Below, piece by piece: positions 1 through 64,000 of a DNA stretch of 64,000 bases. The stretch's first letter is position 1. Every line of letters begins with the position of its first letter. The notes beneath the pieces were generated by a model. That model worked only from the letters and a program-made list of their open reading frames with translations. It made no database searches and was not told where the DNA came from. This DNA comes from Candidatus Pelagibacter sp. IMCC9063. GTDB taxonomy: Bacteria; Pseudomonadota; Alphaproteobacteria; Pelagibacterales; Pelagibacteraceae. The DNA is taken from positions 234,001-298,000 of the forward strand of contig NC_015380.1 of assembly GCF_000195085.1 (NCBI RefSeq), given 5' to 3'. Position numbers and translations under genes: made by a program.

Positions 1-352
1 TATCTTTTGCAAAGTCTGTTCCGTCTGACCAGGAAGAGAAGCTACCTATAAAACCACCTTCAGAAATTCCATAAGCTACATTATATCCACAAAGCCAAAA
101 CATAATTCCAGCGATAGAATATAAACCGATATTTTTTGCAGCAATCGAGGAAACACTCTTCGATGTTACAAGTCCGCATTCTAACATGGCAAATCCTGGC
201 GCCATAAACATTACTAGAAAGCCACAAATTAAAAACAATAACGTATTAAATACGAATTGAGTTTCTGCATTTACTGTTGATTCAGCTGCAAAAGATGGAC
301 TTACAAAAAGTAACGAAAAAATTGCTACAAGCAATAAATTTTTTATTTTCAT
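1..352 (-). CDS. amt: Ammonium transporter, 5' part only (cut by window edge)
   Basis: Encodes the N-terminal 117 residues of an Amt/MEP-family ammonium channel, an inner-membrane protein for ammonium uptake. The translation opens with a signal-peptide-like segment (MKIKNLLLVAIFSLLFVSP, Ala-rich cleavage region near residue 23). The first Amt transmembrane helix follows, with the family pattern around 'MAPGFAMLECGLVTSKS' at about residues 49-65, and then a second hydrophobic segment. Starting with a cleaved signal before TM1 is usual for proteobacterial Amt. The start is supported by a good ribosome binding site, AAAAGGAGAT, a few bases upstream on the minus strand. The rest lies beyond base 1, so completeness and any adjacent glnK cannot be judged. 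It could be a family variant with a C-terminal regulatory domain. Confidence 0.9.
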   Translation of the reverse strand, partial: MKIKNLLLVAIFSLLFVSPSFAAESTVNAETQFVFNTLLFLICGFLVMFMAPGFAMLECGLVTSKSVSSIAAKNIGLYSIAGIMFWLCGYNVAYGISEGGFIGSFSSWSDGTDFAKD

Positions 353-619
353 TATTTATCTCCTTTTGATTATTAAAAAATTAACCATACTGATCCAAAA
401 AAAAATAAGGATAGTTAAAAATACTTAACTGTCATGAAGATTGCAGATATCTAAAAGCAGAATAGGAGCTATGAATTTTTTGCTAGGTTGGGGTGTGCTT
501 TAATTTAACTAACAGGGGACTGAATGAAAAAACCAAAGCACACTTAATATGAATCGTTAATATGATTTGCTCCATTTTAAAACCAACCATGAGGGGAATC
601 GCGTAAAACGATTCTTGAT
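353..619. other. Intergenic region, amt leader and dat 3' flank, with inverted repeats
   Basis: This 267-base gap lies upstream of amt and downstream of the aminotransferase, both on the minus strand. It holds a 9-bp perfect inverted repeat (GTGTGCTTT at 493-501 with AAAGCACAC at 535-543, 33-base loop). It also holds a 6-bp stem (GAATCG 596-601 with CGATTC 609-614) close to the end of the aminotransferase gene, which could be a weak terminator but lacks a clear U-run. I see no tRNA and no convincing small ORF. The long-loop repeat could be part of a structured leader of amt, but I cannot assign it to a known RNA family. Confidence 0.4.
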
Positions 620-1471
620 CTATTTGAGGTGCTTTAAGGCCTGTTTTATATAAGCTTCTCTCAAAGCTTTCGTAAAAATACCAGGTTTTCCAGAGCTTAT
701 ATTACTTTCATTAATTTTTACTACTCCTGTGACGAACGTAGTAGCAGAAGTGATAAATGCCTCGTCTGCATTCTCTGCCTCGGTGACCGTAAATTGCTTA
801 GCGGTTACTTTATAATTTAGCTGCTTTGCAACGTTGATAACCGCTTCTCTGGTAATGCCTTTTAGAATTAGATTGTCAGCTTCTCTTGTGTAGATATTCT
901 TTCCTTTAATAATCCATGCATTGTTAGAAGACCCTTCCATCACATACCCATTTTGTGTCATCCAAGCATCATCGGCACCCTGCTTCATGGCTTCTGTTTT
1001 TGCCATAGATGGGTAAAGTAGTTGTGTAGTTTTAATATCACAACGTTTCCATCTCAAGTCATCAATAGTAACAATAGAGATTCCATTATGTACGCTCGGA
1101 TTATCTATTAAATTTTTTTTTTGAGTAAATGCAGTAATCGTTAACGCTGTTTTAGAATCGGGAAAAGCAAAATCTCTTTCTGCAATACCTCTGCTTACTT
1201 GCAAATAAACGATTCCTTCTTTAATTTCATTTAGATCAACTAGTTTTCTATGAAATGTTAGAAATTCTTCTTCATTAATTGTAGGTCCAAAATTTAGTTC
1301 TTTCATAGACCTTTTCAATCGTTCTATATGATTATCAAAATCAACTAACTTTCCATTCAATACAGATGTCACTTCGTACACAGAATCTGCAAATAAAAAT
1401 GCTCTGTCAAAAATTGAAACTTTTGCATCCTGCTCTGCAATAAATTCTCCGTTTACATATGCTGTTCTCAT
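620..1471 (-). CDS. dat: Class IV aminotransferase, D-amino-acid transaminase-like
   Basis: A 283-residue fold-type IV PLP aminotransferase. The N-terminus (YVNGEF, then SIFDRAFLFADSVYE) and the PLP-lysine region WKRCDIKTTQLL near residue 146 match D-alanine/D-amino-acid transaminases; branched-chain aminotransferases and aminodeoxychorismate lyases share the fold. The D-amino-acid enzyme makes D-glutamate or D-alanine from 2-oxo acids and so feeds peptidoglycan. Length is normal for the family (about 280-290). It lies 15 bases downstream of nadB on the same strand and is probably co-transcribed. Substrate is inferred from motif similarity only; a branched-chain or aminodeoxychorismate role cannot be excluded. 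Confidence 0.85.
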   Translation of the reverse strand: MRTAYVNGEFIAEQDAKVSIFDRAFLFADSVYEVTSVLNGKLVDFDNHIERLKRSMKELNFGPTINEEEFLTFHRKLVDLNEIKEGIVYLQVSRGIAERDFAFPDSKTALTITAFTQKKNLIDNPSVHNGISIVTIDDLRWKRCDIKTTQLLYPSMAKTEAMKQGADDAWMTQNGYVMEGSSNNAWIIKGKNIYTREADNLILKGITREAVINVAKQLNYKVTAKQFTVTEAENADEAFITSATTFVTGVVKINESNISSGKPGIFTKALREAYIKQALKHLK

Positions 1472-1486
1472 AATTTGATACTTTCT

Positions 1487-3088
1487 TTAAGCTATATTTG
1501 TTTCTTCTACAAAATTTTTATTTAATAAATATTGATTCATATCTTCAATCGTAAACACATTACTAAAAGCAAATGTATTATCAATTTTTGCAAAATCATT
1601 TCTATAATGAGTTCCTCTGCTCTCTTGTCTCATAATGGCAGCATATGTTATTAGCCTAGAAATTAAAATCATATCCTTTAATTTTGCCGATAAATGTTTT
1701 GATTCTCTTTCTATTCGGTCAAATTCTATAAAGGCTTGGTTTAAGCTTTGATTGTTTCTTTCTAGACCGACGTTTCTTGTCATGTTTGATCGTAATTGCC
1801 ATATGTATTTTTTAGCTCTAATTTTACTTATTGTTTTTTCTTTAGGAAAATAATTTTCAATATTAATTTTTTCTAATTTCGTTTGATCGATTGTTTTGGA
1901 ATTAATTGCCTCTGCTATTTTTTTAGCAAATACAAAAGCTTCTAACAAAGAATTGCTTGCCAAACGATTTGCTCCATGAGCTCCTGTAGAACTAGTTTCT
2001 CCACACGCCCACAACCCTTTGACCGATGTTTGCCCAGTCAGATCTACTTTGACTCCGCCCATATGATAATGAGCTGCTGGAATGATTGGTATTAGGTCTT
2101 TGGTAGAATCTATTTTAGTTTTTTTTAAGAATTCATATGCGGTTGGAAACAGGCTCTGAAAGCTATTAGGTTTGAAATGCCTACAATCTAAAAAAGTGGA
2201 TCTGCCATTTTCTCTTTCTCTAAAAATAGCTCTGGCAACCACATCTCTAGGAGCTAACTCTTTATCTGGGTGAATCGTTTGCATAAATCTATTATAATTT
2301 TCATCTACTATATGAGCTCCTTCTCCACGTATTGCCTCTGTTAACAGTGGTGCTGGGTCTAACCCAATATCTAAAGCAGTAGGATGAAACTGAACAAATT
2401 CCATGTCACTAAGTTTTGCTCCCGCACGCGCTGCCATGGCAACTCCTTCTCCATAGATATCTCTTGGATTGGTCGTATAGGCATAAATACTTCCTATGCC
2501 ACCTGTTGCTAAAACTACGTTAGGCGCTTGTAGAAATACAAAATTATCTACCACTCCTGGCTTATTCATGTGACCAACAATTCCTTCACAGGCATTATCC
2601 TTTTGAACAATATGATCGACCGATACATCCTCTACAAAAGTAATGTGATCTTGTTTTTTGGCATGTTTAATTAATTTTTTTATAATGAATTTTCCTGACT
2701 GATCCCCATTAATTTTTAGCACCCTTCTCCTTGAATGGGCAGCCTCAATGGATAAACAAAAGTTTTTTTCTTCATCTTTATCAAAGTGAATATTTATTTT
2801 TTCTAAAAATTGAACAATCTCTAAAGCTTCTGAGGTAATTAGCTTGACCGCTTCATCATTGTTTAAACCAGAACTTGCTTTGATAGTATCGGCAAAGTGA
2901 ATGTCTGGGTGGTCATCATTACCAACTGCTGCTGCAATTCCTCCCTGTGCCCAAGCACTAGAAGAAACTTCTCCTAATTTTTTTTTAGTCACCAGAGTAA
3001 CTTTTCTGGGAAATAGGGAGATAGCAACCATTAGACCTGAAATGCCAGAACCAACAACTACAACATCTGATTTGTATATACTTTCCAT
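1487..3088 (-). CDS. nadB: L-aspartate oxidase
   Basis: FAD-dependent oxidation of L-aspartate to iminoaspartate, the first step of de novo NAD synthesis with NadA. The 533-residue protein has the dinucleotide-binding motif VVVVGSGISGLMVA near the N-terminus and the fumarate reductase/succinate dehydrogenase flavoprotein pattern. Diagnostic blocks include SSSAWAQGGIAAA, HPTALDIG, the active-site region with LLTEAIRGEGAHIVD, and the C-terminal ETSSTGAHGANRLASNSLLE. Length matches the family. The ATG at 3088 places the FAD motif at the usual distance. nadA and nadC are not in this window, so the pathway is not clustered here. Likely the leading gene of a two-gene operon with the aminotransferase. 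Confidence 0.95.
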   Translation of the reverse strand: MESIYKSDVVVVGSGISGLMVAISLFPRKVTLVTKKKLGEVSSSAWAQGGIAAAVGNDDHPDIHFADTIKASSGLNNDEAVKLITSEALEIVQFLEKINIHFDKDEEKNFCLSIEAAHSRRRVLKINGDQSGKFIIKKLIKHAKKQDHITFVEDVSVDHIVQKDNACEGIVGHMNKPGVVDNFVFLQAPNVVLATGGIGSIYAYTTNPRDIYGEGVAMAARAGAKLSDMEFVQFHPTALDIGLDPAPLLTEAIRGEGAHIVDENYNRFMQTIHPDKELAPRDVVARAIFRERENGRSTFLDCRHFKPNSFQSLFPTAYEFLKKTKIDSTKDLIPIIPAAHYHMGGVKVDLTGQTSVKGLWACGETSSTGAHGANRLASNSLLEAFVFAKKIAEAINSKTIDQTKLEKINIENYFPKEKTISKIRAKKYIWQLRSNMTRNVGLERNNQSLNQAFIEFDRIERESKHLSAKLKDMILISRLITYAAIMRQESRGTHYRNDFAKIDNTFAFSNVFTIEDMNQYLLNKNFVEETNIA

Positions 3089-3144
3089 TTTTATTCTTAT
3101 GTTATAGATAGTTGTTAAAATTAAGTAAAATAACTTTTAAAATT

Positions 3145-3579
3145 ATGAAATACTTTATTACTATAATCGCTTTGTTTTTATTGACTCAGAGCAACTCCTT
3201 TGCCGCAGGCAATGATTCTGCCAATGAAGTTGTTAAACCCTCGTCCTACTCTAAAATGTTAAAGCTAATTAAAAACGAACAATACGCAGAGGCAGCACAG
3301 GGGCTGGAAAAAATTTTAGAAAATAAAAAATACAACAAAGATGCTGATATTTTAAATCACTTTGCTTTTGCATTAAGAAAAACTAACAATCTAACAAAAG
3401 CAGAAGAGATCTATCTAAAAGCATTATCAATTGAACCTACACACCGAGGAGCTCTTGAATATATTGGAGAACTTTATGTCGATACCAAAAGAATGAATTT
3501 GGCAAATGCAACTTTAAAAAAGCTAGAAAGTTGTAAATGTGAGGAATACACTGAACTTAAAAATTATATTAACAAATAA
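3145..3579 (+). CDS. Secreted TPR-repeat protein
   Basis: A 144-residue protein with an N-terminal signal peptide (MKYFITIIALFLLTQSNSFAA) and then three helix-turn-helix units. The units fit tetratricopeptide repeats (for example ILNHFAFALRKTNNLTKAEEIYLKALSIEP and GALEYIGELYVDTKRMNLANATLKKL; each quoted only for position, about residues 70-100 and 103-130). TPR domains mediate protein-protein contacts; no enzymatic function is implied. A TTG at 3112 would extend the frame, but the ATG at 3145 starts exactly at the signal peptide and is preferred. It is divergent from nadB and convergent with the next gene. Partner unknown. A short cysteine pair (CKC) near the C-terminus is visible. Confidence 0.75.
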   Translation: MKYFITIIALFLLTQSNSFAAGNDSANEVVKPSSYSKMLKLIKNEQYAEAAQGLEKILENKKYNKDADILNHFAFALRKTNNLTKAEEIYLKALSIEPTHRGALEYIGELYVDTKRMNLANATLKKLESCKCEEYTELKNYINK

Positions 3580-3596
3580 TTATAAAACGATTCTAA

Positions 3597-4325
3597 CTAT
3601 TTTTTAGAAGACTCGACTAATCGCAAAACACAATCTCCAAATTTTTCTGTTTTAGGTTTAAATCCAAGATCTTCACACTGTTCTTTAAATACATCTAGAT
3701 TATTGATCTCCTTCTTGGAAGTATTCGTTTTTTTTGGCTTATTAACTATTTCTGAATCTTTGCTTCCTACCTCTTTTAAAACTTTTGCAAATTCATATCT
3801 TTTAAAATTTATGTATTTAATTCTGCATTTTTTTTCTTCTGATATTTTTAGCTCTACTCCTTTTTGTGTTTTTAAATTTTTTACTTTAGTTTCATTGCAG
3901 TGGTCTAGAATAGTTCTTACAAAATTATCCACACTGATATCATTATCTTCAATAACAGGCATTTTTAATTCTTTGCATTTTTTCAAAACTTGAAATAATT
4001 TTTTAGTATCGTTTCCACATTTCTCGTTTCTGGATGCAAACACATGGTGTTTGCTATTATAGACATGTGAATTGATTTGCAGCTTTCCATTGATTTGCAT
4101 TTCCTGTGTTAACAGACCTAAGAATTTTGGTTTTAATTTTAAATGTTCTTCTAAAGTATACCAATAGGTTTTTACATTAGAGTAATCATCCGAATATGCA
4201 TCTAGTTTATTGTACCCTAGGCCTAGAAGCTTATCGTAATCTTTGGCAGATAATCGTTCCGCAGCTGCACTCAGATGAGGTATAGTTATTAAACTAAGCA
4301 AAACAATAATTTTAAGTAATTTCAT
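3597..4325 (-). CDS. Secreted hypothetical protein with C-terminal Cys-Gly-Phe motif
   Basis: A 242-residue protein of unknown function. It has a signal peptide (MKLLKIIVLLSLITIPHLSAAA), a lysine-rich body with several cysteines, and a C-terminal block CEDLGFKPKTEKFGDCVLRL (about residues 217-236). From memory, short C-x-x-LGF-x-x-x-T-x-x-F-x-x-CVL modules of this kind recur at the ends of otherwise unrelated secreted proteins in SAR11-type genomes, but I cannot verify that here. Exported location is supported by the signal peptide; no catalytic motif is recognised. Convergent with the TPR gene (17-base gap), divergent from the TauD-type gene. Confidence 0.65.
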   Translation of the reverse strand: MKLLKIIVLLSLITIPHLSAAAERLSAKDYDKLLGLGYNKLDAYSDDYSNVKTYWYTLEEHLKLKPKFLGLLTQEMQINGKLQINSHVYNSKHHVFASRNEKCGNDTKKLFQVLKKCKELKMPVIEDNDISVDNFVRTILDHCNETKVKNLKTQKGVELKISEEKKCRIKYINFKRYEFAKVLKEVGSKDSEIVNKPKKTNTSKKEINNLDVFKEQCEDLGFKPKTEKFGDCVLRLVESSKK

Positions 4326-4375
4326 AAACTAAATAGATGTTGACTCTTATAACAGTTAAAAATTAAAATTAGATT

Positions 4376-5191
4376 ATGTTTAAATCTATTAAAATTCAAC
4401 CATGTAAAAATAATGTTGGCGCTATCATTGATACTGACATTCAATCAGCAGATCCTGAATGTATTAATGAAATTAAGATTGCATTAGATGAGTTTGGAGT
4501 TGTTTTTTTTAGAAATCAAAACTTAAATTCTAGTGCCTATGTTAGCTTTGCAAAACAATTTGGAACTCCCGCTGATTATCCTATGTTAGAGGGCCTGAAT
4601 AAGTTTCCAGAAATTACAGTGGTAGAAAAAAAACCAGAGGAACAAATTATGTTTGGAGAAGGTTGGCACACAGACTCTACATACACCCCAGAGCCTCCTC
4701 AATATACCATGCTCTACTCTATTAAAAGTCCTCCAAAAGGTAAGGGTAATACTTTGTTTGCATCTCAGTATGAGAGTTATCAAAAACTTCCCTGTGAATT
4801 AAAAGAAAAAATTCAAAGCTTAAAAGCAGTATTTAGTGCCGATGGCCCCATATCCAAAACTAGAAATAATAGAGTTGCAGAAAAAGGTACTGGAATTGAC
4901 CCTAAATCAATGTCAGCAATTCACTCTATAATAAAGACTAACGCTAATAATAAAAAAAAATCTCTTTATTTGTCTCCAGGCCATGTAACTGAAATTGTAG
5001 GCATGGATAAGGAAGAAAGTAAAAAACTATTAAATTATTTATTTGAACACCAATCCAAACCTGAGTTTGTATACGGGTTTGAATGGGAACCTCATTGTCT
5101 TGCCATATGGTCTAACCATGTGATGTTGCATAATCCCGTCAATGACTTTACGGGTGTCCATCGAGTAATGCATCGTATTACAATTCAATAA
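4376..5191 (+). CDS. TauD/TfdA-family Fe(II)/2-oxoglutarate dioxygenase
   Basis: A 271-residue cytoplasmic oxygenase. The metal-binding facial triad is visible: HTD at residues 98-100 (context GWHTDSTY) and the distal His in WSNHVMLHNP at about residue 252. The C-terminal HRITI contains the arginine (about 267) that binds 2-oxoglutarate. Family members hydroxylate taurine, alkylsulfonates, 2,4-D or carnitine-type substrates; the substrate here cannot be read from the sequence. The neighbouring L-2-hydroxyglutarate oxidase is convergent, which gives a loose 2-oxoglutarate theme but no proof of a pathway. Length is typical (about 270-290) and the start agrees with the family N-terminus. Confidence 0.88.
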   Translation: MFKSIKIQPCKNNVGAIIDTDIQSADPECINEIKIALDEFGVVFFRNQNLNSSAYVSFAKQFGTPADYPMLEGLNKFPEITVVEKKPEEQIMFGEGWHTDSTYTPEPPQYTMLYSIKSPPKGKGNTLFASQYESYQKLPCELKEKIQSLKAVFSADGPISKTRNNRVAEKGTGIDPKSMSAIHSIIKTNANNKKKSLYLSPGHVTEIVGMDKEESKKLLNYLFEHQSKPEFVYGFEWEPHCLAIWSNHVMLHNPVNDFTGVHRVMHRITIQ

Positions 5192-5199
5192 ATTTTATA

Positions 5200-6398
5200 T
5201 TAAATTTTAGAAAATTTTATTAAATATTCTGCAAACGAAAAAGAAGCTGTCCAGGCGGGGCTGATAGCGTTGAGTACGTGAGTGCAATGTTTTTGATTAA
5301 TGACGACAAAATCATTTACCAAAGTCTTAGACTGTGGATCAAAAATTTGTGAGCGTATTCCTACTTTTTCATTAGAAGCAGTAATATTTTTTTTGTTTAT
5401 TCCAGTGATAAGCTTATTAATTTCTTTTATAAATCCGCCCTTAGTGAGCAATCTAGATTCTTGAAGAGCTAAAGTTCTCAGCTTGTTTTCATTACTGATA
5501 ATTTTTTTTACAAAACTGAAACCTATGGTAATAGCTTCCGATATACTGAAATTTGCAATCCAGTCATATTGTTCTCTACCAAATACTGGCGTAGAGCTAG
5601 GTCCAATAAAAAAATCTCCGTTCTTTTTATGAGAAGTGTGCAAACCTAAAAAAGGATATTGAAGATCTGGAACAGGATACACCAAATGTTTTAATGAAAA
5701 GTTAGAGTCTAATATTTTCCAATATTTTCCTTTAAATGGTAAAAAACTATACCTGAACTCTAGTCCTGATTTTTTGGCAATAGCGTCTGAATGAAGTCCA
5801 CTACAGTTAAAAGAATGAGCGCATTCATATTTAGAATTGGTAGTATGAATTACACAACCTTCTTCTTCTATTTTTGTAACCGCTTCCTGATATTGGATCT
5901 CAACTCCTAAACTAATTAGATCTTCAATTAGGGATTTGGATACTTCTTTTGGATCTGCAATAGATGTAAAGGGAACATGTAATCCAACATTATACTTATT
6001 ATTTATATTTGGTTCTAAGCTAGTAATCTGCTCGCCATTAAGTTTTTTTATAACAACTCCATTTTCTATTCCTCTCGCGAAAAGTTGCTCTGTATTTTCA
6101 TAAGAGTTTTGTGAAGTGGGAACAAGTATTTTTCCACACTCATCTATCCATAATCTCTTTGTCTTAATGTATTCCTTAAGCTCCCGACCGCCCTGAACCC
6201 CAAGAGTGGCCCTTAAAGATCCTGGCTCATAGTAAATACCACTGTGTATAACGCCACTATTTCTTCCAGACCCATGTTGTATAGAATCTTTTTCTTTCTC
6301 TAAAATTAAAATTTTACTGTTATTAAATTTTTTTTTAACTTATAGGCCAAGGTAAGACCAATAATACCGCTACCAACAATAATAAAATCATACTTCAT
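5200..6398 (-). pseudogene. lhgO: L-2-hydroxyglutarate oxidase-like FAD enzyme, split by a one-base frameshift
   Basis: Conceptual translation joins two frames into a 399-residue FAD-dependent oxidoreductase of the LhgO/DadA superfamily, which oxidises L-2-hydroxyglutarate to 2-oxoglutarate. The ATG at 6398 begins MKYDFIIVGSGIIGLTLAYK, the dinucleotide-binding motif, but this frame stops after about 30 residues. The remainder is continuous in the next frame from the T9 tract at 6328-6336 (A9 in the coding strand) to the TAA at 5200. It includes GSGRNSGVIHS, PFKGKYWK, and VYPVPD with PFLGLH. Ten As instead of nine would restore one frame (KLKKKFNNSKILILE). The body shows no other damage, so sequence error or slippage is as plausible as real decay. 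A separate C-terminal gene starting at 5685 is unlikely. Confidence 0.85.
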
Positions 6399-6433
6399 AA
6401 ATTTATCCTTTATCTGTTATACTGTTTCTTAAA

Positions 6434-6832
6434 ATGAGTGAAGTAGAAGAATTATTATCAAAACAAGTTCAAGATTTTTTACAAAATCATCCAGATTCTG
6501 TTCTGGTAGATGTGCGAACACAAGAAGAATGGGACACTATTGGAAAACCAGACGGAGATTCTATCGACATGACTACTTACTTTATTTCTTATCAAAAAGG
6601 GTCTGATAGAACTTTTAATGAAAATTTTGAACAAGATTTTTTAAATCTAAATATTGAAAAAAATAAAAAAATTTTATTTTTGTGTAGAAGTGGAATGCGT
6701 TCCCTAAAAGCTGCAATGATTGTAGAAAAATGTGGCTATAAAACTTTTAATATATCGGATGGTTTTGAAGGCTCTACGATTATTAATGAACCAGGATGGA
6801 AAGCCAACAAGTTACCTTGCAAAGGAAAATGA
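6434..6832 (+). CDS. Rhodanese-domain protein
   Basis: A 132-residue single-domain rhodanese (sulfurtransferase fold). The N-terminal half contains VLVDVRTQEEWDTIGKPDG and the catalytic loop is FLCRSGMRSLKAA (Cys about residue 91), with the six-residue CRSGMR active-site loop typical of thiosulfate/persulfide-type rhodaneses. Such small proteins carry persulfide sulfur; the acceptor is unknown. It is divergent from lhgO with only 35 bases between starts. Its stop codon overlaps the ATG of the next gene (ATGA at 6829-6832), which implies translational coupling with the small lipoprotein and kinase genes. Confidence 0.88.
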   Translation: MSEVEELLSKQVQDFLQNHPDSVLVDVRTQEEWDTIGKPDGDSIDMTTYFISYQKGSDRTFNENFEQDFLNLNIEKNKKILFLCRSGMRSLKAAMIVEKCGYKTFNISDGFEGSTIINEPGWKANKLPCKGK

Positions 6833-7128
6833 TAAAAACATTTAGCTGTATCCTTCTTATTATTTTATTTACTGCTTGCGAAACTATAGATAAAAAAATT
6901 GACGAGACGATGAAAGAAGAAACTAAGATGTTATCTAAGTTTCTAGGAAAAAAAAGCTCTACTATAAAAACAAAACTTGGGGAGCCTGATCTAATTAATT
7001 TCAAAGTTCCTTACAAAACATATATCTATTTTAAGAAAAACCTCCTTATCAAATGTACAAGAGAGTTTTTCATTAATCCTAAGACTGATTTGGTAGAAAA
7101 ATTTAATAGCAAAAATTGTATCAAATAA
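6829..7128 (+). CDS. Small putative lipoprotein
   Basis: A 99-residue protein starting MIKTFSCILLIILFTAC, a lipoprotein signal with lipobox FTAC (Cys about residue 17), so it is probably anchored to an inner or outer membrane leaflet. The mature part carries a charged helix and then a small alpha/beta-looking segment (KLGEPDLINFKVPYKTYIYF). That segment recalls SmpA/OmlA (BamE)-type lipoproteins, in which a KxxxGxP motif follows the linker; this assignment is tentative. Its ATG overlaps the rhodanese stop, and its own stop is followed directly by the GTG of the kinase gene. Function unknown. Confidence 0.7.
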   Translation: MIKTFSCILLIILFTACETIDKKIDETMKEETKMLSKFLGKKSSTIKTKLGEPDLINFKVPYKTYIYFKKNLLIKCTREFFINPKTDLVEKFNSKNCIK

Positions 7129-7940
7129 GTGTTCAATACAAAATATAGAAATATAGTAGAAAAAGTTTGTCAACAATTGACTTTGCGGCAAATGAAAAAA
7201 AAAAATTTATTTTGTTTAGTTTCTGGGCCTCAAGGATCTGGTAAAACTACTTTTACAAGTGAGATAAAAAAAAACTTAGTAAGAAAAAATTAAAAGTTTT
7301 AGTGTTATCAATCGATGATTTTTATTTTGGTAAAAAAGATCGAAATAAACTATCTAAAACTGCTTCCCCTTTACTCGCCACCAGAGGCGTCCCGGGAACT
7401 CACGATTTACAACACTTAAAAAAAGTTTTAAAAATTTTCTTTAGCAAAAAAAAGCAGAGCTATCTATTACCCCAATTTTCTAAAGCAGAAGATGATATTT
7501 TAAAGTCAAAATACCATAAGCTAACATTTCCTTATGATATTTTTATATTGGAAGGTTGGTGTATTAACTATCAAGGAGAACCTCTTGTTTCCTTAAAAAA
7601 ACCAATTAATGCCATGGAAAAAAAGTTAGATAAGAATTTGCAATGGAGAAAGTATGTAAATAAAAAAAGCAAAGAATACTTCAGGGCTATTTATCAAAAA
7701 TCAAATTGTTCTATTTTCTTGAAGATTCCAAGCTTTCAATATGTATTTCAGTATAGAAAAAAACAGGAGTTAGGTATTCCCAAGAATAAGAGAATGACTG
7801 ACAGTCAGCTCAAACATTTTATCAGTTTCTATGAAAGAATTACTAAAAATTTACTGGTATCTAAACATAACAAATTTGATATTGAGATCACTATAAAGCC
7901 TAATCATAATTATACGACTTTAAAACAAAACGTTTCTTAG
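7129..7940 (+). pseudogene. P-loop kinase resembling D-glycerate 3-kinase, split by frameshift
   Basis: Two frames join into about 270 residues. The first part holds the Walker A motif SGPQGSGKTTF just after an A11 tract (7195-7205). After the A9 tract at 7266-7274 the frame runs into a TAA at 7291; one extra A gives KKKLSKKKLKVLVLSIDDFYF and continues to the stop at 7940. LSIDDFY, TRGVPGTHD and FILEGWCINY match the GLYK/Tda10 family of plant-type D-glycerate 3-kinases (glycerate to 3-phosphoglycerate); uridine-kinase-like relatives share the fold. Translation could start at GTG 7129, directly after the lipoprotein stop, or ATG 7192. No other lesion is seen, so the frameshift may be an artefact. 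Confidence 0.78.
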
Positions 7941-7954
7941 AATAAACAGTTGCA

Positions 7955-9304
7955 TTGGAACAAAAGATAAATTTTACTAAAGATAAAATATCCTACCTCT
8001 TAAAAAAGATAGCAATACCTGCTGCTACAGGAACTCTATTTCAAAGCCTCTATACTTTGGTAGATACATTTTATGCAGGAAAAATATCTGCCAATGCTCT
8101 AATCGCCTTATCTAAAGCTTTTCCTATTACTTTTGTTATCATAGCATTTGGTGTTGGAATTTTAGCGGGAACCACTTCTTTAATTGCTAATACTTTAGGT
8201 GAAAAAGATGATTACAAAGCAGCTACTTATCTGGCTCAATCGGTTCTTTACTCTTTTTTAATTTACATCTTAGTTGCTTTTATAGGACTTAATTTTGCAT
8301 CCAGCACTCTTAGTTTCATGGGAACCGAAGAAGTAAATATTCTTTTAACTCTAGAATATATTGAAATTATTTTTCTAGGATCTATTTTCTTTTTTTTACA
8401 AGTTTCTTTAAATTCTGTACTTAATGCTCAGGGTGATACTAAGTCTTATCGTAATATACTGATAATCAGTTTTTTTCTAAATATTATTTTAAATCCACTG
8501 TTTGTTTTTGGATTTGGAATTATTCCTGCTTTTGGTGTTTCAGGATTAGCGATTGCAACTATCATATCTCAATTCATAAGCTTGGTTTATATTTTGGCTA
8601 AAGTATTAAAATCAGATATTATTCGATTAATAAGTTTAAAATTTTTTTTAATAAAAATAAATTTAATTTTAGATTTATTAAAGCAAGGAATGCCAATAAC
8701 CGTTAGCTTAATGCTAATTGGTCTCGGTATTTATAATATTTTATTTTTTGTTTCTAAGTTTGGAGATATTGCAACTGCAGGATATGGGGTGGCATTGCGT
8801 ATCGAACAACTTTTGCTACTTCCCACGATTGGCTTAAATACAGCAGTACTTTCTATAACAGGTCAAAATTTTGGCGCAAAGAAATATGGGCGAATTGGAG
8901 AAGTTTATTTTAAAGCTATTTTTTATGGTGTGTTTACGATGTTAGTTGCTGGGCTATTTATATTTTTTAGTGGAAATTTCTTAATTCAATTATTTACTAA
9001 CAATCCAGAGGTTATTTATTTTGGGGTTCAATACTTAAAGATTGCAGCATTAATTGGCCCAGTTTATCCTATTTTTTTTATTACCAATGCTTTTTTTCAG
9101 GGAATTAAAAAACCTATCTATTCCACTTATATAAATCTTTTTAGAATTGTTATTTTACCTTTTGCAACCATGTGGCTAATTCTTAATTATTTTAATGGGG
9201 GATTTGTAGATTTGTTTTTAGGCTTGCTTGTGATTAATTGGATATTTGGAATCTTTGTAATAATAATTGTTAAATATATTTTTTTAAGAAAACTAGTGAA
9301 TTAG
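7955..9304 (+). CDS. MATE-family multidrug/toxin exporter
   Basis: A 449-residue membrane protein with about twelve hydrophobic segments in two similar halves, as in MATE (NorM/DinF) cation-coupled exporters. Recognisable features are the N-terminal AIPAATGTLFQSLYTLVDTFYAG and, in the second half, GMPITVSLMLIGLGIYN with ALRIEQLLLLPTIGLN. The apparent start is a TTG at 7955, 14 bases after the kinase stop; an internal start would clip TM1, so TTG is kept. It closes a four-gene operon with rhodanese, lipoprotein and kinase genes. Substrate unknown. Convergent with the ABC permease (12-base gap). Confidence 0.88.
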   Translation: MEQKINFTKDKISYLLKKIAIPAATGTLFQSLYTLVDTFYAGKISANALIALSKAFPITFVIIAFGVGILAGTTSLIANTLGEKDDYKAATYLAQSVLYSFLIYILVAFIGLNFASSTLSFMGTEEVNILLTLEYIEIIFLGSIFFFLQVSLNSVLNAQGDTKSYRNILIISFFLNIILNPLFVFGFGIIPAFGVSGLAIATIISQFISLVYILAKVLKSDIIRLISLKFFLIKINLILDLLKQGMPITVSLMLIGLGIYNILFFVSKFGDIATAGYGVALRIEQLLLLPTIGLNTAVLSITGQNFGAKKYGRIGEVYFKAIFYGVFTMLVAGLFIFFSGNFLIQLFTNNPEVIYFGVQYLKIAALIGPVYPIFFITNAFFQGIKKPIYSTYINLFRIVILPFATMWLILNYFNGGFVDLFLGLLVINWIFGIFVIIIVKYIFLRKLVN

Positions 9305-9316
9305 TCATTGTTTTTT

Positions 9317-10036
9317 TTAATTTTTTTCTAATCTTCTTACAAAATAAGAAACAATTAATATCAGAACAAGATACTCCAAGATTAGAAATGTATATATCTC
9401 TAATGGCCTATAGGTACTCACTACCAGTTCATTTGCCTTTCTTGTTAAATCTGAAATTCCAATAATTGAAACCAAGGAAGACATTTTTAAAACATAGACA
9501 AATTGGTTTCCCAATGCAGGCAAAATTACCTTGAATGCCTGTGGTAAAATTACAAGTTTTAGTTTTTTAGAAAAATTTAACCCTAAGGAAGTAGCTGCCT
9601 CCCACTGTGTTTTTTTAATTGCATTAATTCCACCCCTAAATATCTCTGCCATAAAAGCACTCTCACTAATAGAAAGCGCGATGATTCCTGAAACAAAAGG
9701 GCTAAAGCTTAGCCCTGTTAGAATAGGAAGGCCATAGTAGACCCACAATATTAAAACTAGCAATGGAACCGATCGTACCACCTCTACATAAAATACATTT
9801 ACATAACTAAGATATTTATTCTTAGTTATTGCAGGTATTGCGATAAGCAAACCGACAACCATAGCAATCACTATAGATATTGTGGAAATATAAATTGTGG
9901 TTGTGATTCCGCTAATTAGAAACTTTAGATTTGTAAGTCCAGTAGCATTGGATGGGGACAAAATAAACCAGCCCCACTCATAATCATTACAACCAGCTAA
10001 AGGCAGGAACAAAAGTAAAAAAAAATATCTTTTCAC
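9317..10036 (-). CDS. Polar amino acid ABC transporter permease
   Basis: A 239-residue inner-membrane subunit of the HisM/GlnP type. The BPD-transport signature is present as EAATSLGLNFSKKLKLVILPQA, about residues 145-166, and is the loop that docks on the ATPase. About five or six hydrophobic segments are visible. The N-terminus, MKRYFFLLLFLPLAGC, looks like a lipoprotein signal before the first membrane span, which is unusual for a permease. It lies 40 bases downstream of the binding-protein gene and is surely its partner. No ATP-binding subunit or second permease is adjacent, so the ATPase must be encoded elsewhere. Substrate cannot be named from sequence. Confidence 0.88.
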   Translation of the reverse strand: MKRYFFLLLFLPLAGCNDYEWGWFILSPSNATGLTNLKFLISGITTTIYISTISIVIAMVVGLLIAIPAITKNKYLSYVNVFYVEVVRSVPLLVLILWVYYGLPILTGLSFSPFVSGIIALSISESAFMAEIFRGGINAIKKTQWEAATSLGLNFSKKLKLVILPQAFKVILPALGNQFVYVLKMSSLVSIIGISDLTRKANELVVSTYRPLEIYTFLILEYLVLILIVSYFVRRLEKN

Positions 10037-10076
10037 TTTTAAAATTATAAAGATTTAAATTAAAAACTCTAACCTA

Positions 10077-10850
10077 TTATAAGCTTTTCATTCCATATTT
10101 TTTTAGCAAATTATCAAAGAAGCCAACAGCCTTTTTAATTTCAATCCAGTGATTGACATAATTCAACCAAACTTGATCGCTTTGATCGATAAGTATAGCC
10201 AAAACCGCAGGATTTTTGCCGCCATCTGGAACAATTGCTAACTGAGGATATGTAATAACTAATTTATTAGCCTCAGTCGAACTAGTAATATGACCATCAG
10301 CTCTTCCTGATAAAACTTCCTGAAAATCTCTAGCAGGAGCTTCAATGGACTTTAATTTTGATTTAACAAATATTTTTTTTGCCATCTCCTCTTGAGAGGT
10401 TCCTAAGGTTGTTGCGATAGTGACATTTTTATTATTTAGAGATTCCCAAGTCGGGAACTTCTTAATATTTTTTTTCAAGACTAGGGCTACAGTTCCATAT
10501 TTATAATAAGAATTTGTAAATCCAGCTACCAGTGCTCTTTTCGCAGTTTTCGTAGCGCTTGTTGAAATGTCGTACCTATCAGAAGTAATTCCTGAAACAA
10601 TCGTTTTCCAATCTGTTGGTACATATTTAACTTTTACACCCATATCCTTTGCCAACTCTGTGCTAACATCAATATCAAAACCTCTATATTTGTTAGTAGC
10701 TGGATCTTTTAAGCTCATGGGATCCCAGTCTCCGGTTGTGCCAACTCTCAGTTCACCTGATTTAAGTATTTTGTTAAGTCTAGATTCGGCATTTGCTGAA
10801 AATGCCATTACTGTAATTAATAATGTTAAAATGATTTTTTTCATGGCCAT
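10077..10850 (-). CDS. Periplasmic solute-binding protein, family 3
   Basis: A 257-residue protein with a signal peptide ending ANAES and a type II periplasmic binding fold. Family-3 hallmarks include [38 protein letters not shown] and RYDIS. The sequence also resembles cyclohexadienyl/arogenate dehydratase (PheC)-type members of this fold. The permease gene just downstream argues for a transport role instead. The ATG at 10850 gives MAMKK; an alternative ATG at 10844 gives MKKIILTLL, an equally good signal start. It is divergent from metY, with about 100 bases to the metY promoter. Confidence 0.88.
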
Positions 10851-10919
10851 TCATAGCTTTTTTACCCTATATTTAAAACAAACCAACTGACGCACCAGTT
10901 ATGTTTATTTCTTTGTATC

Positions 10920-10948
10920 TTGCAAAAAATAACTACTTTGCATATAAT
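10920..10948 (+). promoter_or_regulatory. Predicted sigma-70-type promoter of metY
   Basis: A -35-like TTGCAA at 10920-10925 is followed after 17 bases by a perfect -10 TATAAT at 10943-10948. This predicts transcription from about 10954-10956, giving a leader of roughly 100 nucleotides before the metY ATG. It is one of the clearest promoters in the window by eye. Confidence 0.65.
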
Positions 10949-10953
10949 GTTAA

Positions 10954-11048
10954 AGTCGATTTGATACAGCTTGCGGACTAATTATCAGCTAAGCGGAACT
11001 TCCAAACAAAGGTCTGTTCTTAAAGTCGATTAACCGACTACAAAGGAG
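10954..11048 (+). promoter_or_regulatory. Structured metY leader, candidate SAM-II/SAM-V-class riboswitch
   Basis: The leader can fold as an H-type pseudoknot. TTGATA (10961-10966) pairs with TATCAG (10983-10988, one G-U). Loop bases GCTT (10969-10972) pair with AAGC (10991-10994). The segment around AGCTAAGCGG resembles the AGCUAA-type 3' strand of SAM-II aptamers. The decamer TAAAGTCGAT occurs at 10951-10960 and again at 11021-11030. The second AGTCG pairs with CGACT (11035-11039) just before the ribosome binding site AAAGGAG (11042-11048). GACT in the pseudoknot loop could instead pair with AGTC, giving mutually exclusive helices. Known from the literature: SAM-II and SAM-V riboswitches precede metY in Pelagibacter-type bacteria. 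The exact class here is inference; covariance models would decide. Confidence 0.55.
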
Positions 11049-11054
11049 AATAGC

Positions 11055-12353
11055 ATGACAACCACGAGCAAACACCCAGAAACAATATCTCTACATGGTG
11101 GAACTTACAGAAGAGATGAAAGCACAACTGCTGTAGCCGTGCCAATATATCAAACGACTTCATATCAGTTTAATTCAGCAGAGCATGCAGAAAATTTATT
11201 TGGATTAAAGGAATTTGGAAATATCTATACTAGAATAGGAAATCCAACTACTAACGTTTTGGAAGAAAGAGTAGCGGCTCTTGAGGGCGGGGTGGCTGCT
11301 GTTTGTGTAAGTTCGGGTCAGGCAGCTTCTGCATTTGTTGTACAAAATCTATGTAGTACAGGTGATAATATAGTTGCGTCTACAGACCTTTATGGAGGAA
11401 CGGTAAATCTTTTTAACAATACTCTTAAGTCAATGGGTATTGAGGTAAGATATGCAGACCCAAAAGATCCTGAAAGCTTTGCTAAAGCTACTGATAAGAA
11501 AACAAGATTGTATTATGCGGAAACTTTGCCCAATCCATCTTTAAGAGTATTTCCAATTAAAGAGGTTTCGGATATTGGAAGAAAGCTAGGTATACCTTTG
11601 GTGATGGACAACACAGCCTGTCCCGTGATTTGCAAACCCATAGATCATGGTGCTGCAATAGTCATGCATTCTTTGACAAAATTTATTGGTGGCCATGGAA
11701 CTACTATTGGAGGAATTATAGTAGACGCTGGAAACTTTGATTGGTCTATAGATAAAGAAAGGCAACCTAACATTTGGCAACCCGATGCTTCTTACCATGG
11801 AGCTGTATGGGGAGATGCTGTGCCGGTACTAACAGGAGCAAATATTCCCTACATCATAAGAGCTCGTGTAGTCTTATTGCGTGATTTAGGTTCTGCGATT
11901 AGTCCTACAAGCGCTTGGCAGATTATTCAAGGGTTGGAAACTGTTACCTTGAGAATGAAACAACACTGTGAAAATGCTGAAAAAGTAAAAAACTTTTTAT
12001 TAAAACACAAAAAAATAGAAAAAGTAATTTACTCAACTCTTCACGAGGGTGAAATTGGGGAAAGAACTAAAAAATATTTCAAAGGTGGTAATGGAGCCTT
12101 AATGGGTATTGAGGTGAAAGGTGGCAAAGAAGCGGGGAAAAAGTTTATCGATAGTTTGAAACTTTTATACCATGTTGCAAATATTGGTGATGCTAGATCT
12201 TTAGCTATTCATCCGGCAAGCACTACACACTCTCAGCTTAGTGAAAAGGACTTGCTAGCTGCCGGTGTGACTCCTGGTTATGTAAGACTATCCATTGGTA
12301 TCGAACATGCTGATGATATTATTGCTGATATTGATCAAGCGTTAAACGCATAA
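11055..12353 (+). CDS. metY: O-acetylhomoserine aminocarboxypropyltransferase (sulfhydrylase)
   Basis: PLP enzyme of the Cys/Met metabolism family that makes homocysteine (from sulfide) or methionine (from methanethiol) and O-acetylhomoserine. The 432-residue length is typical of MetY. Visible blocks are SLHGGTYRRDESTTAVAVPIYQTTSYQF, YTRIGNPTTNVLEERVAALEGG, the PLP-lysine stretch HSLTKFIGGHGTTIGG (about residue 208), and the C-terminal ARSLAIHPASTTHSQLS. A good AAAGGAG ribosome site precedes the ATG. A riboswitch-like leader implies repression by S-adenosylmethionine, and an intrinsic terminator follows. MetB/MetZ paralogues share the fold, but the long GGHG insertion favours MetY. Confidence 0.95.
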   Translation: MTTTSKHPETISLHGGTYRRDESTTAVAVPIYQTTSYQFNSAEHAENLFGLKEFGNIYTRIGNPTTNVLEERVAALEGGVAAVCVSSGQAASAFVVQNLCSTGDNIVASTDLYGGTVNLFNNTLKSMGIEVRYADPKDPESFAKATDKKTRLYYAETLPNPSLRVFPIKEVSDIGRKLGIPLVMDNTACPVICKPIDHGAAIVMHSLTKFIGGHGTTIGGIIVDAGNFDWSIDKERQPNIWQPDASYHGAVWGDAVPVLTGANIPYIIRARVVLLRDLGSAISPTSAWQIIQGLETVTLRMKQHCENAEKVKNFLLKHKKIEKVIYSTLHEGEIGERTKKYFKGGNGALMGIEVKGGKEAGKKFIDSLKLLYHVANIGDARSLAIHPASTTHSQLSEKDLLAAGVTPGYVRLSIGIEHADDIIADIDQALNA

Positions 12354-12370
12354 GTAAGTTTATAAAGTTA

Positions 12371-12406
12371 AATGAGCCGTGATTAGCTTTGCGGCTCATT
12401 TTTTTT
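12371..12406 (+). terminator. Rho-independent terminator after metY
   Basis: A perfect 9-bp stem, AATGAGCCG (12371-12379) with CGGCTCATT (12392-12400), with a 12-base loop. It runs into an eight-T tract at 12399-12406, 18 bases past the metY stop. Confidence 0.88.
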
Positions 12407-12423
12407 ATGTATTATAGCACTAC

Positions 12424-13122
12424 ATGAATAAAGAGAATATTGCTCTAGTTATTGGCGGAACAGGATCCATTGGTTCAGCTATTGTAAATGAACTAAAAAA
12501 TCAAAAATTTACTAATATTATAAGCTTAAGCAGATCATCCAATCCTCCATTAGACTTGCTTGACGAGCCTAGCATTGAAAGGGCTGCTGGTTTTATCAAA
12601 AGCCAAAAAAAATCATTGTGTTTATTATTTGATGCTACTGGAATTTTACATGATGAGGATCAAAATCAAATGCCAGAAAAAACATATAAAAATATTGATT
12701 TAGCTTTTATGAAGAAAAATTTTGAAATTAACGTTATGGGTCCTGCCCTAATTATGAAACACTTTTTACCTCTATTAGATAAAGATCAAAAATCTATTTT
12801 TGCAACCCTGTCTGCCAAAGTTGGTTCTATTTCTGACAATCGATATGGTGGATGGTATTCATACCGCGCATCTAAAGCGGCATTAAATCAAATGATCAAG
12901 ACAGCTTCTATTGAACTGAAAATGAAAAATAAAAAAGCAATCTGCGTTGCTATTCATCCAGGAACTGTAACCAGTAAGCTTTCTAAGCCATTTCAGAAAG
13001 ATAATTTAAAAATTCAATCCAATGAAGAATCTGCAAAAAACATCACTGGGGTGATAGTAGGTTTAAAAGTGAGTAATTCTGGTTTATTTTTTGATTGGAA
13101 CGGTAGTATAATTAGTTGGTAA
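12424..13122 (+). CDS. Short-chain dehydrogenase/reductase (SDR)
   Basis: A 232-residue Rossmann-fold oxidoreductase. The cofactor motif GGTGSIGSAI starts near residue 11, and the catalytic YxxxK is present as YRASKAA after the serine in LSAKVGSISD. The overall form matches the C-factor/CsgA-like subgroup of SDRs, which are about 230-250 residues long. Substrate and physiological role are unknown. It is followed 34 bases later by rlmN on the same strand. Confidence 0.85.
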   Translation: MNKENIALVIGGTGSIGSAIVNELKNQKFTNIISLSRSSNPPLDLLDEPSIERAAGFIKSQKKSLCLLFDATGILHDEDQNQMPEKTYKNIDLAFMKKNFEINVMGPALIMKHFLPLLDKDQKSIFATLSAKVGSISDNRYGGWYSYRASKAALNQMIKTASIELKMKNKKAICVAIHPGTVTSKLSKPFQKDNLKIQSNEESAKNITGVIVGLKVSNSGLFFDWNGSIISW

Positions 13123-13156
13123 GAGCATAATCTTAACCGAAAACAATAAATTATTT

Positions 13157-14227
13157 ATGAATTTTTCAAACTTCTATGATCTCAGCTATTCTGACTTAAG
13201 TGATTTTATTTCTAGTAATTTTTCACTAGAGAAAAAAAAAACTAGCATGAGAACTAACCAAATTTGGAAATTTGTTTATAAAAAAGGATTAAGAGAAACA
13301 TCTAAATTTTCCAACATATCTTCTGAGCTAAAATACAACATAGAAAAAAGTTTTAATTTTAACAGAACAAATATAGCAGAAAAAAAAATTTCAAAAGATG
13401 GAACTATTAAGTGGTTGCTAAAACTTTCAGACAATAATTTAGTAGAAACCGTTTTTATTCCTTCGGGAAAAAGAGGAACGCTGTGCGTTTCTTCACAAGT
13501 TGGGTGTACATTGAATTGTAAGTTTTGTCATACAGGAACTCAATTGATGGTTAAAAATTTAACTACACACGAAATTATTAATCAAATTCTTGTAGCTAAA
13601 GACGAGCTAAATGATTGGGGGTCTCAAAAAAAAATAACTAATATTGTTTATATGGGAATGGGAGAGCCTTTTTATAATTATGATAATGTTAAAAAGTCTA
13701 TTTCTATTCTTAGAGAACGTAATGGGCTAGATTATTCAGCAAAAAAAATAACCGTTTCTACTGCAGGAATCTCAAATGAAATTATGAAAGCTGCCGATGA
13801 AATTGGAACATATCTTGCTCTTTCTCTACATGCACCAACAGATGAATTAAGAGAGAAAATTATGCCAATTAATAAAAAATTTAAAATTAAAGATTTAATT
13901 GAAAGCTGTTCTTATTATAGCAAAATTAATAAAGAAAAAATATTTTTAGAATATGTCTTGTTGAAGGATATTAACGATACCGATAGTTGTGCTCAACAAT
14001 TGGTTAAACTAATGAGTAAATTTCCTAGCAAATTAAATCTCATAGAATTTAATGCGTGGCCCGGAGTTGGTTATGAGCCATCTGACAGTGAAACTGTTCA
14101 AAAGTTTTACGAAAAAATAAAAAAATCTGGACACATAGTAACATTGAGAAAGTCTAGAGGTGAAGATATACTTGGAGCCTGCGGTCAGCTTAAAACAGAC
14201 AGCGAAAAAAAAAGAAAATCTCTTTAA
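13157..14227 (+). CDS. rlmN: 23S rRNA (adenine-2503-C2)-methyltransferase
   Basis: Radical-SAM enzyme that methylates C2 of A2503 in 23S rRNA and A37 of some tRNAs. The 356-residue protein has the iron-sulfur motif GCTLNCKFCH (Cys 117, 121, 124), the preceding TLCVSSQVG, MGMGEP, and the C-terminal catalytic-cysteine region LRKSRGEDILGACGQL. Length is normal. The start gives the expected N-terminal helical domain. An A10 tract inside the gene (about 13232-13241) is read in frame, a useful contrast with the broken A8-A9 genes. Confidence 0.95.
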   Translation: MNFSNFYDLSYSDLSDFISSNFSLEKKKTSMRTNQIWKFVYKKGLRETSKFSNISSELKYNIEKSFNFNRTNIAEKKISKDGTIKWLLKLSDNNLVETVFIPSGKRGTLCVSSQVGCTLNCKFCHTGTQLMVKNLTTHEIINQILVAKDELNDWGSQKKITNIVYMGMGEPFYNYDNVKKSISILRERNGLDYSAKKITVSTAGISNEIMKAADEIGTYLALSLHAPTDELREKIMPINKKFKIKDLIESCSYYSKINKEKIFLEYVLLKDINDTDSCAQQLVKLMSKFPSKLNLIEFNAWPGVGYEPSDSETVQKFYEKIKKSGHIVTLRKSRGEDILGACGQLKTDSEKKRKSL

Positions 14228-14336
14228 TCTCAAAATTAAATTTCTATTGCTTATTTTGACCAATAATTTGTCATAAATAAACAATAGCTTTGTGATCTAT
14301 AAAGCGTATAACCCACCGTCCAATAGATAGAAAAAA

Positions 14337-14759
14337 ATGACTAGCAAAGAAAAAGCAAAAAAACTAGAAAAAATAGTAAATATTAAAAAACGCATTTTAA
14401 AAGAGTCTTGTAATTTAAAAACAAATTACAAAACTACTTACAAAGATATAAAAAAATATTTTAAAATTTTTAATAAAGCTTTGTTTAAAGATGTGCTTAA
14501 TCCTTTCAATGATATCCAAATAAAAAAGATGAATGGTTGTTGGGGTCAATGCGTGGAAGATTATTCTGTTAGAAAAGGTACAAGATTTTTTTGTTTAGAG
14601 ATGCAACCAAATTATGAAAATAAAAAAGAATTTCTTACTACTCTTGGGCACGAGATGATTCATCTTTGGCAACAAACAGTCAAAAAAGATACAGGTAATC
14701 ACAATTCTTTGTTTTATAGCTTTAGACCAAAATTTAAAAAATTTGGACTGAGTCTTTAA
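14337..14759 (+). CDS. SprT-like zinc metalloprotease-domain protein
   Basis: A 140-residue protein with a zincin motif HEMIHLWQQ (about residues 104-112) and a third ligand region GNHNSLFYSF. This matches the SprT-like domain (SPRTN/SprT). The conserved region before the motif includes GCWGQCVEDY. SprT-like proteins are DNA-protein crosslink proteases or nucleic-acid-associated proteins; the bacterial role is poorly defined. The N-terminal 30 residues are lysine-rich. Length is short but complete for a minimal domain. It sits between rlmN and yajQ without obvious operon coupling. Confidence 0.72.
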   Translation: MTSKEKAKKLEKIVNIKKRILKESCNLKTNYKTTYKDIKKYFKIFNKALFKDVLNPFNDIQIKKMNGCWGQCVEDYSVRKGTRFFCLEMQPNYENKKEFLTTLGHEMIHLWQQTVKKDTGNHNSLFYSFRPKFKKFGLSL

Positions 14760-14811
14760 CAATAATACTCTAATATTTTCATTTTTTTTAAAAACATGTT
14801 ATCTAAAACCT

Positions 14812-15303
14812 ATGCCAACCTTTGATGTAGTAAGCAAAGTGAGTTTTCAAGAACTGAATAACGCTTTATCTAATTGTTTAAGAGAAATAAACACTAGATA
14901 TGATTTTAAAGGTTTAAATATAGCTATTGAATTTAAAGAAAAGGAGAAGCAAATTATTGTTTTAGCTCCTGATAATATGAAGTTAAATCAAATAAATGAT
15001 CTGTTCATAAGCCATTTGGTTAGAAGAAAATTGGATCCAAGAATTGTAAAAATTAAAAATGTTGAGGATGCGACTGGAAATTCAAAGAGACAAACAAGTG
15101 AGTTACAAGAAGGTATAGATCAAGAAAGTGCAAAAAAGATTATAACACAAATAAAAGCCTCTAAAATGAAAGTACAAATAAAAATTCAAGGAGATGAATT
15201 GAGAGTGGATGGAAAAAAGAGAGATGACCTACAAGAAACTATGCAGGTTATTAATGGAATTGATATTGGTAGGCCTGTAGAGTTTGTAAATTTTAGAGAC
15301 TAA
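14812..15303 (+). CDS. yajQ: YajQ-family nucleotide-binding protein
   Basis: A 163-residue member of the YajQ (UPF0234) family, which has two ferredoxin-like domains. The start PTFDVVSKVSFQELNNAL and the segment REINTRYDFKGL are near-invariant, and the ending GIDIGRPVEFVNFRD is typical. In some bacteria homologues bind cyclic di-GMP and affect transcription; whether that holds here cannot be told. Only two bases separate its stop from a tiny downstream ORF. Confidence 0.94.
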   Translation: MPTFDVVSKVSFQELNNALSNCLREINTRYDFKGLNIAIEFKEKEKQIIVLAPDNMKLNQINDLFISHLVRRKLDPRIVKIKNVEDATGNSKRQTSELQEGIDQESAKKIITQIKASKMKVQIKIQGDELRVDGKKRDDLQETMQVINGIDIGRPVEFVNFRD

Positions 15304-15305
15304 AG

Positions 15306-15392
15306 ATGAGTAAGCGTTATTCAGGAAAATCAGGAAAAGATAGAAGCCTTAACAAAAAACCAAAATTATCGAAAAAAACAAAAAAAAATTAA
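15306..15392 (+). CDS. Possible 28-residue basic microprotein
   Basis: An ATG two bases after the yajQ stop opens a 28-codon frame. It encodes a strongly basic peptide, MSKRYSGKSGKDRSLN followed by a Lys-rich tail, ending at TAA 15390-15392. Position between two same-strand genes with minimal spacing is gene-like. There is no clear ribosome binding site, and lysine codons (AAA) are cheap in AT-rich DNA, so it may be chance. Function unknown; conservation would decide. Confidence 0.35.
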   Translation: MSKRYSGKSGKDRSLNKKPKLSKKTKKN

Positions 15393-15401
15393 AGAAATAA
15401 T

Positions 15402-15587
15402 ATGAATCAGTTTATTGTTATAGAAGGAGATCATAAAGACCCAAATGACTTTGCTACTCTAGATAAGGGAACAGAAAATATTTATGGCCCTTTTGAAAAT
15501 AAAGAAGAGGCTGATAATATGGCAAAACATCTAATACAGAAAAATATAGATAATTTTTACCACCGAGCTTGGGTGAGGCTTAAATAA
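15402..15587 (+). CDS. Conserved-looking 61-residue hypothetical protein
   Basis: An acidic small protein starting MNQFIVIEGDHKDPNDFATL, with the segment GPFENKEEADNMAKHLIQKNIDNFYHRAWV. That segment reads as a compact beta-beta-alpha-beta unit with a 'GPF..kEEA' element, as seen in small modulator-like proteins. No signal peptide or membrane segment. Its last eight bases overlap the end of the convergent exporter gene. I do not recognise a characterised family. Confidence 0.62.
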   Translation: MNQFIVIEGDHKDPNDFATLDKGTENIYGPFENKEEADNMAKHLIQKNIDNFYHRAWVRLK

Positions 15588-16716
15588 AATAGTACCAAAC
15601 ATAAGCAACTATCACTGCTGGAATTGCACTGTATAGGGTTGCAAGAATTGCTGCTTTAGGTGCAATTGCTAATGCCGGAAATAAGGCGTCACCATCATTA
15701 GAGATTGAGTTTCCAATTTGTGCAGCTATTGGTATGTGACCACCCAAATACATTGTAGTAATCATAATTTGAGGTCCACATCCTGGTATAAAACCAATTA
15801 GTATTGCAATCAAAGGAACGAAGGGGCCCAAAATTTCTAGCTTTTCAAAAATTTTTCCCCCAGTAAATCCATTAATTATTTCAAAAGAAATAAAAGCAAC
15901 TATAACCCAGACGGTTATAAAACATGTCATATCTACAACTTTTTTTGAACTTTTTTCTTTGTGAGAAGTAACTGCCATCTGTATGTCCGAAAGCGGGTTG
16001 CATAGCCACATTAAAAAGCAAAATAAAGCACCACAACAACTGAAAACTAAAACCAAATCAATGTTAAAGAGAATTAAGCTTGTAGATTTTCCAAAAGCAT
16101 TGACTAGCCCTAAAATTACAGCAGGAGGAATTAACCATAACCAAGATTTATAAAAAAAAATTGGAATTTTATTTTCTGGAAATTCTCCAAATTCAATATC
16201 TTTATGAGATGAGCTTAAATTTGGGGAGATCTTATCTTCAAATAATAAAGCTGTGTATCCTGATAATATTCCTGTAACAAAAGTAACAGGAAGAATAATC
16301 AAGGCTGCTTTTGGATTCGAGGCTATTAATAAAAATGCAGCATCACCCATCGTACTGACTAGTGTTGCAATTACAGAACTAAATGAAACAACTCCTCTGA
16401 CATAAAGTGTCATTACCATTATAGCGCCACCACAACCAGGTATTACACCCAAAAATGAAGCAATTAATATTTCGAATTTTTTGTTTTTAGTTATGAAAGA
16501 TTGTAAATTGTATTTCTTAACCTCAAAATAATAGAAAACATAAATAGTTGCTGCAACAAAAGAAGTGACGGCTATAAAAGCATCGCTAGATGATTCTATA
16601 ACCCAATCTCGAGTATTTGGATTTAAGGCCAAAAACATTAGTACTAAGAATAAAGCCAGTTTAGCTAATCTAAAATTTGGTAGATACCTTACTACTTTTA
16701 GAGCCAATTCAACCAT
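15580..16716 (-). CDS. Putative 10TM heavy-metal (manganese) exporter
   Basis: A 378-residue polytopic membrane protein with about ten hydrophobic segments in two homologous halves. Each half carries an IPGCG motif: VIPGCGGAIMVMTLYVRG near residue 95 and FIPGCGPQIMITTMYLGG near residue 310. Each is followed by a short polar GDA motif (STMGDAAFLL and SISNDGDALFPA). The repeated pattern matches the family annotated as putative 10TM heavy-metal exporter (ArsP-2 type), often called putative manganese transporter. The divergent MntR-type regulator supports manganese as cargo, by inference. The Cys/Asp motifs are likely metal ligands. Confidence 0.78.
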   Translation of the reverse strand: MVELALKVVRYLPNFRLAKLALFLVLMFLALNPNTRDWVIESSSDAFIAVTSFVAATIYVFYYFEVKKYNLQSFITKNKKFEILIASFLGVIPGCGGAIMVMTLYVRGVVSFSSVIATLVSTMGDAAFLLIASNPKAALIILPVTFVTGILSGYTALLFEDKISPNLSSSHKDIEFGEFPENKIPIFFYKSWLWLIPPAVILGLVNAFGKSTSLILFNIDLVLVFSCCGALFCFLMWLCNPLSDIQMAVTSHKEKSSKKVVDMTCFITVWVIVAFISFEIINGFTGGKIFEKLEILGPFVPLIAILIGFIPGCGPQIMITTMYLGGHIPIAAQIGNSISNDGDALFPALAIAPKAAILATLYSAIPAVIVAYVWYYFI

Positions 16717-16741
16717 TTAGTATTTATTTAAAAAGTTAGAC

Positions 16742-16761
16742 ATGGCTAAAATGTATAGCAT
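16742..16761. promoter_or_regulatory. Candidate MntR operator between exporter and regulator
   Basis: In the shared intergenic region an imperfect dyad ATGGCTA (16742-16748), seven-base spacer, TAGCAT (16756-16761) is visible. Its half-sites (TAGC/GCTA with flanking AT) recall the GCTAT/ATAGC halves of proteobacterial MntR sites. The position, just upstream of both genes, fits a shared operator. The match is modest in AT-rich DNA and is inference only. Confidence 0.35.
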
Positions 16762-16816
16762 AATCTAAATTAGTCAATACTAGCTTATATTTGTATTGTG
16801 TAATATATTGTTACCA

Positions 16817-17266
16817 ATGGTTAAAAAATCTACTAGATATAGTGCTACCAACTATTTCCAAGAAAGCAGAAGGCAGAATAGTACAGAGATGCTGGAAGAT
16901 TATGTGGAAGCAATACTTGAAATAACAACGAAAAATGGGGAAACAAGAAATTCTGACCTATCAAAATATTTTGGTGTTTCTCAAGCGACGGTAACCAAAA
17001 ACTTAAAAAGATTAAATTCAAATAATTTAGTTAAAAGCCAGCCTTATAGATCCATTTTCTTAACAAACTCTGGCTTAAACTTAGCGAAGGTAAGCAAAAA
17101 AAGACATGAGATTGTTTATAATTTTTTAATAAAAATAGGTGTTTCAAAAAAAATTGCAGAACAAGATTCTGAAGGTATGGAACATCATGTAAGTCATGAA
17201 ACACTTGTGTTAATGAAAAAAATTATAGAAAAAAAAATAAGATTTAATCAAATGGTTGCTATTTAA
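16817..17266 (+). CDS. mntR: MntR-like manganese-responsive transcriptional regulator
   Basis: A 149-residue DtxR/MntR-family protein. An N-terminal winged helix (EMLEDYVEAILEI, SDLSKYFGVSQATVTKNLKRLNSNNLV) precedes the metal-binding/dimer domain. Candidate ligand residues lie in KKRHEIVYNFLIKIGV and DSEGMEHHVSHETL, matching MntR of proteobacteria. The start chosen is ATG 16817; a TTG at 16796 adds seven hydrophobic residues with no family counterpart. Divergent from the 10TM exporter, suggesting a manganese homeostasis unit. Confusion with other DtxR-type regulators is possible. Confidence 0.85.
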   Translation: MVKKSTRYSATNYFQESRRQNSTEMLEDYVEAILEITTKNGETRNSDLSKYFGVSQATVTKNLKRLNSNNLVKSQPYRSIFLTNSGLNLAKVSKKRHEIVYNFLIKIGVSKKIAEQDSEGMEHHVSHETLVLMKKIIEKKIRFNQMVAI

Positions 17267-17292
17267 AAAAAACAATATAATTTTTAAAAAAT

Positions 17293-18069
17293 ATGTCCTT
17301 AGAATCAACCAGATACGCTAAAAAAATTGCCAGTGCTTTCAACAATGGCACCTTGATTGCTCCGCTTCCTGTTAAATTTACAAAAAAATCCAGTGAAGCA
17401 AATAAATTTAGGACAGAGTGTGAAAAATTAATTACATCTCCAATTATAGGTTTTAAAGCTGGTGGTACCGGAAAGCCTATGCTTAAAAAACTTGGAGAGA
17501 AAGAGCCCTTCTACGCAGCAATTTATAAAAAAAATTTATTAAAAAGCAATGGATCTGTAAAAATTAACAAATACACTTTGGGTATTGAACTAGAAGTTTT
17601 TTACCAAGTGAAGAAAAGTTTTTTTTCAAACTCAAAAAAAATTACTGAAAAAAATGTATCTTCTGTTGTAAGTCATATGGGTCCTTGTATTGAGGTGGTA
17701 GGCTATAGACAAAAAAAGAAAGGATTAACTTATTTGGGAGATTTAATTAGTGACTTTGGTGCAAATGTTAAATTTATCATAGGTAGAAAACAAAAATTTA
17801 AAAAACTAAAATTTAATAACTTAGCTACTAGTCTTTATAATAAAAAAAGTGGCCAGGTAGCAAATGGAAATACGAAGGCTGTTTACGATAGCCCATTAAA
17901 ATCATTAATTTGGCTTTTAAACAAAATTAAAAAAAATAAAATCGATTTAAAGAAAGATTTTTTAGTTTTTACCGGGTCCACAGTGGGGGTTGTTCCCATT
18001 CAAAAAACAGGATTGTTTAAGGGAGAGATTAAATCTCTAGGTTCGGTGAAAACTAAAATTAAAAATTAA
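17293..18069 (+). CDS. MhpD-like hydratase/decarboxylase (fumarylacetoacetase fold)
   Basis: A 258-residue protein resembling 2-keto-4-pentenoate hydratase/4-oxalocrotonate decarboxylase. Visible similarities are GFKAGGTGKPM and EPFYAAIYKK near the start, GIELEVFYQV, IEVVGYR with the metal-ligand Glu, and the C-terminal SPLKSLIWLLNKIK with VFTGSTVGVVP. Family members act on 2-hydroxy-dienoate intermediates of meta-cleavage pathways, but no such pathway genes are nearby. The metal ligands of the E-x-E type are partly visible. Its stop codon overlaps that of the convergent lysine-rich gene. Confidence 0.7.
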   Translation: MSLESTRYAKKIASAFNNGTLIAPLPVKFTKKSSEANKFRTECEKLITSPIIGFKAGGTGKPMLKKLGEKEPFYAAIYKKNLLKSNGSVKINKYTLGIELEVFYQVKKSFFSNSKKITEKNVSSVVSHMGPCIEVVGYRQKKKGLTYLGDLISDFGANVKFIIGRKQKFKKLKFNNLATSLYNKKSGQVANGNTKAVYDSPLKSLIWLLNKIKKNKIDLKKDFLVFTGSTVGVVPIQKTGLFKGEIKSLGSVKTKIKN

Positions 18070-19619
18070 CTAGCTTTTTTTAACTGGCGTTCTTTTTCAA
18101 ACATTCTAGCCAATCTATCAATCATATAATCTGATGCTTCAAAAACATTTTTGGGCTTAAATAACTTAGTTTCAGCAAGATCTGTCTTATCTTCTAAGGT
18201 AATTTTTTTTCTTAATCTTTCTTTGGCATTTTCTCCTTCAATAAATAGTAAAATTAAATATTCATCTTCATTCACAGCATCTTCATTTTTTATAAAACAT
18301 TCTCCATTTTCAGCGATATGATCTACAAATCGCAAAGGGGTTCTTCTTAAAGTCAAATATCTTTTGTTAATTTGAAAAACAATTGACTTCATATTTCTTG
18401 AATAACGCTCTAATTTGCTAACAACTTTTTGTTTTAATAGTTCCTCTGCTTTTTGAGCTTCGAGTATTTTTCTTGCCTCTTCTCTAGCCTCTTTTCTAAC
18501 TTCAGCTTCTTTAAGTTTTTCTTCTCTCTTCCTTGCCTTAATTACCTGAAATTGCTCTCTAATCTTAGCCAACCTAGGATCTAAAGCTTTTAAGGAATCT
18601 CTTAAAACTTGAATTTTGTTTTTTTCTTCTCTTTTAATTTCTTTTAACTCTTCTTTGAGAAGGCGTTCTTTTAATTTTTCTTCTTTAATCCTATCTCTAA
18701 TAGCAATCTTTTCTTCTAATATTTTTTGTTTTTCTTTGTCACGAAGCTCCTTGAGCTTTAATTTTTGAGCGGCTAGCTTAATTTTTTCTTTTTCTTTTCT
18801 ATCTTTAGTTCGTAAAATTTCTTTTTCTCTTTTTTCTCTAGCTTTTATTTTTTGTAATTCTTTTTTTTCTTTAATTTTCCTCTTTTTTTCTAAAAAAATA
18901 TTTCTTATTTTTATTTTTTTCTCTAAGATCTTTTGTTTCTCTTGTTCTTTTCTTTCTTTGATTTTGGCAATTCCTCGTTCTTTTTTTTTCTTAGCTTTTC
19001 TTTTTTCCAAATAATCTTCGATCTCATTAACTTTTTTGGCAACAAAATCTTTCAAGCCAAAAAGGCCAAAAATCGATAACTTAATTTTTTCTACAATAGG
19101 AAGGAGTTTTTTTTGTAATTTACTTGTAGATGATAGTTTATTCTTTTTAGGAAGAGTTTTCTTCTTTGTTTTAGTTTTTACTGATTTAGTATTCTTTTTA
19201 GAACGAATTGGTTTTGTTTTTTTAAGTTTAGAAACTTTAATCTTCTTCTTTTTAGGAAGAGTTTTCTTCTTTGTTTTAGTTTTTACTGATTTAGTATTCT
19301 TTTTAGAACGAATTGGTTTTGTTTTTTTTAGTTTAGAAACTTTAATCTTCTTCTTTTTAGGAAGAGTTTTCTTCTTTGTTTTAGTTTTTACTGATTTAGT
19401 ATTCTTTTTAGAACGAATTGGTTTTGTTTTTTTTAGTTTAGAAACTTTAATCTTCTTCTTTTTAGGAAGAGTTTTCTTCTTTGTTTTAGTTTTTACTGAT
19501 TTAGTATTCTTTTTAGAACGAATTGGTTTTGTTTTTTTAAGTTTAGAAACTTTAATCTTCTTCTTTTTAGGAAGAGTTTTCTTCTTTGTTTTAGTTTTGG
19601 ATTTTAGTTTTGTTTTCAC
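18066..19619 (-). CDS. Lysine-rich protein with N-terminal tandem repeats and long coiled coil
   Basis: A 517-residue, extremely basic protein of unknown function. Residues about 10-160 are identical 35-residue repeats (KTKTKKKTLPKKKK, IKVSKLKKTKPI, RSKKNTKSV). About residues 205-410 form a continuous charged coiled coil rich in KEREK-type heptads. The last 110 residues form a distinct non-repetitive domain (KRYLTLRRTPLRFVDHIAENGE; EYLILLFIEGENAKERL; ASDYMIDRLARMFEKERQL). Repeats of the PKKKK/TKK type recall histone H1-like or AlgP-like tails that bind nucleic acid, by analogy only. It starts with GTG, overlapping the upstream TGA (GTGA), so it is coupled to the DsbA-like gene. Confidence 0.75.
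   Translation of the reverse strand: MKTKLKSKTKTKKKTLPKKKKIKVSKLKKTKPIRSKKNTKSVKTKTKKKTLPKKKKIKVSKLKKTKPIRSKKNTKSVKTKTKKKTLPKKKKIKVSKLKKTKPIRSKKNTKSVKTKTKKKTLPKKKKIKVSKLKKTKPIRSKKNTKSVKTKTKKKTLPKKNKLSSTSKLQKKLLPIVEKIKLSIFGLFGLKDFVAKKVNEIEDYLEKRKAKKKKERGIAKIKERKEQEKQKILEKKIKIRNIFLEKKRKIKEKKELQKIKAREKREKEILRTKDRKEKEKIKLAAQKLKLKELRDKEKQKILEEKIAIRDRIKEEKLKERLLKEELKEIKREEKNKIQVLRDSLKALDPRLAKIREQFQVIKARKREEKLKEAEVRKEAREEARKILEAQKAEELLKQKVVSKLERYSRNMKSIVFQINKRYLTLRRTPLRFVDHIAENGECFIKNEDAVNEDEYLILLFIEGENAKERLRKKITLEDKTDLAETKLFKPKNVFEASDYMIDRLARMFEKERQLKKAS
19141..19597. repeat. 105-bp in-frame tandem repeat, about 4.3 copies
   Basis: The motif GGAAGAGTTTTCTTCTTTG recurs at 19150, 19255, 19360, 19465 and 19570, exactly 105 bases apart, so each unit encodes 35 residues. 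The copies are almost identical. The clearest difference is a synonymous Leu codon (CTT in the outer two linkers, CTA in the inner two). Such near-identity indicates recent duplication or ongoing homogenisation, and copy number is likely variable or assembly-sensitive. Confidence 0.95.
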
Positions 19620-20233
19620 TGGGCCTCTTCAATTGCTTTTAGTATTGCTTCTGGTCGCTGAGCTCCTGATAGAAGAATTTTTTCGTTAAATATATAAAAT
19701 GGCACCCCGGTAATCCCCATTTTTCTTCCAATTCCATCCATCTTGCTTACTTTGTTTATGTTCTCTGAAGATCGTAACTCTTTTTTTAAGATGTCTTCAT
19801 CAATACCATGTTTTACTCCAACTTTTACCAAATTGTTCTCGTCGCCAATATCAATTCCTTTTTCAAAATAATCTGAAAAAATACTATAAACAACTTCTTT
19901 TTGAACTTTTTCTTTTCTAGCAAGGTCAATCAATATGTGGGAAGCTACTGTATTGGGAGTCTTTGTAATGCGGCTTAGCTTGAACTGTAGATTTTCTTTT
20001 TGGGCTTCTAGGACCATATTATCGTACATAGGCTTTGCATCTTCTAAACTTCCAAACTTTTTTTGCACATATTCTATCCTATTCATTCCCTGCTTGGGCA
20101 TATCTGGATTCAATTGAAAAGGAACATAGATAATCTCAAAATCTTTATTTAGTTCTTGAATGGATGAAATTAACCTTTGGCTGCCAATAAAACACCAACC
20201 ACATACCGTATCTATAAAAATTTGAATTTTCAT
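19616..20233 (-). CDS. DsbA-family (FrnE-like) thioredoxin-fold protein
   Basis: A 205-residue cytoplasmic thioredoxin-fold protein of the DsbA/2-hydroxychromene-2-carboxylate isomerase group. The N-terminal active site DTVCGWCFIG (CGWC, residues 11-14) follows the first strand. The FrnE-type helical insertion is present, and the cis-proline loop is GITGVPFYIFNEK near residue 175. Family members act as disulfide oxidoreductases in redox or polyketide contexts. No signal peptide, so it is cytoplasmic. It lies eight bases after the aldolase and overlaps the start of the lysine-rich gene. Confidence 0.85.
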   Translation of the reverse strand: MKIQIFIDTVCGWCFIGSQRLISSIQELNKDFEIIYVPFQLNPDMPKQGMNRIEYVQKKFGSLEDAKPMYDNMVLEAQKENLQFKLSRITKTPNTVASHILIDLARKEKVQKEVVYSIFSDYFEKGIDIGDENNLVKVGVKHGIDEDILKKELRSSENINKVSKMDGIGRKMGITGVPFYIFNEKILLSGAQRPEAILKAIEEAQ

Positions 20234-20241
20234 TAAAAAAT

Positions 20242-21003
20242 TTATTTAAACTCTTTTAATAAATTTTCCGCGCTTCTTGCAATTAAATTTGTATCACTAT
20301 TAATGGCCACGTATGTGAATCCATCCGACACGTACTTTTTGGCATAGTCTTTTTTGGCAGTTAAAATACCGGCTGGCTTTTTACTTTTTTTACAATGCTC
20401 CAACCCCTCCATAATGAGTGACTGGACCTCATCGTCTTCAAATTGACCTATTTTACCAATTGATGCTGAGAGATCACTTGGCCCAAGAAAGATTCCATCT
20501 ATTCCTTCAACCTCTGCAATTTTAGAAATATTCTTAATTGCCTTTTTGGTTTCACATTGAACCAAAACACAAATTTCATTGTCTGCTTTCGCATAGTAGT
20601 CAGTGACAGTTCCATATTTATTCATTCTAGCTGCTGACATCACACCTCTTATTCCTTTAGGTGGATACTTTGTAGCTTGTACGGCTGCGATGGCTTCTTT
20701 TTCATCTTCGATGTATGGAAATAAAATAGTCTGTGCTCCCATGTCTAAAACTCTTTTTACCATTACTGGTTCATTCCAAGGAACACGAACAATTGGTTCA
20801 GAAGAAAAACCTTGTATAATTTGAAGTTGGGAAAGTACTTCTTGTATATCGTTAGGAGAATGCTCCATATCTACAACTATCCAATCAAAACCTACTATCG
20901 ATAAGATTTCTGAAACTGTATTACTAGATAAACAGCTCCATATACCAATCTGTTTTTCAAATTTTAAAATTTTTTGTTTAAAAATATTTTTTCTAATTTC
21001 CAT
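20242..21003 (-). CDS. HpcH/HpaI-family aldolase
   Basis: A 253-residue (beta/alpha)8 class II aldolase related to 4-hydroxy-2-oxoheptanedioate aldolase (HpaI) and 2-dehydro-3-deoxyglucarate aldolase. Signatures include VGFDWIVVDMEHSPN, RVPWNEP, DMGAQTILFPYIE, VQCETKKAI and GIDGIFLGPSDLSASIG, with the metal-binding Glu and Asp in the last two. It cleaves 4-hydroxy-2-oxo acids to pyruvate plus an aldehyde; the exact substrate is uncertain. The start at ATG 21003 fits the family; an in-frame start 36 bases upstream would add an unlikely leader. Confidence 0.87.
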   Translation of the reverse strand: MEIRKNIFKQKILKFEKQIGIWSCLSSNTVSEILSIVGFDWIVVDMEHSPNDIQEVLSQLQIIQGFSSEPIVRVPWNEPVMVKRVLDMGAQTILFPYIEDEKEAIAAVQATKYPPKGIRGVMSAARMNKYGTVTDYYAKADNEICVLVQCETKKAIKNISKIAEVEGIDGIFLGPSDLSASIGKIGQFEDDEVQSLIMEGLEHCKKSKKPAGILTAKKDYAKKYVSDGFTYVAINSDTNLIARSAENLLKEFK

Positions 21004-21106
21004 AAAATGTAAATGTCTTGATGCTTGATTTAATAGCAAATATTTAAAATACTTTATAGAAAATAAGTAATTTATTTACCGAAGGCATGAGTTATATTAA
21101 TAAGAA

Positions 21107-22006
21107 ATGAAAACTCTAATAATTCAAACTCGTCCTGGCATAGGAGATTTGTGCGTATTTTTACCTGCAATTCATGAGATCTGTTTGCACAATGTTAATT
21201 CTAAAGTTGATTTATTAACTAAGGAAAGAACATGCGCTAAAGAAACATTAGAACATGATCCTTATATAAAAAATATTTTTTTTCTAGAAAATTTTCAAAA
21301 ATCTAACTTAAATCTTATTAAATTTATAAAAAAAAATTTATATGAAAAAGTCTATATTTTTCATTATGGTATTAGATATCCACTAATCTGTAAATTAGCA
21401 GGTGTTAAAAATGTATATTTTTATGGATGGATAAAAAAAAATGAAAATATTGTAGAAAGATCAAAAGCATCGTGTGCAAAGTGGCTAGACAATCAAAACT
21501 TAAATTTTTCTTACAAGATATATAGAAAAAATATAATGCCTAGTAACAATGATACTATTATTCTTGGAGTTGGGGGAAGTGGTCCTACAAAAAAATGGTC
21601 TACTGATTATTTTGCAAAACTAATTGAAGAAATAACTAAAATAAAAAAATACACTTTTTTAATAGCTGGTGGAATCGATGAGCAAACAGTGGCAGCTCAA
21701 TTAAAAAAAAAATTCTCAGATATTAAAATCATCTCACTTTGTGAAAAAAGCATAAAAGAATCTATTAATTTGATAGATGGGTCTAAAATTTACATAGGAA
21801 ATGACACTGGCTTTATGCATTTATGTGCAGGGCTTGGCATTTCATCCTACGGTCTCTTTGGTGATACTCCCGCAAATTATAGTGATTACTCAAACAAAAT
21901 TATTCCCATCACGCCACGAGGTATAAAGCTTGTTGGTCATGGAACAATGGGTATGAACAAAATATATCCTGAAGACGCATTAGAAAAAGTCAAAGAAATT
22001 ATTTAA
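21107..22006 (+). CDS. Glycosyltransferase family 9 (heptosyltransferase-like)
   Basis: A 299-residue GT-B-fold enzyme. The N-terminal RPGIGDLCVFLPAIHEI and the C-terminal sugar-nucleotide segment (YIGNDTGFMHLCAGLGISSYGLFGDT) match ADP-heptose:LPS heptosyltransferases, with the acidic-Thr-Gly motif after the strand. Family role: transfer of heptose or a related sugar to lipopolysaccharide core. No other LPS genes are adjacent, and SAR11-type cells have unusual surface glycans, so the donor is uncertain. It overlaps the end of the convergent AsmA-like gene by eight bases. Confidence 0.87.
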   Translation: MKTLIIQTRPGIGDLCVFLPAIHEICLHNVNSKVDLLTKERTCAKETLEHDPYIKNIFFLENFQKSNLNLIKFIKKNLYEKVYIFHYGIRYPLICKLAGVKNVYFYGWIKKNENIVERSKASCAKWLDNQNLNFSYKIYRKNIMPSNNDTIILGVGGSGPTKKWSTDYFAKLIEEITKIKKYTFLIAGGIDEQTVAAQLKKKFSDIKIISLCEKSIKESINLIDGSKIYIGNDTGFMHLCAGLGISSYGLFGDTPANYSDYSNKIIPITPRGIKLVGHGTMGMNKIYPEDALEKVKEII

Positions 22007-22808
22007 AGAATTTTTTTAAATTCTGAATTACTTTCTCTGAATCTTTGCCTAATATAGATTTTAACTTTTCACTCCCTAACAGCTTATTTATTTTTTTTTC
22101 AAACTGCTGCTTGATATTTCCTACAATTACTTCGTTATTAATCTTAACAGCGATATTGGTAGTAATCGCAGAAATCACATCCTTGAAATGATTTGAATTT
22201 TTAGTATTTCCCACATTCGTAAAAATCATTTTATCTAAAATAATATTTTTTTTAAATTTTAAATCTTTTGCTAATACAGAGATGTTTATTTTTGGTATAA
22301 TTAATCTATCAATTACAAAATCAATACTTTTTCTATTTTTGTTTAACTCATTATTACCAGATAAAATTTGCTTCGTGGGTTTTGATTTTTCAACGATAGA
22401 ATTCTTATTGGGACTCTTATTTAAAAAACCTTCCAGTAAATAAAAACTGTCCACGATTTTTCCATTTTGGACAATGACATCGTAATTTAAATTTATATTT
22501 TCAAACGATATTTTACTAAAATTTATTATGCCAGAGGTAAGCATATCTAATTTTAGTTTACCTTCTATAGATGAAATAGTTGCCAAATTTTCTCGAGAAA
22601 ATATTGGACTATTTTTTATTTGAATATTTTTTATTTGAATAGAGCCTTTCAAAAAATTAGTATTTATTTTTCCTAGAGAAACTTCTCTGCCGGTATCAAC
22701 TGATAATCTTTCTGAGATTATTGATTTTGCTATGGGATCAAAAAAAAATTTAAGAAAAATGAGTATGGCGAAAATTAATATTGATAAATATATAAGAAAT
22801 TTTTTCAT
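21999..22808 (-). CDS. AsmA-like membrane-anchored protein
   Basis: A 269-residue protein with one N-terminal transmembrane anchor (MKKFLIYLSILIFAILIFL). The periplasmic part resembles the AsmA/DUF748 N-terminal region: a start such as ERLSVDTGREVSLGKINTNFLKGSIQIKNIQIKN, then repeated beta-strand segments. AsmA-type proteins are implicated in phospholipid transport between the membranes. It is shorter than most (AsmA over 600). Its ATG overlaps the stop of the tiny membrane ORF upstream (ATGA), suggesting coupling. Function at this length is uncertain. Confidence 0.7.
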   Translation of the reverse strand: MKKFLIYLSILIFAILIFLKFFFDPIAKSIISERLSVDTGREVSLGKINTNFLKGSIQIKNIQIKNSPIFSRENLATISSIEGKLKLDMLTSGIINFSKISFENINLNYDVIVQNGKIVDSFYLLEGFLNKSPNKNSIVEKSKPTKQILSGNNELNKNRKSIDFVIDRLIIPKINISVLAKDLKFKKNIILDKMIFTNVGNTKNSNHFKDVISAITTNIAVKINNEVIVGNIKQQFEKKINKLLGSEKLKSILGKDSEKVIQNLKKFFK

Positions 22809-22918
22809 ATTAATGAGCTCAATACGTATATTAAAAAAACAGATGTTACTAAGATTATAAACCCTATAAGTTTGTTTTTGATAAAAAAATAATTAAATGT
22901 TTCTATTATAAAGCTCAT
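22805..22918 (-). CDS. Predicted 37-residue single-span membrane protein
   Basis: Between the DnaJ-like and AsmA-like genes a 38-codon frame encodes MSFIIETFNYFFIKNKLIGF, continuing to a hydrophobic C-terminal span (FIILVTSVFLIYVLSSLI). The ATG at 22918 is one base after the upstream stop codon (TAG, 22920-22922), and its TGA overlaps the next ATG. Such ATGA coupling on one side and near-abutting on the other is strong positional evidence that it is a real gene. The 'MSF-E-F-K' start faintly recalls DUF5989-type small membrane proteins, but I cannot confirm it. Confidence 0.6.
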   Translation of the reverse strand: MSFIIETFNYFFIKNKLIGFIILVTSVFLIYVLSSLI

Positions 22919-22919
22919 G

Positions 22920-23414
22920 CTAACTATATTCTTTTAATAAGATATCTCTTGCGTTGTTTATTTTACTAGCTAAATAATGATTACCACTTTTGTCTGGGTG
23001 TAAACTTTGTATCAAATCTTTATGTGCTTTAATGATATCATCCTTATTGCAACCTGGCTTGACTCCCAAAACCTGAAAGGCTTCCTCTTTACTAATGCCA
23101 GAAGAATTACTTCCTTGTGACTTTTGATAAAAAGATGGGCCTTGCTTTTTTGCAGAAGATAAAAGTTTAAATAAGTAAACAATATTAAAAACATTAAACA
23201 CTTTTTTTTTTAAAGCTCCAAGTATTAAGGCAAAAAACGGGAGTGATAGCAAATACCTTCCCACAAAAAACAAAACAATAATAGCTAAGATCGATATACC
23301 AATGGTGGAAAATCTAAAAAAAGTAGAAAATGCTTTGGACTCAACATTGGCCATCAACCATAAAAAGCCGTATACAGTTAAAAAAATAACAATACCTAAA
23401 AATAAAAAATTCAT
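22920..23414 (-). CDS. Membrane protein with C-terminal J-domain
   Basis: A 164-residue protein. Two N-terminal hydrophobic spans (about residues 3-20 and 35-65) are followed by a serine-rich linker and a C-terminal J-domain (EEAFQVLGVKPGCNKDDIIKAHKDLIQSLHPDKSGN). The HPD tripeptide needed to stimulate DnaK ATPase is intact. Such inner-membrane DjlA/DjlC-type co-chaperones tether Hsp70 to membranes. The start at ATG 23414 begins with the first span; an upstream alternative adds residues with no counterpart. Start codons of this gene and oligopeptidase B are separated by only two bases. Confidence 0.8.
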   Translation of the reverse strand: MNFLFLGIVIFLTVYGFLWLMANVESKAFSTFFRFSTIGISILAIIVLFFVGRYLLSLPFFALILGALKKKVFNVFNIVYLFKLLSSAKKQGPSFYQKSQGSNSSGISKEEAFQVLGVKPGCNKDDIIKAHKDLIQSLHPDKSGNHYLASKINNARDILLKEYS

Positions 23415-23416
23415 AA

Positions 23417-25486
23417 ATGAAGAATACCACACCCAAACTTCGCAAGGAAACAAAAGTCATTAAAATTCATAGCGACGAATTAAACGATGATTATGCTTGG
23501 ATTAAACAAGATAATTGGCAAGAAGTTTTGCAAAAACCTCAGGTTTTAAATTCTGAAGTGCTAAATTATTTAAATGAAGAAAATAAATTCACTGACAGTC
23601 AACTAGAAGACCAAATAACTCTCAAACAAACAATTTTTAAAGAACTAAAAGGAAGAATTAAAGACAAGGATTCGTCTGTTCCTATTAAAGACGGAAATTT
23701 TTCTTACTTTATGGAATATGCCGAAGGATCTGAGTACCCATGTTACAAAAGATCAAACCTTGGTAAAACTGACGTCATTTTTGATGCTCAAAAAAGATCC
23801 ATTGGTCAAAAATTTTTTAATATAGCCTCTATTAGTCATAGCCATGACCATCGATATATTGCCTACAATATTGATAAAAACGGAAGTGAAAATTACCTAC
23901 TTTCTGTAGAAGATCTTGTAGAAGGAAAAATTATTACTAAAGACATACCAGATACTACAGGGGAGATTGTTTGGGATACGAACAATCAATTCATTTATTA
24001 TATTGGGCTAGATAATAATCAAAGACCTAATAAAATTTTTCAACATAAAATTGGTGAAAATTATAAAAAAGATATCTTAATTTTTGAAGAAAAAGATTCT
24101 GCTTTTTTTTGTTCTGTGTCTATTTCCCAAAGTAAAAAATATTTACTCATTAGAACTGCAGATCATCAAACCAGTGAATACTATACCAAAGATCTATCTC
24201 AAATAAATGCTTCTATTAAATTATTTTCTAAAAGAGTTAAAAAAGAAGAATATGAAATAGATCATCGTGAAGGTCATTTTTACATTTTAACCAATTACAA
24301 TGAGTGTAAAAATTTTAAAATCATGGTTTGTGAAGAGACTTGTTTTTCCAAGGAAAATTGGAAAGAGTTTATTTTATACAAAAAAAATATTTTAATTTTA
24401 GATTTTTTAATTCTTAAAAAGTGGATTATATACCTTCAGCGTTTTGATGGCTTAAATCAAATTGTTATTCGAAATTTAGATGATGACGAAGAACATACTA
24501 TCCATTTTGATGAAAAAGCTTATGAGCTTGATCTTTCGGATCAATATGAGTTTGATACTGACTGGATAAGATTCTCTTTTTCATCACCTATTACGCCAAA
24601 ATCTATTTTTGATTATAACTGCAAAACCAAAGAGAAAGTTTTAAAAAAAACTCAAGAAATACCATCAGGATTTGATTCTAATTTGTATACTTGTGAAAGA
24701 TTTTTCTGCGAATCTCATGATGGAGCTGAGGTTCCCATCACCGTTTTTTATAAAAAAGATTTGAAGTTAGATGGATCCAACCCTTTGCTACTTTATGGAT
24801 ATGGAAGTTATGGAATTACAATTCCAGATTCTTTTTCTAACAGTAGATTTTCTTTGATTGATAGAGGTTTTATATACGCAATAGCCCACGTAAGAGGTGG
24901 AAGAGAGAAAGGCCAAGAATGGTATGAAGAAGGAAAGTTGCTTAAGAAAAAAAACACTTTTTTAGATTTTATTGCTTGTGCGGAATCGCTTTGCAAAAAA
25001 AAATATACTGCTCCAAAAAAAATTATTGCCCAAGGTGGTTCTGCGGGAGGATTACTAATGGGTTATATAGCCAATGAAAGGCCTGATCTTTTTTTAGGAA
25101 TTGTTGCACAAGTACCCTTTGTAGATATTTGCAACACCATGCTAGATGAGGATTTACCTTTAACTGTTACTGAAATTCCAGAATGGGGGGACTTAAAAAA
25201 TAACAAAGAAGCCTTTAAATATATAAGAAGCTACTCACCTTATGATAATGTAAAAAAACAAGAGTATCCCCATATGTTAATCACCGGTGGTGTAACCGAT
25301 CCTAGGGTTACTTATTGGGAAATGACTAAATGGACTGCTAAAATTAGAGATTACAAAAAAGATAACAACCTATTACTCCTTAAAATGAATATGGATGCAG
25401 GTCATAGTGGAGCTAGTGGTAGGTACGATTATTTAAATGAAATTGCTTTGGATTATATCTTTTGCTTAAAAATAACTTCTCAATAA
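23417..25486 (+). CDS. ptrB: Oligopeptidase B-like S9 serine peptidase
   Basis: A 689-residue prolyl-oligopeptidase-family enzyme. An N-terminal beta-propeller (DDYAWIKQDNWQEVL near the start) leads to a C-terminal alpha/beta hydrolase domain. That domain has the nucleophile elbow GGSAGGLLMG (Ser about residue 541), HVRGGREKGQEWYEEGK, DPRVTYWEMTKW with the catalytic Asp, and MDAGHSGASGRYD with the catalytic His. It cleaves short peptides after basic residues, in the cytosol. Length is typical. Its last 21 bases overlap the end of gshB on the other strand. Confidence 0.93.
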   Translation: MKNTTPKLRKETKVIKIHSDELNDDYAWIKQDNWQEVLQKPQVLNSEVLNYLNEENKFTDSQLEDQITLKQTIFKELKGRIKDKDSSVPIKDGNFSYFMEYAEGSEYPCYKRSNLGKTDVIFDAQKRSIGQKFFNIASISHSHDHRYIAYNIDKNGSENYLLSVEDLVEGKIITKDIPDTTGEIVWDTNNQFIYYIGLDNNQRPNKIFQHKIGENYKKDILIFEEKDSAFFCSVSISQSKKYLLIRTADHQTSEYYTKDLSQINASIKLFSKRVKKEEYEIDHREGHFYILTNYNECKNFKIMVCEETCFSKENWKEFILYKKNILILDFLILKKWIIYLQRFDGLNQIVIRNLDDDEEHTIHFDEKAYELDLSDQYEFDTDWIRFSFSSPITPKSIFDYNCKTKEKVLKKTQEIPSGFDSNLYTCERFFCESHDGAEVPITVFYKKDLKLDGSNPLLLYGYGSYGITIPDSFSNSRFSLIDRGFIYAIAHVRGGREKGQEWYEEGKLLKKKNTFLDFIACAESLCKKKYTAPKKIIAQGGSAGGLLMGYIANERPDLFLGIVAQVPFVDICNTMLDEDLPLTVTEIPEWGDLKNNKEAFKYIRSYSPYDNVKKQEYPHMLITGGVTDPRVTYWEMTKWTAKIRDYKKDNNLLLLKMNMDAGHSGASGRYDYLNEIALDYIFCLKITSQ

Positions 25487-26446
25487 TAATTTAATTATTT
25501 TTTTTAATTTTTTTTCTATCTTATCCCAAAATAGTTCTTCGATCTTAATATTGTTGAGCTGATTAATCTCCTGAATTCCTGTGGGCGAAGTTACATTAAT
25601 TTCAGTTAAATAATTTCCGATTGTATCGATCCCTACAAAAAACAGACCTTTCTTTTTCAAAAAAGGTTTAAGTAAATTGCATATTTTTTTGTCACGAAAT
25701 ACTAAATTAGTTTTTTTGGCTGAACCACCCGCATGAAAATTAGCTTTAATACTATTCTTAGCTGGTATGCGAGCAACGGATCCTACATATTCACCATCAA
25801 TCAAAATAATCCTTCTGTCTCCTAAGCTTATTTCTTTAATAAATTTTTGAACAATAATGGGCAATTTATATTTCTTTAGCAAATTATTTACTAATTTTTT
25901 GTTTCTAGCTTTGTTTGAATCAATTTTTTCAATACCCTCTCCTCCATTTCCATAAAGTGGTTTTATAATTGAAATTTTATTTTTTTTATTAAATTGCAAA
26001 ATTTCCTGAAGATCACCCGAAACTAAAGTGGGAGGTATAATTTTGTCAAAGTCAAACATGGATAGCTTTTCAGGATAGTCGCGGATATGTTTTGGATTGT
26101 TAATAACTAATACTTTGTCTGATAGCTTTTCTAATAAATAAGTTGCTGTAATATAATTCATATTAAATGGAGGGTCCTGCCTAACTAAAACAACGTCCAT
26201 TAAATTTAAGTTCATTTTTTTTATTTTTTTTAAACTAAAAAATTTAGTTTTATTTGAGCTTAAAGTAAAAAAATTACCTTTAGCGTTCACTTTATTGTTT
26301 TCTAAGGAAAGATTATTGGGGGAATAACAAAATAATTTATGTCCTCTTTTTTGAGCTTCTAATGCTAGGCTATAAGTGCTGTCTCCCTTGGGATTAATTG
26401 TGCTCCAAGGATCCATTTGTATGGCAATATTAAAAAGCTTCTTCAT
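25466..26446 (-). CDS. gshB: Glutathione synthase
   Basis: A 326-residue ATP-grasp ligase joining glycine to gamma-glutamylcysteine. It begins MKKLFNIAIQMDPWSTINPKGDST, as proteobacterial GshB does. It keeps the RQDPPFNMNYI motif, IIKPLYGNGGEGI (ATP-grasp glycine-rich loop) and the C-terminal FVGIDTIGNYLTEINVTSPTGIQEIN. The start ATG at 26446 overlaps the 3' end of gshA by 17 bases, so the two genes are co-transcribed and probably coupled. A TTG one codon upstream is a weaker option. Confidence 0.93.
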   Translation of the reverse strand: MKKLFNIAIQMDPWSTINPKGDSTYSLALEAQKRGHKLFCYSPNNLSLENNKVNAKGNFFTLSSNKTKFFSLKKIKKMNLNLMDVVLVRQDPPFNMNYITATYLLEKLSDKVLVINNPKHIRDYPEKLSMFDFDKIIPPTLVSGDLQEILQFNKKNKISIIKPLYGNGGEGIEKIDSNKARNKKLVNNLLKKYKLPIIVQKFIKEISLGDRRIILIDGEYVGSVARIPAKNSIKANFHAGGSAKKTNLVFRDKKICNLLKPFLKKKGLFFVGIDTIGNYLTEINVTSPTGIQEINQLNNIKIEELFWDKIEKKLKKIIKLLLRSYF

Positions 26447-27782
26447 CAAATAAAATGTTTATATTTTCTTTCCAGCTAGAGTTATATTTCTCTATTAGCA
26501 TGGTGGCAGGTGTTTTTCTTGATTTAATCATTTCCTGTATTTCGTTTAAAAAAATAGATTCATCTTTATTGGACCTGTTTTTAATTCCCCTTCTAACCAG
26601 CCCTTGCTTAGATATTTCAATAAATTTATTAGCATGCTCAAAAATGGGTTCGTTTCGCATATTGGTATTCAGACCGTTTTTAGCTGCTTCTAAATAAGCA
26701 TTGTTTACCTCCTCAAATTTCCAGTCTTTGGTTAAATCATGAGCGTGATTTAGTGACTCTTCGTCATAGAGAAGCCCGGTCCAAAAGGCAGGTATAGAAC
26801 AAAGTCCCGACCAAGAACATGAATCTGCAGACCTAATCTCCATATATGTTTTTATACGAATTTCATGAAAAATAGTGGAAATATGAGCTTCCCAATCTTT
26901 GAGGTCTGGCTTAATATTTGGTATTTTCTTTAAATCACCTGTTAAAAAATTTCTGAAGCTTTCACCGCTCGCATCTAATATTTTGTTATTTCTTGTGACA
27001 AAATACATAGGAACATCCAAAGCAAAATCTACATATTTTTCAAAACTGTTTTCATCGCTCATAAAAAAATCAATTAGTCCTGATCTGTCCGAATCTGTAT
27101 TTTGCCAAATAAAGGAGCGGTAGGATAAGTAATTGTTTAATTTCGATTCCGTAAAAGGAGAGTTGGAAAAGATAGAGAGTGCGATAGGAATTAAGCAGGT
27201 AGCAACTCTTGTTTTTATTTTGTAATCCTCTTCATTTTTATAATCTAAATTAATTTGAGTTCCACAAGTACGATGCATCATATCAAGCCCATGTGTACCT
27301 CTTGTTGGCATGTAGTTACGCATAATATCGTAACGTTTTTTTGGTAATTTAGATATTTCATTAAAAGTAGCATTGGGATTAAAACCATTTCCTACCAGAC
27401 CAATATTGAGCTTTTTACAAACCTCCACCATTTCATCTAGGTATTCATTTACTTCTTTGCAGGTCTCATGGACGTTATCAAGCGGCTCTCCAGAAAGTTC
27501 TATTTGTAGTCCCGGCTCTAATGTTATGCTTTTGTTATTTTTTTTTAAACCGACAACACTTTTCTCATCGTGAATAGGAATCCAGCCATTTTGTTCTAAT
27601 AATTCAAATATTTTTTCTATACTTTGCGGTCCCTGATATCCAATAGGCTTTTTAGTTTTTATATTAAATAAAAATTTTTCATGCTCGGTTCCTATTTTTA
27701 AACCAGAGGCTTTGGAGCCATCTTTAAAAAAATTAATTAACTGCTCCTTGTCAACAATGAGCGAATTTGTGTCTATTTGCAT
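26430..27782 (-). CDS. gshA: Glutamate-cysteine ligase, plant/alphaproteobacterial type
   Basis: A 450-residue ligase making gamma-glutamylcysteine, the committed step of glutathione synthesis. It is of the type-3 (plant and Rhizobiales, EgtA-related) family: KIGTEHEKFLF near residue 31, SITLEPGLQIELSG, RYDIMRNYMPTRGTHGLDMMHRTCGTQINLDY and EIRSADSC. Length matches that family, not E. coli GshA. It precedes gshB with an overlap. In plants a regulatory disulfide exists; the equivalent cysteines here cannot be assigned by eye. Confidence 0.93.
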   Translation of the reverse strand: MQIDTNSLIVDKEQLINFFKDGSKASGLKIGTEHEKFLFNIKTKKPIGYQGPQSIEKIFELLEQNGWIPIHDEKSVVGLKKNNKSITLEPGLQIELSGEPLDNVHETCKEVNEYLDEMVEVCKKLNIGLVGNGFNPNATFNEISKLPKKRYDIMRNYMPTRGTHGLDMMHRTCGTQINLDYKNEEDYKIKTRVATCLIPIALSIFSNSPFTESKLNNYLSYRSFIWQNTDSDRSGLIDFFMSDENSFEKYVDFALDVPMYFVTRNNKILDASGESFRNFLTGDLKKIPNIKPDLKDWEAHISTIFHEIRIKTYMEIRSADSCSWSGLCSIPAFWTGLLYDEESLNHAHDLTKDWKFEEVNNAYLEAAKNGLNTNMRNEPIFEHANKFIEISKQGLVRRGIKNRSNKDESIFLNEIQEMIKSRKTPATMLIEKYNSSWKENINILFDEEAF

Positions 27783-27859
27783 ATTTAATTATACTGTATT
27801 TTTTGATTGTTAATGGATATTAATAATTCTACAAGAGTGTTCATTATACAAGACTGGTT

Positions 27860-29203
27860 ATGACTAATATGGAAAAAAATGAAGGTATAATTCCCAATTC
27901 ACTAAATGAGCACTGGATGCCATTTTCTGCAAACAGAGAATTTAAAGAAAATCCAAGATTAATTGTTGGTGCTCAAGGAGTTTACTTAAAAGATCATTTA
28001 GGAAGATCGCAAATTGATGCTAGTTCTGGCCTATATTGCAACCCGCTTGGTCATGGAAGAAAAGAGATTATTAATGCCGTTACCAAACAACTGGAGAAAT
28101 TAGATTATTGTCAGCCATTTCACCAGGGCTTTGGTGGCTCATTTGAACTTGCAACTAAAATTGCCAGCCAAACTCCTGATGGTTTAAATAAAATTTTTTA
28201 TACGATTTGTGGTTCTACTGCTGTAGAGAGCGCTATCAAGATTGCTTTTACTTATCATAGATTAAATGGAAACGAAAAACGCTATCGTTTTGTTGGTAGA
28301 GAAAAAGGTTATCATGGAATGAATATTGGGGCGATGTCGGTGGGTGGTATGCCGAATAATATTAAAGGCTATGATAATATTATGATGCCTGGAGTTTTGC
28401 GTATGAGACACACTCAGTTGTCTGATCATAAGTTTGTAGAAGGTCAGCCAGATACTGGAATAGAGCTAGCAAACGATCTTGAAAAATTTGTAAAAGAGCA
28501 TGGGGAAGATAGTATTGCAGCATGCATAGTAGAGCCGATTTCAGGATCGGTTGGCATTATAGTTCCTCCAAAAGGATATTTAAAAAGACTAAGAGAAATT
28601 TGTGATCAATATAAAATAATTTTAATTTTTGATGAAGTGGTAACTGGCTGGGCTAGAACAGGCTCTATGTTTGCATCTGAAGAATTTGATGTCACTCCCG
28701 ATATAATGACTTTAGCCAAAGCAACTACTAATGGGATTATGCCCATGGGTGTGGTTGTAGTTAAAGACGAAATATACAACTCAATTGTTGATAAAGCGCC
28801 CAAAGATACCATAGAACTTTTCCATGGATACACTTACTCCGCTATACCTGCCGCTGTCGCTGCTGGTTTGGCTGTACAAGATATTTTTGAAAAAGAAAAT
28901 ATTCTTAAAAGAGTTCAAGATTTAATTCCTTATTTTTTAAAAAGCTTATTTTCTCTTAAAGACTTAGAAGGAGTAGAAAATATTAGAGGCTATGGATTGC
29001 TGGGTGCTATTGACTTAAAAAATAAAGGACATGTTGCTGGAGCTGGATTTGAATGTTTTAAAATTTGTTATGAAAATGGAATTAATTTAAAGTCTACTGG
29101 AGACACATTAATTTTAGCACCTCCATTTATTTGCGAAAAGAAACATATCGACGAAATTATGGATAAACTTAAAAAGGCTATCTCTATTTATAATCAAAAA
29201 TAA
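27860..29203 (+). CDS. Class III (omega) aminotransferase, beta-alanine/pyruvate-like
   Basis: A 447-residue PLP enzyme. N-terminal HWMPFSANREFKENPRL and YLKDHLGRSQIDASSGLYCNPLGHG match omega-amino acid:pyruvate transaminases. GSTAVESAIKIAFTYH contacts PLP phosphate, IFDEVVTGWARTG contains the cofactor Asp, and LAKATTNG provides the Schiff-base lysine. Likely substrates are beta-alanine, taurine-like or other omega-amines, with pyruvate as acceptor; this cannot be fixed by sequence. A second ATG three codons downstream (27869) is possible. It is convergent with the MFS gene, with only two bases between. Confidence 0.88.
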   Translation: MTNMEKNEGIIPNSLNEHWMPFSANREFKENPRLIVGAQGVYLKDHLGRSQIDASSGLYCNPLGHGRKEIINAVTKQLEKLDYCQPFHQGFGGSFELATKIASQTPDGLNKIFYTICGSTAVESAIKIAFTYHRLNGNEKRYRFVGREKGYHGMNIGAMSVGGMPNNIKGYDNIMMPGVLRMRHTQLSDHKFVEGQPDTGIELANDLEKFVKEHGEDSIAACIVEPISGSVGIIVPPKGYLKRLREICDQYKIILIFDEVVTGWARTGSMFASEEFDVTPDIMTLAKATTNGIMPMGVVVVKDEIYNSIVDKAPKDTIELFHGYTYSAIPAAVAAGLAVQDIFEKENILKRVQDLIPYFLKSLFSLKDLEGVENIRGYGLLGAIDLKNKGHVAGAGFECFKICYENGINLKSTGDTLILAPPFICEKKHIDEIMDKLKKAISIYNQK

Positions 29204-29205
29204 TA

Positions 29206-30435
29206 TTAAGAATTAATTGGTGCAACCCGAACAATGGGCTTTTCATCAATAGGCAAATGTACTAAACCTGCAAAAACCGAAAGTAATATTGATAAATACC
29301 AAGCATAATTATAACTTCCAAACTGATCATAAAAATACCCACCAAGATATGCTCCTAGAAAAGATCCCATCTGATGACTAAAAAAAACAATTCCAAATAA
29401 AGTGGTTAAGTATTTAGTTCCAAAAATTTGAGCTACAATTCCATTGGTAGGTGGAATAGTTGCTAACCACAAAAGTCCAAAAATAACTCCAAATCCAAGT
29501 GCCACATAAATAGAAGATGGAAATAATAAAAATAGAATAAGTGCAATTGCTCTTAAAAAATAAAGCCAACTTAGAAGAATTTTTTTACTATACTTGGAAG
29601 AGAGGTATCCCATAGTTAATGTACCAAAAATATTAAATACTCCTATTAAGGAAAGAATTGCTGCGGCAGTCCAGTCTGGCAAGCCCGTTTCTTCTATATA
29701 GCCAGGCATGTGCGTTGCCACTAAAGTAATTTGAAAACCACAAACAAAAAAGCCAGCTGTTAATAATTGATAGCCTTTATGTTGGAAAGCTTCCTGTACA
29801 GCTTTAGGTGCAGTCTGATCTCTGGTAAATTGATTATTAGTTTCATCTACATATTCTTTTTTTAATAGAAATAGTGAGCAAAAAAGTCCAAAAATAAGAA
29901 GATAAATGTAATATTCCAAAGTGAGTTGCCAACCAAATGTATCATTGGAAAACTTTGCAAACATAGGCAGTAAAAAAAAACCGATTGAAGCTGAGGCTGT
30001 AACTAAGCCGGTAGCTATAGTTCTATTTTTATTTGAAAAAAATTTTCCTACAGCTGAAATAGGAACAGACATTGCAGTTCCCCCTAATGCAATTCCAACT
30101 AAGATTCCCAAACTAGTTTGGAACTCAAAAACATTTTTTGGTCCTTGAACCAACAAGTAGACACCAAAAATATAAATTAGGAAAGCAAAAGCAACTACTT
30201 TGCTTGGTCCAAACCTATCAGCTAGGAAACCAAAAACAGGCGCGAGGGTTCCCCAAAAAACCATTTGAACAGCAATAGCCAAACCAAACTGTGTTCTAGT
30301 AAATCCTAAATCTGTCTCAAAAAAACTATAGAACAAACCCCATGTTTGTCTTATTCCCATTGAAATGAAAACAACTAGCGACGCAGCCACTAAAATAATT
30401 ATTGCTTTTTTGTTTTCAAAAAAATTTTTGTCCAT
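29206..30435 (-). CDS. MFS transporter (oxalate/formate antiporter-like)
   Basis: A 409-residue protein with about twelve hydrophobic segments. Major-facilitator loops are visible: GFLADRFGPSKV between TM2 and TM3, and GYLSSKYSKKI in the second half. The N-terminal region (GIRQTWGLFYSFFETDLGFTRTQFG) is similar to the OxlT/monocarboxylate porter subfamily. Substrate unknown. The start at ATG 30435 places TM1 about ten residues in; the in-frame codon at 30450 is unnecessary. Its end abuts the convergent aminotransferase, hinting at shared substrates only by position. Confidence 0.87.
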   Translation of the reverse strand: MDKNFFENKKAIIILVAASLVVFISMGIRQTWGLFYSFFETDLGFTRTQFGLAIAVQMVFWGTLAPVFGFLADRFGPSKVVAFAFLIYIFGVYLLVQGPKNVFEFQTSLGILVGIALGGTAMSVPISAVGKFFSNKNRTIATGLVTASASIGFFLLPMFAKFSNDTFGWQLTLEYYIYLLIFGLFCSLFLLKKEYVDETNNQFTRDQTAPKAVQEAFQHKGYQLLTAGFFVCGFQITLVATHMPGYIEETGLPDWTAAAILSLIGVFNIFGTLTMGYLSSKYSKKILLSWLYFLRAIALILFLLFPSSIYVALGFGVIFGLLWLATIPPTNGIVAQIFGTKYLTTLFGIVFFSHQMGSFLGAYLGGYFYDQFGSYNYAWYLSILLSVFAGLVHLPIDEKPIVRVAPINS

Positions 30436-30580
30436 TAAGAAACTATGCAATTTATAATAGAAATATTCAAATGAATTTTACTTTTTTCAACCTAAGGTTT
30501 TATGATTTGAGGTAAAGTTTAAAATTTAAATAAATTCCCCGTAGAATCAGATTATAGCTTTTTTAAATAAGGGAGATCAA

Positions 30581-31867
30581 ATGTTAGAAAAATATTTTAA
30601 TTACAAACAACACAAGACAGACTTTAAAACAGAAGTAACCGCCGGGTTTACAACTTTTTTAACCATGGCTTATATTATGTTTTTAAATCCATTAATTTTA
30701 TCAGACGGTGGTTTTGATTTTGGTGGAGTATTTACAGCAACTATTTTAGCTGCAGCTTTAGCTTGTTTCATCATGGGCTTTTACGGAAAAACTTGGCCCA
30801 TTGGACTGGCGCCAGGAATGGGACTGAATGCATTCATTGCATTTGGAGTGTGTAAAGGCATGGGCTATTCACCTGCAGAAGCGTTAGGTGCTGTGTTCGT
30901 AGCGGGTATGGTTTTCTTAATCATATCACTTACACCTTTAAGAGCTTGGATCATTAATTCCATACCAAGAAGTTTGAAGTTAGGAATTGGTGCGGGTATT
31001 GGATTGTTCTTAGCTATCATTGGATTTGAAATCATGGGAGTGACTGCAGATCATCCTGTAACTTTAGTAACACTTGGAAACTTAAAAAGCCCTATCGTTT
31101 TACTTGGATGCTTTGCGTTTGTATCTATGATTATTTTAGAAAAACTAAAAGTGAAAGGAAATATCATTATCGGTATTTTGGTCTTTAGTATCATTGCTTG
31201 GGTTTCTGGAATTGCAAAGTTTAATGGTGTGGTCGGAGCTATTCCGCCAATGACACATTTAATGACTTTTGATCTGAGCGCAGCATTATCTGCAAGCATG
31301 ATCACTGTTGTGTTTACACTATTCTTTGTAGATTTTTTCGATACTGCAGGTACGCTTACATCAGTTGCAAATGTAGCTGGCAAAGTTGACTCTAAAGGAA
31401 ACGTAAAAGATATTGAGAGAGCAATGCTTTCAGACAGTGTTGGTACTGTTGCTGGATCTATGCTTGGTACATCGAATGTAACGAGCTACGTTGAATCGGG
31501 AGCTGGGGTAAAAGAAGGCGGAAAGACAGGAATGACTTCTATAGTTATAGGAGTTTGTTTTTTGCTATGCTTATTCTTTGCACCACTAGCAACATCCCTT
31601 CCTAAAGAAATCGATGGCGCAGCTTTAGTCTATGTTTCTATTCTGTTTGTGAGAAACATTGTGAACATAGAATGGGATGACATAGGAGAGTCTGCACCTG
31701 CTGTTATCGCAATGATTGCCATGCCACTAACATATAGTATTAGCACTGGAATGGCTTTGGCCTTTATTTCTTATGCTTTAATTAAGTTAGGAAGTGGAAA
31801 AGTTAAAGGGGTATCACCAGCAATTTGGTTAATAGCAATACTTGGAACTATCAGTATCGCTATATAA
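30581..31867 (+). CDS. NCS2/AzgA-family purine permease
   Basis: A 428-residue permease of the AzgA (adenine/guanine/hypoxanthine) branch of the nucleobase-cation symporter family. It has the start KTDFKTEVTAGFTTFLTMAYIMFLNPLIL, the substrate-site motif GLAPGMGLNAFIAFGVC near residue 85, FFVDFFDTAGTL in the middle, and about 12-14 hydrophobic segments. A clear AGGGAGAT ribosome site precedes the ATG. The opposing gene is a phosphoribosyltransferase, so import plus salvage is plausible. A terminator follows. I see no purine riboswitch upstream. Confidence 0.9.
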   Translation: MLEKYFNYKQHKTDFKTEVTAGFTTFLTMAYIMFLNPLILSDGGFDFGGVFTATILAAALACFIMGFYGKTWPIGLAPGMGLNAFIAFGVCKGMGYSPAEALGAVFVAGMVFLIISLTPLRAWIINSIPRSLKLGIGAGIGLFLAIIGFEIMGVTADHPVTLVTLGNLKSPIVLLGCFAFVSMIILEKLKVKGNIIIGILVFSIIAWVSGIAKFNGVVGAIPPMTHLMTFDLSAALSASMITVVFTLFFVDFFDTAGTLTSVANVAGKVDSKGNVKDIERAMLSDSVGTVAGSMLGTSNVTSYVESGAGVKEGGKTGMTSIVIGVCFLLCLFFAPLATSLPKEIDGAALVYVSILFVRNIVNIEWDDIGESAPAVIAMIAMPLTYSISTGMALAFISYALIKLGSGKVKGVSPAIWLIAILGTISIAI

Positions 31868-31872
31868 ATTTT

Positions 31873-31906
31873 AAGGGGCTGCTCTTTGGGGTGGCCCCTT
31901 TATTTC
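31873..31906 (+). terminator. Intrinsic terminator after the purine permease
   Basis: A 7-bp stem AAGGGGC (31873-31879) with GCCCCTT (31894-31900) and a 14-base loop, followed by a short T-rich run. It lies five bases past the permease stop and could act on both strands, since the phosphoribosyltransferase gene ends at 31907. Confidence 0.7.
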
Positions 31907-32434
31907 TTAAGACTTGGAATGAATCTTCTTAATTTCTTCAATAGATAAGAGTTCATAATTTTCAAAAGGCTGAACAATCCAAGGATTATCATCTAATTTA
32001 TTTGCACAGTAATCAGGTTCATACGTAGAGTGTAATTTTTTCCAAAGGACTGCTGTTCTAATTTCTTTAATATCATCTTTGATCGCTGGGTATTTTTCTA
32101 ACCAAGCAATACTTTGTTTTAAAGTTACTCCTGTATCTGAGAGATCATCACATAATAATATATTCCCACCCATAGAATGAACGGTTGAACTCATCTCTCT
32201 AGAAAAAATAATTTGTCCCTGCTTATCTTCCAAATCTTCTCCACTATAAGATTCTACTGCTAGATAGGCACACTTGATTTTAAAAATTCTACTTAAAACA
32301 TCAATGATTGGAGCTCCACCCCTCATTATTCCTATTAATAAATCTGGTTTAAATCCACTGTCATGCACTTGAATTGCAAGTTTTTCTACGGTGTGATTAT
32401 AATCGTCCCAATTAACTAAAAGTTTTTTTACCAT
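31907..32434 (-). CDS. Purine-type phosphoribosyltransferase (XGPRT-like)
   Basis: A 175-residue type I phosphoribosyltransferase. The PRPP loop is ILLCDDLSDTGVTL (about residues 93-106), and the N-terminal LIGIMRGGAPIIDVLSRIF resembles xanthine/guanine phosphoribosyltransferases. It would convert a purine base and PRPP to the nucleotide in the cytosol. The start MVKKLLVNWDDYNHTVEKLA at 32434 fits the family; the open frame extends about 43 codons further upstream but those residues are non-homologous. Its neighbour is a purine permease, suggesting base salvage. Specificity between guanine, xanthine and hypoxanthine is unresolved. Confidence 0.82.
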   Translation of the reverse strand: MVKKLLVNWDDYNHTVEKLAIQVHDSGFKPDLLIGIMRGGAPIIDVLSRIFKIKCAYLAVESYSGEDLEDKQGQIIFSREMSSTVHSMGGNILLCDDLSDTGVTLKQSIAWLEKYPAIKDDIKEIRTAVLWKKLHSTYEPDYCANKLDDNPWIVQPFENYELLSIEEIKKIHSKS

Positions 32435-32467
32435 AAATAATTTTAACTTAGAAAAAGGAGTATTTAC

Positions 32468-32755
32468 ATGAAAGGATATTGGATCGCAATTTATAAAAAA
32501 ATAGAAAACCAGGAAAACCTTGGGGATTACGGAAAAAATGCAACTAAAGCTATTATAGATCATGGTGGAAAACCTTTGGTACGAGGTGGCAAATACAAAA
32601 CCTTAGAGGGAAATAACATTCCTCGAACCGTAATATGGGAGTTTCCTAATTATGATTCTGCCATTACTTGCTACAATTCTAAAGAATATCAAGATGCATG
32701 GTCTCTTGCAAAAGATACAACAGAAAGAGATTTAGAAATTGTTGAGGGAGTCTAG
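32468..32755 (+). CDS. DUF1330-family small protein
   Basis: A 95-residue protein with the DUF1330 pattern: MKGYWIAIYKKI, GGKPLVRGGKYKTLEGN, RTVIWEFPNYDSAITCYNSKEYQDA, a ferredoxin-like dimeric alpha/beta-barrel fold. The biochemical role of the family is not established. AAAAGGAGTA precedes the ATG at a good distance. Its stop overlaps that of the convergent DNA glycosylase gene (CTAG). Confidence 0.9.
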   Translation: MKGYWIAIYKKIENQENLGDYGKNATKAIIDHGGKPLVRGGKYKTLEGNNIPRTVIWEFPNYDSAITCYNSKEYQDAWSLAKDTTERDLEIVEGV

Positions 32756-33369
32756 TATTTAACGGGGACTGGATCAATGCTTCTCCACATATACCAAGTG
32801 GCAACAGTTGCATAAGGAGACCATAATTTTTTAAGCTCTTCTATTTTTTTTTGAGGCGGGGGGTATGCTGTTTTGTAGTTTTTAGATATTGCTTTGAGCA
32901 AACCAATATCTTGAACTGGATAAATATCTGGGCGCAATTGATTAAAAAACAAAAACATTTCAGCTGTCCAACGTCCAATTCCCTTCACTTCGCTTAGGTA
33001 TTTAATAGCCTCTTCATCATCCATTTCTTTTAACTTCTTAATATCAATACTTTTATCATCAAATTTTTTAGCCAAAATTTTAAGATATTCAATTTTTTGT
33101 CGTGATAGCCCACAGCTAGACAATTGAGATTTGGAGAGGTTTAAAATATTTTTAGGAATTATTTTTTTTGCTTTATGAGAGAATTTTTTCCACACAGAAT
33201 CTGCAGACTGTACAGATATCTGTTGACCAATAATGGATCTGCAAAGGGAAAAGAAAGGATCGTTCCTAGAAACCAAAGATCCACTATGCGTAGCAATAAT
33301 TTTTTTAATTACTTTGTCTTTTTTAGATAAAGTTTTTTTGGCCAAACTCCAATATTTGGGTTTTTTCAT
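32752..33369 (-). CDS. AlkA-type DNA-3-methyladenine glycosylase (HhH-GPD)
   Basis: A 205-residue base-excision enzyme. The helix-hairpin-helix-GPD element is SEVKGIGRWTAEMFLFF (about residues 129-145), and the catalytic aspartate follows in IYPVQDIGLLKAI. SIIGQQISVQSADSVWKKF is another family block. It removes alkylated purines such as 3-methyladenine. It is shorter than E. coli AlkA because the N-terminal TBP-like domain is missing, as in many MagIII/yeast Mag1-type members. It follows the EamA gene with start and stop sharing a base (TAATG). Confidence 0.9.
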   Translation of the reverse strand: MKKPKYWSLAKKTLSKKDKVIKKIIATHSGSLVSRNDPFFSLCRSIIGQQISVQSADSVWKKFSHKAKKIIPKNILNLSKSQLSSCGLSRQKIEYLKILAKKFDDKSIDIKKLKEMDDEEAIKYLSEVKGIGRWTAEMFLFFNQLRPDIYPVQDIGLLKAISKNYKTAYPPPQKKIEELKKLWSPYATVATWYMWRSIDPVPVKY

Positions 33370-34253
33370 TATACTTGCCTAGTAATAATTGTTTTTTTAT
33401 TTTTGATCTCTTCTCTTTTAAAAATAATGAAAGAGCTTGCAATAATAAGTGCTGCGCCTAAATAAGTTGTAAAATAAGGAATCTCATCAAAAATAAGCAC
33501 TCCGGCAAAAGTTGCTATGATCAAGCTAAGGTACTTAATCGGAGTAACTGCTGAAATGGAGCCTTTACGTAAAGACATTGTTAAAAAAATATTTCCAGCA
33601 GAACCTGCAATTCCAATTAAAATAAGGGGTACAAAATCACGTGCAGTAGGCATTTTAAATTCAAAAAATAATGAGATAGATCCACAAAAAATTACAGCCA
33701 AAGTAAAGAAGGTTGCAATTAAATAATCAGGTTCTGTTTTTGATAGTTTTTTAATTAGAATGGCTATGATTCCGAAGAACAAACAAAACATTAAAGGGAA
33801 AAGAGAATATATTGTAAATAATTCCGTTCCTGGTTTTAAAATAATTACAACACCAGCTAGACCAATAATAATGGCTACCCATCTAAATACTTTAATTACT
33901 TCTTTAAGTATAATCATCGAAAAAATAGTTGCAAAAACTGGGGCTGCAAAGGTAATAGTTATGGCTTCTGCAATAGGTAAATATTTAACTGCTAAAAAAA
34001 TCCATAACATTCCAAAGGTTCCTATAAAAGCTCTAGCCAAATGCAGTTTTAACTTTTTAGTTTGAAAAAGATTTTTATATCTCTCTCTTGGAATAATAAA
34101 AAAAATAGGAATGAGTCCAAAAAGACCTCTAAAAAAAACGATTTCTCCAGTGGGATAGCTAGCGGACATGATCTTTACTAAAATATCCATGATCGAAAAG
34201 CTTACGGCACTAATAGCCATATATACCGCGCCTATTTGATTTGAAGACAACAT
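33369..34253 (-). CDS. EamA/DMT-family permease
   Basis: A 294-residue membrane protein with ten hydrophobic segments in two EamA repeats (drug/metabolite transporter superfamily). The start MLSSNQIGAVYMAISAVSFSIMDILVK and the FFRGLFGLIPIFFI segment are typical. The family exports amino acids, nucleotides and other metabolites; no substrate can be read. Its stop overlaps the alkA-type start on the same strand, so the two are co-transcribed without functional logic. Divergent from msrA with 48 bases between starts. Confidence 0.88.
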   Translation of the reverse strand: MLSSNQIGAVYMAISAVSFSIMDILVKIMSASYPTGEIVFFRGLFGLIPIFFIIPRERYKNLFQTKKLKLHLARAFIGTFGMLWIFLAVKYLPIAEAITITFAAPVFATIFSMIILKEVIKVFRWVAIIIGLAGVVIILKPGTELFTIYSLFPLMFCLFFGIIAILIKKLSKTEPDYLIATFFTLAVIFCGSISLFFEFKMPTARDFVPLILIGIAGSAGNIFLTMSLRKGSISAVTPIKYLSLIIATFAGVLIFDEIPYFTTYLGAALIIASSFIIFKREEIKNKKTIITRQV

Positions 34254-34301
34254 TGAAATTTATTTTACCATAATTAAAGATCTTAGTATAAGTTTTTCAG
34301 A

Positions 34302-34769
34302 ATGAATAAAATCATTTTAGCAGCAGGTTGTTTTTGGGGAATACAAGAAATTTTTGATTCTACACCTGGGGTTATAAAAACAAAAGCTGGTTATACTGGT
34401 GGAAATGTTGAACATCCCACATATGAAATGATCTGCTCTGGAACAACTAATCATGCAGAAGCAGTTGAAATCGAATTTGATTCAAAGGTCATATCTTATA
34501 AACAATTGTTAAAAATTTTTTGGGCCATACACGATCCAACTACTCTAAATAAACAAGGACCTGATATTGGGACTCAGTATCGTTCAGCAATATTTTATCT
34601 TAATGATCCTCAAAGATTAGATGCAGAAGAATCTAAGTCTGAGATAAATACGAAACAGTACAATGGAAGAGTAGTCACAGAAATTACTAAGCATTCTATA
34701 TTTTATACTGCAGAAGAATATCACCAATACTATAATAAAAAAATAAAAGAAAAATATGGGATTAGTTAA
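34302..34769 (+). CDS. msrA: Peptide methionine-S-sulfoxide reductase MsrA
   Basis: A 155-residue enzyme repairing methionine-S-sulfoxide in proteins using thioredoxin. The catalytic GCFWG motif (Cys 10) follows the first strand, then TPGVIKTKAGYTGG, HAEAVEIEFD, FWAIHDPTTLNKQGPDIGTQYRSAIF, and a C-terminal YHQYY. Residues after the core lack the recycling cysteines of some longer MsrA, so reduction probably relies on another thiol. Its last 14 bases overlap the start of sseA. Confidence 0.94.
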   Translation: MNKIILAAGCFWGIQEIFDSTPGVIKTKAGYTGGNVEHPTYEMICSGTTNHAEAVEIEFDSKVISYKQLLKIFWAIHDPTTLNKQGPDIGTQYRSAIFYLNDPQRLDAEESKSEINTKQYNGRVVTEITKHSIFYTAEEYHQYYNKKIKEKYGIS

Positions 34770-35586
34770 TACTGATTGGTTGAGGAAAAACCTACTGAGT
34801 GATAATATTAAAATTTTGGATTGTTCTTGGCACATGCCTAATAGTAAAAGATCTGGAAAGTTGGAGTTTGAAGCATGCCACATTCCTGGATCTATATTTT
34901 TTGACATTGACGAGTTCTCCGATAAAGAAAGCTCTTTTCCCCATACAGTTTTGCCTGATGATAAGTTTTCACAAATGATTTCTAATTTGGGAATTTCCAA
35001 TCAAGATCATATTATTGTGTATGATGCCCTTGGTATTTTTAGCTCCCCAAGAGTTTGGTGGATGTTTAATTATTATGGACATAATCAAATTTCAATTTTA
35101 GATGGTGGTCTAATAAAATGGTGTAAAGAAAAAAAAGAGGTAGAATCAGGAAAGAGCAAAAAATATTCAAAAACAAATTTTAAAGTTAATAAAAATCATT
35201 CCTTATTAAAAACGTATGAAGATATCAAAAAAAATATTTCTAATAATTCTTTTCAAATTTTGGATGCGAGAAATAAAGGTAGGTTTGAAGGCATAGATGC
35301 TGAACCAAGAAAAAATCTACGGAGTGGCTCTATTACAAATAGTATTAATCTACCTTGGAATGAATGTATTGATCCCGATTCAAAATGTTTTTTAGAAAAA
35401 CTGGCCTTAGAACAAAAGTTCAAATCCTTAAAAATTAATGACAGCCAACCAATAGTTTTCTCTTGCGGGTCGGGTATATCTGCATGCGTTATAGGAAAAG
35501 CATTTAATATCATTAATAACAAACCAGTTAATATTTATGATGGTTCATGGACAGAATGGGCTACAAAAGAAGGTCTACTATCCTAA
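34756..35586 (+). CDS. sseA: 3-mercaptopyruvate/thiosulfate sulfurtransferase
   Basis: A 276-residue two-domain rhodanese. The inactive N-terminal domain (LDCSWHMPNS, CHIPGSIFFDIDEFSDKES) is followed by a C-terminal domain with the active-site loop FSCGSGISACVIGKAF (Cys about residue 235). The CGSGxTA/S loop is characteristic of 3-mercaptopyruvate sulfurtransferases, which transfer sulfur to thiols or cyanide. The start overlaps msrA by 14 bases, consistent with an oxidative/sulfur operon. A thiosulfate-specific variant is the alternative. Confidence 0.9.
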   Translation: MGLVNTDWLRKNLLSDNIKILDCSWHMPNSKRSGKLEFEACHIPGSIFFDIDEFSDKESSFPHTVLPDDKFSQMISNLGISNQDHIIVYDALGIFSSPRVWWMFNYYGHNQISILDGGLIKWCKEKKEVESGKSKKYSKTNFKVNKNHSLLKTYEDIKKNISNNSFQILDARNKGRFEGIDAEPRKNLRSGSITNSINLPWNECIDPDSKCFLEKLALEQKFKSLKINDSQPIVFSCGSGISACVIGKAFNIINNKPVNIYDGSWTEWATKEGLLS

Positions 35587-35678
35587 AAAAACTCAGTTTT
35601 ACGTGGTATTATCACGATTACAAAGTCTTGGTTTCAGTGATAATTAGATCAAAAAAATTTAATAAAGAAAAATTGTAA

Positions 35679-36563
35679 ATGAAAGTACAAAAAAAAATTA
35701 TACTATTTTTAAGTATTATTACATTCCTGATTGTCTCTGTAATTGCTGGAAGAGCATTTATTGGAAAAAAAATTCAAGCAAAAATCGCGCAAGCAAAAAG
35801 AGCTCCTGTCGGAGTTATTGCAACAAAAGTTTCGTACTTTTCATTTTATGATCAGATTGATACTTTTGGTACCGCTATTGCCAATCAATCTTTTTCAATA
35901 AGAATAAAAAAAGACAATCTAGTAAGTTCTATCGATTTTGATAAATATCTGTTTGTAAAAAAAGGAACAGAAATTGCAAGGCTTACTAATGAGCAATCCA
36001 TCATCGCACCTTTTTCAGGTAGAGTAGGAAAAAGAGAAATTACTCCTGGAATTTTAGGCGGTGAAAATTCTATTATCGCCAATCTTGATGACATTAAAAT
36101 TTTAAAAGTAGATGTTAAACTTCCTGAGAATTATGTTTCAGTAATTAAGCAAGGGTTAAAAGTTCTAGTAAAAACAGATGCCTATAAAGAAAAGTTTGAA
36201 GGCACTATAAGCTCTGTTAGCTCGAGGGTAGACCCAACTACTAGATCTATTCTAGTTCAAGCAAAGATTAATAATTCAGATGAGAAATTAATACCAGGCA
36301 TGCTGTTAAATCTTAAAGTTGTTTTTAGTGAAAAGCAGTCTTTATCTGTTCCTGAAGAAGCTCTGCTAATCCAGGGGAAAGAAAAATTTATTTATAAGAT
36401 TGTTGATAATGTGATTCAAAAAACAAAAGTAGAAATTGGTAGGAGAAATGAAGGGAAGATAGAAATTCTTTCTGGATTAGAAGAAAATGAAATTGTTTTA
36501 GCAGAAGGCACTAATAAAGTTAGACCCAAAAGAAAAGTAAAAATCTCACAAACAATAAAATAG
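35679..36563 (+). CDS. RND efflux periplasmic adaptor (membrane fusion protein)
   Basis: A 294-residue HlyD/AcrA-type adaptor with an N-terminal membrane anchor (IILFLSIITFLIVSVIAG). The lipoyl-like hairpin is KGTEIARLTNEQSIIAPFSGRVGKREITPG, and the beta-barrel domain with TTRSILVQAKI lies towards the C-terminus. It is shorter than the usual 350-400 residues because the helical hairpin between the lipoyl halves is essentially absent. It would link the inner-membrane pump to an outer-membrane channel, though no channel gene is nearby. It lies one base before the RND pump gene. Confidence 0.86.
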   Translation: MKVQKKIILFLSIITFLIVSVIAGRAFIGKKIQAKIAQAKRAPVGVIATKVSYFSFYDQIDTFGTAIANQSFSIRIKKDNLVSSIDFDKYLFVKKGTEIARLTNEQSIIAPFSGRVGKREITPGILGGENSIIANLDDIKILKVDVKLPENYVSVIKQGLKVLVKTDAYKEKFEGTISSVSSRVDPTTRSILVQAKINNSDEKLIPGMLLNLKVVFSEKQSLSVPEEALLIQGKEKFIYKIVDNVIQKTKVEIGRRNEGKIEILSGLEENEIVLAEGTNKVRPKRKVKISQTIK

Positions 36564-36564
36564 T

Positions 36565-39500
36565 ATGTTTTTAACAGATCTTTCTATTAAACGTCCTGTA
36601 TTTGCAACAGTGCTTAGTTTGGTTTTGGTTCTATTTGGTATTGTTACTTTTAATAAAATTCCTTTAAGAGAGCTTCCGGATGTGGAGACTGCAAAGGTAT
36701 CCATTCGAGTAGATTACAGTGGAGCTTCTGCCTCTATCGTTGATTCTCAAATTACTCAAAAAATTGAGGATCGAGTTGGTGGAACTCCTGGAGTAGTTAC
36801 AGTTGATTCAAAGAGTCAGGATGGAAGATCCACTATTAATTTAGAATTTGATTTAGGAATTGATCTAGATACTGCAACAAATGATGTAAGGGAAAGAATA
36901 GCAAGAATTGTGGACGATATTCCCGATCAAGCCGAACCACCCCAAATTTTCAAAGCTTCCGCTGCAAGAACAACCACTATGTGGCTCTCTTTTTCGAGTG
37001 CAGTTATGTCTGATTTGGAACTAACAGATTATGCCAATAGATATCTAAAAGACGCTTTTTCTAACGTTCCAGGAGTCGGACAGATTAGATTAGGTGGAGA
37101 AAGAGAATTGTCTCTTAGAATTTGGCTAGATCCAACAGCAATGGCTGCTCGGAATATTACTGTTCAGGAACTTGAAAGCACTCTTAGAAAACAAAATGTG
37201 GAATTCCCTGCTGGAAAGATTGAATCCAAGAGTATGGATTTAATTATTAAGGTAGAAAAAGCTTATGTAAAAATTGAAGATTATCAGAACCTTGTTCTCA
37301 AGAGAAATAGTGATGGGTCTTTGGTTAAGTTGAGAGATGTTGCCAAGTTAGAATTTGGAGCTTTAAATACTAGTACCCTTTTTAAAGGAAATGGAAGACA
37401 AATTGTGGGGCTGGGTATTTATCAACAATCTACAGCAAACACTATTGAAGTCGCGAAACTAGTAAAAGAAAAAATAAAAGAGATTGCTCCTTCTTTACCT
37501 GAGGGTTCAAGTTTGGAAGTATCTTTTGATAGATCCACTTATATTGGAGAGGCTATTAAAGAAGTTTATAAAACAATTATTATTGCTGTTATTCTAGTAA
37601 TTATAATAATTTTTTTATTTCTTGGAAATTTAACTGCAGTAATTATACCTGCTGTTGCCATTCCTGTGTGTCTTATCTCAACTTTTCTAGCGATTTATTT
37701 AGCTGGATTTAGTATTAATTTGTTTACTCTAATGGCAATTGTCATCTCTATAGGAATAGTGGTGGATGATGCAATTGTGATGGGGGAAAATATTTATAGA
37801 AGAATGGAAGGGGGAGAAACCTCCCTAATTGCTGCCTACAAAGGTTCTAAGCAAGTAGCATTTGCTATAATAGCAACAACGTTAGTTTTGGTTTCAGTTT
37901 TTCTTCCTTTAATTTTTATTAAAGGATTGATCGGAAGGTTATTTTTAGAAATGGCTATTACTATGTCTTTTGCAGTTATTATTTCAAGTTTTGTCGCCTT
38001 GAGTCTCTCCCCTATGATTGGATCAAAATATTTAAAAATAAAAAAAATAAACCTAAAATTACTGAAAAATTTAATGCTTACTTTAGAAAGTTTGAAGCTT
38101 TTTATTCTGAAACATTAGAATACGTTCTACAAAGAAAAAAAAGTATTATTATTTTTCTAATTTTTGTACTATGTGCCAATTTTCTTTTATTTACTATTTC
38201 CAAAAAAGAATTACTTCCAAAAGAAGATAGGGGTGTTTTCTTTGTAATTATTAAAGCTGCTCAAGGATCGGGATTTAATTTTACCTCCAAAAAAGTTGAG
38301 CAAATTGAAGAAAAGTTTTTACCTAAGGTTGGTAAGGGAGAAATACGAAGACTCTTATTACGTGTTCCTGGTTTTGGAAGTAGCGGAAAACAAGTAAATT
38401 CTGGATTCATTATTGTGCTGTTAGAAGACTGGAGTAAAAGAAAAAGATCTGGCCAAACAATTATGAGGTCTGCTTTCGCAGATATAGCTAAAGTACCTGG
38501 TATTTTAGCTTTTCCAGTAATGCCTCAATCAATTCGTTCTGGAGGTGTTAGTAAGCCAGTGCAGTTTGTTTTGTTGGGAAATACCTACGAGAAACTTACA
38601 GAATGGAAAGAAATTATCAAAGCAGAAGCTAGAAAAAATCCTGGCTTGAATAGTGTTGAGGATGATTATGCAATAACTAAACCAGAATTAAAAGTAGAAA
38701 TTAATAATGAGAAAGCTGCAGACCTAGGTATATCCATAGACTCTATTGGGAAATCAATAGAAACTTTTTTTGGCTCTAGGAATGTAACTAAATTTACAAA
38801 TGATGGAAAAGAATACAATATAGTTTTACAATCGGACATAAGTAATCGATCTGATTCTTCTGGAATAAATAAGATTTTTGTTAGATCTGAAACTAATGGA
38901 AAATTAATTCCACTGTCATCTGTTACGTCATTGTCAGAAAGTGCCGCTCCACAATCTTTAAATAGATTTAATAGACAAAGAGCCGTGACTATTTCTGCAA
39001 GATTAGCTGGTGGATATACTCTTGCTGAAGCATTGAAATACCTGGAACAAGCAGTTAAGGAAAAGCTGCCTGCAGAAGCAAAGATTGCTTACAAGGGAGA
39101 ATCGGAAGAATATCAAAAAACTAATATTGGTATTTATTTAATTTTCGCCTTAGCTCTTTTGACTGCATATCTTTCTATGGCTGCGCAATTTGAAAGCTGG
39201 AAACACCCATTTACAATTATGCTTACTGTACCATTGGCTATCTTTGGTGGTATTATTGGACTGCTCGTAGCTGGTAGCTCATTAAATATTTATAGCCAGA
39301 TTGGTTTAATAATCCTCATAGGATTATCTGCTAAAAATGGAATTTTGATTGTAGAATTTGCAAATCAATTGCGAGTGGAAGGTCAAAATATTAGAGAGGC
39401 AATTCTTAACTCTTGCAAGGTAAGATTAAGACCAATTTTAATGACCTCTCTCTCAACCATTGTTGGTGTGCTCCCGCTAATCTTAGGCTCTGGACCAGGA

Positions 39501-39665
39501 GAAGCAAGCAGACTAACCATCGGGGTCGTGATTTTTTCAGGAATGATCTTCTCTACTTTTTTTACTTTATATGTAATTCCTTCAATCTACCTGATGATAA
39601 GTAAAAATACTCAAAGAATAGATGCTGTAGAAATTGAGCTCAATAAACAACTTAAAGCCAAATAG
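36565..39665 (+). pseudogene. RND-family inner-membrane pump, split by one frameshift
   Basis: Joined frames give about 1033 residues, the normal AcrB-like size. Frame one runs from the ATG at 36565 through DLSIKRPVFATVLSLVLVLFG, the porter domain and the proton-relay helix with VVDDAIVMGENI, then is lost after an A8 tract at 38040-38047 and stops at 38118. One added A continues KNKPKITEKFNAYF, through KKELLPKEDRGVFFV to the second half and stop at 39665. The second half keeps GLSAKNGILIVEFANQ and LRPILMTSLSTIVGVLPL. No other damage is visible. It forms a pair with the adaptor upstream. The break may be artefactual or slippage-corrected. Confidence 0.88.
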
Positions 39666-40313
39666 TTAAAAAAAGATAAATTTATTCCTGTCTAATCTAG
39701 ACTTGCATTTCTTTAATTGCCCTTTGTACTTTCGAGCTTGAGAGCTTACTTCTCTAGCATAAGAAACTACGTTTGTTTTATTCTTATAATTTTTATAATT
39801 ACCCCAACCTTCATGGTAAGCAAGATATTGACGATAATAATCTTTTTTACTTATTCTTAATTTTTTGTTCGTCTGGTGTATATACCAACCAATAAAATCT
39901 GAAGAATCTTTGAATCTTACTCTTAACGCTAGATCGTTTCCTGTATCTTGCTTATACATATCCCAAGTACCAATAACGGCCTGCGAATATCCAAAAGAAC
40001 TGGAAGGTCTTTTCCAAGGAATGATCTTAAATATTTTAGTTCTTCCTGGCTTAGCTAACCAATCAAAAGAGCTTTCTCTTTTTATGATGGCCATCTGAAG
40101 TTCTATAGGAGCTCCCCATTTTTTTTCTGTTGCTAACGCATTCTTAAACCAAAAGTATTTTTCAGAAAAAATAGAACACGCATTCGAAGTATTTTTGGGG
40201 ATAGAACTACAACCTGAAACTACTAAAAGTGTTAAAAAACAAAGTATTAATTTTTTTTTTCGAATCACGTATTTACTATAAAGCAAATAAATATGAAATT
40301 TATGTTTAATCAT
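39666..40313 (-). CDS. Lytic transglycosylase-like lipoprotein (SLT domain)
   Basis: A lipoprotein signal with lipobox VSGC precedes an SLT-type lysozyme-like domain. The catalytic Glu appears in IKRESSFDW, followed by the SLT motif SFGYSQAVIGTWDMYK and YLAYHEGWGNY. These enzymes cleave peptidoglycan to 1,6-anhydro-muropeptides. The frame opens at ATG 40313, but a GTG at 40268 starts right at the signal peptide (MIRKKKLILCFL) and may be the true start. The amgK/murU recycling genes lie close by but on a separate transcript. Its stop abuts the RND gene's stop exactly. Confidence 0.8.
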   Translation of the reverse strand: MIKHKFHIYLLYSKYVIRKKKLILCFLTLLVVSGCSSIPKNTSNACSIFSEKYFWFKNALATEKKWGAPIELQMAIIKRESSFDWLAKPGRTKIFKIIPWKRPSSSFGYSQAVIGTWDMYKQDTGNDLALRVRFKDSSDFIGWYIHQTNKKLRISKKDYYRQYLAYHEGWGNYKNYKNKTNVVSYAREVSSQARKYKGQLKKCKSRLDRNKFIFF

Positions 40314-40352
40314 TGCTGATCTTTCAAAAATGGCATAGATAAATTTATCATA

Positions 40353-41072
40353 ATGGCGAATTTAATATTAGTGAGACACGGCCAAAGTCAGTGGAACTTA
40401 GAAAATAGGTTCACAGGATGGTACGATGCCCAACTAACAGGGCAAGGAAAGGAAGAGGCTAAAAAATCTGGTCAACTCATTCATCAGTTAAATATTAACT
40501 TTGAGCAAGCTTTCACTTCCTTTCAAAAAAGAGCATTTAATACCCTGTCAATTATTTTAGAAGAAATTGATCAAAAAAATTTAATTACCACAAAGGCTTG
40601 GCAACTGAATGAAAGGCATTACGGTGGATTGCAGGGACTAAATAAAGCCGAAACTGCCAAGAAGTATGGGGAAGAGCAGGTCATGACTTGGAGAAGAAGT
40701 TACAAAACACCCCCTCCGGATCTAGACCCAAGTGATCCTAACCACCCTATTCATAATAAAATTTACAAAGATATTGATCCAAAATTAATTCCTAATTCAG
40801 AATCTTTGCTAGATACGTATAACCGTGCAGTCCCTTTTTATATTAAAGAAATAGAATCTATGCTGAAGAAAGAAAAAAATATTTTAGTCTCCGCTCATGG
40901 AAATAGCTTAAGAGCTATTTGTAAAAAAATTTTTAATATTTCTGATGCAATGATTACAAAGTTAGAAATTCCAACTGGAAATCCAATTCTTATTGAAATG
41001 GATAACTTGAAAGTAAATGCTTTTAAATATCTTGATGAAGCTCGATCTAAAGAAATTATTACTGATCAATAG
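40353..41072 (+). CDS. gpmA: 2,3-bisphosphoglycerate-dependent phosphoglycerate mutase
   Basis: A 239-residue histidine phosphatase-fold glycolytic enzyme interconverting 3- and 2-phosphoglycerate. The phospho-histidine motif is LVRHGQSQWNLENRFTGWYD (His 9), with LNERHYGGLQGLNKAETAKKYGEEQV and the C-terminal SAHGNSLRAI supplying the second histidine. Length is slightly shorter than E. coli GpmA (250). Its last 14 bases overlap the end of murU on the opposite strand. Confidence 0.94.
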   Translation: MANLILVRHGQSQWNLENRFTGWYDAQLTGQGKEEAKKSGQLIHQLNINFEQAFTSFQKRAFNTLSIILEEIDQKNLITTKAWQLNERHYGGLQGLNKAETAKKYGEEQVMTWRRSYKTPPPDLDPSDPNHPIHNKIYKDIDPKLIPNSESLLDTYNRAVPFYIKEIESMLKKEKNILVSAHGNSLRAICKKIFNISDAMITKLEIPTGNPILIEMDNLKVNAFKYLDEARSKEIITDQ

Positions 41073-41757
41073 TCTTTTTCTTAATCAATTGATTATAAAT
41101 TTCTAAGTTAGTGGCGTGTAGAAAGAAGCATGAAGACAAACATCCATTCAAACTTTCTTGTGCAATTAAATCATTCCATATTTCATTCATAGAAAAAATA
41201 TCGCCCTCTTTTTTTAAATTAAAAATATTAGGGTTAAGCAATTGACATCCTGTATAAATATAATCATTACTACTCTTATTGAGAAAATTGTTTTTATCTA
41301 GACTAAAATCACCAGATAAATTTTTATCAAAACTGTTTTTTTTATGTGCCAATAAAAGAGCGGCTTTATTATTCCCATTTTTAAAAACTTCTTTTAACTT
41401 AAGCAAATCATCAGAGTAGCTTCTTGTCCAAATTGTATCACTATTTAAAACATAAAAATTTTCCTGTTCAAAGAAGTTCATCGCATTCAATATACCTCCA
41501 CCAGTATCTAAAATAGTTTTTTCATAGGAAAGGGAAATGTTAGGATATTTTTTGGTTATAAATTCTGATATTTTTTCATGTAAATAGTGTGAATTAATAA
41601 TAATTTCTGTAATGTTATTTTCACGCAATAAATCAATGGAATATTCTATTAATTTTTTTCCTCCAATTTCTAATAAAGGTTTAGGGTTTTCTTTGGTTAA
41701 AGGTAACAATCTTTTTCCGAACCCCGCTGCTAAAATAATTGCTTTCTTGATTAGCAT
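41059..41757 (-). CDS. murU: Sugar-phosphate nucleotidyltransferase, MurU-like
   Basis: A 232-residue GT-A fold nucleotidyltransferase. The nucleotide-binding signature is AIILAAGFGKRLLPLTKENPKPLLEIGGK; LDTGGGILNAM and the metal-binding VLNSDTIW follow. Next to amgK this matches N-acetylmuramate-1-phosphate uridylyltransferase of the cell-wall recycling shortcut (MurNAc to UDP-MurNAc), rather than a generic sugar pyrophosphorylase; that assignment rests on context. It starts six bases after amgK. Confidence 0.85.
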   Translation of the reverse strand: MLIKKAIILAAGFGKRLLPLTKENPKPLLEIGGKKLIEYSIDLLRENNITEIIINSHYLHEKISEFITKKYPNISLSYEKTILDTGGGILNAMNFFEQENFYVLNSDTIWTRSYSDDLLKLKEVFKNGNNKAALLLAHKKNSFDKNLSGDFSLDKNNFLNKSSNDYIYTGCQLLNPNIFNLKKEGDIFSMNEIWNDLIAQESLNGCLSSCFFLHATNLEIYNQLIKKKTIDQ

Positions 41758-41763
41758 TCGGTG

Positions 41764-42725
41764 TTACTTTCTCTTATTCGCTGGTAGATAGTCATTTAAT
41801 ATTTTACTAAATTCATGAAAAATAGGGTTTTTGAGTCTTAAATGCAACAAAGACCAAGTATAAGGAATTAAATTAAGATATTTCTTCTTACCATCTCGCA
41901 GATACAGTCTGTAAAAAATCCCAATAATTTTCAAACTTCTCTGGACAGAAAGAATATCAAAATCATCTTGAAAAGTCTTTGAATCGATTGCTAGTTTTTT
42001 ACCTGCTCTAGAAACATAATAATTAAAAATTTTATTTTTTAATTTTGTAGTAGTCTTAATTCTAACATCATCTATTAATGACATAATGTCATAAGCATGA
42101 TTACCCAACAGTGCATCTTGAGAATCAATTATTCCTACTTTTTTTTTGTAATCCATTAAATTAGATACGTGAAAATCACGATGAACAAAAAATGTATTCG
42201 GTCCTTTAATTTGGGTAAAAATTTTTGACAAAATCTTTTTTGCTTTTTTTGTGAATGATGGTATTTTTTTTTTAGATATACAAGTCGGAACATACCATTG
42301 AAAAAAAAGATTACTTTCTTTAGTTAGTATTTTTTTGGAATAATTGTTTTTAATAACTTTATGTGTTTTAGAATTAATTTTAATCTTCTGAATATTAATT
42401 AAAGTATCTACTATTTTTTTATAATATTTTAATGGTTTTTTTGTTTTATTCAAAATATCTCTATAACTTTTGTTACCAAAATCTTCTACTATCATGTAAT
42501 TAGAATTTAGATCTATCTTAACTAGCTTGGGTGCCACGATCTTATTTTTAATTAAAAACGAGTTGATAGATGCGTATGTTTTGAGATTAATTTTTTTTCT
42601 TTTGTACAGTAAATGAGAATGTATTTTTTATTTTTAACTTTAATTCTATAAAATGTTCGAAAAGAAGCATCACCCGCTACTATTTCTAATTTATTTTTTT
42701 TTAAATCGTCCAAAATATTTAACAT
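41764..42725 (-). pseudogene. amgK: AmgK-like sugar kinase (APH family), split by frameshift
   Basis: Joined frames give about 320 residues of an aminoglycoside-phosphotransferase-fold kinase. The first frame (MLNILDDLKKNKLEIVAGDASFRTFYRI) is lost at the T8 tract 42591-42598 (coding A8) and stops at 42552. One extra A gives EKKINLKTYASINSFLIKNKIVAPKLVKI, continuing to the stop at 41764. The catalytic loop FFVHRDFHVSNLM and GIIDSQDALLGNHAYDIMSLIDD are intact. With MurU it would phosphorylate N-acetylmuramate/glucosamine at C1 in peptidoglycan recycling. An ATG at 42743 is an alternative start. The break is a single base with otherwise perfect conservation. Confidence 0.82.
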
Positions 42726-43134
42726 TGGCTTTTCGTAGATCATGGGTTTTTGTATGTTTTAAAAGAATTTCAATTCTATCTTTGTGTTTTTTTTTTATTA
42801 AGTCTGGCCATTCTATTATATTTAAAAATAAATATTCTTGATTAAATATTCCAATGTTATCCAATTCTTTTATTCTTTTAATTCTGTACAAATCATAATG
42901 GGCAATATTTATATTTTTATTAATAGTGTAATACTGCACTATATTGTAGGTTGGACTAACTACCTCTTCTTTCTTTGCTTTAAATTTTTGCTGAAAGCTT
43001 TGTATAAAAAATCGAGAAAATGTTGTTTTGCCAGCTCCAATTTCACCATACAAATATATTGAGTCGCCCACTTTAACTTTTTTAGAAATTTTTTTAGATA
43101 ATGATTGAAGTTGCTTTATGGAAATAAATTCCAT
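42691..43134 (-). CDS. tsaE: tRNA threonylcarbamoyladenosine ATPase TsaE
   Basis: A 147-residue P-loop ATPase needed for the t6A modification of ANN-decoding tRNAs, with TsaB, TsaC and TsaD. Walker A is LYGEIGAGKTTFSRFF; the SPTYNIVQYY and HYDLYRIK motifs follow, and NIIEWPDLI is the third hallmark. Length is typical. It is five bases downstream of ahcY, and the amgK start lies inside its 3' end. Confidence 0.92.
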   Translation of the reverse strand: MEFISIKQLQSLSKKISKKVKVGDSIYLYGEIGAGKTTFSRFFIQSFQQKFKAKKEEVVSPTYNIVQYYTINKNINIAHYDLYRIKRIKELDNIGIFNQEYLFLNIIEWPDLIKKKHKDRIEILLKHTKTHDLRKANVKYFGRFKKK

Positions 43135-43139
43135 GGCCT

Positions 43140-44423
43140 TTAATATCTATAGCTATCGTGCTTAAATGGACCTTGTTGTTTTACACTAATATAGTCGGCT
43201 TGTTCCTTGCTTAATTTAGTTAGCTTTGCTCCCACTTTTTCTAAGTGAAGTGCTGCAACTTTTTCATCTAAATGCTTAGGTAGTACGTACACTTGGTTTT
43301 CATATTTATCTGTATTGTTCCAAAGCTCTATTTGAGCAATAACTTGGTTAGTAAAGGAAGCGCTCATAACAAAACTAGGGTGACCTGTACCACAACCTAG
43401 ATTAACTAGTCTTCCCTCTGCTAGTAAAATAATTCTTTTTTTACTTGGTAGTTCAATTTCGTGCACTTGAGGTTTAATCTCTGTCCACTTGTAATTCTTT
43501 AATGCATCTACTTGAATTTCGTTATCAAAGTGTCCTATGTTACAAAGTATAGCTCTATCTTTCATCAATCTCATGTGATCTGCCGTAACAATATCTTTAT
43601 TACCTGTTGCGGTAACTACTATGTCAGCTTCTTTAATAGACTCATCCATAACAACTACTTCATAGCCTTCCATAGCTGCTTGCAGTGCACAAATTGGATC
43701 TGTTTCTGTCACCATTACTCTAGCTCCACTTTGTCTAAGAGATGCTGCACTACCTTTTCCTACATCACCAAATCCTGCAACGATTGCTACTTTACCTGAC
43801 ATCATGACATCTGTTGCTCGCTTGATTCCATCGACAAGACTTTCTCTACAGCCATAAAGATTATCAAACTTAGATTTTGTTACTGAGTCGTTTACATTAA
43901 TTGCTGGTATTAATAATTTTTTATCTTCGGCCATTTTATTTAAAGCCAACACTCCGGTCGTTGTTTCTTCCGAAACTCCTTTTACATCTTTTAACAGATG
44001 CGAATATTCTTTATGCATAAGGTCCGTAAGATCACCTCCATCATCTAATATCATGTTAGGCTTCCAGTCCTTATTTCCTTCAATGGTTTGTTTAACACAC
44101 CACCAATATTCTTCCTCGGTTTCACCTTTCCAAGCAAATACCGGAATTCCTTTTTTTGCAATTGCTGCAGCTGCGTGATCTTGGGTTGAAAATATATTGC
44201 AAGAAGACCATCTTACAGAAGCACCCAATGCTACCAATGTATCTATTAATACAGCTGTTTGAATTGTCATGTGAAGGCATCCAAGAATATTTGCCCCTTT
44301 TAAAGGTTGTTGAGCAGAATACTCTTTTCTTAGAGCCATTAGTCCCGGCATTTCTGTTTCAGCAAGAGAAATTTCTCTATCTCCAAAATCAGCAAGGCCA
44401 ATATCTTTAATTTTATAATCCAT
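43140..44423 (-). CDS. ahcY: S-adenosylhomocysteine hydrolase (adenosylhomocysteinase)
   Basis: A 427-residue NAD-dependent enzyme recycling S-adenosylhomocysteine to adenosine and homocysteine. It has the substrate motif [17 protein letters not shown], the NAD site [22 protein letters not shown], TVTGxxxI equivalents ([11 protein letters not shown]) and the C-terminal KHDSYRY. The start at ATG 44423 ([14 protein letters not shown]) is the family start; a frame extension 24 bases upstream is unneeded. With metY this serves SAM turnover. It lies between chvG and tsaE in a familiar alphaproteobacterial order. Confidence 0.95.
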
Positions 44424-44467
44424 ATTTTTACATGCAAGTAGCAACATTGCTTTTACAAATCAATTGT

Positions 44468-46015
44468 TTATTTCCTCAGAGGTAACTGAATATCTATAAC
44501 TGCCCCGGAATTTGATTTTTTTGAGAAATTGTATGCTTTTATAGACCCTTTGTGAGAATCGATAATATTTTTTACAATATTTAGACCTAATCCTGAATGA
44601 TTAACCGAACTATCATCTGGTCTATCGCTATAAAATCTCTCAAAGATCTTACTAACATTTTTTTCATCAAAACCCGGGCCTTTATCTGTAACTAATATTT
44701 CTACTTCTTTGTCCTTATTTTTTTTTGCAATAGACAATATTACCTCTGCATTGTTTGGACTAAAGGAAACTGCATTTTCTAAAACATTTGCTACAACTTG
44801 TTCGATTCTACTTTCTACTCCAAACACCTTTGCATCGGACAATTTAGATGTATTTTTAAAATTTATAGAAATATTTTTATCCAAAGTTTTAATGTCTGTA
44901 TTAAAATCTTCAATCACACTTTCTATCAAAGGTATTAAATCAAATTCTTTAGTAACCGATCTTGATTGACTGGCCTCATCTTTGAGAACTTGAGAATAAT
45001 CTGTTATAAGTCGTTCAATACGCTCTACATCATTAGATATAATTCTTAACAACTTATTTCTTTTAACGTCATCACTAGTATTGATTAATAATTCTGAAGC
45101 ACCTTTTAATGATGCAAGTGGATTTCTAATTTCATGTGTAAGATCTGATGCAAATCTTTCTGCAAGATCAATACGATCATAAAGTGTAGAAGTCATATCT
45201 CTTAAGGACCTAGACAAGTTACCAATTTCATCGTCTCGGGGCTCTATTTGATTGCCTAAATTATTTTTTTTACTTTCTGGAGATGCCTGATTGGCAAAAA
45301 TATTCAATTCTCTGATTGGCTTGATAATATAAGCATTTAAAAAGATAGAAAAAATTAAAATAATAATAGCAGCAATTAAGACTGACCTCAGTACAAAGTT
45401 TTTTCTTTCCTCAACAGCCAGCATAATTTCATTAGAAATTTCTGAAATTACAATTGTTAATGTTTCATTGTTTTCTAAAAAAATTTTTGAGAATGTATGA
45501 ACAATTAGGTTTTTGTTAACAAATTCAGATGCTGCAAAGTTATTCTCGTCAACTAATCTTTGTGTCTGCTCTGTTAAAAAATTTGAATTTACTAGATTCT
45601 GCTTTAAATCATTTTTTAAAATTATTTCTTTTTTAGGTATATTCTTCAATGTGTATTCCTCAATTCTTGAAGGTCTAGAAAAAACACCCTGCTCAATATC
45701 TAGAAGAACGGAGTCTAATATAAGATTATTTTCTTTATCTAAAAATTTTATTTGGTCAATCTCATCAAATAAAAATTTAGATTTAATCAAAAAACTTTTT
45801 AGTTGCTCTTTTTGAATATTAATTTTTTGAATATTTAAATTAGCTTCTATATTTTTAATGACTCTTAAGTGCTTGTTAGACTGTTTTGATATCAATTCTG
45901 GCTGAATAGCTTTTAAATAAAGAAACGTAAAAAAACTTAAAATAATAAATATAAATAAGTTAAAAACTAAGAACTGAGTTAGTAAAGACCGGGAGGATAA
46001 TAATCTAGCAATCAT
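44468..46015 (-). CDS. chvG: ChvG-type sensor histidine kinase
   Basis: A 515-residue membrane histidine kinase. The two N-terminal spans (about residues 10-40 and 215-235) enclose a periplasmic sensor region, followed by a HAMP-like linker (PIRELNIFANQASP), the phospho-acceptor HEIRNPLASLKG, and an ATP-binding domain (NVLENAVSFSP; DKGPGFDEKNVSKIFERFY; GLGLNIVKNI). ChvG/ExoS kinases sense acidic or envelope signals and control surface and host-adaptation genes. The start at ATG 46015, two bases after the chvI stop, is favoured. Confidence 0.9.
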   Translation of the reverse strand: MIARLLSSRSLLTQFLVFNLFIFIILSFFTFLYLKAIQPELISKQSNKHLRVIKNIEANLNIQKINIQKEQLKSFLIKSKFLFDEIDQIKFLDKENNLILDSVLLDIEQGVFSRPSRIEEYTLKNIPKKEIILKNDLKQNLVNSNFLTEQTQRLVDENNFAASEFVNKNLIVHTFSKIFLENNETLTIVISEISNEIMLAVEERKNFVLRSVLIAAIIILIFSIFLNAYIIKPIRELNIFANQASPESKKNNLGNQIEPRDDEIGNLSRSLRDMTSTLYDRIDLAERFASDLTHEIRNPLASLKGASELLINTSDDVKRNKLLRIISNDVERIERLITDYSQVLKDEASQSRSVTKEFDLIPLIESVIEDFNTDIKTLDKNISINFKNTSKLSDAKVFGVESRIEQVVANVLENAVSFSPNNAEVILSIAKKNKDKEVEILVTDKGPGFDEKNVSKIFERFYSDRPDDSSVNHSGLGLNIVKNIIDSHKGSIKAYNFSKKSNSGAVIDIQLPLRK

Positions 46016-46017
46016 TG

Positions 46018-46716
46018 CTATCCTACATTCCAACGATAGCCACTTCCATATCTAGTTTCTATAGCTGAAAAATCTTTATCAATTTTTTTAAATTTTTTTC
46101 TAATTCTCTTAACATGACTATCAATAGTTCTGTCTTCTATGTCATTATTCTCTCTATAGGCAATAGTCATTAGGTGTGACCTCTCTTTAATAACACCAGG
46201 TCTTTTCGCCAACTCATAGACTATTTGAAATTCGGTTGTTGTTAATTTGTCTGGTAGCGCTTGACTATCCCAATGACACTCTAATTGTTCTGGGTCGAGA
46301 ATTAATTTTCCATGTTGAATTGTATTCTTGCTAATAGGTGCGTTTTGATCTCTTTTTCTAAATTGAACTTTGATTCTTTCTATTAAAACTTTGATTGAAA
46401 AACCTCCAGATTTTTTTACAAAGTCATCCGCTCCTAGTTTCAAGCCAAGCAATTCATCAACCTCTTCATCCTTGGATGTTAAAAAAATAATAGGAATATC
46501 TGTTTTTTTTCTTAGTTTTTTTAAAAGTTCCTCTCCATTCATTCTTGGCATTTTAATATCTATAACTGCCAAATCCGGTGGGGTTCTTGTAATTCCTATG
46601 TAGGCACTTTCTCCATCAAGGTATGTTTGAACTTTAAAGCCTTCATTTTCTAGGGCCATAGAAACACTTGTTAAAATATTTCTATCATCATCAACTAATG
46701 CAATTATTTTGCTCAT
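46018..46716 (-). CDS. chvI: ChvI-type response regulator (OmpR family)
   Basis: A 232-residue response regulator. A receiver domain (IALVDDDRNILTSVSMALENEG; phospho-acceptor Asp in LAVIDIKMPRMNG; IIFLTSKDEE) is followed by an OmpR winged-helix (LTTTEFQIVYELAKRPGVIKERSHLMTIAYRE; TIDSHVKRIRKKFK; RYGSGYRW). It partners ChvG, whose gene is two bases downstream. Family regulators of this type bind DNA upstream of envelope and metabolic genes. No self-operator is obvious in the 48-base gap to polA. Confidence 0.92.
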   Translation of the reverse strand: MSKIIALVDDDRNILTSVSMALENEGFKVQTYLDGESAYIGITRTPPDLAVIDIKMPRMNGEELLKKLRKKTDIPIIFLTSKDEEVDELLGLKLGADDFVKKSGGFSIKVLIERIKVQFRKRDQNAPISKNTIQHGKLILDPEQLECHWDSQALPDKLTTTEFQIVYELAKRPGVIKERSHLMTIAYRENNDIEDRTIDSHVKRIRKKFKKIDKDFSAIETRYGSGYRWNVG

Positions 46717-46764
46717 ATTTAATAATGAATATTATCAAAAAAAGTCAAAAAAAAGACTACTAAT

Positions 46765-49584
46765 TTAATGAGCCTCACTCCAGTTTTTACCACTTTTTAC
46801 ATCTACTGTGAGTGGAATGCTAAATTTGACTAAAGGCTCAGAGGCATTTTCCATCTCATGAGCTATTTTTTGCTGAACACTAGATACATCTTTTTCCTTA
46901 CACTCTAATAAAAGCTCGTCATGCACCTGAATAAGTAAGCTTGCTGGTATCTCTTTAGCAGAAATTTTTTTGTCGATTTGGATCATTGCTAATCTTAACA
47001 AGTCAGCTGCCGTACCTTGAATGGGAGCATTAATACAAGCTCTTTCTTGAAATGTTCTTAGGGTATGATTTTTATCATTGATGTTAGGAAAGTGACATTT
47101 TCGATCAAATAAAGTTTTTACGTAACCATTCTTTCTACAAAATGTTATATTTTCATTCATAAAATCTCTTATTTCAGGAAATTTTCCAAAATAGGATTTT
47201 AAAAAATTCTCTGCTTCAGAATTGCTAACAGATATTTGTTTTGCCAAACCATAAGAAGAAATTCCATAAATAATTCCAAAGTTGATTGCTTTTGCTTTTC
47301 TTCTCATATCCTCATCTACTTTTTTTAAAGAAACATCAAATATTTGGCTCGCCGTTAAAGTATGAATATCTTCTTTGTTTAAAAAGGCTTTTTTTAACTC
47401 CTTAACGTCCCCCATATGAGCAAGAATCCTCATTTCTATTTGACTATAGTCAGCCGAGATTAGTTTCGAGTTTTTATCAGACACAAATGCAGATCTAATT
47501 TCTTTTCCTTCTATATTTTTGATAGGAATGTTTTGCAAATTTGGATTGGCACTAGCAAGCCTACCTGTGGTGGTGGCTGCCAATAAAAAGGAGGTATGCA
47601 CCCGTTTACTTTTGGCGTTAATATAAGTTGGTAGAGTATCCGTGTATGTATTTTTAAGTTTAGATTTTTGTCTCCAATTCAAAACTAATTTAGGAAATTC
47701 ATGTCCTTGGGATGCTAGATCTTCTAACACTGCCACATTAGTAGCAAAATTTCCTTTTTTAGTCTTTTTGCTTCCGGCAATTTTTAACTTCTCATAAATA
47801 ACATCTCCTAATTGCTTGGGAGAACCAATGTTAAATTCTTCCTTGGCAATTTTAAATATTTTTTTTTCGAGGTTTTGAATTTCTATTTCAAATTTTTTAG
47901 ACAATTTTTCTAAAATGTTTTTGTCTATTTTTATTCCATTGTTTTCAACTGAAGATAATATTTTAATTAATGGCTTTTCTAAATTGTCATAGACGCCAAG
48001 AACATTTTCATTAAATAGTCTTTTTTCAAACATTTTGTAGAGTCTAAGAGTAATATCAGCATCTTCGCAGGCATAATCTTTTGCTTGTTCTATATCTACA
48101 AAATCAAAAGTGACTTGGGATTTTCCTATTCCGGCAACATCTTTAAATGAAATAGTTTTGTGATTTAAATGAAGCTCTGACAAAAGATCCATACCATGTC
48201 TATTTTTTCCTGCGTCTAAGGAATATGACATCAGCATAGTATCTTCTATTGAGTTCATCTGAATGCCATGTTTTAGAAAAATTCTATAATCATATTTAAT
48301 ATTTTGACCCACTTTTTTAACTGTTGGGTCCTCCAAGTAAGGCTTAATGACACTCAATACATCTTTTAGCTTTAACTGCTTTTTGATTGATGGATCAGAT
48401 TTGTTTTGATGACCGATAGGAATATAAAATGCTTCTCCAGGCCTATAGGACAAGGAAATACCAACCAAGTTAGCAACCATTGTGTCCAATGAATTGGTTT
48501 CCGTATCAATTGCAAACAATCCTTTTTCATCTGATTTTTTTAGTACACTCTTCAATTCACTCATGTCAAAAATTAGGGAGAATTTTTTTTCTATAATTTT
48601 TTCTGGAACGTCTGGTAATTTGCCAGATTCAACACTTGGCTCTTTAGACTCTGTAAGTTTAGATTGAGGAGATGCTTTTCCTGAAAATTTTCCATAATCA
48701 CTTTCTAATTTTTTAAAAAGCCTACCAAACTCCATTTCCTGCAAAAACTTTAATATTTTATCAGGATCGATGGATTTAAGGGCAAACTCGTCTAAAGAGG
48801 TTTTGACAGGCACATCTTTTTTTAAAGTTACTAACTTTTTGCTTATTAAAGCCTTGTCTTTATTATCTAGCAAAGTCTGCCTACGTTTAGGCTGCTTTAT
48901 GCTGGAAGCATTTTCTAAAACTTTTTCCAAAGAACCAAACTGATTTATCAATTCCGCTGCTGTTTTAATTCCAATACCTGGTACTCCAGGTATATTGTCC
49001 GATGAATCGCCAGCTAAGGACTGGACGTCAATTACTTTATCTGGATAAACTCCGAATTTTTCTTTGACCTCTTCTTTGCCAATGTACTTATCTTTCATTG
49101 TATCCATCATAAAAGTATTCTCATCAACCAACTGCATAAGATCTTTATCGGATGAAATAATTGTTACTTTTATATTCTTTTTTGATGCCTGTTCTTTATA
49201 GGTGGCTATCAAATCGTCTGCCTCATAATTTGCTAATTCAACTCCTAAAATGTTAAAGGCCTCTACGGCTTTTCTTATGTAGCTAAATTGTGGAATAAGA
49301 TCTTCAGGTGTGTCTTGTCTATTGGCTTTATACTCTTTGTAAATATCGTTTCTAAAATTTTTTCTTGCAGTATCAAATATAACTGCAAAGTGTGTTGGTC
49401 GATCTACTTTATCTAAAGACCTAGATTCTTCTAAAAATTTATAAAGCATGTTACAAAAACCACTCACTGCACCAACTGGTAAGCCATCGCTTTTTCTTGT
49501 TAAAGGTGGAAGGGCATAATAAGCCCTAAAGATATAACCAGAGCCATCAATTAAATAAATATGTTTTTTGGAGTTATTGGCCAT
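46765..49584 (-). CDS. polA: DNA polymerase I
   Basis: A 939-residue polymerase with all three domains. The N-terminal 5'-3' exonuclease starts YLIDGSGYIFRAYYALPPLTR with SLAGDSSDNIPGVPGIG. The 3'-5' proofreading domain has FAIDTETNSLD and QNIKYDYRIFLKHGI. The C-terminal polymerase has SADYSQIEMRILAHMG, KAINFGIIYGIS, and LIQVHDELLLE near the end. It processes Okazaki fragments and repair gaps. Length is normal (about 930). The preserved DTETN suggests the proofreading site is active, unlike some reduced polymerases. Confidence 0.96.
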   Translation of the reverse strand: MANNSKKHIYLIDGSGYIFRAYYALPPLTRKSDGLPVGAVSGFCNMLYKFLEESRSLDKVDRPTHFAVIFDTARKNFRNDIYKEYKANRQDTPEDLIPQFSYIRKAVEAFNILGVELANYEADDLIATYKEQASKKNIKVTIISSDKDLMQLVDENTFMMDTMKDKYIGKEEVKEKFGVYPDKVIDVQSLAGDSSDNIPGVPGIGIKTAAELINQFGSLEKVLENASSIKQPKRRQTLLDNKDKALISKKLVTLKKDVPVKTSLDEFALKSIDPDKILKFLQEMEFGRLFKKLESDYGKFSGKASPQSKLTESKEPSVESGKLPDVPEKIIEKKFSLIFDMSELKSVLKKSDEKGLFAIDTETNSLDTMVANLVGISLSYRPGEAFYIPIGHQNKSDPSIKKQLKLKDVLSVIKPYLEDPTVKKVGQNIKYDYRIFLKHGIQMNSIEDTMLMSYSLDAGKNRHGMDLLSELHLNHKTISFKDVAGIGKSQVTFDFVDIEQAKDYACEDADITLRLYKMFEKRLFNENVLGVYDNLEKPLIKILSSVENNGIKIDKNILEKLSKKFEIEIQNLEKKIFKIAKEEFNIGSPKQLGDVIYEKLKIAGSKKTKKGNFATNVAVLEDLASQGHEFPKLVLNWRQKSKLKNTYTDTLPTYINAKSKRVHTSFLLAATTTGRLASANPNLQNIPIKNIEGKEIRSAFVSDKNSKLISADYSQIEMRILAHMGDVKELKKAFLNKEDIHTLTASQIFDVSLKKVDEDMRRKAKAINFGIIYGISSYGLAKQISVSNSEAENFLKSYFGKFPEIRDFMNENITFCRKNGYVKTLFDRKCHFPNINDKNHTLRTFQERACINAPIQGTAADLLRLAMIQIDKKISAKEIPASLLIQVHDELLLECKEKDVSSVQQKIAHEMENASEPLVKFSIPLTVDVKSGKNWSEAH

Positions 49585-49636
49585 AAAAGTAATTTCTTTT
49601 ATAGAAATTATTGAGTATTAATACAATTAATACTTC

Positions 49637-50569
49637 ATGAATAATTCAATTGCCTTAGAAATAAAAAATGTAGGTAAGACTTACAAATTGCAAGATGGCA
49701 ATTCCTTGAAAGCCTTAGATGACATTACGTTTAATGTTAAGCAGGGAGAAATCTTTGGATTACTGGGTCCTAACGGTGCTGGAAAATCCACCTTGATTAA
49801 TATTCTAGGAGGAACAGTCATTAAGTCCAATGGCTTGGTTAATGTATGGGGTTTTGACTTGGACTTAAATCCTAGACAAGTAAGGGCTTCAATTGGAATA
49901 GTTCCTCAGGAGATTAACGTTGATCCATTTTTTACTCCTAAAAAATTATTAGATATTCAAGCGGGCATGTACGGCGTCGCTAAAAAAGACAGGATTACAG
50001 ATAAAATATTAGAACTTACCAGCCTTACAGATAAAGCAGATTCATATATGAGGTCTCTATCCGGCGGAATGAAAAGGAGATTGTTGCTTGCAAAAGCAAT
50101 GGTGCATCAGCCTCCAATCTTAATATTAGACGAGCCAACAGCTGGTGTTGATGTTGATTTAAGACAAAAACTTTTAGAAAATGTTAAAGAACTCAACAAG
50201 CAAGGAGTAACTATTATTTTGACCACTCACTACCTTCAAGAAGCAGAGGAGCTTTGTGATAGAATAGCTATTATTAATCATGGGAAGATTGTTGCATTGG
50301 ACAAAACTGAAAATCTACTGGCAGAGATTCATTTAAAAAAAATAAAATTTAAAGTGAAAAACTTTAAAAACATTGGTGATAAATTAGATGATCATCTAAA
50401 AATAAAATACTTAAAAAATAACCAAATATCGGTAAAATACGATAAAACAATTAGTAATATTGAAAACATAATTTTTAAAATTAAAGAAAAAGGTCTTGAA
50501 ATTGAAGACATAATGACTGAAGATGCTGATTTAGAGGATGTATTTATTAAACTAACAAAAAATTTATGA
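49637..50569 (+). CDS. ABC transporter ATP-binding protein (ABC-2 export type)
   Basis: A 310-residue ATPase. Walker A is GLLGPNGAGKSTLINIL, the signature is RSLSGGMKRRLLLAKAM, Walker B is PPILILDEPTAGVD, and TTHYLQEAEELCDRIAI carries the switch His. The form is the DrrA/NodI/YadG-like export class, which pairs with an ABC-2 permease, and has a C-terminal extension of about 90 residues. No permease is adjacent; the next gene is bioY, with a 4-base overlap. The partner permease may lie elsewhere, or the coupling to bioY may be fortuitous. Confidence 0.88.
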   Translation: MNNSIALEIKNVGKTYKLQDGNSLKALDDITFNVKQGEIFGLLGPNGAGKSTLINILGGTVIKSNGLVNVWGFDLDLNPRQVRASIGIVPQEINVDPFFTPKKLLDIQAGMYGVAKKDRITDKILELTSLTDKADSYMRSLSGGMKRRLLLAKAMVHQPPILILDEPTAGVDVDLRQKLLENVKELNKQGVTIILTTHYLQEAEELCDRIAIINHGKIVALDKTENLLAEIHLKKIKFKVKNFKNIGDKLDDHLKIKYLKNNQISVKYDKTISNIENIIFKIKEKGLEIEDIMTEDADLEDVFIKLTKNL

Positions 50570-51129
50570 TTACAAACAAATATACAAACTCCACAAAATC
50601 AATTCAAATTGTATCTTACTTTTTAATTTTGTTAATTGGATCTGCACTTCTTATTATATCTTCAAAAATAAAAGTCCCTTTTTATCCAGTTCCAATGACC
50701 ATGCAAACTTTTATAATTATTTTTTTTGGATCTTTTTTTGGGTGGAAAAAAGCAAGCTTAATTGTTTTAACTTATTTAATGGAAGGCTTGTTTGGCTTTC
50801 CTGTTTTTGCAGGTACTCCTGAAAAAGGACTTGGGTTAAGCTATATGGTTGGCCCAACTGGTGGGTATTTGTTAGGATTCTTATTTACTGCTTTTTTGTC
50901 TGGATACTTTAATTTAAGAACTAATTTTATTTTACGTTTTTTCTATCTAGCTGTTTCGGTAGTTCCCATTTATCTTCTTGGATATTTGTGGCTAGGTTAC
51001 CTTGTGGGATGGGGTAAGCCAATATTTGAAATTGGAGTACAACCTTTTATTCTTGCAGAATTTTTCAAAATATTATTACTTGCCCTAATAATTCCAAAAA
51101 TTTTTAGTCTAAAAAAAAACTTAGAATGA
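50566..51129 (+). CDS. bioY: BioY biotin transporter (S component)
   Basis: A 187-residue membrane protein with about six hydrophobic segments. BioY hallmarks are KIKVPFYPVPMTMQTFIIIFFG near residue 32, the region GTPEKGLGLSYMVGPTGGYLLGF, and the C-terminal GVQPFILAEFFKILL. It takes up biotin, either alone or with an energising ATPase (EcfA/BioM) and BioN. Here the upstream ABC ATPase is of the export class, not a clear BioM, and no bioN is present, so solitary function is likely. The start overlaps the upstream stop (ATGA). Confidence 0.93.
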   Translation: MITNKYTNSTKSIQIVSYFLILLIGSALLIISSKIKVPFYPVPMTMQTFIIIFFGSFFGWKKASLIVLTYLMEGLFGFPVFAGTPEKGLGLSYMVGPTGGYLLGFLFTAFLSGYFNLRTNFILRFFYLAVSVVPIYLLGYLWLGYLVGWGKPIFEIGVQPFILAEFFKILLLALIIPKIFSLKKNLE

Positions 51130-51693
51130 TTATCTAGGGGATCTTTTGGAGAGAATTCTCTGTAAGGTTCTACGATGCATTTTTAACCTTCTTGCTGTTT
51201 CAGAAACATTGCGATTGCAAAGTTCAAACACGCGCTGAATATGTTCCCATTTCACTCGATCGGCCGACATTGGATTCTCGGGTGGGGCTGCTTTTCTATC
51301 TGGGGCTGCTAATAAGGCTGCCTCAACAGCTTCCGCATCTGCAGGCTTTGAAATGTAATCTATAGCTCCGGCTTTAACAGCTGCAACTGCTGTTGGTAAA
51401 TTTCCATATCCTGTAAGCATAACTATTCGGCTATCTTCTTTAATTCGGTGAATTTCGTCAACTACATCCAGTCCATTGCCGTCCAAAAGTCGAAGGTCGA
51501 TAACAGCAAAAGCTGGGGGTTTTTTTTTAGCCATCAATTTTGCTTCTTCTACTCCCTTTGCAAGAGTTACTTCAAAGCCTTTGCTCGTCATGGCTCTTCC
51601 TAATCTTCCTCTAAACGGGTCGTCGTCATCCACTATAAGTAGCGTCTTATCTTCAAAATCATTTATTTTTAATGTGTTATTTGGAAATTTCAT
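51130..51693 (-). CDS. regA: ActR/RegA-type redox response regulator
   Basis: A 187-residue regulator. Receiver domain motifs are LLIVDDDDPFRGRLGRAMTSKGFEV, the phospho-acceptor Asp in AVIDLRLLDGNGL and VMLTGYGNLPTAVAAVKAGAIDYISKP. A linker with PPENPMSADRVKWEHIQRV leads to a Fis-type helix-turn-helix (NVSETARRLKMHRRTLQRIL). ActR/RegA/PrrA proteins control respiration, carbon and nitrogen fixation genes in response to redox state in alphaproteobacteria. Its kinase partner is probably the regB-like gene ending at 54991, but the two are separated by the polyamine cluster rather than adjacent. Confidence 0.93.
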   Translation of the reverse strand: MKFPNNTLKINDFEDKTLLIVDDDDPFRGRLGRAMTSKGFEVTLAKGVEEAKLMAKKKPPAFAVIDLRLLDGNGLDVVDEIHRIKEDSRIVMLTGYGNLPTAVAAVKAGAIDYISKPADAEAVEAALLAAPDRKAAPPENPMSADRVKWEHIQRVFELCNRNVSETARRLKMHRRTLQRILSKRSPR

Positions 51694-51903
51694 ATTTACC
51701 TATATATGTCAAAGAAAGACAATCACAAGAGAAAACTGGGTATAAATATCATCAGAATAGATTGCTAAGCTAGTTCACATTCCAAAAAAATAATGAGTTT
51801 TTTTTCTTTACTTTAATACAGAAAAACCCTATTTGCGGAATTAAGATGGCTTTATATTTTAAATTTTATAAGTCGACTAGTAACTAACGAGAGGTTTTAT
51901 GAG

Positions 51904-53088
51904 ATGGCAAAATTTCAGTCTGTTGACGAGCTGGTCGAAGCTACAAGACCTGTAAATCCCGTTTACTGCATAAGAGAAGATAGTATAGAAACTTCTGCTG
52001 CTTGGTTTAAAAATAATTTTCCTGGAAACATATTGTATGCTGTTAAAGCAAATCCAAACGAAAAAGTTTTAAAAACTTTACTTAAAAATAATATTACAGA
52101 TTTTGATACTGCCACTATTGAAGAAATTAGATTAATTAAAAAAATAGCACCGCAGGCTAAAACATACTTTATGCATACGATCAAAAGTAAAGAAAGCATC
52201 TCTGAAGCTTACTTTAAATACAATGTCAAAGATTTTTCATTAGATTCTAAAGATGAGCTAGACAAAATTCTTAAAGCTACTAATCAAGCAAAAGACTTAA
52301 CTTTATATCTAAGAATACAGGCATCCAATGAACATGCAGAAATAGATCTTTCAAAAAAATTTGGAGCTACTGTTTACGAATCTTCTTCATTATTAAGACA
52401 GATAAAAGAAGTTGCGAATAAAATTGGAATTAGTTTTCACGTAGGGTCTCAATGCATGCACCCAATTTCTTATTCCAAGGCACTAAAGGATGTTAGCAGT
52501 CTAATTAAAAAAACAGGAATTGAACCTAATATTATAAATGTTGGAGGGGGATTTCCTACAACCTATCCTGATATGTATCCTCAACCACTAATTAACTATA
52601 TCAATGAAATTAAAAAGAGTTTTGCTAAATTAAATTTAAAGTCAAAACCAGCGCTACTTTGTGAACCGGGACGGGCATTGGTTGCGGAGAGTGGTTCAAC
52701 AGTAGTAAGAGTGGAACTTAGAAAAAAACAGAATTTATATATTAATGATGGAACTTACGGTTCATTGTTTGATGCTGGCACACCTCAATTTATTTTTCCT
52801 ACTAAACCGATACAATTAAAAAAAACATTCACAAAAAGATTAGTTCCTTATAGTTTCTACGGTCCAACTTGCGATGGGATTGACTTTATGAAAGGTCCAT
52901 TCATGCTACCCTCAAATATAAAACAAGGTGATTATATTGAGATTGGCCAATTAGGGGCATACGGTCTTAGCTTAAGAACAAAGTTTAATGGCTGTTACTC
53001 AGATGAGATTCACGATGTATGTGATAAACCATTAATGTCTATATATGATGCTGATGAAAACGAAAATATCAGACATTTATTCGGATAA
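51904..53088 (+). CDS. Fold-III PLP decarboxylase, ornithine decarboxylase-like
   Basis: A 394-residue alanine-racemase-fold decarboxylase. PLP binds Lys 48 in ILYAVKANPNEKVL. Other visible elements are FHVGSQCMHP, NVGGGFPTTYPDMYPQ, LLCEPGRALVAESG and the active-site Cys in YGPTCDGIDFM. This pattern is that of bacterial L-ornithine (or lysine) decarboxylases making putrescine (cadaverine); arginine decarboxylases of this fold differ in length. Its product would feed the deoxyhypusine-synthase-like enzyme downstream. A GAGAGG ribosome site lies before the ATG. Confidence 0.88.
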   Translation: MAKFQSVDELVEATRPVNPVYCIREDSIETSAAWFKNNFPGNILYAVKANPNEKVLKTLLKNNITDFDTATIEEIRLIKKIAPQAKTYFMHTIKSKESISEAYFKYNVKDFSLDSKDELDKILKATNQAKDLTLYLRIQASNEHAEIDLSKKFGATVYESSSLLRQIKEVANKIGISFHVGSQCMHPISYSKALKDVSSLIKKTGIEPNIINVGGGFPTTYPDMYPQPLINYINEIKKSFAKLNLKSKPALLCEPGRALVAESGSTVVRVELRKKQNLYINDGTYGSLFDAGTPQFIFPTKPIQLKKTFTKRLVPYSFYGPTCDGIDFMKGPFMLPSNIKQGDYIEIGQLGAYGLSLRTKFNGCYSDEIHDVCDKPLMSIYDADENENIRHLFG

Positions 53089-53092
53089 AAAA

Positions 53093-54118
53093 ATGAATTC
53101 TAAGAAGCCCTCTTTTTTATCAACTACTGTAGAACATATTGATATTACCTCTTTCGATGCAAGACCCATTATAGATTCAATGGGTAAGATGTCTTTTACA
53201 TCTAGAGAAACAGGCAGCGCAGCTAAAATTTTTAACGAAATGATTAGTGACAAAGACTGTACAATTTTTTTAACACTGGCAGGTTCTACCTCTGCTGGAG
53301 GGTGTATGCAACTTTACTCCGATTTAATTAAATACAATATGGTTGATGCGATAGTAGCAACTGGTGCCTCTATCGTTGATATGGATTTTTTCGAAGCATT
53401 AGGATTCAAACATTACCAAGGATCCCAATTCCAAGATGACAATGTTTTAAGAGAAAATTATATTGATCGAATTTACGATACCTATATTGATGAAAATGAG
53501 TTGCAAGCCTGTGACAAGACTATATGTGAAATTGCAAACTCTTTAGATCCTAAACCGTACACTTCGAGAGAGTTTATTTGGGAGCTGGGAAAATATTTAA
53601 AGAAAAATTCCAAAAAAAAAGGTTCCCTAATTGAAACAGCTTATGACCATGGGGTTCCAATTTTTTGTCCTGCTTTTACCGACAGTTCTGCTGGCTTCGG
53701 TTTGGTCATCCATCAGGAGCAAAATCCGGATAAGCACATTACTATAGATTCTATTCGTGAATTTAGGGAGCTGACAGAAATAAAAATACAATCTAAAAAT
53801 TCAGGACTGTTTATGGTCGGAGGAGGAGTTCCTAAAAATTTTATTCAAGATACTGTTATTTGTGCTGAGCTTTTAGGTGAAGAAGTTGAAATGCACAAAT
53901 ATGCAATTCAAATTACAGTTGCTGACTCTAGAGATGGAGCATGTAGCAGCTCTACTTTAAAAGAAGCTAGCTCATGGGGTAAAGTTGATACAACTAAAGA
54001 GCAGATGGTATTTGCTGAAGCTACTAGCGTAATTCCATTAATAGCGAGTGATGCTTACCATAGAATGAATTGGAAAGACCGACCAAGAAGAAGCTATTCA
54101 AATATTTTCAAAAAATGA
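53093..54118 (+). CDS. Deoxyhypusine synthase-like protein
   Basis: A 341-residue member of the DHS superfamily. The NAD-binding and active-site blocks are clear: LTLAGSTSAGGCMQLYSDLI, DAIVATGASIVDMDFFEALG, SGLFMVGGGVPKNFIQDT, and the catalytic-lysine stretch SSWGKVDTTKEQ (Lys about residue 297). Eukaryotic DHS modifies eIF5A, which bacteria lack; known bacterial relatives act as homospermidine-synthase-like enzymes moving aminobutyl groups between polyamines. The start ATG at 53093 is four bases after the decarboxylase stop; an earlier in-frame ATG overlaps that gene. A spermidine- or homospermidine-forming role is inferred from context. Confidence 0.83.
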   Translation: MNSKKPSFLSTTVEHIDITSFDARPIIDSMGKMSFTSRETGSAAKIFNEMISDKDCTIFLTLAGSTSAGGCMQLYSDLIKYNMVDAIVATGASIVDMDFFEALGFKHYQGSQFQDDNVLRENYIDRIYDTYIDENELQACDKTICEIANSLDPKPYTSREFIWELGKYLKKNSKKKGSLIETAYDHGVPIFCPAFTDSSAGFGLVIHQEQNPDKHITIDSIREFRELTEIKIQSKNSGLFMVGGGVPKNFIQDTVICAELLGEEVEMHKYAIQITVADSRDGACSSSTLKEASSWGKVDTTKEQMVFAEATSVIPLIASDAYHRMNWKDRPRRSYSNIFKK

Positions 54119-54989
54119 CATTTTTAAGTCCCGTGTCAGGTTTTTTAGGTCTTGCTAAAAAAAATAAATCCAAAAATTGTGTATGGGTAGTTCCTTTTGG
54201 ACTGGAAAAGAGCGTTAGTTATGGGTCTGGCACTAAAAATGGTCCCAAGGCTATTCTCAAAGCATCTCATCAAGTGGAGTTATTTGACGAAGAGTTGTTG
54301 CAAGATTCATATAAGAACTTTCAAATAAAAACTTTAAAACCTTTTAAAATTAAAAAAAATTAACAGATGCTTTAAATCAGCTGACCATCATTACAAAAAA
54401 TATTTTAAATAAAAAAGAATTTCCACTAATACTTGGTGGAGAGCATTCTATTACACCAGGTATTATTAAGGCATTTTCACAAAAATATAAAAAAATAACC
54501 ATCTTACAAATAGATGCTCATGCAGATTTAAGGGATGGTTACGAAGGAGAAAAATTTTCCCATGCCTCTGCTATGAGAAGATGCTTAGATTACAAGAATA
54601 TAGAAATTGTTTCTTTTGGAATAAGAAATTTATGTAGCGATGAATACAAATATTACAAATCTATACCCAAAAGAATGAAAATCTTTTGGGGAAAAGATAT
54701 GGAAAACTGGAATCTTAGTATTCTTAAGAAAATGATTAAAAATAAAAATGTCTACATTACTTTCGACCTAGATGGATTTGACTCAAGCTTAATGTCGGCA
54801 ACTGGTACTCCTGAACCGGGAGGTTTATTTTGGAATGATGCTATGAGAATATTGAAAATTACTTCTGAAAATTCAAATATAGTAGGTGCGGATATAAATG
54901 AGCTAGCCCCTAAGAAAAACCTACATGCATGTGACTTTATTGCGGCAAAATTAGCTTATAAAATACTATCTTACAAATTTAGAAAATAG
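54115..54989 (+). pseudogene. Agmatinase/arginase-family ureohydrolase, split by frameshift
   Basis: Joined frames give about 291 residues. The first frame (MTFLSPVSGFLGLA, VVPFGLEKSVSYGSGTKNGPKAIL) reaches the A8 tract 54352-54359 and stops at 54363. With one more A it continues KKKLTDALNQLTIITK to LILGGEHSITPGIIKAF, ILQIDAHADLRDGYEG, KFSHASAMRR and YITFDLDGFDSSLMSATGTPEPGG, which supply the manganese ligands. Stop at 54989. It would hydrolyse agmatine, or an aminopropyl-agmatine-type guanidine, to a polyamine plus urea. The start overlaps the upstream stop (ATGA). The single missing A in an otherwise intact gene suggests error or slippage. Confidence 0.85.
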
Positions 54990-54990
54990 T

Positions 54991-56265
54991 TTAAATATTT
55001 CTTAGATCAGATTCTTTCCATACAACACTCACAGAAGCTCCTCCCAATTCTGAGTTTTTTTTAAATAAAACTTTTGCATTCGTTCTTTCTAATAAAGTTT
55101 TAGATATAAAAACACCAAGGCCAAGTCCATTTTTATTTGTATTAACGAAGCTAGACCTTATGTAAGGGTCTCCTAATTTTTGTATCACATCCAGAGGAAA
55201 GCCAATACCATCATCATCGATATTCAAACAAATTGTTTTATTGTGGCTAAATACTTTGACAACTACTTTTTTTTTACAGAACTTAATAGCGTTATCGATA
55301 ATGTTTTTTAAAGCATAAATAATTTCTATTTTTCTATTAACAAAAATATTACTTGTGAGTTTGCTATCCTCAATTTCAATATGTTTAGAAGGTAGTAGAT
55401 CAAAAGAAAAAACAACTTCTTTAATTAAATTTTTAAACGATATATTTTCTATAAAACTGTCCTGTTTATTGGGATCCATAGACAAATCCTTTAAGATTGT
55501 TTTGCACCTTTCTATCTGTGAGCTCAAAAGATCAATATCACTTTTATATTTTTTGCTATTACCAAGTTCTTTTTGAAGGTCTTCTACTACCAGGTTGATT
55601 GTGCCTAATGGCGTACCCAACTCGTGTGCTGCAGCTGCAGCTAGGCCACCCAATGATTTAAGTTCTTTTTCTTTAGACAAGGACTTCTCTAATTTATTAA
55701 AAGCTGCGTTTCTTTTTTTAGCCTCTGCAGCAATAGAATAAGCGTAGTTGCCTAAAAAAATAACACAGACTGTTAAGGATGACCACAATCCAAATAAATA
55801 ATAGTCTGGTATAATAATTCCTGGCCCTGGTAATGGCTTATGTTGAGTTGCAAGAATAGAGATTGATAAAATTGAAATTACTGCAAGAAAAATACTACTT
55901 CTTTTGGACAAAAATGTAACAGCAATAGTAGAGGGAACTACCACCAAAATAGAAAAAGGATTTGTTAGACCCCCCGTATAGTAGAGAAGAAGTGATAACT
56001 GCAATACATCATAAAGAACACTAAGAGTGACCCAAAAATTATTCAATCTTTGTGTATTTTTTAGAAAAAATCCTAAGTAAACATTTAACAAAATGGAAAA
56101 TAGGATGACAGTGAAACATTCGAAGAATGCAAATGAAAATCTATAATAAAAATATATTAAACAAACAGCAAACAACTGTCCTATAATAGCTATCCACCTA
56201 ATATTGATTAAAATTTCTAATTTAATATTTTCTTGGCTTAATCCAAAAATATTTCTTAGGTTCAT
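54991..56265 (-). CDS. regB: RegB/PrrB/ActS-type redox sensor kinase
   Basis: A 424-residue membrane histidine kinase. About six hydrophobic segments include the quinone-sensing heptapeptide GGLTNPF near residue 100. A linker leads to the H-box AAHELGTPLGTINLV and then a cysteine in QIERCKTILKDLS, which matches the redox-active Cys position of RegB. N and G boxes follow (NIIDNAIKFCKKK, DDGIGFPLDVIQKLG, GLGLGVFISKTLL). Such kinases tune respiration and redox gene expression. It lies one base after gyrB and ends next to the ureohydrolase; its regulator regA is on the far side of the polyamine genes. Confidence 0.9.
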   Translation of the reverse strand: MNLRNIFGLSQENIKLEILINIRWIAIIGQLFAVCLIYFYYRFSFAFFECFTVILFSILLNVYLGFFLKNTQRLNNFWVTLSVLYDVLQLSLLLYYTGGLTNPFSILVVVPSTIAVTFLSKRSSIFLAVISILSISILATQHKPLPGPGIIIPDYYLFGLWSSLTVCVIFLGNYAYSIAAEAKKRNAAFNKLEKSLSKEKELKSLGGLAAAAAHELGTPLGTINLVVEDLQKELGNSKKYKSDIDLLSSQIERCKTILKDLSMDPNKQDSFIENISFKNLIKEVVFSFDLLPSKHIEIEDSKLTSNIFVNRKIEIIYALKNIIDNAIKFCKKKVVVKVFSHNKTICLNIDDDGIGFPLDVIQKLGDPYIRSSFVNTNKNGLGLGVFISKTLLERTNAKVLFKKNSELGGASVSVVWKESDLRNI

Positions 56266-56266
56266 T

Positions 56267-58393
<2,127 letters not shown>

Positions 58394-58418
58394 TTATTGG
58401 TAAAAATGGAGGTCTCAA

Positions 58419-59507
58419 TTAAGCTAAATCTATAAAAAAAGCTTTATTATCAATCACTTGAAAGATATTTTTCTTGGTTCCAGTGTACCATGCTTGGGTC
58501 TCAAATTTAGCAACTTCTGTAAAAAAATTCTCCATATTCTTTTCGTCTATATGTGAAGAAATTTCATCAAATAACAAAATAAACTGAATATTCCTTTGTT
58601 TATACATCCAGCCAAACGCCAAAATTATACTTAATAAAATTGATTTTTGTTCGCCTGTGGAACAAAGTTCCGAATTTAAATTTTTTGTACGGTTAAAAAA
58701 AGTTACCCTGTCTGTATTGGGACTGAAAGTATTTCTTTTAATTGAAGTATCTAAACTTCTATTGTTAAAGAAGATTTTTTCTATCTCAATAATACATTTT
58801 TTTTCATCAAATAGATATTTTTCTAATTCATTAGATATATTTATTTTAAACCTACTGAATAACTTTAATTTCTCTTCTGCCAATATATTTAAATCTTTAA
58901 TTTTTTTTCTTCTCTCGATTAGAATTAAATAAAAAAGAATAGCCATTTTGCTTTCTACAATAGAGATCCATTTAATATCATGACTATTTGTTAAAAGGGC
59001 AATGCGTTCTTCTGATAGTTTTTTAAAATCTGATAAATACCTACTAAAGTCTTGGTTTAAATTTGAAATAATTTTATCGATAAATTTTTTTTTAATACTT
59101 CCTTCCTCATACATAATTTTGTCCATGTGAGGAGAAAGCCAAATAAAATTAACTAAATTAGCAATTTGCAAGTTAGAGCTTTTTTTACTATCAATAAAAA
59201 AGTTTTTGCTAATCTGATCAGCTTGTTTATAAATTTTATAGGATATGTTAGTAGAGTAATTGCTTTGCTTTAACTGGCACTCTGCTTGAGCAAATTCGCT
59301 TTGAATGTTATTTTGTTTTTGTAAAAAATTTTCCAGTTTATTGGCCCTCATTCCCTTGGAGTTAGAAAAGAAAGATAAGGATTCTAATAGATTAGTTTTT
59401 CCAATTCCATTATTCCCATGAATAACGATATTGTTGCTTGGAATATTTTTTTCGAAAAGAGTGTGTGACTTAAAATTTTGTAATTTAATTTTTTCAATAA
59501 AAGCCAT
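58419..59507 (-). CDS. recF: DNA recombination/repair protein RecF
   Basis: A 362-residue SMC-like ATPase that loads RecA at gaps with RecO and RecR. The Walker A motif GNNGIGKTNLLE is at residues 31-42, the signature STGEQKSILLSIILA is near residue 290, and the D-loop LLFDEISSHID follows. Short of one or two helices, it is normal in size. It lies seven bases from dnaN in the standard dnaA-dnaN-recF-gyrB order. Confidence 0.93.
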   Translation of the reverse strand: MAFIEKIKLQNFKSHTLFEKNIPSNNIVIHGNNGIGKTNLLESLSFFSNSKGMRANKLENFLQKQNNIQSEFAQAECQLKQSNYSTNISYKIYKQADQISKNFFIDSKKSSNLQIANLVNFIWLSPHMDKIMYEEGSIKKKFIDKIISNLNQDFSRYLSDFKKLSEERIALLTNSHDIKWISIVESKMAILFYLILIERRKKIKDLNILAEEKLKLFSRFKINISNELEKYLFDEKKCIIEIEKIFFNNRSLDTSIKRNTFSPNTDRVTFFNRTKNLNSELCSTGEQKSILLSIILAFGWMYKQRNIQFILLFDEISSHIDEKNMENFFTEVAKFETQAWYTGTKKNIFQVIDNKAFFIDLA

Positions 59508-59513
59508 TGAGCA

Positions 59514-60629
59514 TTAGACAACTCTCATGGGCATAACAACGTATGTGCTATCAGGGTCTTTTTGGTCTTTGATAATAATGGGTGATGTTGCATCTTTTGG
59601 CTTTAAAGTAATATTTTCATCTTGTATGCAATTGGCAATGTCCATTAAGTATCCAGAGTTAAAACCTATTTCTAAGTTATCTCCTTCATACACAGCGCTG
59701 ATTTCTTCTATTCCTTCTCCTGAAGAAGTATCATTTATAAAAAACCTAATCTTATGATTTTCAATATTAATTTTGATCACTCCTTTTCTGTCTGCTGATA
59801 AAGATTTTATTCGGTCAACAGCACTTATAAAGTCGGCTACATTAGCTAAAACTTCTTTCCTGGTATCGCTAGGTATTACCTTCTCATAGTCTGGAAATTT
59901 TCCGTCTATAACCTTGGAAATAAGGACAATATCTTTAATTATAAATTTAATTTTTGATCTGACAGACAAAATTTTTATTGGAGTATCCGGCTCGTCACTA
60001 ATTATATTAATAATTTCAAATATAGTTTTTTTCGGAAGAATAACTGGATGAAATTTTTTATTTTCATCTACGGTAATTTGTGTTTTGCTCAAACGATGAC
60101 CATCGGTAGCGACTGCAATTAATTTTGAGTTGTCCTCTTCTGGTTTGTGTAAATAAATTCCATTTAAATAATGCCTAGTCTCATCGTTAGAAATAGAGAA
60201 TTTAGTTTTATTTAATAACTTTAACAAATATTTTGATTTAACTTCCAAGTAATCACTTTCAATTGAATCTTCTAGGATTGGAAATTCACTTGCAGGTAAG
60301 CATGTTAAATTAAAATCTGACTTTCCTGAAATTAACTTTAGTCTTTTATCGTTTTGCAAATTTAAATGAATGCCCGATCCAGCTGGAAGTTTTCTTATTA
60401 GATCATACAGTACTTGGGCCGTGGTGGTAGTTGATCCTTCCTTGATAACATCAGCATCAATTTTTTCTGTTATAATAATATCTAGATCGGTTGCAGAAAT
60501 TTGTATTTTATTATCGAATGCTTCTATCAATACATTGGCAAGAATTGGAAGAGTATTTTTCTTCTCTACCACTCCCTGGATATGATTTAAACATTTTAAA
60601 ATAATATCTCTATCTATTTTAATTTCCAT
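59514..60629 (-). CDS. dnaN: DNA polymerase III beta subunit (sliding clamp)
   Basis: A 371-residue clamp. The start EIKIDRDIILKCLNHIQGVVEKKNTLPILANVLI, repeated three-domain folds and the C-terminal DKDPDSTYVVMPMRV (P-loop-less clamp ending M-P-M-R) are diagnostic. Its ATG abuts the dnaA stop with no gap, and recF follows at six bases. Length is typical. Confidence 0.95.
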   Translation of the reverse strand: MEIKIDRDIILKCLNHIQGVVEKKNTLPILANVLIEAFDNKIQISATDLDIIITEKIDADVIKEGSTTTTAQVLYDLIRKLPAGSGIHLNLQNDKRLKLISGKSDFNLTCLPASEFPILEDSIESDYLEVKSKYLLKLLNKTKFSISNDETRHYLNGIYLHKPEEDNSKLIAVATDGHRLSKTQITVDENKKFHPVILPKKTIFEIINIISDEPDTPIKILSVRSKIKFIIKDIVLISKVIDGKFPDYEKVIPSDTRKEVLANVADFISAVDRIKSLSADRKGVIKINIENHKIRFFINDTSSGEGIEEISAVYEGDNLEIGFNSGYLMDIANCIQDENITLKPKDATSPIIIKDQKDPDSTYVVMPMRVV

Positions 60630-62027
60630 TTAATTATTTTTTAAAATTTTATTACTAATATCCTGAACCTCATATTCAAATTTTTTATCAGCATTCATAA
60701 GTTCTTCAATTTTCTTAATCGCATGAATAACTGTTGTGTGGTCTCTTCCAGTAAACTTTCTTCCTATCTCAGGTAGTGACTTTGTGGTGAGTTTTTTTGC
60801 CAAATACATGGCAACTTGTCTGGGCCTGGCAATGTGTCTGGATCTTCTCGATGATAAGAAATCTGTCATTGGTAAATTATAGTAGTGCACGACTAATTTT
60901 TGAATGTCTTCCACTGTTACCACTGACTGCATATTACTTAGCAAGTCTTTTAATATAAGCCTAGCATCTTGAAGGGTTGGAACTTTGTTTTGGATTCTAG
61001 AAGATGCGATAATTCTATTTAGAACTCCCAACATATCTCTAATACTTGACTTGAATTCATTTGCTATAAAACTTAATATTTCATCACTAATTAGAACTTC
61101 TTTGCCAAAATAAGTTTCTTCAGTTTTGCATCTGTTTTTTAGAATTTGTAATCTCAGTGCTATATCAGGAGGCTGAATATCAACAACCAAGCCTCCGGAA
61201 AGTCTTGACTTAATTCTATCTTGAATCCTATCAAGATCATTTGGAGATCTGTCACACGAAACAATAACCTGTGACTGATTCTCCACTAAGCTATTAAAAG
61301 TATAGAAGAATTCTTCTTGGGTTACTTCTTTGCCACTAATAAATTGAATATCATCTAGGATCAAAACATCTGCATTTCTAAAAACATCTTTAAATTTCTG
61401 AGTATCTTTATTTTTAATAGACTTAACAAATTGATACATAAATCGCTCTGCTGACAAATAGATAATTTTTTTATCTGTTTTCTTAAGTTCATTGCCTATG
61501 GCATTCAGTATGTGTGTTTTGCCTAGTCCAACCGATCCATAGATGAACAGAGGGTTGTAATGGCCCAATGATTCAGAAACCCTTTTTGCAGCTGAAAAGA
61601 CCAATTGATTACTTTCACCAACCACATAGTTGGAGAAGGTTAGTCTATGATCTATTCTATTGGATGCATAACTTGAATCTTTATTGTCTATTACTTGCGT
61701 TCCAGTTTCAAAATCTACTACATTTGTCGATATCTTTTTGTCCACATAAAAGCTTTCGTGAATTTCAAACTGAATTCTAGTAACAGAACTATCTAATTTT
61801 TGGAAAAAGTCTAAAATTTTGTCTGCATAATGAGAGACAATCCAATCTCTAATAAATCTTGTTTTAACTATTAGTGTAAGTGAATTGAGCTTTACTTCTT
61901 TTGCCTCAACATTCTGGATCCAACTTTTAAAAACATCCAAACCATAAATTTCTTTTAATTTATTTTGAACATCAGACCAGTTTTTTTTAAGGTCGTTGTT
62001 GTCTTGTAGTGCTGAGGTGTTTTCCAT
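60630..62027 (-). CDS. dnaA: Chromosomal replication initiator DnaA
   Basis: A 465-residue AAA+ initiator. The N-terminal domain (LKEIYGLDVFKSWIQNVEAKEV), Walker A (FIYGSVGLGKTHILNAIGNEL), Walker B (DVLILDDIQFISGKE), sensor motifs and the DNA-binding signature GRDHTTVIHAIKKIEELM are all clear. The ATG at 62027 (MENTSALQD) fits; an in-frame codon at 62072 adds residues unlike the family. No DnaA boxes are seen in the upstream gap, so the replication origin is probably elsewhere, as in other alphaproteobacteria. Confidence 0.96.
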   Translation of the reverse strand: MENTSALQDNNDLKKNWSDVQNKLKEIYGLDVFKSWIQNVEAKEVKLNSLTLIVKTRFIRDWIVSHYADKILDFFQKLDSSVTRIQFEIHESFYVDKKISTNVVDFETGTQVIDNKDSSYASNRIDHRLTFSNYVVGESNQLVFSAAKRVSESLGHYNPLFIYGSVGLGKTHILNAIGNELKKTDKKIIYLSAERFMYQFVKSIKNKDTQKFKDVFRNADVLILDDIQFISGKEVTQEEFFYTFNSLVENQSQVIVSCDRSPNDLDRIQDRIKSRLSGGLVVDIQPPDIALRLQILKNRCKTEETYFGKEVLISDEILSFIANEFKSSIRDMLGVLNRIIASSRIQNKVPTLQDARLILKDLLSNMQSVVTVEDIQKLVVHYYNLPMTDFLSSRRSRHIARPRQVAMYLAKKLTTKSLPEIGRKFTGRDHTTVIHAIKKIEELMNADKKFEYEVQDISNKILKNN

Positions 62028-62276
62028 ATTTTTTAAAGATCGTTGTTGTATATGAAGGTGATAATACTGCAAGAATTTTTTTAATTAAATAAAAAAAATA
62101 ATTTTCTCTCATAAAGTGAAGTCCAAAAAACAATTTTTAAATCAACCAAGACTTGTTTAAAAAAAAATTAAAATAACTTTTGCTCGTTATAAGGGTGGTC
62201 TGTTTTTCTATTGAAAAAATACATAGGTCTGCTTTTTTTCTCAGCACAACTAGTAGATAAGGTAAAATTTTTAATA
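62028..62276. other. Intergenic region upstream of dnaA, no origin signature seen
   Basis: This 249-base, very AT-rich gap separates rpsT from dnaA on the same strand. I scanned it for DnaA boxes (TTATNCACA or its complement) and found none. There is no tRNA, no clear terminator and no convincing small ORF. It may carry the dnaA promoter, but no single -35/-10 pair stands out in such AT-rich sequence. Confidence 0.5.
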
Positions 62277-62543
62277 CTACTTTTTAATCGTAGAAATTTT
62301 TTTAGATATTCTTGATATTTTTCTTGACGCAGTTTTTCTTTTTATAGATCCTTTTTTAGAAACCTTCATCAACTGAGATTGGAAGGTAGAAAAAAATTTA
62401 TCAATTTTGGCTTTATCTCCGCTTTTAATTAGTTCTTCCATCTGAGTAATGGCACCTTTATATTTTCCAATACGCACTCTATTAATTGCGGTTTTTTTCT
62501 TAATTACTTTAGTTTTTTTTTTTGCAGATTTTGTATTAGCCAT
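62277..62543 (-). CDS. rpsT: 30S ribosomal protein S20
   Basis: An 88-residue highly basic ribosomal protein binding 16S rRNA. The start MANTKSAKKKTKVIKKKTAINRVRIGKYKGAI and the ending KGSIKRKTASRKISRISKKI are diagnostic. Its location directly upstream of dnaA is the usual alphaproteobacterial arrangement. In several bacteria S20 regulates its own translation; no such site is evident here. Confidence 0.95.
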   Translation of the reverse strand: MANTKSAKKKTKVIKKKTAINRVRIGKYKGAITQMEELIKSGDKAKIDKFFSTFQSQLMKVSKKGSIKRKTASRKISRISKKISTIKK

Positions 62544-62586
62544 AAACGCCGCAAGGTATATAGCGCCCTTTATATATGGTCAACTA

Positions 62587-63447
62587 CTATTCTACCTGAC
62601 ACTTTGTACAAAAAAAAGTTGCCCTACTGCTTATTACGGATCTTTGGATTATCCCCTTGCAACTACTCCTTGGACATCCCTGACCCTCCTTGCCATAAAC
62701 CTTGAAAAAGTTTTGAAATTGTCCAGATTTCCCCTCCGAGTTGTGAAAATCTTTTATAGTAGAGCCTCCAAAAACAATAGATTTTTTTAGAATTTTTTTA
62801 ATAGATTTAATTAATAAAATAATTTCATTGTCTTTTATTTTAAAAGACATTCTTCCAGGACTTATTTTGGATATGAAAAGCGCTTCATTTACATAAATAT
62901 TTCCTAAACCACAAATAAAAGATTGATCCATTAGGGTATTCTTAATTGATTTTTTAAATCCCTTTATTCTTTCTTTGAAATAGCTAAAATTTAAACTTTT
63001 AGAAAGAGGCTCTACCCCTAAATGAATGAGGTGAGAAGATCTCAAAAGCTCCTGTTCTGTATAAAATTTAATAAAGCCAAACCTTCTTGTGTCATTATAA
63101 ATCATGACATATTTTTTAAAAAAAAAGTATAAATGGTTATGTTTATTAATAGATGAGTTGGAGGAATAAAAACTAGTATCTAGCAGTGTGTTATTTTTAC
63201 CTACTAGTATTCTTCCTGTCATTCCAAGATGAATAATGAAGAAAGTTTTATCCGAAAGATGAAAAATTAAATATTTAGACCGTCTTGTTATTTTTTTTAT
63301 TTTCTTTTTAACAACGTTTTTTCTAAAATTTTTATTTATTTTGTATCTGAGACTATAATTTTTTATTTTTATATCTGTGATATACTGATCTTGTACATAT
63401 TTCTGCAGTGTTTTTTTGGTAATTTCTACCTCTGGCAATTCAGGCAT
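62587..63447 (-). CDS. mutM: Formamidopyrimidine-DNA glycosylase MutM/Fpg
   Basis: A 286-residue base-excision enzyme removing 8-oxoguanine and ring-opened purines. The N-terminal Pro-Glu catalytic pair is MPELPEVEITKKTLQKYV; the conserved IIHLGMTGR, DTRRFGFIKFYTE and the helix-two-turn-helix with GLGNIYVNEALF follow. The C-terminal zinc finger is GCPRSSCKGII with SRATFFCTKCQ. Length is typical (270-290). It is divergent from ubiE with 52 bases between. Confidence 0.95.
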   Translation of the reverse strand: MPELPEVEITKKTLQKYVQDQYITDIKIKNYSLRYKINKNFRKNVVKKKIKKITRRSKYLIFHLSDKTFFIIHLGMTGRILVGKNNTLLDTSFYSSNSSINKHNHLYFFFKKYVMIYNDTRRFGFIKFYTEQELLRSSHLIHLGVEPLSKSLNFSYFKERIKGFKKSIKNTLMDQSFICGLGNIYVNEALFISKISPGRMSFKIKDNEIILLIKSIKKILKKSIVFGGSTIKDFHNSEGKSGQFQNFFKVYGKEGQGCPRSSCKGIIQRSVISSRATFFCTKCQVE

Positions 63448-63499
63448 AAAGAATAAGCTACTATAAAATTATTAATGTTTTATATTTGTATATATTAAA

Positions 63500-64000
63500 A
63501 TGAAAACTTCAAAATTAAAAAAGCAAATTGTAAAAAGTGTTTTTGATAAAGTTCATGATGAATATGATGTTATGAACGATGTGATGTCTCTTGGCTCTCA
63601 CCGATTGTGGAAGAAAGAATTTGTTAAATTGATGAATGTTCAAAAAAATGAAACTATACTAGATATGGCTTCTGGAACTGGCGATATCGCGAAACTCATT
63701 GCCAAAAATTATAATTATACAAAAATAATTAGGGTAGATTCTAATTATTTAATGTTAAAGAAAGGCACTGAATCTTTTAAAGTTAATAAAAAAATAAGTG
63801 AAGTATGCTCTGCTGCAGAACAGGTTCCACTTAAAAGTGAAAGTATAGATATCTACGCCATCAGCTTTGGAATCAGGAACACGTTTGATGCAGAGAGGGC
63901 TACGCAAGAAGCATACCGATTATTAAAAAAAGGCGGCAAATTTATTTGCTTGGAATTCTACAAGGTAGAAAAGCCGATATTAAAGGAGCTATATAAGCTT
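63500..64000 (+). CDS. ubiE: Ubiquinone/menaquinone methyltransferase UbiE, 3' end cut
   Basis: The first 167 codons of a SAM-dependent C-methyltransferase acting in quinone synthesis. The start MKTSKLKKQIVKSVFDKVHDEYDVMNDVMSLGSHRLWK, the SAM-binding LDMASGTGDIAKLI and ISFGIRNTFDAERATQEAYRLLKKGGKFICLEF are UbiE motifs. The ATG at 63500 is preferred. The gene runs past base 64000, so its C-terminus and neighbours cannot be seen; the alphaproteobacterial ubiE-mutM divergence is conserved. Confidence 0.92.
   Translation, partial: MKTSKLKKQIVKSVFDKVHDEYDVMNDVMSLGSHRLWKKEFVKLMNVQKNETILDMASGTGDIAKLIAKNYNYTKIIRVDSNYLMLKKGTESFKVNKKISEVCSAAEQVPLKSESIDIYAISFGIRNTFDAERATQEAYRLLKKGGKFICLEFYKVEKPILKELYKL

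Follow-up and report, generated by a model that had tools for sequence, protein, structure and literature searches.

What does a protein with a lysine-rich tail, encoded by near-identical tandem DNA repeats, do in a SAR11 bacterium? Pelagibacteraceae are among the most abundant bacterial groups, and SAR11 genomes are strongly reduced. The gene lies in a 64,000-nucleotide stretch (positions 234001-298000, hereafter the window) of the 1,284,727-bp genome of Candidatus Pelagibacter sp. IMCC9063, a member of this family (SAR11) whose assembly is a single contig. The layout of the gene and its immediate surroundings, in window coordinates, is as follows.

18066..19619, minus strand: whole lysine-tailed gene, 517 aa, GTG start (open reading frame list and translation)
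19095..19619, minus strand: lysine-rich N-terminal tail, from residue 1 to about residue 172-175
19167..19586, minus strand: four complete 105-bp units, residues 12-151 (TRF and motif spacing)
19143..19166, minus strand: truncated fifth unit, KKKTLPKK only, about the first 8 residues of a unit, residues 152-159
18987..19106, minus strand: hydrophobic/amphipathic segment that follows the tail, approximately residues 172-211
18420..19004, minus strand: charged helix-like segment without a heptad signal, about residues 206-400
18069..18425, minus strand: conserved alpha-beta5-alpha domain at the C terminus, 119 residues
19616..20233, minus strand: DsbA-like gene, overlapping the start of the lysine-tailed gene by 4 bp (GTGA)
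17293..18069, plus strand: convergent neighbour, overlapping the 3' end of the lysine-tailed gene by 4 bp

The first internal methionine of the protein is residue 410; because the next Met codon comes only there, we take the GTG as the natural start. The initial annotation had described translational overlap at GTGA with a DsbA-like gene, and both the 4-bp overlap and the identity of that gene (PF01323 in Pfam, E 8.9e-36) were confirmed. It had also counted five 105-bp units. This holds for unit starts, as the KKKTLPKK motif begins at residues 12, 47, 82, 117 and 152 with an exact spacing of 35 residues, but only four units are whole and the fifth is truncated. The complete units are pairwise 0 or 1 base apart, with the arrangement A, B, B, A along the array, and pairwise comparison showed that they differ, as had been proposed, by one synonymous leucine codon (CTT/CTA). 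The first 172 residues contain 48% lysine and carry a net charge of +86. A 217-aa frame on the opposite strand across the array was rejected as the antisense of the lysine codons.

Near-identity of repeat units may reflect recent turnover, and the initial annotation took it as a hint of copy-number variation; the closest relative allows the turnover to be examined. The 105-bp array is known only in the window genome and in that relative, the MAG CP.1 (locus L009, genome G012), in which both contigs expected to carry the gene end inside the array, leaving at least two full units. The first and last units of CP.1 show 0/105 differences, whereas they differ from the four units of the window by 6, 7, 7 and 6 bases. 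Outside the array, dS between the two genes is about 0.34-0.36, from which two units separated since the split would be expected to have diverged at about 6 synonymous sites; a simple Poisson estimate gives a probability of about 0.014 for no more than one difference and of 0.002 for none, and a half-rate version is weaker (0.18 and 0.044, respectively). Since units are alike within each genome and unlike between genomes at a flanking dS of about 0.35, the array looks to have been homogenised or re-expanded since the split from CP.1, which supports recent turnover of the repeat; copy-number variation between strains may accompany it. Other congeners (L010-L013, of which two are truncated by the end of a contig) also carry a lysine-rich tail, but not the 105-bp unit; the array is a local elaboration of a tail type general to the family.

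The uniformity of the array had been called unusual for a streamlined genome, a view that only partly survives. TRF was run on 464,000 of the 1,284,727 bases, namely the window and 20 stretches of 20 kb, and returned 45 rows, among which the 105-bp array had the top score (902 at period 210 and 700 at period 105). However, the same genome holds a 27-bp array that is perfect over its 10.2 copies (L117:13180-13455, G000:C1:1213180-1213455), so uniform arrays are not unique to the lysine-tailed gene. The 27-bp array encodes DDHKGHKEH repeats and sits in a 386-aa open reading frame (L117:12671-13831, minus strand), presumably a ZnuA-type (zinc-uptake) binding protein with a histidine-rich loop, next to what we take to be an ABC ATPase and a Fur-like open reading frame. 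Yet another gene of this genome carries a lysine-rich array with an identity of about 79%. A 411-aa open reading frame (L101:6144-7379, at about G000:C1 186144-187379), which we assume to be a secreted FecR-like protein, has a long lysine-rich C-terminal tail with imperfect repeats.

Is the protein itself, as opposed to its array, widely shared? When the last 116 residues served as a single query sequence, 336 of 397 Pelagibacteraceae genomes gave a match, nearly always with one copy each, and 12 of 14 genera were represented; among the good genomes (completeness of at least 90%, contamination of at most 5%), 136 of 140 matched the C-terminal domain. The 22 loci from a contig search were assigned to Pelagibacteraceae, Pelagibacter or Fonsibacter or were unresolved alphaproteobacterial. 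An order-level profile search matched 92 of 147 genomes, and among the matches listed all were Pelagibacteraceae; the other family, with 18 genomes listed, gave none, two listed Pelagibacteraceae genomes were likewise without a match, and a further 35 unmatched genomes lay beyond those listed. The class-level search matched 4 of 289 genomes, all Pelagibacteraceae. With a broader profile, 2 of 398 genomes matched at the phylum level, both Pelagibacteraceae, and 6 of 385 at the class level, five of them Pelagibacteraceae; the sixth match, in G732 (E 0.0067), was rejected as a weak 58-aa frame with a stop. No credible relative outside Pelagibacteraceae appeared in the order-, class- or phylum-level profile searches. 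The C-terminal domain went unmatched in some Pelagibacteraceae genomes, among them G007, G008, G011, G020, G028, G126 and G142, through either loss or an assembly gap.

Database searches gave the family no name. In Pfam-A, the whole protein matched no family at E <= 1, in a search where HMMER down-weights low-complexity sequence, and NCBIfam assigned it none; the initial annotation had called for a profile-database search with the C-terminal domain, and the releases of both databases that were searched gave no family. Pfam matches of other family members (sets A1 and A4) to PH, YnfS and Csm6 HEPN reached a best E of 0.013, which is chance level, and a single PHROGs row of unknown function (E 0.072) was not assigned. 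A PDB sequence search with one family profile gave no matches; two sakacin immunity rows in a further PDB profile search (E 0.23-0.37) were rejected as chance. Among viral contigs, 74 stretches fitted the search pattern and none was a relative of the protein. Judged from index entries, the SAR11/Pelagibacter literature holds no description of the gene that we could find. As far as these searches reach, the lysine-tailed gene is a near-universal Pelagibacteraceae gene of a so far undescribed family.

The part that is most strictly kept is the C-terminal domain, which the initial annotation had rightly set apart: family searches and a confident model both identify it as real and conserved. Across 20 diverse members, 13 of its columns are invariant, and between the window genome and CP.1 its dN is 0.004 and its dS 0.338 (dN/dS near 0.01; L016 was left out because an indel shifts its comparison). 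Retention in 136 of 140 good genomes of a reduced lineage, together with this low dN/dS, suggests that the orphan gene is probably important to SAR11. The domain is modelled as alpha-beta5-alpha (pLDDT 90.3, pTM 0.83), and Foldseek found no match at E <= 0.001 to the model in PDB or BFVD, and accordingly no significant match pointing to chromatin in either. The top VIA-align rows were CapZ (8f8q_G; Z 8.8, rmsd 4.0, 103 aligned, and in a second run Z 8.6, rmsd 3.8, 102 aligned), followed closely by Mediator subunits and one complex I subunit in the second run. A CapZ-type alpha-beta5-alpha arrangement gives the highest-ranked structural alignments of the domain, but sequence identity in the CapZ rows listed is 5-10%, and the best three rows per run (Z 8.4-8.8) lie near background, the best Z stated by the tool for no clear match being 7-8; we therefore draw no function from this likeness.

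Between tail and domain, the other members examined also have a hydrophobic/amphipathic segment, with changed sequence, followed by a charged segment of variable length. The latter had been read as a long coiled coil, which the data do not support: the periodicity peak sits at 4.42 and not at 3.5 and is equalled in 810 of 1000 shuffles, and seven members tested show no excess of hydrophobic i,i+3 / i,i+4 pairs. The segment is nonetheless long, highly charged and helix-like, and about the last 25 residues before the C-terminal domain are modelled with its first helix as one long helix.

The gene neighbourhood offers little guidance on function. At most clade I loci opened, the lysine-tailed gene follows two genes, presumably DHDPS-like and cyclopropane-fatty-acid-synthase-like, with homologues of the window genes 21107, 22920 and 23417 close by. 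In clade III, the upstream gene is DsbA-like and overlapping (L010, L012, L020, L022), of the 20242 type (L025, L026, L028), DHDPS-like (L016, L019, L024) or divergent (L027, L029); the remaining clade III loci shown reach a contig end upstream of the gene. The other family of the order (f2) has the clade I neighbour gene, and none of its 7 loci opened has a lysine-rich neighbour. The place of the locus thus appears ancient and its upstream partner changing, which makes the DsbA-like gene unlikely as a functional partner of the family; the coupling noted initially is local. In the loci opened, we recognised no neighbouring gene that is conserved and DNA-related in role. In several subclade III genomes lacking a DsbA-like gene at this position, a homologue of window:20242-21039, which we take to be an aldolase-like gene, stands directly upstream of the lysine-tailed gene.

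The tail presents the opposite picture to the domain, and it could in principle be neutral AT-rich low-complexity drift with the array a slippage accident, leaving only the C-terminal domain to matter. That the 105-bp array is lineage-specific and that another gene of the genome carries a perfect array fit such an account. We compared 22 full-length or near-full-length members of 297-517 aa (the automatic tail finder had clipped the tails of L012 and L024 too early). Their tail sequences diverge freely, but composition is constant: all 22 contain 39-58% lysine, 0-4% aspartate plus glutamate and 2-17% asparagine, where the average over window open reading frames is 10.7% lysine and 5.8% asparagine. 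The maximum net charge per 60 residues is +32 in the lysine-tailed protein, and none of the other window frames exceeds +17 (65 frames). AT-rich drift would also raise asparagine codons, and their low frequency points instead to selection on charge; a lysine-rich, acid-poor and asparagine-poor composition kept through free sequence change suggests, on compositional grounds, that tail charge is under selection, and we regard neutral drift as quite unlikely. The histone-H1-like composition noted initially extends to all 22 members compared. The most interesting point of this locus is its conserved, family-wide orphan with a freely evolving lysine tail, rather than its repeat.

We tentatively favour, at somewhat less than even confidence, a scaffold or tether protein specific to the Pelagibacteraceae lineage, in which a DNA/RNA-binding tail is joined to a C-terminal domain that confers specificity. 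The disordered lysine-rich tail would make non-specific contact with a polyanion, chromosomal DNA being the likeliest and RNA a possibility, in the manner of H1-like tails; the hydrophobic/amphipathic segment and charged helix would serve as a spacer; and the strictly conserved alpha/beta domain would be the specific part, a head binding itself or a partner. The tail may have grown longer in the window strain and in CP.1 by tandem duplication of the 35-residue block, with unequal exchange or slippage keeping the blocks alike. A histone-H1-like nucleic-acid-binding tail would be our best guess for this part of the protein. We speculate further, although this broader scenario is doubtful, that the family was invented at the base of the Pelagibacteraceae as a nucleoid or RNA organiser with a new C-terminal domain, its tail length tuned by lineage through repeat expansion.

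RNA, ribosomes and acidic lipids are equally possible ligands of lysine-rich tails, which counts against a reading as a DNA tether in particular. The tail might bind rRNA or mRNA, with the C-terminal domain attaching to the machinery of translation or decay; basic disordered tails are a typical feature of ribosomal and RNA-binding proteins, and the domain bears a weak fold likeness to the ribosome hibernation factor HPF. That likeness (Z 4.4-4.6) is, however, at background level and uninformative, and neither Pfam nor NCBIfam gives an RNA-binding domain; we consider a purely ribosome- or RNA-associated role unlikely. It is also rather unlikely that the protein is an anchor at the membrane surface, held to acidic phospholipids by its tail and amphipathic segment and recruiting an envelope partner through its C-terminal domain. 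The hydrophobic/amphipathic segment behind the tail in the members examined speaks for such an anchor, as does, in one subclade, an adjoining gene that is presumably a cyclopropane-fatty-acyl-phospholipid synthase, but the region scanned has no span-grade hydrophobic stretch (highest 18-residue Eisenberg mean, 0.57) and the neighbouring gene differs between subclades. The H1-like protein AlgP localises to polyphosphate granules (PMC9239181), and a comparable granule organiser could be envisaged here. Neither PPK1 (PF02503) nor PPK2 (PF03976) has a match in the complete window genome, which makes a polyphosphate role unlikely, and in 21 genomes searched PPK1 occurs in 5 and PPK2 in none, whereas the lysine-tailed gene is near-universal; we judge this explanation very improbable. 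PPK1 is patchy among the genomes searched, those with it being G023, G040, G007, G397 and G401.

The gene offers a concrete target for asking how the nucleoid or RNA is organised in the very small SAR11 cells, and the family provides a natural series of tail lengths that can be used to ask whether the length of an H1-like tail matters. HU and IHF would share a nucleoid role with the protein if our guess of DNA binding is right, but the lysine-tailed protein has no HU/IHF domain, and three HU/IHF-type genes lie elsewhere in the window genome; hence, the cell would not depend on it as its sole basic nucleoid protein, and a further one is not required.

Among known lysine-rich proteins, Chlamydia Hc2 binds DNA and is described as 165-237 aa long, varying in size with the number of its 36-residue lysine-rich elements (PMC2848022). 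The present protein resembles Hc2 (HctB), Hc2-like proteins and BpH1 in its long lysine-rich tandem repeats (35 residues here, 36 in Hc2), and Hc2 also in repeat turnover between conserved flanks (PMC2848022). It differs in its length of 517 aa, in which the basic tail precedes a charged helix and a folded, conserved domain; unlike the Hc2-like proteins, it is without any Pfam match over its whole length, and its DNA binding is our inference. In Pseudomonas, AlgP and PhaF join an H1-like tail to another domain (PMC9239181), and the protein studied here shares with them this modular tether logic of a tail attached to another region. Their tails, however, are C-terminal KPAA repeats, whereas the tail here is N-terminal and its sequence contains no KPAA, and AlgP differs further in that no polyphosphate kinase was found in the window genome. 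Because composition and repeat behaviour are most like those of Hc2 and AlgP/PhaF, we tentatively favour a nucleic-acid-binding tail combined with a specificity domain as the design of this SAR11 protein.
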